Source of the DNA: a virus
Virus record (IMG/VR): IMGVR_UViG_3300020411_001523
Span: 1-36,413 of that record
Reading direction: 5' to 3' (one strand)
DNA: 36,413 nucleotides
Positions 1-36,413 of this stretch are shown piece after piece; positions within the stretch are counted from its first letter, which is position 1; the number at the start of each line of letters is the position of its first letter. A program made the position numbers and the translations under genes. Below the pieces are notes generated by a model that did not search any database, was not told the origin of the DNA, and saw only the letters and a program-made list of their open reading frames with translations.

Positions 1-66
1 AAAAGTAATTTGCAAGACCACGCATCCTATCTTGAGTGGGTTGAACAATTCCTTGCCCCCGAATAG
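1..66 (+). CDS. 3' end of a gene cut by the window edge
   Basis: Frame 1 is open from the first base and ends in TAG at 64-66, giving the last 21 residues of a protein ending in LEWVEQFLAPE. The next gene starts 6 bp later on the same strand, as expected inside a phage structural operon. The tail is acidic and helical in character. It is too short to assign a function, and a chance open frame of this length cannot be excluded. Confidence 0.5.
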   Translation, partial: KSNLQDHASYLEWVEQFLAPE

Positions 67-72
67 TGAACC

Positions 73-1689
73 ATGCCTCTCAGCCGCAATCAACCTTCGC
101 CAGAACGCCAGAGCGTCCTCTCGTTCGTTTCACCGAGCGTTGCGGACCTGTTGTTCTACGAAACGGTTGATGCAAAGACGGTTGGGGCAGGAACTGGTGT
201 ATCCATATCTTCTGCAACGTGGTCGGCTGCTTCCGTCAGCGTCCCAGCAGGAACCCACAAAGCAGGGTTCACGGTCACTGTAAATACTTCCTCCGCCCAT
301 CAATTTCTAACGGGCGACGTTGTTACCATAGACGGCCTCGGTTCCCGTGAAAATGATTCCGGTTATTTTCGCCCGAGTGGAACTCACGAGATAACAAAGG
401 TTGATGCCGACACGTTCACGTTTTATGTGCGCGAACAACCTGATGCCTCTTCTCCGTTAGACGTAAGCAACAACGCACGAGTTTATCTCGCCCATCCTAG
501 CTACGGCACGGCCCACCCAGACACGGAAAAGTTTCCTCGCCATAAGCTGTGTTATGTCAAGCAAGCCGATGGCGAAGGGTTATATTTTGAATATTACTAC
601 GCCGCCGACCGTCGTCACCAAGACGATTATAATTTTGAGTTTAGTCAGGCTGATTTAGGCGGCAATAAATACGACACGGTCGTTCGGACTTACGTTACCC
701 TTCGATCTGATTTCTCGGATACTGATGCTGAGTATCAAGCGGGTGATGCTATGCCGGACCCCACAAGTCAGTTTGCAGCCGAAAACATAGTGGAATACCA
801 CGACGGCGCGGGGTCCACAACCGACGAAGAAGAAGTTTCCACTGATTACATTCTGATGACGCGCCAGCAAAAGCGCATTGGGGATCAAGAACTGGACAGC
901 CTGTTTGTCGTTGAGCAGCGCGTTTATTTTAGGCGGGTTGATATTGTTAGCCAGAGCTTGGACCCCGCGACTGGGGGTATGTTAAAAACAGTTGTGAAGC
1001 TGGTTCATCGGGGTGAAGACTTCGCGACTCCCCAAGGTAATAGAGAAGCTGGGACCACTGGTTACGAGGCTGAAGCTAATTGGGGGTTGAGCACTGAGGG
1101 TCAAAACTTTGAAACCCAGCAACTCAGCAACGACTGGTGGCAGGTAACTATCCAAGATGTGATCCCCCAAGGGCTAGGCACTGATGATTATGGCTATGGG
1201 ACTGGCGGCAAGAAGCTCCGTGAATATACTACTTGGCAAAATTTCACATGGCCCTCCGTTGTTGATGGGCTGGTGTTTACGACCGCCAATAGAAAAGATG
1301 GGGCCAGCCAGACTGTGGTGACTGTCCGCATGAAAGAAGGGAAGGCGGGACACAGCGGCCCAACCAAGATGACCGTCCGGCAGATATGGAAGAAAACGGC
1401 CATGACGCCCCCTACTCCTACAGTTTTCAAGCCCACCAGTGCGCGGTATAGTGGGGTGCAATACAGTGTGAGTGTCTCCAATGTCTTGTCCCCCGCTATC
1501 ACCCTGACCGACTTTATTGGAACGGAACACCCGACCTACAAGATGGGGGAATATGCGTTCCCCAAGCCTTGGCTTCAGGCGTCCGACCCGACTGACTGGC
1601 CTGCGGGCGCATTTGAAGGGGCCGTATCCCAGAAGCCCTTCCGTGGCGGCTACTTACTGGAAGTGGTTTTAGTTCACCCTCCGGCTTGA
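73..1689 (+). CDS. Putative virion (tail or fibre-type) structural protein, 538 aa
   Basis: The ATG at 73 opens a 538-residue protein rich in Thr, Ser, Gly, Tyr and Val, with alternating beta-type segments throughout. There is no signal peptide, membrane helix or catalytic motif. The N-terminal third has a beta-sandwich feel (many short polar strands such as GDVVTIDGLGS). The C-terminal end (GAFEGAVSQKPFRGGYLLEV) is aromatic and Gly-rich, as in adhesion or tail-surface proteins. It heads a same-strand run of virion-type genes, and the next gene starts 4 bp after its stop. I do not recognise a named family. The structural assignment rests on composition, size and place before the lysis genes. 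A tail fibre, tail-tip or head-decoration role are all possible. Confidence 0.6.
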   Translation: MPLSRNQPSPERQSVLSFVSPSVADLLFYETVDAKTVGAGTGVSISSATWSAASVSVPAGTHKAGFTVTVNTSSAHQFLTGDVVTIDGLGSRENDSGYFRPSGTHEITKVDADTFTFYVREQPDASSPLDVSNNARVYLAHPSYGTAHPDTEKFPRHKLCYVKQADGEGLYFEYYYAADRRHQDDYNFEFSQADLGGNKYDTVVRTYVTLRSDFSDTDAEYQAGDAMPDPTSQFAAENIVEYHDGAGSTTDEEEVSTDYILMTRQQKRIGDQELDSLFVVEQRVYFRRVDIVSQSLDPATGGMLKTVVKLVHRGEDFATPQGNREAGTTGYEAEANWGLSTEGQNFETQQLSNDWWQVTIQDVIPQGLGTDDYGYGTGGKKLREYTTWQNFTWPSVVDGLVFTTANRKDGASQTVVTVRMKEGKAGHSGPTKMTVRQIWKKTAMTPPTPTVFKPTSARYSGVQYSVSVSNVLSPAITLTDFIGTEHPTYKMGEYAFPKPWLQASDPTDWPAGAFEGAVSQKPFRGGYLLEVVLVHPPA

Positions 1690-1693
1690 TAAG

Positions 1694-2449
1694 ATGGCCA
1701 AACTAGAAGACATACCCCCTACCGCCTACCCTGACGGCTCTGTCATTGGCAGTCTCGATGCCAGCGGGAACCGTCCTGAAAATCCTGAGATCCTGCACCG
1801 CCCTCATGCGTTTGCGTTGATGCACGGTGACGGCGGGGCGAAGGTTGCTTACGGGCAGTTGCTTTGGAGGATTGACCAGATCAATATTTACTATGGGTTA
1901 AACGGTGACGGCACTTTGTTAGCGGAGGATATTGATACTGATACATGGCCGTCAGGGACGCAGCAGACCGGACAACCCTTCCCCACGCATGGAGGCGTAT
2001 CCCCCCAAACAAACGCAGCCCACAATCACGGTCGCTCAGGACAAAATGTTGTAGACGGTCTAAACGCAAAAGTCCCTACAATAGACACGGAAGACGGCGC
2101 ATCAATGACTTCGGGGATTAACTTTAACGACAACGACACAAAGTATCACCAACTGGACGGGTATGGTGACGTTTACCTCTATTGGAAAGTTGACCTTGAC
2201 CATGCCGATAAGGTCACCAAGTGCTGGGTGACAGTAGACGGGACGACGGCTCAGTCAGACATACCTGCTGTTGCTATTGGGCATAGCCCCCTTGACAGAC
2301 AGACCACTGGAAACGGCACTATTGAAGTAGGAACATACCGTGTAAAATTAGGGTCTGTGAACGAAGATGCACAAGTGACCCAAGACATATCTAGTGATGT
2401 CCATTGGTCGATCTTCCTCCTTGGTAGAGTGAATGACACTGGCAGCTAA
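1694..2449 (+). CDS. Putative virion structural protein, 251 aa
   Basis: This 251-residue protein begins at ATG 1694, 4 bp after the stop of the preceding gene, with no Shine-Dalgarno sequence. It is polar, acidic, rich in Gly, Asp, Thr and His, and predicted to be mostly beta. It has no membrane segment and no recognisable enzyme motif. A glycine- and histidine-rich middle (around residues 95-115, with NAAHNHGRSG) resembles loops in phage fibre or tail-surface proteins. Its position between two other virion-type genes supports a structural role, but no family is recognised and the exact part of the particle is unknown. The next gene starts inside its last codons (2433), which suggests translational coupling. 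Confidence 0.55.
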   Translation: MAKLEDIPPTAYPDGSVIGSLDASGNRPENPEILHRPHAFALMHGDGGAKVAYGQLLWRIDQINIYYGLNGDGTLLAEDIDTDTWPSGTQQTGQPFPTHGGVSPQTNAAHNHGRSGQNVVDGLNAKVPTIDTEDGASMTSGINFNDNDTKYHQLDGYGDVYLYWKVDLDHADKVTKCWVTVDGTTAQSDIPAVAIGHSPLDRQTTGNGTIEVGTYRVKLGSVNEDAQVTQDISSDVHWSIFLLGRVNDTGS

Positions 2450-2843
2450 ATGCGCGACTGCTTGTTTTGCAAAGGGTATCTTTGAAGAAGCCCCTGTGGG
2501 TTACAGTGGGTTTGAATGGTCTTTGTTTGAATTTAATATCCAAGACTTTTTGAGCCTTTCTAGGTTCTTAGCCAAAGAAGAAAGACCCCACGCGAGAAAT
2601 GCTTTTAATGCAGGACTCCCCTTTTTTCTTCTCCCACACCTAGTCATACAAGACGGAAGGGTTATAGAACACGCTGGCCGACACAGGGCCACGGTCTTGC
2701 TGGATAATGGTTACACAACTATGCCTGTCAGGATTTTTTCCGTTAAAAACAAAGATTTTCCTGACTACATAAAAGCACAGGAAAACGCAAAAGACCCTGA
2801 CTTCACGATCCCCTTCCCCAGCCCCCTGACCCTTGACCCTTAA
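2433..2843 (+). CDS. ParB/sulfiredoxin-fold-like small protein, 136 aa
   Basis: The ATG at 2433 overlaps the previous gene by 17 nt in another frame. The protein contains the run IEHAGRHRATVLLDNGY followed by MPVRIF (residues about 78-102). This closely resembles the GRHRA signature of ParB/Srx-fold domains, where an E/H-x-GRHR segment binds nucleotide and the following helix and strand complete the fold. Family members include ParB CTPases, Srx, and small phage or polyvalent-protein domains, some of them nucleases. Only this core is visible. There is no C-terminal DNA-binding HTH, so it is unlikely to be a partition protein. Its place among virion genes is odd. A packaged or DNA-modifying role is only an inference. 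Confidence 0.6.
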   Translation: MTLAAKCATACFAKGIFEEAPVGYSGFEWSLFEFNIQDFLSLSRFLAKEERPHARNAFNAGLPFFLLPHLVIQDGRVIEHAGRHRATVLLDNGYTTMPVRIFSVKNKDFPDYIKAQENAKDPDFTIPFPSPLTLDP

Positions 2844-2866
2844 CACGAATACTGTTACTGTGGATT

Positions 2867-3910
2867 ATGGCCACATTGACTGTCCAAGGCGTCGAGGATG
2901 CCCTGCTAGATGTATGCGGGTCCAAGGGCGCTAACTCGACCCAGTTCCTGAAGGAGCTGAATCTGGCCCTGCCCAGACTCTACAATATGGGTATGTGGCG
3001 AGATCTCGTTTTTGAGGATGTTGTCACTACGGACGCCAGCACATTTACTATCCCCGACAACGCTGAATCAATTATTTCGGCCCTTGTCGATAGCGACGGG
3101 AGCAGCACCGATTATTCTTTTCCGAGGACTGTTCGCAGTCAATTCCACGACTACCGACTGTTTGGTCGGGATGACGATGCGGGAGAGCATACTCTCGCGT
3201 CTATGGGTATTATTGACGACGGCTACTCAGCCACCGTCGAGGAACCTGTGGATGGGAAGACCTACCAGTTACAGTTAAGAACAATTAACCCCGACACTAA
3301 TTTACCTAATGGGAATACTGAGACGGTCCATGTAACTTATTCTGATGGCACGAACACCTCCGACCCCGATGTTGACGAAGACAACGGAGGCAACAACGGC
3401 GGCAAGTTCACTTGTAATAACGAAGATTCAAGTGATGAATTTCTCACAACAACTGCCAACGACATCACAAGCGTCAGTGAAATAAGGGTTGGACCTCTTG
3501 GCCTATCCCAGCCTCTCCAGTTGTTGTGGGTTGAGACGGGTTCGTCACCTACAGTAACTCGCGTAGCTGCCAGCAGGCTTCAACAGGCTAACCAAGTAAC
3601 CCGCTACCGACGCTACCGGATTGATAACAGGGATGACAAGACTGTTACCCTTCGCCTCCTTTTGAAGCGGAAGTTCCAGAAACTTCTCAGCAGCACAGAC
3701 GTTGTCTACATCTCCAGTCTCAACGCAATCAAACACGCGCTTCTCGGCTCCATTGCTGAAGAGAACGCAGACGTTGAGCGAGCTAACTACCACTGGTCCG
3801 TGTGTCGTGCTTTGCTAGACGAGGAACTGGACGCCCATCGTGGAGCAGCCAAGCCAGTATTTCGTGTTTCCCCTGCCGGAGCAGGCGGAAGCACAATCAA
3901 CATAATGTAA
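2867..3910 (+). CDS. Putative virion protein, possibly head-tail adaptor, 347 aa
   Basis: The ATG at 2867 starts a 347-residue soluble protein. The first 60 residues are helical (LKELNLALPRLYNMGMWRDLVFE). A long polar beta region follows, with a Gly/Asn/Asp-rich loop (DEDNGGNNGGK). The last 70 residues are strongly helical (ALLGSIAEENADVERANYHW), ending in a Gly/Ala-rich tail. Helical ends around a beta core, and a gene directly upstream of the lysis block, are reminiscent of podovirus adaptor or tail-tube proteins. I cannot match it to a named family. No enzyme motif, signal peptide or membrane segment is visible. The start has no Shine-Dalgarno sequence. Confidence 0.5.
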   Translation: MATLTVQGVEDALLDVCGSKGANSTQFLKELNLALPRLYNMGMWRDLVFEDVVTTDASTFTIPDNAESIISALVDSDGSSTDYSFPRTVRSQFHDYRLFGRDDDAGEHTLASMGIIDDGYSATVEEPVDGKTYQLQLRTINPDTNLPNGNTETVHVTYSDGTNTSDPDVDEDNGGNNGGKFTCNNEDSSDEFLTTTANDITSVSEIRVGPLGLSQPLQLLWVETGSSPTVTRVAASRLQQANQVTRYRRYRIDNRDDKTVTLRLLLKRKFQKLLSSTDVVYISSLNAIKHALLGSIAEENADVERANYHWSVCRALLDEELDAHRGAAKPVFRVSPAGAGGSTINIM

Positions 3911-3918
3911 CCCCCACC

Positions 3919-4098
3919 ATGATCCAATACATCACAGAAAACGCAGAGGAACTTCTGCAAATCGCAGCCAGCGTTATCGCGGTGGCATCCCTTATCGCAA
4001 CCATGACTCCGAACGAATCGGACAACAAATGGGTTCAGCGCATTTCAGGCGTCATTAGCTGGCTCGCCCTCAACGTGGGCAAGGCGAAGAGCAAGTGA
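3919..4098 (+). CDS. Small membrane protein, possible holin or lysis accessory, 59 aa
   Basis: I chose ATG 3919, 8 bp after the preceding stop. A longer in-frame extension to 3802 would lie wholly inside the 347-aa gene. The protein has a hydrophobic helix at residues about 12-30 (LLQIAASVIAVASLIATMT), then an amphipathic segment with WVQRISGVISWLALNVG and a Lys-rich C-terminal end. One transmembrane helix with a basic tail, sitting at the start of the lysis cassette, suggests a holin-like or membrane-anchoring role. Small proteins of this layout recur next to phage lysis genes but are usually left unnamed. Its stop overlaps the GTG of the next gene (GTGA). Confidence 0.6.
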   Translation: MIQYITENAEELLQIAASVIAVASLIATMTPNESDNKWVQRISGVISWLALNVGKAKSK

Positions 4099-4313
4099 AG
4101 ACATTCTTTCAACTGCTAACTGCTGCTCTACAGGCTTATGTCGAATTCGTGCGACTGCAACGAGACAGACATCTCGACGCTTTGGAAGATAGGCTTGATG
4201 GCCTTGCTGCCGTTGGTGACGCTCATAGCAAGCTGCTCATCGAGCGCGTCGCTAAACGCATCGACCGCGAACGCAAGCGCCTTATACGATCCACCGACGA
4301 TCACGTTGATTGA
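4095..4313 (+). CDS. Small basic helical protein, possible inner spanin-like partner, 72 aa
   Basis: The GTG at 4095 overlaps the previous stop. The N-terminal 20 residues are moderately hydrophobic and amphipathic (FFQLLTAALQAYVEFV). The rest is highly charged and helical (RDRHLDALEDRLDGL, then a Lys/Arg-rich end). A hydrophobic N-terminus followed by a charged helix is the inner-spanin layout, and a lipoprotein frame overlaps this gene out of register, as in Rz/Rz1 pairs. However, the hydrophobic part is weak for a true transmembrane helix and the length is short for an i-spanin. Similar short basic proteins occur in other phages without known function, so the spanin reading is tentative. 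Confidence 0.5.
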   Translation: MKTFFQLLTAALQAYVEFVRLQRDRHLDALEDRLDGLAAVGDAHSKLLIERVAKRIDRERKRLIRSTDDHVD

Positions 4314-4419
4314 AGGGCAGACCTACCAGTTCAAAGAGGGCGTTCTAGTTGGGCGCAAAGACCACAAGTTTCACAGCGACTACAGTTATCGTCGTGCGGT
4401 TATTATTGGCGAAAAATGA
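4138..4419 (+). CDS. Small lipoprotein overlapping the preceding gene, possible outer spanin, 93 aa
   Basis: This frame lies largely inside the 72-aa gene (176 nt shared) and extends past it. From ATG 4138 the protein has a hydrophobic stretch (KIGLMALLPLVTLIASC) that ends in a good lipobox, with I-A-S before Cys33. A Ser/Ala/Asn-rich linker and a polar C-terminal domain with FKEGVLVGRKDHKFHSDY follow. A second start at ATG 4198 would give a short signal, MALLPLVTLIASC. A lipoprotein overlapping a charged helical protein in the lysis block fits an o-spanin such as Rz1. Unlike Rz1 it is not proline-rich. Its stop overlaps the next start (ATGA). Confidence 0.6.
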   Translation: MSNSCDCNETDISTLWKIGLMALLPLVTLIASCSSSASLNASTANASALYDPPTITLIEGQTYQFKEGVLVGRKDHKFHSDYSYRRAVIIGEK

Positions 4420-4583
4420 TTAACTACTCCAAGGTGCTGGACTCTTTAGTTGGTATGACCGCCCCGATGCTGGGCCTCATCACAAGTATGCAGGAACAAT
4501 TTGAATACTGGCTGCGCGTTGGCTCCCTTATTGTCGGTATTTCTGTTGGCCTCGTATCCCTTTACCGAGTCATTAAAAAATGA
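4416..4583 (+). CDS. Single-pass membrane protein, holin candidate, 55 aa
   Basis: The ATG at 4416 overlaps the previous stop as ATGA, and its own TGA overlaps the endolysin start at 4580. The 55-residue product has one clear transmembrane helix at about residues 34-50 (LRVGSLIVGISVGLVSLY), preceded by a weakly hydrophobic N-terminal half and followed by a short basic tail (RVIKK). One-helix proteins with a basic C-terminus, coupled directly to an endolysin, fit small phage holins such as the T7 class II/III types. The 59-aa protein at 3919 is a rival candidate, and both may act together. Confidence 0.65.
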   Translation: MINYSKVLDSLVGMTAPMLGLITSMQEQFEYWLRVGSLIVGISVGLVSLYRVIKK

Positions 4584-5131
4584 AAGTCGGTCTGGCAGTT
4601 GGACATTCCCGTTTGGGGGACCAAGGAGCTTACACAACGGGCGAGTATGTTCTCTCGGAGTGGGACTTTAATCGCGACATGGTCCGTCGAATTGCTCATG
4701 TTTTAAATGTAGACCACCGGATCTACGATCAATATCCGGCTAAGAGTTATGTCGGAGGAATAAACTATCTGTCCCGCAAGCTAATTGAAGACGACATCGA
4801 CGCCGTCATCGAGCTGCATTTTAACTCCGCCAGTCCGTCGGCTACCGGACACGAATGGCTCTACTGGCGAACCAGCATGGGTGGACAAAAACTTGCGTCC
4901 ATGCTCCGTGATGAAATGGAGAAATCCTACCCCGACATGAAATCTCGCGGTGCAAAACCACGCGGACCCAAACAACGCGGCAGTTATTTTTTACGGAAGG
5001 TGCGCCCTGTAGCCGTTATCGCAGAACCTTTTTTTGGCAGTAACGTAGACGAGTGGAGAATGATTAACAACAATCGCGGGAGGCTCGCGGGTGTCTACGC
5101 CCGTGCGATTAAAAAATTTGCAGAAGGATGA
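4580..5131 (+). CDS. Endolysin: N-acetylmuramoyl-L-alanine amidase (Amidase_3-like), 183 aa
   Basis: The protein fits a zinc amidase that cuts the bond between N-acetylmuramic acid and L-alanine of peptidoglycan. Residues matching the Amidase_3 zinc site are visible: His9 in VGHSRLGDQGA, Glu27 in VLSEWDFN, and His80 in IELHFNSA. Glu149 in IAEPFFGSN matches the catalytic glutamate near the C-terminus. The length (183 aa) equals one catalytic domain. There is no cell-wall-binding domain and no signal peptide, so export needs the holin. It follows the 55-aa holin candidate with a 4-nt overlap (ATGA) and overlaps the next gene by 4 nt, indicating one translation-coupled lysis unit. Confidence 0.85.
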   Translation: MKVGLAVGHSRLGDQGAYTTGEYVLSEWDFNRDMVRRIAHVLNVDHRIYDQYPAKSYVGGINYLSRKLIEDDIDAVIELHFNSASPSATGHEWLYWRTSMGGQKLASMLRDEMEKSYPDMKSRGAKPRGPKQRGSYFLRKVRPVAVIAEPFFGSNVDEWRMINNNRGRLAGVYARAIKKFAEG

Positions 5132-5448
5132 GCGTCCCCAAAAGCATAACAATGGGTGGCGTTCGGGTCCGAATCCGCTTCAGAGATCTAGGAGACGACG
5201 ACTGTTATGGGATGTATTCTCACCGCCGCAAACTAATTGAGATAGACAAAACCCTCAAAGGGAAAGACCTAATCGAGACGATTCGCCATGAGATGGTTCA
5301 CGCGGCGTTAGGCATTTCCGGTCTCGCTTATTGTGAGGCGTATGAAGAAGAAGCCATCGTTCGCTGCATCGACGAAATATTTTTCCCCGCATGGGAGCGG
5401 TTCACAAAAAGATTCCAAGCTAATGCCAAAAAAGAAATCCAGAGTTAA
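5128..5448 (+). CDS. SprT/M78-like zinc metallopeptidase-fold protein, 106 aa
   Basis: The zincin motif is clear: His54-Glu55-x-x-His58 (RHEMVHAALGIS), followed by an acidic patch (YEEEAIVRCIDE, about residues 72-83) that can provide the third ligand. The size and the arrangement of a beta-rich N-terminus and an HExxH helix resemble minimal phage SprT-like or IrrE/ImmA-like domains. These act on proteins, for example at DNA-protein crosslinks or on repressors, but substrates of phage versions are mostly unknown. No signal peptide is present, so it should be cytoplasmic or packaged. It overlaps the endolysin stop by 4 nt and is followed by the small basic-protein cluster. Confidence 0.7.
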   Translation: MSVPKSITMGGVRVRIRFRDLGDDDCYGMYSHRRKLIEIDKTLKGKDLIETIRHEMVHAALGISGLAYCEAYEEEAIVRCIDEIFFPAWERFTKRFQANAKKEIQS

Positions 5449-5602
5449 CGAAGCAGGCAACTACACAAAGCCAACTATGCGTAAGCGGCTCTTTGAACGG
5501 ATTAAAGCCGGATCAAAAGGAGGCCGCAGCGGTCAGTGGTCTGCTCGCAAAGCACAAATGCTCGCCCGTGAATATAAAGCTAAGGGAGGAGGATACCGAT
5601 AA
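5423..5602 (+). CDS. Small basic phage protein, 59 aa
   Basis: I chose ATG 5423, which begins MPKKKSRVNEAGNYTKP. An upstream in-frame start at 5333 would lie deep inside the preceding gene. The product is highly basic, with a Lys/Arg-rich start, the central run YTKPTMRKRLFERIKA, and an ending GQWSARKAQMLA...KGGGYR. I recognise this as a widespread, uncharacterised small family in marine phages (recalled, not searched). No domain of known activity is visible. The charge suggests nucleic-acid contact or a minor virion component, but that is inference. Its stop shares a base with the next ATG (TAATG). Confidence 0.7.
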   Translation: MPKKKSRVNEAGNYTKPTMRKRLFERIKAGSKGGRSGQWSARKAQMLAREYKAKGGGYR

Positions 5603-5847
5603 TGGCTTTGAAGAAGTCGCAGAAGTCCTTGAAAAAGTGGACAAAAGAAGACTGGGGAACCAGCTCTGGTAAGAAGTCTTCCGAAACGGGGGAGCGTTAC
5701 TTACCCCGAGCGGCTAGGAATATGTTGTCTTCCGCGCAAAAAGCAGCGGGTAACCGCAAAAAACGTGCGGCTACGGCAAAGGGAAAACAGCGAGCCAAAT
5801 ACACAGACGCAGAACGACGAGCTTTTTTGAGAGCCTCAAAACGATAA
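5602..5847 (+). CDS. Small basic phage protein with KKWTKEDWGT...SGKKSSETG signature, 81 aa
   Basis: The ATG at 5602 follows GGGAGGAGG about 10 bp upstream, one of the few convincing ribosome binding sites in the window. The protein is very basic (many Lys/Arg, few acids). It carries KKWTKEDWGTSSGKKS, then GERYLPRAARNML and GNRKKRAATAKGKQ. I recognise this as a small family seen in many phages and some giant viruses (possibly DUF5872, from memory). Its function is unknown. Its neighbours are also tiny basic proteins with overlapping or adjoining frames. A role in binding packaged DNA is plausible but unproven. Confidence 0.7.
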   Translation: MALKKSQKSLKKWTKEDWGTSSGKKSSETGERYLPRAARNMLSSAQKAAGNRKKRAATAKGKQRAKYTDAERRAFLRASKR

Positions 5848-5852
5848 TCAAC

Positions 5853-6077
5853 ATGAAGAAAAAAGATTTCAAACCACACAATATGTATCACCCGAAAACG
5901 GGTAAAGCTGTAGCTGCTAAAACCTACGAGCAGCATCTCGCGCTCAAGAAAAAAGGTTATGGGCATTCGGCCCCGAAGAAAAAAGCCACTAAGAAAAAAG
6001 CTGCTAAGAAGAAAGCCGCTAAGAAAGCCGAGTCTTTTACGGAGGCGGTAGAAAGGCGTATGCGCGGTGGCTACTAA
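5853..6077 (+). CDS. Lys/Ala-rich histone-H1-like small protein, 74 aa
   Basis: The N-terminal half (residues 1-40) has a compact motif, KPHNMYHPKTGKAV...YEQHLALKKKGYGHSAP, shared among small phage proteins as I recall them. Residues about 41-60 are a Lys/Ala repeat (KKKATKKKAAKKKAAKKA) like histone H1 or Hc1 tails, followed by a short charged helix. Such tails bind and condense DNA without sequence specificity, so a DNA-compacting role is a reasonable inference. It starts 5 bp after the preceding gene, and its last codons overlap the GTG start of the next gene at 6067. Confidence 0.65.
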   Translation: MKKKDFKPHNMYHPKTGKAVAAKTYEQHLALKKKGYGHSAPKKKATKKKAAKKKAAKKAESFTEAVERRMRGGY

Positions 6078-6360
6078 ACGCTTTAAACGTCTGCCTTCAG
6101 GTAGAATCCAATACCACGGCGAAACTTTCGCTGGTTTCAACAAACCGAAACGCGCTCCTAAAGGAAGCAAGAAAAAGTTTGTGGTCCTCGGCAAGCAAGG
6201 CGACAAAGTTAAAAAGGTATCATACGGGCATCGCGACTATTCTGATTTCCGCAAGCACAAGAACCCCAAGAGACGCGCTAATTTCCGCGCTCGTCATAAT
6301 TGCAAAACCGCCAAAGATAAAACTACAGCTAGGTATTGGGCGTGTAAGCATCTTTGGTGA
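6067..6360 (+). CDS. Small basic phage protein with FRARHNC motif, 97 aa
   Basis: The GTG start at 6067 lies inside the end of the previous gene. The protein is basic and contains KKFVVLGKQGDKVKKVSYGH, then RRANFRARHNC and ARYWACKHLW at the C-terminus. I recognise a family common in marine phages with a conserved ARHNC...ARYWxCK block. Its function is not established. The two conserved Cys and the His could bind a metal, but only C-H-x-C type elements are visible, so this is a guess. It is the fourth basic protein in a row. Its stop overlaps the next start (TGATG). Confidence 0.7.
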   Translation: MATKRFKRLPSGRIQYHGETFAGFNKPKRAPKGSKKKFVVLGKQGDKVKKVSYGHRDYSDFRKHKNPKRRANFRARHNCKTAKDKTTARYWACKHLW

Positions 6361-6896
6361 TGAAGAAAAAACTGCCGCGTCAGTTTTCAAAAGACAAACG
6401 CGGCAAGCTCATAAAGTTCACCCCGAACTCCGAAAATGTAAAACAGGCTTTCGAGAGGAGCCAGAATCTTGGTGTGCTCCCCAATTCGTTCACCCGTGGT
6501 GCGGGCCGCATGACGGGCTTCCTTGGCGAGATAGGCTTCGAGCTTCTTTTTTCTGACGCTAAGTATGTCGGAAATTACAGCCTGACCCACGATTACTTAT
6601 TGGGAAATAGAAAGATCGATGTAAAGTCGAAGACTTGCCACGATAAACCAAAGCCTCATTACACAGCTTCTGTTGTTTGCCCTGAAGGGAAACCCCTTAA
6701 AGCGAGCCATTATTTCTTTGTCCGCGTCCGTAAGGATCTGACTCGCGCTTGGATGTTGGGCTGGATAACTAAAAACCGTTTGCTAGATCAGGGCGAGTTC
6801 AAACGCAAAGGAGAAGAAGACGACTACGGCTTCGCTTACAAAGTGTCTGGCTATCACATCCCTATCTCTGCTCTCCGTTCCCCCATGTCTTTATGA
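6360..6896 (+). CDS. PD-(D/E)XK nuclease-like protein, 178 aa
   Basis: I start it at ATG 6360, which overlaps the previous stop. TTG and GTG codons two steps upstream are possible but weaker. The pattern GEIGFELLF with Glu57, a stretch ending in Asp78, and KIDVKSK with Asp87 and Lys89 fits an E...D-x-K nuclease core on the predicted helix-strand-strand pattern. Many small phage proteins of this type are called restriction-endonuclease-like. Two later segments, HYFFVRVRKDLTRAWMLGW and GYHIPISAL, fit the closing strands. The target is unknown. The gene is convergent with primase-helicase, and their 3' ends overlap by 6 bp. Confidence 0.65.
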   Translation: MKKKLPRQFSKDKRGKLIKFTPNSENVKQAFERSQNLGVLPNSFTRGAGRMTGFLGEIGFELLFSDAKYVGNYSLTHDYLLGNRKIDVKSKTCHDKPKPHYTASVVCPEGKPLKASHYFFVRVRKDLTRAWMLGWITKNRLLDQGEFKRKGEEDDYGFAYKVSGYHIPISALRSPMSL

Positions 6897-9050
6897 CACT
6901 GGGACCGAAGTGGATACGATATCATACTTTTCCTCGATACTAATCGACCACACTTTCCCCCCACCGTGTCCGACTGATTTTACCGGACGGATATTAGCGT
7001 TAGCCTTTCCTGCTTCCTCAAGAGCCGACATCCCCCTCCGAACAAATTCAAGGTTGTTTGACATACCAACGCCGCGTCCATTATTAAAATCATGTAGGGT
7101 TACTTGGAACTCAGTCAGGGTTCCCTCCCATACGCTGTGGGTCTTATTGAGCGCCCGACATTTCTTTGCAAAGAACTCTACCAGTTCTGCTACGGCTGAT
7201 CGACTAGAGTTGTCATAAGCGGCTGACGCTACTGAGATGTCGATAAAGCTGACAATCCCAAAACGTCCGTAAGATTCAATCTCTTGCGGAACCGTCCAAT
7301 CCACCAACCATTTTCCAAAATAAGGTAACTCGTTTTTAATTGTTGCCTCCAACATTTTGTTAGGTGGAAACTTGCTAGTTGCGTTATCCCGCACCTTTAA
7401 GGCCATGAGCTTGTCACGGTTACTACTGTCGAGAGCGGGTATTACCGATAGGCTGTTAGCGTCCATGTTCAGAGACATAATCACACGCCCTGCCCATGGG
7501 ATAGAAAGAGCATCCGCATACTTGGCCATGTATTCAATACGGGGATTTGCTACGGCCCGCTTGATAAGTTCGGTTGCTTTTCGTTGATCTTGAAAGGAAC
7601 TGGCACTGGTTGTGTCGTCGATGACCCATGCTGCCACGCGCCCCAGATCTTTGTTAAACTTGGTATGCCCCGACAGGTAATCGGATGCGTCGGAAAATCC
7701 CCCAACAAGACCTGAGATAACTCTGTTAGACAACAGGCTCTTTCCCTTGTTGGTCGGCCCGACCAGAATAAGCGCGTGTCCTTGCCTTGACTCCCTGTCT
7801 AAAACGGCTTCGTAGAACCGCTTCATCCATGCAAAAAAGTATTCAATAGTTGGGCGTGATGTAGAGTCCTCGAACAACTGATGTAGCCATGTGTGAAGGA
7901 AAGGCCAGTTCTTCGGGTCTCCATCGTCTGCTGGCTCGACTGGCTCAATAGTAGATGTGTTGAGAATTCGGTTTCCGCTACACTCGACTATGCGGTCCTT
8001 AGAGAAGACCACGGGGGCGATCTCGTGAACCCTGTTCTGGTTACTTATAACAAGGATTGCCGACTCAACCTCAGACAGTGGCTTCCCCTTTTGTTGCTTG
8101 GGACAGAACCCCATCTGCCTTAGTTCCAATACGAGTTGTTCTCTGGGGATCTCGACTGCCAAGTTATTCAACAGCTTGAAGAATCGTTTGCCGTTGAACC
8201 AATACTCATCGAGCAAGTTGCCCATTTTCTTTTGCTCAAACGCCTCTACAAATCCCGCTCCAAAAATGTCGCGCCATGACATGAACCCTCTACCTGCTCT
8301 ATCGCTGTAGCAAATTATTCCGTCTTCGCTGACCTGACAGCCTTCACGATCAATCCCGTCATCAATCCAGAATAGCGGCCCCCTGCTCCCAATCTCAAAC
8401 GCCCCCGCCCATCGGTGACCATAATCGGCTTTGACTTTTTCTGCAACAACGTCGATAGGGATCGAAGTGTCCCCCGATTGAGGTGCGTTTGTTTCGGCGG
8501 CTTTTAAGAGCGCCGTGTGGACGACACTCTTGTCAAGCTGTGGGCCGACTGATGTCCACTCCGTCCCTAACTCAAAATACTGCGATGGGTTTAAGGAGGT
8601 ATCGTCAAACCCAGCAAATATTTTATTTAGCCTGAGAACTCGTTTCATCTCCTTGGTGAACGGTCCTACCATTTCTGGAGCAATCGGAAGCCCCTCTGCA
8701 AACTCCCACACGAGTCGTATATACCCACTGTGCGTTTTAGATCTCCACGAAGGCAATGCTCCGGCGCAGACAGTTGATATCTTTCCGTCCACCATGCTCC
8801 AGTTTACTGGGGCGTCGTAGTCAGCAACTATCCCATAGATTTTGTTGGGAGGGTTTTCTGCGGATACCCTTTTTGACGGGGCGCGTCCCTCGATAGCCGA
8901 GTAAAAAACGTGCTTTGTTTTATTATCAGCACACCACGCTCGGTATTCCGCTTTTGAGGAAAACTTAGGGACGTTGTAAGGCAGTTTAGAAATGTCTGTC
9001 GCCTTTCTCGCAGCGGCAGATCGCAAATTTTCAATATGTCTGTAAGTCAT
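6891..9050 (-). CDS. Primase-polymerase / SF3 helicase fusion, 719 aa
   Basis: The N-terminal part carries an archaeo-eukaryotic-type primase signature, IVADYDAP, with Asp77 and Asp79 as likely metal ligands. The C-terminal part is a D5-like superfamily 3 helicase: Walker A GPTNKGKS at 431-438, Walker B AAWVIDDT with Asp478/Asp479, and a sensor-like RVIMSLNMDAN around Asn528. The length and order match phage primase-helicases that lay primers and unwind DNA at the fork. The ATG at 9050 overlaps the polA stop as ATGA, so both should be made in step. Its own stop (TAA, 6891-6893) overlaps the end of the convergent plus-strand gene. Confidence 0.85.
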   Translation of the reverse strand: MTYRHIENLRSAAARKATDISKLPYNVPKFSSKAEYRAWCADNKTKHVFYSAIEGRAPSKRVSAENPPNKIYGIVADYDAPVNWSMVDGKISTVCAGALPSWRSKTHSGYIRLVWEFAEGLPIAPEMVGPFTKEMKRVLRLNKIFAGFDDTSLNPSQYFELGTEWTSVGPQLDKSVVHTALLKAAETNAPQSGDTSIPIDVVAEKVKADYGHRWAGAFEIGSRGPLFWIDDGIDREGCQVSEDGIICYSDRAGRGFMSWRDIFGAGFVEAFEQKKMGNLLDEYWFNGKRFFKLLNNLAVEIPREQLVLELRQMGFCPKQQKGKPLSEVESAILVISNQNRVHEIAPVVFSKDRIVECSGNRILNTSTIEPVEPADDGDPKNWPFLHTWLHQLFEDSTSRPTIEYFFAWMKRFYEAVLDRESRQGHALILVGPTNKGKSLLSNRVISGLVGGFSDASDYLSGHTKFNKDLGRVAAWVIDDTTSASSFQDQRKATELIKRAVANPRIEYMAKYADALSIPWAGRVIMSLNMDANSLSVIPALDSSNRDKLMALKVRDNATSKFPPNKMLEATIKNELPYFGKWLVDWTVPQEIESYGRFGIVSFIDISVASAAYDNSSRSAVAELVEFFAKKCRALNKTHSVWEGTLTEFQVTLHDFNNGRGVGMSNNLEFVRRGMSALEEAGKANANIRPVKSVGHGGGKVWSISIEEKYDIVSTSVPVS

Positions 9051-10822
9051 TTAGTGTATCTGGTAAGCGTGGTCCCTTCAGCGTCGAGGGGAATATCCGG
9101 TATCCATTCCGGCGGGGTAGACATTATTGCCAGAATGTCTTCGAGCGCGGCATCCGCTTTATCCGCGTCAGCCTCCACAACAATTTCGTCGTGAACGTGC
9201 ATGATGACGTTATGCCCTGCGGCAGCAACCCTGACAAGCATATCACTAAAAATATCACGGGCGAGTGCTTGAGAAGCGTTTTCAGCTACGAAGCCGCCCC
9301 ATAATTTTATAGGGACCATCTTAGTCCCCCTTGGGAAGTGGGCGGTGTATTGTGTCCGGTCCCCTTCAACCTTATCCGCAGAAATCAGACCGTAGTCCAA
9401 CACCCGTCCACTTGGCAGATCCACCGTGAACGGGGTGGGCATTCCCTGTTCTGACAGATTGTAGGCCCCGTTAATATCTACGTTATATTGTTTCCATAGG
9501 CGGACTACACTTTCCATCGTCGTCCGGTAACGAGTCCAAGCACTATCTGCTTCAAATTCATCCATACCTGACATCTCACCAAACCGTTTCTTACCCGCTC
9601 CGTATCCGCAACCTAAGACCATAGCCTTTACCTTATGTCTTAGTTTGGGGTCTTGTTTAAGTGAGCCGTCCTCTTTTTTCCACTTATGAAAGCGGATCGC
9701 AAAAGCCTCATAGATATCATCGGTAGCTTCAATCTCTTCAAGCATCTCCTTGTCTCCAGCCAGCCAGCACAGTGTTCGGACTTCGATTTGGCTCAAGTCT
9801 GCCACCACTAACCGTTTATCTTTTTTTGTAGATATGAGATGCCGAAGATTGATCCCGAACATTTCGTCACGCGGCAGGTTCTGGAGGTTGAGGTTTCCTC
9901 CGCTACCACTGAACCGACCCGTGTGCGCCCCGAAATACATAAAGCCGCCGTAGTATCTACCGTCAGGCATGGTCGCCACATCGAAGCTCTCGACCTTTTT
10001 CTTTAGTGCATTGATCCTTCTCCAGTTCTGTGTGGCCTCGATCCAATCGTGCTTCTGACTGTTGTATTCAATCCACTTCCTACTCTCAGGGTTGGTCTTC
10101 GCCAGACTCGCAGGTGGCTCTAGCCCAACCTTCTGGCACTCCTCGTCGAATGCCGCACGGCTCAAGAGTGGTTTACTCCCCAGCCATGGAATATGAGATT
10201 CTGCCTCAAACAACTTCTCATTTATTGTCTCCAGTTGTTTCTTCAAAAGGTCCGTGTCGATAGGGATTCCGCCCTGACAGATCCTCCGGTTCAGGGTGCT
10301 GATCGCCCGTTCCTCTTCCGGCCAGCGGTCGCTGAACTCCTCCCACAACCGGAGACAAAGCTCGGCGTCCTTGATCGCGTAGGCGCTAACTTCTTCGCGG
10401 AACTCATCGGTCATCGACTCCCACCGCTTCCCGCTCATGTTGTCGCGGGTGGTCTTGTCAATCTCTAGTCCAAAAGCTGCATGACTCGCTCCTTTAAGCG
10501 ACCGAGGCAAGCGCACATACGCCGCCAGATCCGCCGTGCAATGCCACTCGGCTGGTTGGACTTCTGGCCACCACGCTTTGGTAGCGCCATATAAATATAA
10601 GGTTTCATCAAATGCTGCGTTGTGACTTAGTGCGGTATTACCAATTAATAATTCCCAGTTAAAGTTCTTTGGGTGCCCGACGAACTCAGTTCCATCGGTT
10701 CCCTTCACGGTCAACAGGTAAGCGTCGAAGTCTGGGTGCGAGAAGTATCCCAGAGGGCCGAGCGTCTTGATGCTGCACCGCTTGTCGTAATAGGTCTCGT
10801 AATCGAGCGCGTAGATTTCCAT
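9047..10822 (-). CDS. Family A DNA polymerase with 3'-5' exonuclease domain, 591 aa
   Basis: I start it at ATG 10822. A GTG at 10846 would add eight residues but lies inside the hairpin stem. The N-terminal DnaQ-fold proofreading domain shows Asp7/Glu9 (LDYET), Asn68...Asp72 (HNAAFD) and Tyr148...Asp152 (YAIKD), the three Exo motifs. The polymerase domain has motif A ADLSQIEVR (Asp342, Glu347), the O-helix R395-x3-K399-x3-L403-x3-Y407, and motif C HVHDEIVVE (Asp545, Glu546). Leu403 aligns with E. coli Pol I Phe762. No 5'-nuclease domain is present, as usual in phages. It is coupled to primase-helicase by an ATGA overlap and preceded by a strong hairpin. Confidence 0.9.
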   Translation of the reverse strand: MEIYALDYETYYDKRCSIKTLGPLGYFSHPDFDAYLLTVKGTDGTEFVGHPKNFNWELLIGNTALSHNAAFDETLYLYGATKAWWPEVQPAEWHCTADLAAYVRLPRSLKGASHAAFGLEIDKTTRDNMSGKRWESMTDEFREEVSAYAIKDAELCLRLWEEFSDRWPEEERAISTLNRRICQGGIPIDTDLLKKQLETINEKLFEAESHIPWLGSKPLLSRAAFDEECQKVGLEPPASLAKTNPESRKWIEYNSQKHDWIEATQNWRRINALKKKVESFDVATMPDGRYYGGFMYFGAHTGRFSGSGGNLNLQNLPRDEMFGINLRHLISTKKDKRLVVADLSQIEVRTLCWLAGDKEMLEEIEATDDIYEAFAIRFHKWKKEDGSLKQDPKLRHKVKAMVLGCGYGAGKKRFGEMSGMDEFEADSAWTRYRTTMESVVRLWKQYNVDINGAYNLSEQGMPTPFTVDLPSGRVLDYGLISADKVEGDRTQYTAHFPRGTKMVPIKLWGGFVAENASQALARDIFSDMLVRVAAAGHNVIMHVHDEIVVEADADKADAALEDILAIMSTPPEWIPDIPLDAEGTTLTRYTK

Positions 10823-10828
10823 GACTTC

Positions 10829-10874
10829 AAAAGAAAAGCCCCCCACTGGACATGAACGGAACCAGTGAGGGGCT
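10829..10874 (-). terminator. GC-rich hairpin with U-rich tail, intrinsic terminator or attenuator before polA
   Basis: On the minus strand the arms 10862-10874 and 10837-10849 form a 13-bp stem (AGCCCCUCACUGG with CCAGUGGGGGGCU, one G-U pair) around a 12-nt loop, followed at once by UUUUCUUUU. On the plus strand the same arms contain a C-A mismatch and there is no U-tract, so minus is the likely orientation. It ends about 6 nt before the polA ATG, leaving no room for a promoter between them. It is therefore either a regulated attenuator or an RNA operator for polA translation. Confidence 0.75.
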
Positions 10875-10982
10875 ATTCGATAACGCCGCAGCTTTTATGA
10901 GATTACTGCGAGGGCGATGCTTTAACCAGAACGACTTCGGAACACTAACAAACCTAGCCGCCCCGCCTCAATACCCGATCTT
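10875..10982. other. Intergenic stretch between the 78-aa gene and the polA leader hairpin
   Basis: About 108 bp without a convincing gene. I see no clear promoter, second hairpin or small frame with a start and ribosome binding site. Together with the hairpin (10829-10874) it is the longest non-coding gap in the window, and it is presumably the transcribed leader of polA. Confidence 0.5.
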
Positions 10983-11219
10983 TTAGTTCTCGCCTTTCTC
11001 CACCTCAGTTTCCTGCCCATCCACGATAAGAGTCAGGTCTAACTGGTTCTTATCTTCGGATGGGAGGTCCATTCCGATAGAACCTGCCAATGCGGTTCTG
11101 ATGGACATGAGCTTGTGTTTACTCTCGTAAGCCGTGTCGATGGATTTTTCGAGTTCGTCGATCATACCCCCAAGCATGATCACTTCCTCCTCCACTAATT
11201 TTTCGTCGAAGTCCGCCAT
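10983..11219 (-). CDS. Hypothetical acidic helical protein, 78 aa
   Basis: The ATG at 11219 shares a base with the stop of the upstream 211-aa gene (TAATG), so translation is probably coupled. The product is acidic (DEKLVEEEVIMLGGMIDELEKS) with a helical, probably coiled-coil, N-terminal half, a middle containing MSIRTALAGSIGMDL, and a polar C-terminal end. There is no known motif, membrane segment or signal peptide. Its place between a candidate ssDNA-binding protein and polA suggests a replication accessory role, such as a partner of the 211-aa protein. I do not recognise the family. Confidence 0.6.
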   Translation of the reverse strand: MADFDEKLVEEEVIMLGGMIDELEKSIDTAYESKHKLMSIRTALAGSIGMDLPSEDKNQLDLTLIVDGQETEVEKGEN

Positions 11220-11854
11220 TATCTTGCAAAGTTGTTGGCGAATTTCTGCACGGCCTCACTTGTCTCTCCGTCGGTAAAGGTGAGACTTGGAGCATACCAA
11301 GAATACTTCCCCCTGCTGATTACTGAAGATGTAAAATTCCAGTAACGAGTAGACGGAGGAGTCTCGGGGTTGAACAAGGTGAACGTAGCGAGCCGCTTGA
11401 AAGTCTGCCTGTAGGCATCCTTCGCGACATTAATACGTCCGAGGGCGAAGAACTTGTCCCCAATAGGGAACGGGAATGCGGCGTCCACTTCTGTCTTCTC
11501 CGGCTTTTCGATAGCCAAAGTGATGTCAGCAAATTCCAACATTGGGTAATCCGAGGATGCGGCGATCGAATCGCGCTCTTCTTGCGAATAAGCGATTCGA
11601 GGAACCTCATCATCGTCATATGGGATATCTTCCCGCCATCCCTTAATCACTGATACTGGGACAGCCAAAACATCCGTCTCCGGTTCTGCGATGACGAATT
11701 GTTTGTCCAAGACGATGCTTCCAAAAGGAGCGTCGATCTCAGATGTTTTTTGCACCACGTTGATCCTTGGGATCTCGATGTCGCTGGGTTCAATCATCAT
11801 GCTCGCGGGGGACATGATTTCCGTAGTGGTGGCTTCCTTAATTTTACCTGCCAT
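11219..11854 (-). CDS. Putative ssDNA-binding or annealing accessory protein, 211 aa
   Basis: The protein starts at ATG 11854 with a short polar tail. An acidic, beta-rich body follows, containing IPRINVVQKTSEIDAPFG, then VSVIKGWREDIPYDDDEV and RYWNFTSSVISRGKYSW. There is no enzyme motif. In many phages a Cas4/RecB-type nuclease gene, a protein of this size and a family A polymerase lie in this order, and the middle gene is often an ssDNA-binding protein. That analogy is the main support. The sequence does not match an OB-fold SSB that I can recognise. The start lacks a Shine-Dalgarno sequence but has an A-rich leader. Confidence 0.5.
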   Translation of the reverse strand: MAGKIKEATTTEIMSPASMMIEPSDIEIPRINVVQKTSEIDAPFGSIVLDKQFVIAEPETDVLAVPVSVIKGWREDIPYDDDEVPRIAYSQEERDSIAASSDYPMLEFADITLAIEKPEKTEVDAAFPFPIGDKFFALGRINVAKDAYRQTFKRLATFTLFNPETPPSTRYWNFTSSVISRGKYSWYAPSLTFTDGETSEAVQKFANNFAR

Positions 11855-11884
11855 TGTATGTTTCTCTGTTTCTTGTTTCTTGTG

Positions 11885-13003
11885 TTAGGCGAGGGTATGC
11901 CGCGCCTGTGATGTTGTGACAATACCTGCATCCACACAGGCGTCAACAAATTCTTGAGATATTTTTTTCCGCTCCCCCTTTTCCGCTTTGTCACCGAGCG
12001 TTTTGGCTATCTTTGCCAGCGGCAAATTAGATGCCTCGATAACTTCTTCTGCGCTCATTCCAAACTGTTCAGCGATTTCTAACAGTTTAATATTATCCTC
12101 CACTTTCTTTGTGGCCCCCATATTTCTAAGGCGTAAGCTAGGGAACTCTGTCCCATCTTTTGCCATGGCTACGGCGCGTTTCTTTAGTCTGTCGGCCCAG
12201 TTAGAAACCATCTTTGCGATCACCCATAGCTGTTCGATTACTTCAGGGTCTTCTACTTCATCGAGATCAACGTCTGGTAGATCCGTGTTTATCTTTTTTG
12301 CTACCGAAACCACTACCCCGCCTAGAGCAGGACAAGCGTCTTCGTGACGGCAGAACCGACAATTAACTGTAGGCGTGAGGTCAGCAAGTTCTGGGGTTCC
12401 GTTTTCCCACTTGGGTCTAACAGACTCTCCCCTCTTGATAACTTCTGTTAGTCTTCTAACAAGAACCGGAATGTCTTCTCTTTTAAATGTGTGGAACAAA
12501 GTCTCGTTCCTTACAGGAACGTAGAACACAAACGTAATTTCTTTAAGGTCAGGGAACTTTTGAAAAGTCCCAACGGTATACGCTTGGGCTTGCCAGTTCT
12601 TTTCTGGAGGATCGATCATGGAGATCCCTGTCTTGTAGTCGGCCTGAACCGCTGTGCCGTCGTTGAAGACAGTGAGGCGGTCACAAGTGCCCCAAGTTTC
12701 CGTTCCTTCTAACTCGACGGTCAACTGGATCTCTTTGAAATCTTTGGTCTGCTTTCTCCCACTTTGGGCGTAGTTTGCGAGGAACGCTTTTTCCTCCTCC
12801 ATGATCTGCTCGTAGATTGAAATCTCTTCTTCGCTTTGGAGGTTAGAAGTGTCCTCGACTTCCAATGCTTCGTGTATCCTTGTGCCTTTTTCGGCAGCGG
12901 CGTTTGTTCCGCTTCTTCCGTGGAACCCAGCACAGCCCGCTATATACTTCAGGGCGGAAGGAGAAAATTCAGCGTGGTCTCGATCAGAATGGCTATCTGG
13001 CAT
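11885..13003 (-). CDS. Cas4/RecB-type PD-(D/E)XK nuclease with iron-sulfur cysteines, 372 aa
   Basis: The nuclease core is visible: His44 in KGTRIHEALE, Asp108 in GTCDRL, Asp122-x-Lys124 in QADYKTG, and the Q138-x3-Y142 motif (NWQAQAY). Cysteines Cys24 and Cys215-x2-Cys218-x5-Cys224 (CRFCRHEDAC) match the split cluster that holds a 4Fe-4S centre in Cas4 and AddB nucleases. Length and layout also resemble the phage DUF2800-type nucleases. Such enzymes resect DNA ends or process recombination intermediates. The last 140 residues are helical and charged, with no known domain. It is transcribed with the RuvC-like gene upstream and the 211-aa gene downstream. Confidence 0.8.
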   Translation of the reverse strand: MPDSHSDRDHAEFSPSALKYIAGCAGFHGRSGTNAAAEKGTRIHEALEVEDTSNLQSEEEISIYEQIMEEEKAFLANYAQSGRKQTKDFKEIQLTVELEGTETWGTCDRLTVFNDGTAVQADYKTGISMIDPPEKNWQAQAYTVGTFQKFPDLKEITFVFYVPVRNETLFHTFKREDIPVLVRRLTEVIKRGESVRPKWENGTPELADLTPTVNCRFCRHEDACPALGGVVVSVAKKINTDLPDVDLDEVEDPEVIEQLWVIAKMVSNWADRLKKRAVAMAKDGTEFPSLRLRNMGATKKVEDNIKLLEIAEQFGMSAEEVIEASNLPLAKIAKTLGDKAEKGERKKISQEFVDACVDAGIVTTSQARHTLA

Positions 13004-13017
13004 GGGCCGGACAATAC

Positions 13018-13503
13018 CTACTTTTGCTGCTTAGTCAAAATATATTTAGCAATTAAATACGCATCGATCATTCCGTCGTGGGGTTTCCTGCACCGCTTGT
13101 TCTTGAGCCAGTTCTCTTCGGGGGCCGTGGACTCTGCTATTTTCATCGCAAATTTCTTAGACATCCCCTTGGGGATGTTACCTAGAATTTCTTTTTGCCA
13201 CTTATGAACCGAAACCCTTACTAGGTCATACCCCTTCACTTCGGCCATGCCCACGATCTTGCCAAAACTTAAAGCCATAGATCGAACCGCTTGTGAACTC
13301 TTTGCGTGAGCGAGGGGTTCTTCTACAGCTAACGTAAACGGCGTGTGCAGACTTATTAACCACTCATTGATTTTACGCGCATCAACTTCACGCTTTTTAC
13401 TCTTCTGCATTGTAGGCATTGGAATTTTATCGATGACTCCACCATCGAAGTCTGAGATAGCGCAAAGCCCACCGTCTAGCCCGTTGTCAACGCCGACTAT
13501 CAT
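13018..13503 (-). CDS. RuvC-like Holliday junction resolvase, 161 aa
   Basis: I start it at ATG 13503, where the RNase H-fold begins (MIVGVDNGLDGG). A TTG extension to 13524 adds only seven residues. The likely metal ligands are Asp6 in GVDNGLDG, Glu61 in LAVEEP, and Asp143/Asp147 in PHDGMIDA, matching RuvC-type resolvases, which cut four-way junctions symmetrically. In phages such enzymes debranch replicated DNA before packaging. Length (161 aa) is close to RuvC. Its start overlaps the stop of the 82-aa gene as ATGA, and the Cas4-like nuclease follows 14 bp downstream. Confidence 0.85.
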   Translation of the reverse strand: MIVGVDNGLDGGLCAISDFDGGVIDKIPMPTMQKSKKREVDARKINEWLISLHTPFTLAVEEPLAHAKSSQAVRSMALSFGKIVGMAEVKGYDLVRVSVHKWQKEILGNIPKGMSKKFAMKIAESTAPEENWLKNKRCRKPHDGMIDAYLIAKYILTKQQK

Positions 13504-13748
13504 TTTGTATACTCTTTCAAACAAGAAGGAGAGATAATCAATCCGTTCCCTGTTTCAGGAGTGAACAACGTGTAGTTTTTAGCTAGTCCTTGAAGAAAGA
13601 AAACTTCCCTCGCAGTTTCAGGAATTACGCGAAAAAAAACCCCGACTAATTTTCTTTTAGTAAACGCGAAGTCGTTTTTGTGTGGGTAGTCTTCCCGAAT
13701 TAAAACAGTTGGATTGGTTTCCACTGCTCTTTGCTCAAAGAGTTTCAT
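13500..13748 (-). CDS. Hypothetical protein, 82 aa
   Basis: The ATG at 13748 overlaps the preceding gene's stop (ATGA), and its own TGA overlaps the RuvC-like start (ATGA), so it sits in a coupled chain. It has a mixed alpha/beta look, including LVGVFFRVIPETAREVFFLQG. There is no membrane helix, cysteine cluster or catalytic motif. Its frame is constrained on both sides by overlaps, which supports a real gene. Function is unknown. The context is recombination and replication. Confidence 0.6.
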   Translation of the reverse strand: MKLFEQRAVETNPTVLIREDYPHKNDFAFTKRKLVGVFFRVIPETAREVFFLQGLAKNYTLFTPETGNGLIISPSCLKEYTK

Positions 13749-14113
13749 TCTTCAAGGGTTGTGGAATCGAGAAAGCATGGAGTGTTCGGACCTAAGTCAC
13801 ACGATTTTAGTTGGTCTAAAGCCATCTCGATCTCTTTTTCGTTAAGCCCGTGTTTCTCCTTGAGGATTATGCGGGTTCCAGCAAGGGAGTAACAGGCCAC
13901 AGTAGGGTTGCGTGGGTGCTCAATAACTCCCACATATGCGTCTTTGAGTTCGCTAAACAGCATGACCCCACTTTTCTTTTTCTTATTCTCTGGCTCTTCA
14001 GAGAACGCAGTCCAACAAGTTGGGTCAGCTTGCCTGTAAAAATATGGGTCGTTCGACGGCTCGTATTTTGCACCGTCAAATTCAGGGGCACCGGAGTCAA
14101 AGTCAAAAATCAT
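13745..14113 (-). CDS. Hypothetical acidic protein, 122 aa
   Basis: The ATG at 14113 shares a base with the TerS stop (TAATG). The N-terminal part is Asp/Glu- and aromatic-rich (FDFDSGAPEFDGAKY...PYFYRQADP). A Lys-rich patch and a helical segment near 95-105 (EKEIEMALDQL) follow. It is soluble, with no recognised domain. Because it is coupled to the small terminase gene and to the 82-aa gene, it may be an early regulator or a terminase or recombination accessory, but nothing in the sequence proves this. Confidence 0.6.
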   Translation of the reverse strand: MIFDFDSGAPEFDGAKYEPSNDPYFYRQADPTCWTAFSEEPENKKKKSGVMLFSELKDAYVGVIEHPRNPTVACYSLAGTRIILKEKHGLNEKEIEMALDQLKSCDLGPNTPCFLDSTTLEE

Positions 14114-14688
14114 TAGTCTAAGTCAATAACGGGCTTAACTGCACCGTCACCTCGGTCGGCTTTTGTGTTGTTGAGTATTGAGATGTCGATCTGCATCTTA
14201 CTGCTTCCGCCTGACTTGGCGTTAAGCCCCAGATTTCGTCGTATGAATTGGTCTAGTTCAGAGAGTTCACGGACTGTTTTGGCTGGGCGCAGGTTTTTGA
14301 CACTGTCGCGCATGAGCTTAATGCCTGTGGCCGCAGCGTAATGCTGATATTTATCCGCAGGTGTAGATTGCCGTTCTGCAATTTCCAGAATTGCTTCGTC
14401 TTCTTCCTTACGGGCGTCGTGGCTTGCTCGAAGAATTGCCTCGTCTGTAGTGGACTCTAGTTGATGATCTATTGCGTCAGCCAGTTCATCGGCAGGCGTT
14501 TCTTCTGGAACCTCTTCTCGTGGGTGTAGCCCATTCTTTTTAGCGGGGATACCCATTTTTTTGAACCAACGACGCACTGTGCCGGGGTGAACTCCAAGCT
14601 CTTTGGCAATAGAGACTGTCTTCCAGTCTGCTTTATACATCGTTAAGGCCCTTTGCTGGAGGCTATCGTCTTTAGGTTTGTCAGGCAC
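14113..14688 (-). CDS. terS: Terminase small subunit (TerS)-like HTH protein, 191 aa
   Basis: I take GTG 14688 as the start because it keeps the first helix of the DNA-binding domain. ATG 14640 is possible (AAAGGG lies 8 nt upstream) but would cut that helix. A longer frame to 14916 would run through TerL. Residues about 23-43 form a helix-turn-helix (WKTVSIAKELGVHPGTVRRWFKK), typical of TerS DNA recognition. A long charged helical region follows, including DEAILEIAERQS, fitting an oligomerisation part. The divergent neighbour is TerL. It could instead be a transcription regulator of the replication operon it heads. Confidence 0.65.
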   Translation of the reverse strand: MPDKPKDDSLQQRALTMYKADWKTVSIAKELGVHPGTVRRWFKKMGIPAKKNGLHPREEVPEETPADELADAIDHQLESTTDEAILRASHDARKEEDEAILEIAERQSTPADKYQHYAAATGIKLMRDSVKNLRPAKTVRELSELDQFIRRNLGLNAKSGGSSKMQIDISILNNTKADRGDGAVKPVIDLD

Positions 14689-14706
14689 TTTGTTCAGGCG
14701 TAATCT
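14678..14706 (+). promoter_or_regulatory. Candidate sigma-70-like promoter upstream of TerL
   Basis: TTGTCA (14678-14683) and TAATCT (14701-14706) are separated by 17 bp. The -35 matches the consensus at five of six positions, the -10 at only three. Twelve bases separate the -10 from the TerL ATG at 14719, which would give a very short or leaderless transcript. It lies in the divergent TerS/TerL interval. The weak -10 keeps confidence low. Confidence 0.3.
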
Positions 14707-14718
14707 GTGTATTTGATT

Positions 14719-16506
14719 ATGGCGGTAAGCAATCCTTCCATCAAGCAGATACTCGAACCGAGAATCGACAGCAAAACAAAACGCATGGATGTAGGGGGGT
14801 TGTTCATTCCGCCGACCAGTCTTATCACCGCTTTGTTGTATGGCTTTGCAAACCACGAACACTTGCGGGCGAAAGAATATTATTTTTGGCGCATATGCGA
14901 CGAGCTGTGGAATCACGACGATCTTCCTGAAAAGTTAATGATCCGCCATCCGTGGGCAGAACAGATGATATGGGCGGCATTAAATAATAAGTATCTGGCC
15001 ATTGGCGGGTCCGCGTCTTCCGGTAAGTCACACACGATGGCTGCGTGGGGCATTATCAACTGGTTGTCCAAACCCAAGGACACACTTGTATTGATGACTT
15101 CGACCACACTGCGTGAGGCTCGCAAGAGGATCTGGGGATCGGTTATGTCTTTGTTGTCCGTGATTGACGGAGCGCCGATCAAGATCCGCGACTCGATTGG
15201 TAACGCCGCCTACATTGATGAGAAGGGGACGCTTATTGAGCGAGCGGGCATTTCACTCATTGCTGCGGAGAAGTCGAAAACACGCGAGGCCGTAGGTAAG
15301 TTTATCGGTATTAAGCAAAAACGGGTAATTTTGATCGGGGATGAGCTTTCTGAATTGTCAGAGGCTATTTTACAGGCGGGCTTATCTAACTTGTCTAAAA
15401 ACCCCGAGTTCCAACTAATTGGAATGTCGAACCCCAACAGTCGATTTGACGCTTTTGGCATATGGTCAGAGCCGATCAACGGGTGGGACTCAGTTGACAC
15501 CAACATGGAAGACGGATGGCCGACTAAATGGGGCGGCGATTATATCCGGCTAGACGGAGAACGCTCCCCCAACATTATTGCGGGAGAAGTCCTTTACCCA
15601 TGGTTGCCTACTCAGGAAAAAATTGACGAGGATAAGGGGCTGCTCGGCCCTGAGTCTCGTGGTTATATGCGGATGGTTCGCGCTATCTTTTTTGATTCGG
15701 ACGAGACGACGGGGATTTATGGAGAGAACGAACTCGCGATGTCAAAAGCGATGAACAAAGTTGAGTGGCAAGGTGCTCCCGTTAAGGTAGCTGGGATTGA
15801 CCCCGCGTTTACGAATGGCGGTGACCGGACCATATTATACACAGCCTCGGTGGGGTATGACACGACGGGCCAATACGTTATTGAGTTCGGTGAAGCGATT
15901 CACTTGAATGATGACGCTACTAATAAGGCAGTTCCTCGGACCTACCAAATTGTTCGACAAATTAAAGAACACTGCGAAAAGCGCCACATTCTACCTGAGA
16001 ATGTTGCTGTTGACGCCACTGGTGCGGGGGCACCCTTTTGCGATGTGTTGTCTGGAGAATGGGAAAGCGGGTTCTTGCGGGTTGGGTTTGGTGGAAAAGC
16101 TAGTGACAAGCGGGTAAGCGCAAACAGTCGGTCGGTAGGCACGGAGTTGTATGTGAACAGGGTCTCCGAGCTTTGGTTCGTCGGGAAAGAATTGATGCGG
16201 ACTCGTCAAGTATTTGGAGTCAGCACTGATCTGGCCCAAGAAATAACCAGTCGAAATTACGACATGGTGAAAAGCGGCACCCTGCGGGTAAAAATCGAGT
16301 CGAAGCCTGAGTTTAAGTCTCGTTTCGGGCGCAGCCCCGACCTTGCTGACGCAGCTTTTCTGGCGTTGGACTGCGCTCGACAGAGACTTGGCCTCGTTGC
16401 GGTTGACCCGCCTGAAGAAAGAAAGGATGGGCGTCCTCACCGCCGGACCACAATCAAGCAGTTGGGACAGGCATTACAGAACCGAGATGCGGTTTTGCTG
16501 GATTGA
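14719..16506 (+). CDS. terL: Terminase large subunit (TerL), 595 aa
   Basis: I start it at ATG 14719 (MAVSNPSIKQ). A GTG at 14707 is possible. The packaging ATPase shows Walker A GGSASSGKS at 97-104 and Walker B ILIGDELSE (Asp208, Glu209). The C-terminal RNase H-like nuclease has Asp361 in GIDPAFTNGGD, Asp432 in VDATGAG, and Asp541/Asp544 in SPDLADAAF. Motif order and length are normal. TerL pumps DNA into the prohead and cuts concatemers. It is divergent from TerS. No portal or capsid gene follows, which is unusual. Three repeat-rich genes and the giant gene do. Confidence 0.9.
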   Translation: MAVSNPSIKQILEPRIDSKTKRMDVGGLFIPPTSLITALLYGFANHEHLRAKEYYFWRICDELWNHDDLPEKLMIRHPWAEQMIWAALNNKYLAIGGSASSGKSHTMAAWGIINWLSKPKDTLVLMTSTTLREARKRIWGSVMSLLSVIDGAPIKIRDSIGNAAYIDEKGTLIERAGISLIAAEKSKTREAVGKFIGIKQKRVILIGDELSELSEAILQAGLSNLSKNPEFQLIGMSNPNSRFDAFGIWSEPINGWDSVDTNMEDGWPTKWGGDYIRLDGERSPNIIAGEVLYPWLPTQEKIDEDKGLLGPESRGYMRMVRAIFFDSDETTGIYGENELAMSKAMNKVEWQGAPVKVAGIDPAFTNGGDRTILYTASVGYDTTGQYVIEFGEAIHLNDDATNKAVPRTYQIVRQIKEHCEKRHILPENVAVDATGAGAPFCDVLSGEWESGFLRVGFGGKASDKRVSANSRSVGTELYVNRVSELWFVGKELMRTRQVFGVSTDLAQEITSRNYDMVKSGTLRVKIESKPEFKSRFGRSPDLADAAFLALDCARQRLGLVAVDPPEERKDGRPHRRTTIKQLGQALQNRDAVLLD

Positions 16507-16556
16507 CACTTTACCGCTTAACTCATATTCTTATTCCGCACTTTAGTCGTTTCTGT

Positions 16557-17054
16557 ATGTCTGAATTTAAATTTTTTAAGCCTAGTTCATGGGCGACCAG
16601 TTTCCAAAAAATGGACCCCCGAGGACAGGGAATCGGACAGCCTGATCCGTTTACGGGTAAGCCAATAACGCAAGCCGATATTGACGCACAGGTCGCCAGT
16701 TACGGAAAAGAAAAAACTGACCCGTTTACGGGCAAGCCAGTAACGCAAGCCGACGTTGATGCACAGGTTGACAGTTTTGGACAAGACGATGACCCTTTTG
16801 CTGATGAGCCTGATCCACGGAGAACGCTCCAGCAGACACAAATGGTGAATCCTGATAGGCAAGCTGCACTGAGAGAGGCGAAAAAAAGGTCCAACATTCA
16901 AAAATCAGAACCAGAATCAGGTCTTAGTGCCGGAGCTGCTGGCAGGGGCCTCGAAACTGGTGGTGTAGGGGATTCAACTCTTCCTAACACATCTCCAATG
17001 GCTCCATACCGTGGCTTAGGCCGCAATCCAAATTCAAGGCTCAAAAGAAAGTAA
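16557..17054 (+). CDS. Hypothetical repeat-containing protein, 165 aa
   Basis: ATG 16557 (MSEFKFFKPSSW) is preferred over an in-frame start at 16503 that overlaps TerL. Residues about 30-79 hold two 25-residue repeats with the core DPFTGKP(I/V)TQAD(I/V)DAQV. The rest is polar, disordered and rich in Gln, Pro, Gly and Ser. There is no enzyme motif or membrane segment. Its place after TerL, in line with the basic 500-aa and helical 322-aa genes, suggests a structural or internal virion role. I do not recognise it, and the family may be narrow. Confidence 0.6.
   Translation: MSEFKFFKPSSWATSFQKMDPRGQGIGQPDPFTGKPITQADIDAQVASYGKEKTDPFTGKPVTQADVDAQVDSFGQDDDPFADEPDPRRTLQQTQMVNPDRQAALREAKKRSNIQKSEPESGLSAGAAGRGLETGGVGDSTLPNTSPMAPYRGLGRNPNSRLKRK
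16644..16793 (+). repeat. Two 75-bp imperfect direct repeats inside the 165-aa gene
   Basis: GATCCGTTTACGGGTAAGCC at 16644 and GACCCGTTTACGGGCAAGCC at 16719 begin two copies 75 bp apart, encoding 25-residue units. Differences are mostly synonymous or conservative (Ile/Val), which argues that the encoded peptide is selected. The array stays in frame. Confidence 0.8.
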
Positions 17055-17060
17055 TAAGTT

Positions 17061-18563
17061 ATGGCGGCAAAGAAAAAAGGGCCACCAAAAGTGCGGACGA
17101 CTTACGCGGACAACCCTCAAAACAGAAGATTTAAAAAAGATGGGAAGGTATACAACCGAGTAGGGAAACCGCACGGCTCTAACCCGTCTACGTGGCCGAA
17201 AGCCAAGACGGCACCTGCGAAGACATCCGCCGCGAAGACATCCGCCGCGAAGACATCCGCCGCGAAGACATCCGCCGCGAAGACATCCGCCGCGAAGACA
17301 TCCGCCGCGAAGACATCCGCCGCGAAGACATCCGCCGCGAAGACATCCGCCGCGAAGACATCCGCCGCGAAGACATCCGCCGCGAAGACATCCGCCGCGA
17401 AGACACCGGCTCGGACGCCGCAAGATGTGGGGGCGGCAAAAGCGCGGGCTGCTCGTAATCCGTGGTCTTCTGCGGCCAAATCGAGTCCGGCCCCTGAAAC
17501 TCCTAAACCTTCTAAAACTCCTAAGACGCCGGGTCGGTTCGTGCGATACGCGAAGAGAACTCCGCTTAGTATCTTAGGGTTTAACACCGCTAAAGAACTT
17601 CTTAGTCCTCAAGCTAGAGAAAGCACCCGCAAAAAATATTTTGAAGTCGGTGGAGAAAAAGAACCTTTAGCGGGAAAAGGATTCTTGGAGCAGTTTGGGA
17701 AGGGAATGTTGTCTATGGGGGTAAAGCCTGTGTCTGCTGTAATGCAGGGACTCGCAGAACTAGGAAGAGAACCAGAAGAAATAAATATCCGAACCCCCGA
17801 GCAAATAAGGGCGGATATGGACCCCGAGGATTTGGCGCGACGGGAGGCAATGATCGCTGCTTTTAAAGCGCGTAACGCTGCCAAAGCTGCCAAAGCTGCC
17901 AAAGCTCCTAAAGCTCCTGAAGCTCCTGAAGTCTCTGAAGCTCCCGAAGTTCCTCAAGAACCGTTGACTGGAAGAACCTTAGCGAAAGCCATGCGGGTTT
18001 CTTTTGAGCAGCTACAGAATAATCCTGAAGCTCTCCGCGCAAGTATGTCTGGTTTGAGGCAAGCTGCGATCGATGCGGGAATTGCAGATGCAGACAAGTT
18101 CAACCGCGTAGGCCGCAAGATGTATGCGGACTTTAAAAAACAACAAGAAGTCGCTGACACCATGGACCCACGGTCCCCTGAAGCGAGTGCCTATGTAAAG
18201 ACGCCGGGGCTTGATGCCCTTGCTGAAATGCAAAAGCGCGAGTTCGGGACTAGCACGGCGCTCCGTGGCTCTGTAGGTGGATTAAAAGATCCTTCTCGCA
18301 GACTTGGAACGAGGGCCGGAGATGCTAGACGACGAGCACGAGAACTAGAAAGAAGAGGCTACCGAAGAGAAGCAGGGCAGTTACGCGCAGCCGCAGCAGC
18401 GAGTGGGGAGCCACGTTTACAGTCGCAAGCCTATCGTGAGGCTGTTCGCGCTGAAGAGGAAGAAGCCCGCAGGAGAGCGGCGGCAAGAAGAGCAGCGGCT
18501 GTTAGGCGAGAAGAAGATGCAGCTATAGGCCGCGCTTTTACAGATCAAATGGAGCAGACTTAA
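17061..18563 (+). CDS. Lys/Ala-rich protein with 12 KTSAA repeats, 500 aa
   Basis: The start at ATG 17061 begins MAAKKKGPPK. A basic N-terminal 50 residues are followed by twelve KTSAA units (about 54-113). After a Pro/Ala/Lys-rich linker the protein has two mixed segments with no known motif. Residues around 272-300 hold a second low-complexity tract (AAKAAKAAKAPKAPEAPE). The C-terminal 100 residues are Arg/Glu/Ala-rich and probably coiled coil (ARELERRGYRREAGQ, then EEEARRRAAARR). The composition suggests a DNA- or partner-binding virion protein. I infer that it may be ejected or internal, given the giant gene downstream. It lies 6 bp after the preceding stop. Confidence 0.65.
   Translation: MAAKKKGPPKVRTTYADNPQNRRFKKDGKVYNRVGKPHGSNPSTWPKAKTAPAKTSAAKTSAAKTSAAKTSAAKTSAAKTSAAKTSAAKTSAAKTSAAKTSAAKTSAAKTSAAKTPARTPQDVGAAKARAARNPWSSAAKSSPAPETPKPSKTPKTPGRFVRYAKRTPLSILGFNTAKELLSPQARESTRKKYFEVGGEKEPLAGKGFLEQFGKGMLSMGVKPVSAVMQGLAELGREPEEINIRTPEQIRADMDPEDLARREAMIAAFKARNAAKAAKAAKAPKAPEAPEVSEAPEVPQEPLTGRTLAKAMRVSFEQLQNNPEALRASMSGLRQAAIDAGIADADKFNRVGRKMYADFKKQQEVADTMDPRSPEASAYVKTPGLDALAEMQKREFGTSTALRGSVGGLKDPSRRLGTRAGDARRRARELERRGYRREAGQLRAAAAASGEPRLQSQAYREAVRAEEEEARRRAAARRAAAVRREEDAAIGRAFTDQMEQT
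17221..17400 (+). repeat. Perfect 12 x 15-bp tandem repeat (KTSAA minisatellite)
   Basis: The unit AGACATCCGCCGCGA is repeated twelve times without a single mismatch, followed by a degenerate unit (AGACACCGG...). A unit of 15, a multiple of 3, keeps the main frame open and codes KTSAA. All six frames stay open (DIRRE and RHPPR on the plus strand, RGGCL, FAADV and SSRRM on the minus). Perfect identity implies recent expansion or conversion. It has no spacers, so it is not a CRISPR array. Confidence 0.95.
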
Positions 18564-18574
18564 CGGACGTATAA

Positions 18575-19543
18575 ATGGCTGAGTTTTCTTACAGTGACGA
18601 CATCGCCCCGCTCAAGGGCGACTTTTTTGGAATGAGACCGCTCTCACAACGAGAGGGTGATTATTTGATGGCGAGCCAGCGGAATACGCGGGCTGAAGAG
18701 CGAAAAGAAGAAATCGCGGAATTAAATTACCAACGTGCTGTGCTTGCTTTTGACAGGGCGCGTGAAGAAAGTGTCCGCCAAAAACAAGAAGCAGATCATC
18801 TGGGGCAGGTATCAGCTAATCTTTCTCAGATCGCTAATTCAGATATGTCTTCTTTTGATAAGGTGCGGAGTATAAATGACACCCGCGTCAGTTTGTTTGC
18901 CGACAAGCCAATGCTGGCGAATAGCGCGATGACGAATAGTTTGTTTCAATCTGCCTTGTCTTCAGTGCAGGCCCGAGAATCTCTCGACAATCGTTACCTG
19001 CCTCAGATGCAAGCACTGGCTCAACTTGGGGATGCAGAAGCAGCAAGGCGCATGGCTAATGTTGATGGCTTAGTGACCGAACAGGAAGAAGCAATAATCG
19101 AAATAGCAGAAGCGCAGTCCAGAGCTAATCAACAAAAAGCAAGATCTCAATATGGAGCGAAACGGGTGCAAACCCAAACCGCAGATTTAAAAGCAGACAT
19201 TTCGCTCATAAGGAAGTTTGGCGGCGAAACAGATTATATGCCTGATTCTGATGGAGGGGACGACGAAAGAGTTAGTGTCGCTAAACCGCTCGTTCTTAGT
19301 AAAGACGAAAAAGAACAAATGCGAGGCATCGCTGACAGGCAACTTAAAGGGGAAAAATATGCGCCATTGTTAAAGAAATACCTTGAGGTTAAGTTTTACG
19401 ATGATGCCTCCCGTAAGAGCTTTCTTATTAATGCACTCAGTGAAAAAGCTATGGACCTGCTCGACTCCGTGTATCCGGTAGATTCTGATTCAGTTACAAC
19501 TGGCCCGTCCGAAACAAACGCTGGCAAAGGATTTTTTACATAG
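18575..19543 (+). CDS. Hypothetical helical virion-associated protein, 322 aa
   Basis: The ATG at 18575 lies 11 bp after the preceding stop. The protein is strongly helical and rich in Glu, Gln, Ala and Arg, with long charged heptad-like stretches (RAREESVRQKQEADHLGQV, about residues 62-80). It also has an acidic DSDGGDDE loop in the middle and a Lys-rich helical C-terminal third. There is no membrane segment or enzyme motif. Soluble coiled-coil proteins directly before a giant ejected protein can serve as scaffolds or internal core proteins, as in T7-like cores. I infer such a role without a family match. The start has no Shine-Dalgarno sequence. Confidence 0.6.
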   Translation: MAEFSYSDDIAPLKGDFFGMRPLSQREGDYLMASQRNTRAEERKEEIAELNYQRAVLAFDRAREESVRQKQEADHLGQVSANLSQIANSDMSSFDKVRSINDTRVSLFADKPMLANSAMTNSLFQSALSSVQARESLDNRYLPQMQALAQLGDAEAARRMANVDGLVTEQEEAIIEIAEAQSRANQQKARSQYGAKRVQTQTADLKADISLIRKFGGETDYMPDSDGGDDERVSVAKPLVLSKDEKEQMRGIADRQLKGEKYAPLLKKYLEVKFYDDASRKSFLINALSEKAMDLLDSVYPVDSDSVTTGPSETNAGKGFFT

Positions 19544-19578
19544 CCTTCTAATTAACTACATATCCCATCGCATCTGCT

Positions 19579-22500
19579 ATGTCAGAGCAAACTGATACCC
19601 AACCCACTGTCAATCCATTAGGATTCTCCGAATGGTCATCTGAAACTAATTTTGATGACCCACTTGAAAGTAGAGTAAAATACGGAGATTATCTGCGAGA
19701 GCAGTATATTAATGCCGACGCATACACCCCTACTGTAGAGAAAGAAATCTCTATTGCGTTCGCACAGTCTTTGCAACAGGAAGGGTTGCTGACAGAAGAA
19801 AATGCGAGTGATGTCGAGCGAAGGATTTCAGCGATTCAAGGTGCTGTTTCTTTTGACCAAGAAGCTCGCAATATGCACCGCTCATTGTCGTCTACTGAAG
19901 ACGCACAGACCTTGTCGGACTACTTGTCAGCCGCAGATGTGACCGACCCGTCGGCTGAATACGTGGAAGAATTACAGCCTCTCAAGGACAAGGCGACGGA
20001 GATTGTAAACAACGAAAAGGATGCGCGGGCGCGAGCAATGATAGACGCGGGCGAAATCCCCATGGCTAAATTGTCTTCTGGGGAGCTTTTAGTGGGAGAA
20101 GCCACAGAGAGGATGGGGCTTGTTGCGGCGATCAAATCTTCTAAAGCGGGCGGGGTCACTATGGCCGACGCTATGGCGGCTAAAGCGCAATTGAGCACTC
20201 CTGATGGGTGGGAGATTCCGTTGTATAAAATTAAAAAGTTAACGGAGATTTATCGTCTACTTGAAGTAGAGCAAAAAGAAGACGAAGACTTTTCTCTTAT
20301 TGTAGACGGGCTTTCAACAGAGCTTGCCGAGTCTGAATATGACGCTGGCGACCGCAGAGAAAAATGGTTCGATGAGATGGGGCGTAAAGGAGTAAATCTT
20401 ATACGTAGAGTGCTAGGCCAAGGCGAAGATGTTGACAAAGAAAACGCTCGTCGCAGGGCGATAGAAGAAGCTAGAGGAACTAACATCAGGCAACTCGCTG
20501 CAAAGTATGCGCTAAAGTTTGATCAACGACCCGAAGAGGTAGAGATGGCGCTTAAACAGTTGTCTCTTGATAATGCGAACAGCAAACAAATGTTTGAGTT
20601 CCATGATGAAGATGACGAGATTGGTAAAAACATCAGGTTTTTAGGGTATGGCCTCCCTTCTGTTTCACCACAAGCGTTGGTAAACAAAGACGTTTTTGAC
20701 AAGGCTATAGCCGCCCATCCCGACATGAGCCAAAATGTTAAGGATGCTCTGGAGCGGCAACGGGTCAATTACCTTCAAGAGCGGTTTGTAGATTACAATA
20801 AACTACTTTCTCGAACCAGTGTTGCTGACGAATGGAACAAAGCCTTAATCACAGGCAGGGCAACGGGCGTTGAAGACTACCGGATTCTTGAAGCCTTTGT
20901 TGCTGATGAGGATAACTACAATGAATTTAAAGAGCGACTGTCTGGACTCGGAGCATCTATATGGCATGGATTTGGGCAAGTAATTCATGCAATCCCTGCT
21001 TCTTTAGGAGCGCAAGTGTCGAAAGATTACTTGGCTTCGGTGGCGCAAAAAAACTCTGACCGCCGACAACTGGCAGAAGTGTTTGGTGAAGAGTTTGGAT
21101 TTTTGCAGGACGTTGGAGAAACTGCTTTCCCTATGCTCATGGATGTAGGGATTACTGGCTTGCTCGCACTGAAAACAATCCCTGCGGGGGGCGCAGGAGC
21201 TGTGGCGTATGCTTCTATGAAAGCGGGGGGTCGCGCTTCGGCGTCCTTGGCAGGTAAAGGAGTTACGAAAGCATTATTTTCTAGTGTCTTCAGAAGAAAA
21301 GCGGGGAAGAGCATCACTGAACAGGCCGATGAACTTCTTGGCGAAGGGTTGATTAAAGGGACTAGGTCCGGCGCGGTTGATATTCTTAAAACCTATAACG
21401 GGAAACTAGCGTCTAAACTGGGCATCGCCCCCGCTGTTTTTATTCCAGCAGCTACTAGGTCAGGGTCGGCAACTTATGGCGCGGTGTATAACCAGTTGCG
21501 GCAAAACCCAGACATAACTGAAGAAGAAGCGCACGACAGGGCGCTTGGCTCCATGCTTTTAGCCGGAACCTTTACGGGTATTCTTACCTCTGCTTTTTCT
21601 GTTATTGGGAAAGGAGGACTTGAGGACGCCTTGTTGAAGGGGCTGACCTACAAGCAGATGAATACTGTTGCTAAAAGTGTTACTAACATGGTCGAAGGAG
21701 ACCTATTGGAGGTGGCTGAAAAAGCCATATCCGAGACCATGAAAAAATATGCTTTCGGTGGGGCAAAAGGGCTGATGAGAAACTTCAGGGACGAAGGTAT
21801 TGAAGAAGGCATTGATGAGTTTGTTAATGGGCTGGTAACCGACGCAGCCTTGAATGAAAACACGCCATTTTTAGAGCGGCTGCAACAGTCATGGCACGCT
21901 GTTGTTTTGGGCGGCACAATGGGGGCGGGGGTTCCTGTAGCTCAATTTGCTCTCCGACCGTTAAAACCTGCTGCGGCAAGTGGCGCTCAAATGGGTGGAA
22001 TGTTTGATGAGGTTTTAGAAAGTATGGCGCGTGATCTTACTGACAAAGGAGCACCCATAACCGCAGAAGTGCTTTCTGCGATAGCGTCTGACACACGCAG
22101 AAAAGACGCGAGGTTGTCAGTAGTTCCTACGCCGGAAGAACAACAAGACATCCTTGAAGAACAAAGTAAACAGAGACTTCTTCGGGGAGCCAAAGAAAGA
22201 GACGAAGGAGATGTTCCTCTTGCATCAGGCATTACGTCTGGGGAAAAATTTAGACAAGAACTTGAAGCGTCAGTTAATCCTGACTCGGTAGCTGAAGCCG
22301 TAGCTGAAACATTGGCGAGTAGTGTTCCAGTTGTTTCTGGGGCGGACCCCAATACAGTTGAAACTAAGGGGAGCCTGATGCGGTCGTTGGGGATGCAGGT
22401 TCGAGAAGCAAGTTCAGTTGAAAACACAGACCACCAGTCTGTTCGTGATCTTCTCATCCCACCTGTCGCTGGCACAGAACCTGATTATTTTGAAGGTGCT

Positions 22501-25500
22501 CGTCCGCTTGCGCGTCAACTGATATTAGACCCTGCTCGTCAGAGTGAGGTTGATGCTATTGAGGCTTATTACACTGAGAGGATTGAAAAAGTTAATGAGG
22601 CCGAGGCTTTTTACAACAAAATGGACCGTGAAGCGCAGTCCTTTGAAATGGCGGCTGGTGCAGAATCTCCCGTCAGGAAAGGACTCCGGCGAGCAGTTCG
22701 AGAAGGAAAAGCAATAAGCTCCAAAGATGCCGCTGAACTAAGAGGACTGGTGTTTAAAGATAGGATTCTTGCACTTAGAAAACTTAAAATCGAGCAGTCG
22801 GTAGAGCAAGAAACGCAAGACCTACAAGAACTGTCAGAACCTGTTGAATCATCGGTTAATTTTCTTATTAATAGTGGGTTCCAGCATATCGTTACAATCC
22901 CCAAGCTGAAAAGGCTGGGCATCCCCGTTAATCAGCGGACTACATCCGAGCCGTTTCTACGCGCCGTAAACCGACGCATTGCCCGAGAAGTAGAAGAAAA
23001 ATTTCCAAAATTAAAAATTACCAAACCAGCAAACGGTGCCGCAATTAAGTCTGTTTACGGACAAGGCCAAGTGTTTGTTGACCAGAATCAAGTGGGCCAG
23101 TTTGACAATGATCCGGTGGCCATGCTGACTTTGCTGGAACTCGGGACGCCTATCGTAGTTTCTGAAGAAGCCCTCGCATCCCCTACCCTGAACCCTGCTT
23201 TCCGGTTTACCCAAGTCGGAGAGACTACTGTGGTTTCTAACATCATGGTCCCAGAGTCACGGGGCCTTGTCTCTGCACTTACTCCTGCTGAACGTGCGCT
23301 TAACATCCGCCCAGATTATACGTCACTTAGTGAGTTGGTTAATACGGTTACATCTCTCCGTAGGCAGGGTATTCAGAACCCCAACGATTTAATTTCTTCT
23401 CCGTTTAACCCCGACGAAAAAATTACCGTCGAGGAAGCTATGTCGAGGTTGGAGCAGAGCGCAGACGTTACTGAATTTTTACAGCCAACACGGCGGGGCC
23501 TGACAGAGCCTTTTGTGGCTACTGCGGCTATCGAACTAAGACTCAGGGCGCAGGAAGCCTTGTTCAGAGGCGACACCGTATCTCTTGAAGGACTTGGTAA
23601 CCAAGTTGCTAACCGTTACCAGCAAGAACAAGAAGCTCGACTGAAGCACCAGAAAGAAGTCTTCATGTCCACGGTCTCTCCTGAGAACGCGGCAGAACTT
23701 CAGGCCGATCCCGACTTTAACCCAGAATCTGAAATTTCAGATACCTATACGGCTTACCCCGAAGAAGACCCTGTTCTGTTTTCTCCGTCGGAGCTTTCAG
23801 GTTTGTTCAAAGATGCCCAATCAAATGCGGTTGCGGCGATCACTGGCGACCAAGAACTTAGAACTCGGGTTGTTAATCTGGTTCAAAACGAAGTCTTTGG
23901 TTCGACTACTATTGATTTCGACCGCGTATCTAACAAAACCTTGTGGGGCTATCTGGTTCAGTGGATGGCGCAGGGTAATAGTCGATCAAATCCCGCCAGC
24001 ATTGAGTTCCAAAAAGAACTAAAAGGCAACAGGTTCGACATGGGGCGTCCTGTCAGGGACACCCTCCGCATGATGACCCTGTCGTCAAACTCCATCGAAG
24101 GGACGATTCAAGATAACGCCGAATACAGGGCGTTCTTAAAAGATCAGATTCGATCCCTCAGAGGAGTAGAGGCTACTGACGGTCAGGTAACCGAGTTCTT
24201 TAACTTTATACGCCAGTCTATCGGTGAGCTTCAGCTTCGATCACAGCCCACTGCAATGTCTCTTGCTGAAGTCCAGCGAGTTAATCTTGAGGCGATAGCC
24301 GCGCTGGGGCTGAAGAGTGGTGAATCGTCTTCTATTATCGAAGCTCTTCGCCGCATCGCCGGAGTGTCGGCTCGCACACAGAAAAAATACGACAAGAATC
24401 TGGTGGCGCTGGCTCGACTTCTCCTGAAGTCGCCGGACTTTATCAATACGATAGAGCTTACTATTGACGAGACGAATCAGAATTACGCGGGTAATTTTGA
24501 CATCCTCAATGATGGCACCCCCGCTATCTCAATTAACATTAGCGGACATAACCCACGGGGAGTTGCTGACACGTTGCTGCATGAACTCACTCACGCTTTT
24601 GTAACCAATGTCACCCGCAAATCTCCGGCCCAACAGACCCGCCAAGAAGCTAACGCGATTGGTGTTCTGGAGCAAACTGTCCGAGGTATACGCGAACGGC
24701 TCAACGTGCGCGGGCCTCAGTTAGCCAAGATTGGTTACACGAACAACGACCCTCGTGTTCTCGACGGGCTGGAAAATGTAGACGAGTTCGTGGCGCATTT
24801 TCTTACTTCGACTGACTTCCAAGCGGTCGTAAAAGTAATTTCTGACCAACAGAATAATTTCTTCCAGCGGGCGATTAACGCAATCGTTGCGTTCTTCAAT
24901 CCTACTCGGACTGAGATCCCACAGTTTACGGAAATATTTTCTTCCGTTTTGGATTTGTCTCAAGCGGCTATAGTTGCGGCTGGTCCGAGAAAGAAGAAAG
25001 CGTCTATTTCGATGGACGAATTTGTAGCCTTGCAAGATGAAGGCAAAGTAAACTCTGAATCTCTTTCTACAACCGCAGCAGACTATATTGCGGACAAGGT
25101 ATTCCCTGCTACTCCTGCGACTGATAGCACGGTTCGTAAAGAACCTGTCACGGCTAATGCGTTAGCGAATAAAGTAGCCCACGACATTATCGAATCGCAG
25201 CAAGAACAAGTTCGTCTTGCCTCGAATGTTCAAGCAGCGACAGGAGTTGATCCGGCAGCGCAACAGGAAATAGTAGCGCGGATTGAAGAAACTATCTCTT
25301 ATGTTGAAGGACTTGTTAGCCCTGAAACACAGATAGAAGTAAACAACGAGTTACCTGTAATGGCCGAGGTGGACCCCAAGACTGGAGTCCTGACAATAAA
25401 CCCATTGAAGTTAGCGGGCCTTGGACTGGATCTCCAGCAACGCAATGGGGGCCGTCCTGTCCCAGCCCACACTCGACGGCATATATTGGCGGTAGTGATT

Positions 25501-28500
25501 AATGAAGAAGTTGCCCATGCCGCTTCTGTTTCCGCGCTTACTACTACAGAGATCCAAGAAATCATGGACTCCATGACTCTTGCAGATGCGTATCGGGCAA
25601 TCGATGCCTACGGAGATACCTCGGAGAACGCAGCGAAAACACGCGAGAGCATGAAAATGGGCTGGCGAACTGGCGACCCCGCAGTGAGACAACAAGTTGT
25701 CGAAGAAATGCTCCGGCAACACGCTCAACGGGTCACCCGAGGTTTCACTACCGAAGAAGACGTAGCCTTCCTTAGAACCAATCCGAACTTGTTGCAGTAT
25801 ATCATTCGTTACTTCAAAAGTTTCTTGAAGAAGTTGGGCTACTACAGGTCTCGTGGGGATATCAGCCCCCAGTTGCGCGTGGCTGTTGACCGAATGGTCA
25901 ATGAAATCAGGGCCATGGAATCAGGGTTCAGGGTTCATTCTAACTTTGCCCCCTTCGACGCAAACAATCCTGCGTCTGCCGTGGAAAAATTCAGGAAGCA
26001 GATCCGCATGAACAAGCCCATCGAGCGGCCCGAAGCAGGCGAGCCTGCGCTGGCTTCAGGGATAGGCTCTGGCCAAGAAGCGGCTGCATTTCTTAGGGAG
26101 CAAGGAATTACAGGGGTAGAAAACCTCGCTGATTTTGGTTACGGTTACTTTCTAAGTGACGGCACGGAGGGATTAGCTCCAGTTAAAACAGAAGAAGAAG
26201 CAATCGCTGAAGCAGATCAGACAGGAAAAAGTGAAGTATTTCGGATAAGCAGGAATATCATAGGCGAGGGGGAAGTGGTGCAGAAAGGTCTGCGTAGATA
26301 TGTCAAAGTAGGGGATGAGATGTTTTCTCTATTCCTTAATGTAGACAACGGGACTCCGCACTTTGGTGCTGTTAGGAAAGTCAAACTCAGGACAACTGGC
26401 GAAATGGTTTGGGCAACAGGCAGCGAGTTTGAGTTGACGGGAACAGGAACACCCTTCCGAGTTATGCGAGAACTCTCAGCTCCTTTCTTTCAAATGCTCC
26501 AAATAGCAGACGCAGAGAAACCGGGCATGAGGTTCCGGTTAGACGCAGAGCCGCGCCGCGCAAAACTATTCAAACGGTTCCTTGAGAGAGCGGGGATAGG
26601 GTTAGACCAATCGAATCAGTTTACCCTTAGCGGAGACTATCACTCCGGTGAACTCGGTCAGGGCAATCTTGCCGCGCTGGGGCTGGCTTCAGGGATCACG
26701 GCTCCCATTACGCTCCCCCTCTTCTCCGTCCAAGAGGGGGACGCAGAGTTCGCTGCGATAATGGAAAAAGAGGGTCCGAGCAGATCGAGCAGTTTTGAAC
26801 CCCGCCGCGACGAGTCGGGGCAATTCCGAAAAATGCCATTAGGGCGTGTTATCGACCTGATCCCTTCAGATACTAAGTCTGGTCATCTTCAAGCCCTTCT
26901 CATTTTACGGGACAGCTTGAACCCGAGCGCCCGTAAATCTTTTGAGGAGACCGAAGTGCGTTGGGGGACGAAAGACGGCGAGATGAGAATACTTGATTCT
27001 ATGGGCAATAGCCATTATGGCAAAACTACCCTCGGCGGAACTCGATATATTCACCTAGCTGCCGACAGCCGCGATAGCCATCCCTACGTTAGTGACGAGG
27101 CGTGGGCTTGGAACGCCCCAGCGCGTGTTTGGGGCGGGGTCTTACTACACGAAGCCGCACACGCCGCCACAGTGGTAGCCCTAGACAAGCACGCCGGACC
27201 AAGGGGATGGGGGCGCGGGGGGCTGGAGTCATGGTCAAAAGACCGTGGAGATTTTACAGATCCGAATGCAGTTGCTAATGCACCAGCCGCAATTCGGGAT
27301 TTATTTAGGTTATACCACCGCGTAAAGCCACAGGTAGACGCCACAGTAGGCACGGCGGGCGACTACGACCGCTCACTCGGCTACGCCGTATCAAACATAC
27401 ATGAGTTTATTGCCGACGCATGGTCAAACTCCGAGTTTCAAACCTACCTTAGAGGGATAAGTGTCTCCCCCGATAAGTCAGCGTTCCAAGAGTTTATTGA
27501 TATAATTAAACGCCTCATTCTTGGAGATGAGGCGAGTGAAAGTGCCAACACGGCGCTGGAAGAAGTGTTAGATTTATCTATCCAGATAGCTAATCTTGGG
27601 AAACCCGATCCGAACTGGAAGGTAGTGACCGGACGAATCGCTTCAGGGATCACGGCGGACGCTGTATCTCTTTCCCCTATAGACGCACCACTAGATCTGT
27701 CTGGCATTGGAGTCACCGCCGGATCAAGAGTCAACACAGCACAAGGTAGCGAGGCAGAAGACAGCACGTTTGAAGCCTACGAGCAGCAGGATAGCTATGT
27801 AATCAACAGCGTTTCTGTCGCCAAGTATGTAGCGTTCCAAGGCCGCAAGAATCTCAGGGGCCGACCTACTCAGGTTCGGGGCAAGGACACTCTTATCTAT
27901 AAACAACTAAAGGCTCTGGATGATCGCAGGGTAGAGATGTTCCCCAACACGGAACTAAAGGCGACTGTTATCCGAGAAATTAATTCTGCGAGTAGAGTCA
28001 GTGACGCACTTGTTAAGCGGATAGCCCAAATGCTATATGTCGGAGAAGTCGAGTTTACTGGGACTGAAGCCCAGATGACTAACGTGCGAGGGCTGATCGA
28101 TTTCGTTCGGGGCAGAGACAAAACAACAGTAAATGCTGCAAAAGAATGGAAGGCGCAAACAGTCAGAGGTGTTCTTGATGAGATGCGTCCTCTGGCGGAT
28201 GAGGTATACGACACCGTAAACGCTTTTGCCGTCGATAACTTGGTTCATCTTTACGATTCCATGCACCCAGTTCTCAGAGAGCGGGCCAAGCTATGGTATG
28301 AAGGAGCGAACCGGATCGCGCAGGACTTGGCGGAGAGGTATAACCTTACCCTTGAGCAAGCCTCAACTGCACTCGCAGTTCTAAGCCCGCAGAAAGATTG
28401 GTTCCAGAACGTGTCCCTCGCGGGCCGTGTCATGGAAGTCGTTACTAAGAACAAAAGGAAGAAATACACTCAGACCATGGCAGATAGGGCGCTGCAAATG

Positions 28501-31500
28501 GCCGAGAACGCTACTAAAAGTTCAGATGAAACGATGGCGGAGTTCCAAAAGCGGAAGAAAAGAGGAATTCACGAGACGAAGAAGTTCAATGAGATGATGG
28601 TCGGCAAGACCTTGGGGCAGCTAATCAAGCAAGCCAAGGAAGGGACCGAGTCCGAAACGCTTCCTGCCAGATACGTTCGCGTATTTGACCAAATAAACCA
28701 TCCTCGGGGATACGCCATCATATCCCCAGAAGGAAACAGGCTCGGTTTGCAGACAACAAAGAACAATACCGTTGCCGCCGTAGGGTGGGGGTCTTACAAA
28801 GAGATCCAGAAAGCGGTCAATGCTTTGCTGACTACTGACGAAGCCATCCATAGTGATCTTCTTGGGGAACAGCACAAGGTAAGGAACTTCAGGAACAACA
28901 TTGCCGACCCTGCTAATGCGGATGACGGGACCATTGATACCCACGCGGTAAGCGCACTTTACTTTATCCCTGTTGCTGGTGCGGACACTGAGGTAGCTCA
29001 CAATTTTGCGTCCTCTAAGGGGGAAGACAAGATCAGCAGCGATGGTTCAATCCAGTTTGGAATTAACGGGACGTATGCCCTGAACTTAAAAGCGCACCAA
29101 GATGCGGCTGCGTTTATCAACGAACGGGACGGGACTAATTTGTCTACCCGAGAGATCCAATCGATAACGTGGGAACAAATACGGACATTGTTCCAGCCGG
29201 AACAAAAACGCGAAAAAGCCAGCTACGCCAAGAAAGGGGACAAGGAAACAGTTCTTGATGAATCTCGACAGATATGGGATAAAACAACTGACGATGGCGA
29301 AGCGAGACAACTTATCGAGGAAAGATTTGGAGGCTATGGCTTCCCAGACTGGGCCACACCAAGGGAGCTGCGCTCTGTTGCTGAAGATGTGGCCTACTCA
29401 GAAAGAGTTCGACTCAAGCGACTTCCTTCAGGTGCAGTATCCAGACTACCCGATACCGACGCCAGTGGAGATTCTGACGGAGTTGGTTCCGTCGGAGTTA
29501 CTGGATTAAAGTCCGGTGTTTGGAGTCCGGCAGTTAACGCGCGGGATATTTCTTCTGACGAAGCCGTAGAGCTTTTGTCAGAAATCAGGTTGGATGGCAC
29601 CAAAGAATCTTCTCGGGAAAGATTCTTAGCCGCTGTAACATCAGCGAATAAGAGTCTCGATAACTTTGAGTTAGAGGGGGCGTCTATTTTCTTAGCAGAA
29701 GACAACTCTGCTGGAGTTGCGGTCAGTCCTGTTACTGAATTGGGAGGGGGAGATCTTTTTGTTTTTGATTCCCGCGAGGATCATAAAAATGTAATTGGTA
29801 TATTAGAGTTGCTACAGGCAGCAACATCGCAGAGGGCGCTCTTGGATTCATCGGGAGACACCATTCAAGTAGCTACGGTAAAGGTCAAAGACATTGATAA
29901 TCTGCCCAATATAATGCATCAGACATTTGGATTTGCTCCATATAGTCGTGTATTGAGCGAAGACGGATCAGAAACCGTGTTTATGGGGAGAGATTCGTTT
30001 GACGGCTTTTATAACCCTGTATTACACCCCTACGAACATTACAGGGGGACTCAGCCCGTATTTGAGTCTGAAGAACTCGCTAAGGCCCACCGCACGCGGA
30101 GAATGGCGAGCATGGGTATTTCCCTTGAAAGGGAACCCATGACTACACGGGAAAAGATATTCAGACAAACAGAACAAGACGAACCCAGCGTAACCCTTGG
30201 GGACATCATCAAAGGACTTCCGGCGACTCTTGTTTCCCCGATTGCGGGCGAAGCGCCAACAAATTTGTTTGGCACAAGGATTAAAGAGAACGCAAGACTG
30301 CGTATTAATGCTAAAGCTCTTGCTAGGATTCGCGAAGAAAAAGCCAGAATAGCTAAAGAAGAGCCGCGTTTCCGCAAAGAGGGCGCGTTCGACAAGGAAG
30401 AGTTGCCAGAAAGATTGCGGGAGACTGACCTTCCGACCTTCCTCGGCGTCAGGGGAATTTCTGAATTGAGTCTTCGTTCAGGCGTCCAAGTCGAGAGCGC
30501 AAAGATTCTTACTCTGGACGAACTTAGGGGACTTGATGACTCCGTAAACGAAGCGGTTCAGACTATTGAAACTACTCAAGGCCGTCCTCTCGATGAAGGA
30601 CAACGAGCCTCTATTATGTCCGGCATCTTCGGGGCCGTGTCTGATCTTCCGTCTGAGTTCAATGATGCTGGTGTAGACTATAGTGAGTTCATCGAATTGT
30701 TGGAGCTGCCCCTTATCGAAAAAGGTGTTGGCTTTGATAAGATTGGTGGGACGTTTAAGAAGCTATTCTTCGGGGAGACTGACCCCACAGTCCAGCGGTT
30801 CGCTCGGCAGAGGGATGCGTTCCTTAGAACAGGAGACAAGATGGTCGAGGAGTATCATCTGAAGTATAAGGAGGCGATTGAGAAAGATTACGACCCCGAT
30901 AATATCCCATGGGAAACAATCCAGACGGCTACTGGAACAACCGATAATATCGACCCTGACCCTGACGGAACGATAGCAGATGCTAGGGACAAGGCTAAGA
31001 TTGATATCCAAAGAAAGTATGCCACCGAGTTATCAGATAAGATAAACAAGATAGAAGATGCGTATGACAACGCACGGGCCAACATCAAGGCTACAGAACC
31101 CGATGCAGGCAAGCGCAGGCAGCTTTACACTGAGGAGAGGAAAAAGAAAGATGCCGCGATCACGCGAGAGACTGAGCTAAACAAGGCAGCTAGAGGAGCT
31201 GAAGAAGAACTGGCCGACACGACTTACAAGGCCGACCTAAAGAAAGCGTTCGCGGCTAGGAAAGATAAAATGATGCGCGACCGTGACGCAGCCTTGAAAC
31301 AGATACAAGTAGAGTCCCCAGACTTGTTCAATGTCCTTCTTGATCTTCGGCGGCTCACTGATGAGCTATCAGTGCAAGCACGAGATTTGTTCGGGCGGCA
31401 CGACAAGGGAGTGCTTGTTAAGTTCGATAACAATCTTGGACTTTACGTCACCCGTAGATACCGGATGTTCTCTGAGACCGATTACGTTGATCGCATTCTT

Positions 31501-33966
31501 AGATCCGATGAAGAAGCGGACGTTGCCATCAGAGCCGCCGCGATTGATTTCATGCACGGCCAGTTTATCGAGAATGAAACTCGACGGCAGATAGCTGCCA
31601 ACCCCTCAATATCTGAGTCGGATGCACGGGCAGAAGCAGAGCGAGTATACAACTCCAGAGAACTCGGGGGGCAGTCACTGGGATATCAGATGATAACTGA
31701 GTTCCTTCTGTCGTATGATACAGAAACGGGACCAGAGGATTTTGCTTCCGCCTTTGCACTGGCTGGAATGCCCAAGACCAAAGAGCCTCGGTCCACAGGC
31801 GCACTCCGCGCAATCGTTAAGAACCTGCAAGGCAGGGCGGAAATACCCAAACCGCTCGCTGATCTTATGGGTGCAAACAATATCCCAGAAGAAAGCGTAG
31901 ACAACCTGCTGTATGCCTTCGCTACAGTTGCCAAGATTGCATCACACCAGCACTTCCTTGAGTCGATGAGGCAACAAGGGATAGCAAACGGGTGGCTCTT
32001 TACGAAAGAACAGTATAACGATCTTCTAAAGGAACCCGATGGGTATGCGAAACACGCCCATCGTTTTAGACAGATACAAAATTCTGGGGCGGATAGTGGG
32101 CTTAATCCTCTGGCTGGTTTGTATGTTGAGAACGATATCTACGAGAGCATCCTGCCAATGTTCCAGCAGACAACGAGAGCAGGGAACGACGCAGCGTCTA
32201 CCGTGATGAGCACTTCCTTGGCGGCAGCGCAGAGACTTACCGGAGCAGCAATGGCTGCAAAGACTTTGTTCTCATTAGGATTCTACCTCCGAAACGCACT
32301 CGGCAACGTGCTCTTCTTCGGCCCCGCGCAGGGATATTTCCATTCGGCTAAGGATATTATTTCTGGTGACCCGATGTCTGGCACAGGGATGAATATGTTC
32401 TCTGCGATCGGGCGAGCAGTTCAAGGCAATAAGGCCGAGACCAGCGCATACCTCAGATCACTTGAGGGGCTTGATGTCTTCGGCAACGAAGTCCGTTCGG
32501 AGATTATGATCCGGCTGCTTCGGGGAGAAGAAACGACTGATGGAGTGCAAGCCCAGCTTTCAGATCTGGCGTCTAAGGCGTCAAATAAAAAGACCCCTGC
32601 ACACATCAGAAGAGCCGCAGCGGATACGATGGCGCGTCTGGCAGGGGCCATGGATACCTTCTACAAGATCGGTTACTTTGAACACGAACTAGCCGTGCTG
32701 CGAAAAGCATACAAAGCAGATCTGGCTGAAGGTAAAATCTCGGAAATAGATCTAAAGCGTGAAGCAGCAGAGATCGTAGGAGACACCGCGCAGTCATATT
32801 CCCGCGCCCTTCCGATCATTAAGAAGTTCACTGGCTCAGGCGCTGGTTTGCTCATCGCACCTTTCGTCCGGTTCACGGCTGAAGTCCCACGGATTGCAGT
32901 CAATACAATCAAACGGGGGGTCAAAGAGATGCGGTCGGACAACCCCGTCATCAAAGCGCGGGGGTTCCGGCGGCTGGCTGGGTTTAGTATCGTCGTTGGG
33001 GGCCTCAGTATGGCGGTGCCCACGCTCTTGAGAGTCGTGCTCTCTGGGATGGGCGAGGAAGAAGACGAAGCGTTCCGTATGTCCCTGCCTCCATACCTTC
33101 GGAATCATACTTTCTTCATCCAGAAGTTGGACAACGGAGACATCAAGTCATGGGATCTTACTTACTTAAATCCTTTTTCAGTTATCGCAGACCCGATGTT
33201 GCGGACCCTAGAACACTCCGTGCGGGGGGAGCCGCTCACTGCCGTCACTAAGCTACTCACATCCAGCTTTGTTGATCCATATCTCGGCGACCAGATCTTT
33301 GCCGGAGCGGTCTTTGATATTAAAGAGAACCGGAATGCACGTGACGATAATCCTATCTGGGAAGAAACAGACACGCCCGCACTGAAGCTAGGTAAGATGA
33401 TCGGGTATCTAACGAAAGAAGCCTACGGGCCGAGGACTCCCCTGAAATTAAAGGATGCTTACCTAGCACTCGGACAGGATCAGCAGAGTTTCGATAACTC
33501 ACCGTTTGGTATTATCTTTAACGAAGCGATGCCCGTGGTGCCTAAGACCACTCCTCCCGTCGATATGTTCAGGCGGGTCGTGTTTAAGATGCGCGACGAG
33601 CAGACAAGGGTGCAGCGTAGGTTTGGAGAACTGAGGAAAACCGCAGGGATGTCTGAGGGACAAGTAGCGAGAGTCCACCGAGACATCAGGAAGAGCAGGA
33701 TGCGTATCAACAGCCAACTGTCCCGCGCCATGAAAGGATTCAGGGGGATGGGCGTCTCTAACAATGAGATGTATCAGACAATGAAGGGGGCCAGATACGG
33801 GAAGCGGAGATCCCAGCTTCTGTTCACAGGTTTCATGGAGAACCCCGTCCCACCTAAGAATCTGGTAGATGCGCTAATGTCTACTGAAGTGGGAAGGGAG
33901 AGACTGAGAGCACTCATGGAAGAACACGCTAATCATGCAAGGTTCCTCCGGCTGGACGATGATTAA
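19579..33966 (+). CDS. Giant multidomain polyvalent protein, presumed ejected virion protein, 4795 aa
   Basis: One frame of 14.4 kb starts at ATG 19579 and makes up about 40% of the window. Helical N-terminal region, then hydrophobic segments near 515-545, 657-680 and 771-790. Zincin 1: H1668-E-x-x-H1672 (LLHELTHAF), with NVDEF Glu1736. Variant zincin: E1976-E1977-V-A-H1980 in INEEVAHAA, lacking the first His. Zincin 2: H2524-E-A-A-H2528 with HEFIAD Glu2609. Residues about 2895-3130 resemble a helix-hairpin-helix glycosylase-type domain with D3120 in TIDTHA. A GNAT-like segment may lie near 3330-3520 (low confidence). Coiled coil at 3795-3911. C-terminal region from about 4235 with a membrane-like helix at 4468-4490 resembles the LPD38-type end of polyvalent proteins. 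Such proteins enter the host with the DNA and carry antihost or protective enzymes. The stop overlaps the convergent gene. Confidence 0.8.
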   Translation: MSEQTDTQPTVNPLGFSEWSSETNFDDPLESRVKYGDYLREQYINADAYTPTVEKEISIAFAQSLQQEGLLTEENASDVERRISAIQGAVSFDQEARNMHRSLSSTEDAQTLSDYLSAADVTDPSAEYVEELQPLKDKATEIVNNEKDARARAMIDAGEIPMAKLSSGELLVGEATERMGLVAAIKSSKAGGVTMADAMAAKAQLSTPDGWEIPLYKIKKLTEIYRLLEVEQKEDEDFSLIVDGLSTELAESEYDAGDRREKWFDEMGRKGVNLIRRVLGQGEDVDKENARRRAIEEARGTNIRQLAAKYALKFDQRPEEVEMALKQLSLDNANSKQMFEFHDEDDEIGKNIRFLGYGLPSVSPQALVNKDVFDKAIAAHPDMSQNVKDALERQRVNYLQERFVDYNKLLSRTSVADEWNKALITGRATGVEDYRILEAFVADEDNYNEFKERLSGLGASIWHGFGQVIHAIPASLGAQVSKDYLASVAQKNSDRRQLAEVFGEEFGFLQDVGETAFPMLMDVGITGLLALKTIPAGGAGAVAYASMKAGGRASASLAGKGVTKALFSSVFRRKAGKSITEQADELLGEGLIKGTRSGAVDILKTYNGKLASKLGIAPAVFIPAATRSGSATYGAVYNQLRQNPDITEEEAHDRALGSMLLAGTFTGILTSAFSVIGKGGLEDALLKGLTYKQMNTVAKSVTNMVEGDLLEVAEKAISETMKKYAFGGAKGLMRNFRDEGIEEGIDEFVNGLVTDAALNENTPFLERLQQSWHAVVLGGTMGAGVPVAQFALRPLKPAAASGAQMGGMFDEVLESMARDLTDKGAPITAEVLSAIASDTRRKDARLSVVPTPEEQQDILEEQSKQRLLRGAKERDEGDVPLASGITSGEKFRQELEASVNPDSVAEAVAETLASSVPVVSGADPNTVETKGSLMRSLGMQVREASSVENTDHQSVRDLLIPPVAGTEPDYFEGARPLARQLILDPARQSEVDAIEAYYTERIEKVNEAEAFYNKMDREAQSFEMAAGAESPVRKGLRRAVREGKAISSKDAAELRGLVFKDRILALRKLKIEQSVEQETQDLQELSEPVESSVNFLINSGFQHIVTIPKLKRLGIPVNQRTTSEPFLRAVNRRIAREVEEKFPKLKITKPANGAAIKSVYGQGQVFVDQNQVGQFDNDPVAMLTLLELGTPIVVSEEALASPTLNPAFRFTQVGETTVVSNIMVPESRGLVSALTPAERALNIRPDYTSLSELVNTVTSLRRQGIQNPNDLISSPFNPDEKITVEEAMSRLEQSADVTEFLQPTRRGLTEPFVATAAIELRLRAQEALFRGDTVSLEGLGNQVANRYQQEQEARLKHQKEVFMSTVSPENAAELQADPDFNPESEISDTYTAYPEEDPVLFSPSELSGLFKDAQSNAVAAITGDQELRTRVVNLVQNEVFGSTTIDFDRVSNKTLWGYLVQWMAQGNSRSNPASIEFQKELKGNRFDMGRPVRDTLRMMTLSSNSIEGTIQDNAEYRAFLKDQIRSLRGVEATDGQVTEFFNFIRQSIGELQLRSQPTAMSLAEVQRVNLEAIAALGLKSGESSSIIEALRRIAGVSARTQKKYDKNLVALARLLLKSPDFINTIELTIDETNQNYAGNFDILNDGTPAISINISGHNPRGVADTLLHELTHAFVTNVTRKSPAQQTRQEANAIGVLEQTVRGIRERLNVRGPQLAKIGYTNNDPRVLDGLENVDEFVAHFLTSTDFQAVVKVISDQQNNFFQRAINAIVAFFNPTRTEIPQFTEIFSSVLDLSQAAIVAAGPRKKKASISMDEFVALQDEGKVNSESLSTTAADYIADKVFPATPATDSTVRKEPVTANALANKVAHDIIESQQEQVRLASNVQAATGVDPAAQQEIVARIEETISYVEGLVSPETQIEVNNELPVMAEVDPKTGVLTINPLKLAGLGLDLQQRNGGRPVPAHTRRHILAVVINEEVAHAASVSALTTTEIQEIMDSMTLADAYRAIDAYGDTSENAAKTRESMKMGWRTGDPAVRQQVVEEMLRQHAQRVTRGFTTEEDVAFLRTNPNLLQYIIRYFKSFLKKLGYYRSRGDISPQLRVAVDRMVNEIRAMESGFRVHSNFAPFDANNPASAVEKFRKQIRMNKPIERPEAGEPALASGIGSGQEAAAFLREQGITGVENLADFGYGYFLSDGTEGLAPVKTEEEAIAEADQTGKSEVFRISRNIIGEGEVVQKGLRRYVKVGDEMFSLFLNVDNGTPHFGAVRKVKLRTTGEMVWATGSEFELTGTGTPFRVMRELSAPFFQMLQIADAEKPGMRFRLDAEPRRAKLFKRFLERAGIGLDQSNQFTLSGDYHSGELGQGNLAALGLASGITAPITLPLFSVQEGDAEFAAIMEKEGPSRSSSFEPRRDESGQFRKMPLGRVIDLIPSDTKSGHLQALLILRDSLNPSARKSFEETEVRWGTKDGEMRILDSMGNSHYGKTTLGGTRYIHLAADSRDSHPYVSDEAWAWNAPARVWGGVLLHEAAHAATVVALDKHAGPRGWGRGGLESWSKDRGDFTDPNAVANAPAAIRDLFRLYHRVKPQVDATVGTAGDYDRSLGYAVSNIHEFIADAWSNSEFQTYLRGISVSPDKSAFQEFIDIIKRLILGDEASESANTALEEVLDLSIQIANLGKPDPNWKVVTGRIASGITADAVSLSPIDAPLDLSGIGVTAGSRVNTAQGSEAEDSTFEAYEQQDSYVINSVSVAKYVAFQGRKNLRGRPTQVRGKDTLIYKQLKALDDRRVEMFPNTELKATVIREINSASRVSDALVKRIAQMLYVGEVEFTGTEAQMTNVRGLIDFVRGRDKTTVNAAKEWKAQTVRGVLDEMRPLADEVYDTVNAFAVDNLVHLYDSMHPVLRERAKLWYEGANRIAQDLAERYNLTLEQASTALAVLSPQKDWFQNVSLAGRVMEVVTKNKRKKYTQTMADRALQMAENATKSSDETMAEFQKRKKRGIHETKKFNEMMVGKTLGQLIKQAKEGTESETLPARYVRVFDQINHPRGYAIISPEGNRLGLQTTKNNTVAAVGWGSYKEIQKAVNALLTTDEAIHSDLLGEQHKVRNFRNNIADPANADDGTIDTHAVSALYFIPVAGADTEVAHNFASSKGEDKISSDGSIQFGINGTYALNLKAHQDAAAFINERDGTNLSTREIQSITWEQIRTLFQPEQKREKASYAKKGDKETVLDESRQIWDKTTDDGEARQLIEERFGGYGFPDWATPRELRSVAEDVAYSERVRLKRLPSGAVSRLPDTDASGDSDGVGSVGVTGLKSGVWSPAVNARDISSDEAVELLSEIRLDGTKESSRERFLAAVTSANKSLDNFELEGASIFLAEDNSAGVAVSPVTELGGGDLFVFDSREDHKNVIGILELLQAATSQRALLDSSGDTIQVATVKVKDIDNLPNIMHQTFGFAPYSRVLSEDGSETVFMGRDSFDGFYNPVLHPYEHYRGTQPVFESEELAKAHRTRRMASMGISLEREPMTTREKIFRQTEQDEPSVTLGDIIKGLPATLVSPIAGEAPTNLFGTRIKENARLRINAKALARIREEKARIAKEEPRFRKEGAFDKEELPERLRETDLPTFLGVRGISELSLRSGVQVESAKILTLDELRGLDDSVNEAVQTIETTQGRPLDEGQRASIMSGIFGAVSDLPSEFNDAGVDYSEFIELLELPLIEKGVGFDKIGGTFKKLFFGETDPTVQRFARQRDAFLRTGDKMVEEYHLKYKEAIEKDYDPDNIPWETIQTATGTTDNIDPDPDGTIADARDKAKIDIQRKYATELSDKINKIEDAYDNARANIKATEPDAGKRRQLYTEERKKKDAAITRETELNKAARGAEEELADTTYKADLKKAFAARKDKMMRDRDAALKQIQVESPDLFNVLLDLRRLTDELSVQARDLFGRHDKGVLVKFDNNLGLYVTRRYRMFSETDYVDRILRSDEEADVAIRAAAIDFMHGQFIENETRRQIAANPSISESDARAEAERVYNSRELGGQSLGYQMITEFLLSYDTETGPEDFASAFALAGMPKTKEPRSTGALRAIVKNLQGRAEIPKPLADLMGANNIPEESVDNLLYAFATVAKIASHQHFLESMRQQGIANGWLFTKEQYNDLLKEPDGYAKHAHRFRQIQNSGADSGLNPLAGLYVENDIYESILPMFQQTTRAGNDAASTVMSTSLAAAQRLTGAAMAAKTLFSLGFYLRNALGNVLFFGPAQGYFHSAKDIISGDPMSGTGMNMFSAIGRAVQGNKAETSAYLRSLEGLDVFGNEVRSEIMIRLLRGEETTDGVQAQLSDLASKASNKKTPAHIRRAAADTMARLAGAMDTFYKIGYFEHELAVLRKAYKADLAEGKISEIDLKREAAEIVGDTAQSYSRALPIIKKFTGSGAGLLIAPFVRFTAEVPRIAVNTIKRGVKEMRSDNPVIKARGFRRLAGFSIVVGGLSMAVPTLLRVVLSGMGEEEDEAFRMSLPPYLRNHTFFIQKLDNGDIKSWDLTYLNPFSVIADPMLRTLEHSVRGEPLTAVTKLLTSSFVDPYLGDQIFAGAVFDIKENRNARDDNPIWEETDTPALKLGKMIGYLTKEAYGPRTPLKLKDAYLALGQDQQSFDNSPFGIIFNEAMPVVPKTTPPVDMFRRVVFKMRDEQTRVQRRFGELRKTAGMSEGQVARVHRDIRKSRMRINSQLSRAMKGFRGMGVSNNEMYQTMKGARYGKRRSQLLFTGFMENPVPPKNLVDALMSTEVGRERLRALMEEHANHARFLRLDDD
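22216..27654 (+). repeat. Four ASGI(T/G) linker motifs inside the giant protein
   Basis: The motif is at residues 881-886 (LASGIT), 2158-2163 (LASGIG), 2369-2374 (LASGIT) and 2687-2692 (IASGIT). The last two share the DNA run GCTTCAGGGATCACGGC exactly. The spans between copies hold distinct modules, including zincin 2 between the third and fourth. The motif sits at apparent boundaries, so it looks like a shared linker, cleavage or recombination seam. Confidence 0.6.
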
Positions 33967-34151
33967 TCTTCGCCCTCGACGCAAAGTTCAGCAGCCTCCC
34001 ACCCGTGCCTCATCCCCATCATGTAGAGGGAGTCGAGGTTCTTGGTGAGAGTGTCCTTCGTCCACTTGCGGTCGGCTACGTTCTCGACGATCTCGTCGGT
34101 GCGCTTCTGATGTTCGGTGGCTTGGCGGCTTTTCAGTTTGTCTAATGTCAT
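33963..34151 (-). CDS. Hypothetical small charged protein, 62 aa
   Basis: I start it at ATG 34151 (MTLDKLKSRQATEHQK), 1 bp after the stop of the 83-aa gene. A longer frame to 34328 overlaps that gene and looks unreal. The protein is charged and helical, with KWTKDTLTKNLDSLY and a C-terminal MGMRHGWEAAELCVEGED. No motif or membrane segment is seen. It is the last gene of the right-hand minus operon. Its TAA (33963-33965) overlaps the TAA of the giant gene (33964-33966) through the palindrome TTAA. Confidence 0.6.
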   Translation of the reverse strand: MTLDKLKSRQATEHQKRTDEIVENVADRKWTKDTLTKNLDSLYMMGMRHGWEAAELCVEGED

Positions 34152-34152
34152 T

Positions 34153-34404
34153 TTATTTTTCGCGGATAACGTCGGTAAGTCTAATAGCGATATTGTATCG
34201 AGTCTTGGTATCGACAATCGGTGAGGCTGGGAGCACCTTGTCCCCGATGACAGGGTGCAAGGTGCAGGTGTCAGGGTCCACGGTAGGTTCGCCTCCCCCC
34301 GCCCAATGGAAGAGGTCACAGTCCTCATCGAGCTGAAGCTCCCCCTGAATCATCATGGGCATTCCGTTCGGGTATATCTCCCTGACTATGTGTCTACGCT
34401 CCAT
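34153..34404 (-). CDS. Hypothetical small protein, 83 aa
   Basis: The ATG at 34404 overlaps the end of the helicase gene by 11 nt in another frame, so it is coupled to it. The product is acidic, beta-leaning and soluble: an MPMMIQGELQLDEDCDLFHWAGGGEP stretch (two parts joined by acidic turns) and a polar C-terminal half with KTRYNIAIRLTDVI. The two cysteines are far apart, and no zinc site or enzyme motif is visible. Function unknown. A helicase partner is possible only by location. Confidence 0.55.
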   Translation of the reverse strand: MERRHIVREIYPNGMPMMIQGELQLDEDCDLFHWAGGGEPTVDPDTCTLHPVIGDKVLPASPIVDTKTRYNIAIRLTDVIREK

Positions 34405-35695
34405 GGAGTGTGTGGAGGTTATCCAGACGGCGATTGATAGAAGCCATCACTTGTTCTTCGATAGAGTCCGTTGCGACCAGCACTTTCTGAACCGCATCAC
34501 TCTTGCCACCGTTGCGGTGGATTCGGCCAAGCACTTGCTTGTAAACCTTGCAGTTGAATGTCGGAGAGATCAAGGAAGCACGGGGCCTGTTGCCCACCGT
34601 GTCGTGAAGGGAGATGCCAGTCCCACCCGCCGCCGCGTTCACCACGAGGCAGTGTGACTTGTCCTCCTGAAAGTCATCGATCACCCGCTGGCGTTTGTCC
34701 CCCGTCTGGCGACCGTCGATCCAGTCACACTTGAGCCGGACCCGAAGAGCGTCAACCGTGTCCTTGTAGTTGACGAAGAGGACAACAGACTTACCACGGG
34801 CCATGAGGTCTTCCGCCATCTCTGCCAGATCAACAACCTTAAATGATTCCGCCAACTGACGGGCAGCGGTGATGTTAGACAGAACGTGATCCCTGTCTGT
34901 GACCGTTCCCTTTTCGATAAACTCTTCCACAATCTGAGGCGTGATGCCCAGACTCTCATAAGCCTTGATGATCTTCTTGTTCTCGCGGAACTCAATCGGG
35001 ACAGTGAATATCCTGTTCAGCTTAAAAGACTTGGGGAAGTCATCGACGGTGAGTCGCATAGTATTTGTGGAATACATCTCCGCCCGAAGTCGGGGGAGAT
35101 GCGCGGGGTTCTCAAGCACCCATGATCCCCACTCGTTCTTGACGCAACCGTATTCCTTCATCCATGGCCACCATCTCTTCAGCCCCGCTACCTTCTCATC
35201 TCCAGAGTGGAGACCGAGTGCCAGCCCGAGAGGGCGCATCTCAGTCGGATCTTCGCAGGAGGTCGCACTCATGCAGTGGACACTGAATCCCTGCTTAATC
35301 AGAGCAATGAACAAGGCCGCGTTCTGAGTGAACGGTCCCTTGCACTGGTGGACTTCATCGACAAGGAACAATGTGTCGGGGTCCATGTGCCACTTGAAAG
35401 CCTTCTTGCCTACCTTGGTCAGGAACTGGGTCTTGCCCGTTCGCAACCGCTCAAGGTTCAGGATAAAGGTTGCAGTCAACCCCTGTTCTTCCAGCTCCCG
35501 TTCCCATGAGGGGATAACAGATTTGGGACAGATGATTGCGACGGGTCGGCCAAGTTTCTTGGCCATGAGAACGGCCATGAGTGTCTTGCCTACTCCGGCA
35601 TCGGACTGGTCGCAGGTATTAAATCCGGCGGATTGCCGACGGAGGAAGAAGTCAATCGCGGCACTTTGAATTTTGTAAGGCTTCTTTTTGCTCAT
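34394..35695 (-). CDS. SNF2-type superfamily 2 helicase/ATPase, 433 aa
   Basis: I use ATG 35695 (MSKKKPYKIQ). An in-frame TTG at 35719 is weaker and lies in the promoter candidate. Motif I is DAGVGKT at residues 32-38, motif Ia CPKSVIPSW at 56-64, motif II VDEVH at 112-116, motif III MSAT at 142-145, with a C-terminal RecA-like lobe ending in QVLGRIHRNG (motif VI). Compact phage SNF2-like ATPases remodel protein-DNA complexes or help recombination and replication. There is no extra nuclease domain. It follows the structured RNA segment and is coupled to the 83-aa gene downstream. Confidence 0.85.
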   Translation of the reverse strand: MSKKKPYKIQSAAIDFFLRRQSAGFNTCDQSDAGVGKTLMAVLMAKKLGRPVAIICPKSVIPSWERELEEQGLTATFILNLERLRTGKTQFLTKVGKKAFKWHMDPDTLFLVDEVHQCKGPFTQNAALFIALIKQGFSVHCMSATSCEDPTEMRPLGLALGLHSGDEKVAGLKRWWPWMKEYGCVKNEWGSWVLENPAHLPRLRAEMYSTNTMRLTVDDFPKSFKLNRIFTVPIEFRENKKIIKAYESLGITPQIVEEFIEKGTVTDRDHVLSNITAARQLAESFKVVDLAEMAEDLMARGKSVVLFVNYKDTVDALRVRLKCDWIDGRQTGDKRQRVIDDFQEDKSHCLVVNAAAGGTGISLHDTVGNRPRASLISPTFNCKVYKQVLGRIHRNGGKSDAVQKVLVATDSIEEQVMASINRRLDNLHTLHGA

Positions 35696-35707
35696 TTCAA
35701 TACTGCT

Positions 35708-35736
35708 AGTGTAGGTCAACTGGATCTAATTGTAAA
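35708..35736 (-). promoter_or_regulatory. Candidate sigma-70-like promoter of the SNF2 helicase gene
   Basis: On the minus strand TTTACA (35736-35731) and TACACT (35713-35708) are 17 bp apart, with five and four matches to consensus. Exactly 12 nt lie between the -10 and ATG 35695, the same spacing as at TerL. There is no Shine-Dalgarno sequence, so a leaderless or short-leader transcript is likely if the promoter is real. Confidence 0.4.
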
Positions 35737-35761
35737 GAACTTTCTGGCATTTTTTGGGCGG

Positions 35762-35837
35762 TCGTCGCTCGGGTGTTTCATTGGGAACTAGCTACACCCG
35801 TTGCAGGATCTCCCTGCACACCATGCCCGAGCGACGA
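35762..35837. ncRNA. Structured intergenic element with three nested or competing stems
   Basis: A 12-bp perfect inverted repeat (TCGTCGCTCGGG at 35762-35773, CCCGAGCGACGA at 35826-35837) encloses two more hairpins: CGGGTGT/ACACCCG (35770-35776, 35794-35800, 17-nt loop) and TGCAGG/CCTGCA (35802-35807, 35813-35818, 5-nt loop). The CGGG bases can pair with either partner, so two folds compete. It lies between the 37-aa stop and the SNF2 promoter candidate. No U-tract follows on either strand, and it does not fit a tRNA. Strand and function are uncertain. Confidence 0.55.
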
Positions 35838-35840
35838 AAA

Positions 35841-35954
35841 CTATTTCGTAAGAAATTCAAAGAGGGCGAACCCCATGTGAACGAGGAGGATTGTAGCCCC
35901 CAAGGAAGCGAGAACGAGCGTAATCGTTTCGTAAACTGCTAATTCTTTTTTCAC
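35841..35954 (-). CDS. Tiny single-pass membrane protein, 37 aa
   Basis: A GTG at 35954 lies 1 bp after the stop of the 53-aa gene (TAA-C-GTG), suggesting coupled re-initiation. The peptide has a basic start (MKKELAVYE), one hydrophobic helix (TLVLASLGATILLVHMGFAL) and a charged end. An upstream open frame to 36083 also exists but runs through the 53-aa gene. Single-pass proteins of this size occur in phage operons as holin-like or membrane modulators. No family is recognised. Confidence 0.5.
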   Translation of the reverse strand: MKKELAVYETITLVLASLGATILLVHMGFALFEFLTK

Positions 35955-35955
35955 G

Positions 35956-36117
35956 TTAAAGGGCCGCGTCAAATTCGACTTTCTCTTTGATCTGTCCGAT
36001 TCGACAGTCGAACGAGAAGTCCAGCTCCCCGCTCTCTTCGGCGGCGGAGAGAACCGAGAGGATCTCACGCGCCTGTGTTTCATTGTTAGTGCTGATGGTT
36101 AATGTTGCTGTGTCCAT
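35956..36117 (-). CDS. Small acidic protein, 53 aa
   Basis: ATG 36117 to TAA 35956 encodes a protein with a beta/alpha look: MDTATLTISTNNETQAREIL, then acidic EESGELDFSFD and a Lys/Glu end. It starts 16 bp after the stop of the 67-aa gene and is followed at once by the 37-aa gene. It is soluble, with no motif. Even spacing within a same-strand run and a clean start support it as real despite its size. Confidence 0.5.
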   Translation of the reverse strand: MDTATLTISTNNETQAREILSVLSAAEESGELDFSFDCRIGQIKEKVEFDAAL

Positions 36118-36133
36118 AGATTCGGGGTGGGGG

Positions 36134-36337
36134 TTACAGTTTCTTCATCAGGTAGAGGAGGGCATTGATTCTGGAACTAAGGTGGTCATTCTCCTCGGCT
36201 ATGCTCATCAACTCCTGTTCGATTACGTAGCGGGTAGACCCTTTACGCATCGCTGGGAGCCATCTGCGAACATCAATTATTTTAGCCACGCCGGAATTAT
36301 ACACGGTTCTAACAGATTGTCCAATGGTTTTAATCAT
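36134..36337 (-). CDS. Hypothetical small helical protein, 67 aa
   Basis: I choose ATG 36337 (MIKTIGQSVRTVYNSG). GGAGG lies 13 nt upstream, slightly far for a ribosome site. A TTG extension to 36388 is poor and overlaps the 27-aa frame. The protein is basic in its first half (DVRRWLPAMRKGSTRY) and ends in a helical, leucine-rich segment (ENDHLSSRINALLYLMKKL). No membrane segment or enzyme motif is seen. It opens inside the end of the 27-aa frame. Confidence 0.55.
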   Translation of the reverse strand: MIKTIGQSVRTVYNSGVAKIIDVRRWLPAMRKGSTRYVIEQELMSIAEENDHLSSRINALLYLMKKL

Positions 36338-36413
36338 GTGTTTCTGTCCGCCTCCGCCGGAGAACAAGGAGCAGGACAAGGGGGACAAGGATCAGGAAGA
36401 GGGTTTCAGTCAT
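36330..36413 (-). CDS. Tiny hydrophobic peptide at the window edge, 27 aa
   Basis: ATG at 36413-36411, the very last bases of the window, opens 27 codons to TAA at 36330-36332. The peptide is a hydrophobic run (LFLILVPLVLLLVL) with a strongly basic tail (RRRRTETHD), a typical one-helix membrane miniprotein. The next gene starts inside its end. The edge hides any promoter or ribosome site, and it could be the tail of a longer frame. Function unknown. Confidence 0.45.
   Translation of the reverse strand: MTETLFLILVPLVLLLVLRRRRTETHD

Follow-up and report, generated by a model that had tools for sequence, protein, structure and literature searches.

A giant phage protein with conserved cores, a hypervariable cargo slot and a recurring border peptide: a candidate self-processed polyvalent polyprotein

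We report that the 4,795-residue protein encoded in the window (the whole stretch of DNA analysed here, a linear IMG/VR virus record of 36,413 bp) is built of a conserved N-terminal core, a hypervariable cargo slot and a conserved C-terminal core, and that a short recurring peptide, L-x-[ST]-[GRSQ]-hydrophobic-[GT], marks the borders of its modules. Sequence comparisons make it probable, with considerable reservation on our part, that this is an ejected polyvalent polyprotein which processes itself at these borders, and that the borders also serve as recombination joints; packaging, ejection, cleavage and the identity of the cutting peptidase are steps that we infer. The gene and the terminase gene that precedes it are located as follows:

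14707..16506, plus strand: terminase large subunit, TerL (PHROG 2, E 2e-16)
19579..33966, plus strand: giant polyvalent open reading frame (ORF), 4,795 aa, with homologues in all 27 relatives examined

The giant ORF starts with ATG and contains no internal stop, in agreement with the single uninterrupted frame described in the first-pass annotation. Intact giant ORFs of 3,046 to 5,394 aa are present in all 27 related records (26 of which were chosen via TerL), which rules out an assembly join or frameshift at 19579-33966. The same data do not support the earlier suggestion that a gene of this length is rare and oddly placed, as it is a standard gene of the lineage, starting approximately 1.5 to 4.5 kb past TerL wherever the IMG/VR locus is long enough; that no portal gene lies between the two is true, but this is the ordinary gene order in the lineage. 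The interval in the window includes a 500-aa ORF (17061-18563) with about a dozen tandem KTSAA repeats and no family match.

One relative, G001 (61,116 bp, its 549-bp terminal repeats 99.6% identical), is collinear with the window and extends approximately 24 kb further upstream. The window is therefore a fragment, with about 24 kb missing, of a phage lineage with genomes of roughly 61 kb. The additional upstream part of G001 carries ORFs that, by size alone, could encode portal, scaffold and capsid proteins, and profile searches confirmed none of these; a 752-aa ORF considered as the portal gene gave no family or PDB match and stays a size-based guess. Relatives of TerL are encoded on 134 IMG/VR stretches (80 kept) and on none of 50,697 GenBank phage records. 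Among the GenBank phages the N-terminal half of the giant protein is likewise unmatched and the C-terminal half gives weak matches; hence the lineage is known from metagenomes only, and the window represents an uncultured marine phage. Elsewhere in the window, a 106-aa ORF (5128-5448) adjoining the amidase endolysin gene gave an SprT-like match that does not reach the curated cut-off (E 0.0013) and possibly encodes a small separate metalloprotease-like protein.

Alignment of the giant protein with its 27 homologues using blastp gave the following layout:

19579..26049, plus strand: conserved N-core, aa 1 to ~2158, shared with ~14-26 of the 27 relatives along its length
20956..21978, plus strand: Gly/Ala-rich hydrophobic part of the N-core, aa ~460-800 (alignment and hydropathy)
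26068..26682, plus strand: cargo module M1, aa 2164-2368, no family match, not in G001
26701..27636, plus strand: cargo module M2, aa 2375-2686, with an intact zincin HEAAH motif, not in G001
27655..30471, plus strand: cargo module M3, aa 2693-3631, holding a DUF7178 domain and a further region
30490..33963, plus strand: conserved C-core, aa 3638-4795, the central part present in 26-27 of the 27 relatives

The Gly/Ala-rich part of the N-core, with hydropathy peaks at aa 659-677 and 774-792 and an invariant EGxEEGIDEF-type motif, is a candidate membrane or channel region. The slot (aa 2159-3631) is common to between none and nine of the 27 relatives, and its size ranges from about zero (G009, G015, G022 and G027) to approximately 2,000 aa (G003 and G005). 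In the relatives it gives matches to ART-PolyVal, GNAT, methyltransferase, 2H-phosphodiesterase-like and DUF7178 domains, some of them below the curated cut-offs. The IMG/VR scan yielded no relatives of module M2, a PADLOC scan of the whole giant protein gave no match at E 0.1, and nothing credible was found in the PDB by sequence search with N-core residues 300-900 and 1085-1560 and with C-core profiles.

The only Pfam match in the giant protein is to DUF7178 (E 1e-18, aa 2884-2994), within a domain for which we predict an 8-oxoG-glycosylase-like fold:

28180..29367, plus strand: DUF7178 domain, aa 2868-3263

Foldseek alone gave E 3.8 for the model of this domain (pLDDT 89.6), while the best VIA-align matches are 8-oxoG glycosylases, i.e. 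3knt (Z 9.2 over 184 residues), AGOG (Z 7.9 and 7.4), OGG1 (Z 6.5) and MUTYH (Z 6.0); a queuosine-salvage enzyme (DUF2419) scored Z 7.2 and unrelated structures about 5 or less. In 39 DUF7178 sequences K3100 and D3120 are invariant (pattern HKVRNF...IDTHA), with a spacing that we take, on the basis of the OGG1 pattern, to resemble that of the catalytic Lys and Asp of OGG-type enzymes. The proposal of a DNA-glycosylase-like segment is thus supported at the level of the predicted fold, HhH-GPD / 8-oxoG-glycosylase-like. DUF7178 was found in giant ORFs as well as in stand-alone ORFs of approximately 520-590 aa.

Two further domains, both in the N-core, are of the zincin type:

24307..24957, plus strand: core zincin MPT1, aa 1577-1793, with HELTH at nt 24580-24594 and DEFVAHF at nt 24781-24801
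25360..26001, plus strand: second zincin-like core domain MPT2, aa 1928-2141, with a degenerate NEEVAH

As the first reading of the sequence had noted, there are two intact zinc-peptidase motifs and a third variant motif. We place the intact ones at aa 1668 (HELTH) and, in module M2, at aa 2524 (HEAAH, nt 27148-27162, with HEFIADAW downstream), and the variant, NEEVAH, at aa 1975 in MPT2. MPT1 has the strand and helix order of a zincin, HExxH followed by a downstream Glu, and its DEF-type third-ligand motif lies about 67 residues on (aa 1735). It is intact in most N-cores, where HExxH and the third ligand are conserved. MPT2 is degenerate (NEEVAH) in most members and reads HELAH or HELSH in G016, G018, L199 and L205.

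An MPT1 profile connects the protein to phage ejection proteins, as it matches two PDB entries by sequence: 9sfn, an "Internal virion protein", at E 1.2e-11 with HExxH and the Glu in register, and 8vb2, the tetrameric ejection protein gp48 of PhiM1, at E 1.4e-8 with HExxH and third ligand aligned. In fold comparison using VIA-align, MPT1 matches residues 2124-2365 of N4 gp50 (9pnt; Z 8.4, rmsd 3.6 over 185 residues), a Z near 8 being modest by itself and the sequence matches being independent of it. This segment of gp50 is the C1 domain with HExxH (N4 structure paper), and PhiM1 gp48 resides inside the capsid as a member of the ejected complex (PhiM1 structure paper, which does not mention a peptidase). 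We observed a zincin-like domain in gp48 with LLHEAAHA at residue ~382, and the same domain in 9sfn. Foldseek alone returned no match at E 0.001 for the models of the MPT1 region and of DUF7178, and our statements on folds rest on the second look with VIA-align and on the sequence matches. In the N-core and C-core alignments, some sequences also match "virion structural protein" PHROGs; these matches and those to ejection-protein zincins make a location in the virion likely. A purely structural or scaffolding role for the giant protein, with no ejection and with vestigial cargo domains, is in our view very improbable; the degenerate MPT2 of most members would suit such a role, but the conserved HExxH and third ligand of MPT1, the conserved catalytic-like Lys/Asp of DUF7178, the fast, effector-like turnover of cargo and the status of the MPT1 homologues as proven ejection proteins all argue against it.

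Very long multidomain chains that combine zincin-like metallopeptidases with mixed enzyme domains are also a feature of the phage-type polyvalent proteins described by Iyer et al. 2017 (PMC5512222). The giant protein likewise contains disparate domains (MPT1, the HEAAH zincin and the glycosylase-like DUF7178 fold), among them the zincin-like MPTase domain that is common, but not universal, in such proteins. Its authors predicted that such proteins are delivered together with DNA and processed by zincins within the chain, and likened them to polyproteins; the difference is that the paper names no cleavage motif and no arrangement of fixed cores around a variable slot. Nor did we find a cleavage motif or slot architecture in a literature search that covered few subscription papers and no bioRxiv preprints. 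The border sites and the slot layout therefore appear to be new, processing in general having been predicted already. The early description of the protein as a packaged, polyvalent toolbox fits well with the zincin homology to ejection proteins and the variety of domains, but missed the layout, the border peptide and the swaps.

Of the solved systems, the N4 virion RNA polymerase gp50 (Schitoviridae) is likewise giant and ejected, and has the same zincin-like HExxH domain; it differs in being an RNA polymerase, whereas searches with the whole giant protein gave no match to virion-RNAP PHROGs (E 0.1) or to RNAP families in Pfam (E 1). PhiM1 gp48 (8vb2) and 9sfn share significant sequence similarity over the zincin and have chains of ~1,260-1,340 aa, compared to 4,795 aa with a cargo slot in the window. 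The C-core is also found in Pseudoalteromonas phage vB_Pun_Y3 (profile E 8e-59, annotated "ADP-ribosyltransferase") and Pelagibacter phage HTVC027P (profile E 9e-39, annotated "putative structural protein"), the difference being that it is there a separate gene product of 1,027 or 1,342 aa; in the stretches of these two phages that were examined we detected neither an N-core profile match nor the border motif. The C-core gene of vB_Pun_Y3 (L155, 10498-13623) follows a 3,421-aa ORF and opens with a YHGS ART-like segment, so that cargo plus C-core exists as a separate gene.

The border peptide, or a sequence like it, occurs at six positions in the giant protein:

22219..22236, plus strand: border motif LASGIT, aa 881
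25216..25233, plus strand: border-like motif LASNVQ, aa 1880, between MPT1 and MPT2
26050..26067, plus strand: border motif LASGIG, aa 2158, at the end of the N-core
26683..26700, plus strand: border motif LASGIT, aa 2369
27637..27654, plus strand: border motif IASGIT, aa 2687
30472..30489, plus strand: border motif LRSGVQ, aa 3632, at the start of the C-core

In the first set of proteins the pattern was present 25 times in the 11 nearest members (0.37 expected from shuffled sequence); the remaining 17 lacked the LASGIT pattern (0 matches vs 0.34 expected) and have variants of their own at the same borders, e.g. LQSR[FYWVL]G[AS], LESRFGA and LETRFGA. For replication, the regular expression was fixed on the first set and then applied to 17 non-redundant new proteins from 59 loci fetched by a C-core profile, giving 13 matches in the slots compared to 0.36 expected (binomial, positional p 6e-7). 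Further variants at borders are LQTSFGD (three copies in L169), LESRFGAD (three in L203) and LQSAIG/A (three in L199 and L205), such that equivalent borders carry LASGIT, LQSRYGA, LESRFGA, LQTSFGD or LQSAIG depending on the clade. An unsupervised test for repeats at the C-border has too little power in many proteins when the repeat is an 8-mer; it gave low p values in only part of them, the pairs being recovered from about eight different ones (G007, G023, G011, G025, L169 and L186, and more weakly G021 and L204). An embedded peptidase and a recurring short border site, as expected of a polyprotein, are both present at the sequence level.

The residue that follows [GR] in the border motif is large and hydrophobic. 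Zincins usually favour a large hydrophobic P1', which suits this residue. Among proteins with slots >400 aa (slot table built with an HMM anchor), at least two borders were found in 16 of 18 with an intact core zincin and in none of four without (Fisher p 0.002, shared ancestry being ignored in this test). The p value shifts with the slot cut-off, to 0.014 at >350 aa, which admits a counter-example, G010, with two motifs although neither of its core zincins is intact; moreover, L208, in which MPT1 is intact and the slot measures 782 aa, has zero motifs, and L172 and L182 have dead zincins and one motif each.

The two motifs of G010 would be accounted for if the borders were cut by another protease, of the phage prohead type or from the host, and not by the embedded zincin. 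Phage maturation proteases are known to act on short motifs, usually in several head proteins. In the window, G001 and G003 the motif is confined to the giant protein, the only matches elsewhere being short antisense or chance ORFs, and we therefore rejected it as a general maturation site. Together with the association of the motif, in most cases, with an intact zincin and the absence of a recognised protease gene from the parts scanned, this makes cleavage by a separate protease quite improbable.

Turning to the DNA, nucleotide identity between the window and G001 is ~92-93% on both flanks of a swap, between whose borders the window encodes 529 aa and G001 64 unrelated aa. The alignment ends at 26063 and restarts at 27641, placing both breakpoints within motif DNA, inside GCTTCAGGGATCACGG. 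Two pairs of 98% identity, G026/G027 and G005/G006, also differ by one motif-bounded module, and the cargo-less G027 retains a single border; in the wider family some breakpoints lie away from motifs. Slot copies in clade A share GCTTCAGGGATCACGG beyond what codon usage predicts (identical codons overall, 138/338 vs 91 expected), an excess that we attribute to natural swaps. In several clades, same-gene copies of the motif keep the peptide with different synonymous codons, e.g. TCT AGG, TCC CGC and TCC CGA in G023, which argues that the peptide itself is selected. The border appears to work at both the peptide and the DNA level.

These data bear on whether the border peptide is a recombination joint and flexible linker only, the giant protein staying intact in the virion. 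The breakpoints and the codon sharing in clade A are as expected of a DNA-level joint. In an AlphaFold model of aa 1556-2175 (pLDDT 82 overall), two stretches that separate confident domains have pLDDT <50, namely aa ~1860-1890 (residues 305-335 of the model) and aa ~2155-2175, and these linkers, predicted to be disordered, coincide with LASNVQ (1880) and LASGIG (2158). Moreover, the N4 homologue, the virion RNA polymerase, is packaged unprocessed according to Iyer et al. 2017 (PMC5512222). Against this, a DNA joint needs no conservation of the peptide where Ser and Arg codons differ; the residue pattern is constant across clades with different DNA; the border-like copies at aa 881 and 1880 lie between conserved core domains, where swapping is unseen; and in most cases the motif occurs together with an intact zincin. 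An uncut protein with joints and linkers is in our estimate unlikely, but it is an alternative of some weight.

Self-processing of an ejected polyprotein, the reading that we prefer, would proceed as follows. The giant protein would be packaged in the capsid and ejected alongside the DNA, with the N-core (the hydrophobic region and MPT1) and the C-core forming the fixed ejection machinery, and the number of exchangeable effector modules in the slot would vary from zero to several; in the window these would be a module of no known family, a second zincin, and an enzyme of predicted glycosylase fold plus a further region. The core zincin would cut the border peptide in the [GR]|hydrophobic region, the released modules may function as individual proteins, either in the virion or in the host, and the DNA encoding the border would be the joint for module swapping. 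A broader proposal, which we put forward tentatively and with somewhat more doubt than belief, is a cassette system in which a self-cleaving polyprotein uses a lineage-specific peptide both as zincin site and as joint for exchanging effectors, site and peptidase co-diverging, and in which other lineages may use [FY]S[LR][RK].

Whether, where and by what polyvalent proteins are cut has been open since their first description, and the border peptide provides exact, testable candidate sites. It also divides giant "hypothetical" phage proteins into modules, so that each injected effector can be identified and expressed on its own, and the slot offers a route to change the injected effectors without altering the injection machinery, while the zincin connects the giant protein to solved ejectosomes.

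Finally, giant ORFs that carry DUF7178 and are unrelated to the lineage (L216, L223, L251, L256 and L290) have a repeat peptide of their own, [FY]S[LR][RK]. The pattern [FY]S[LRKT][RK] has 35 copies in 37 ORFs, some of them near-duplicates, compared to 10.2 expected from shuffling, for instance three copies of FSRRG in L216 and two of KYSLRKAPDT in L256.
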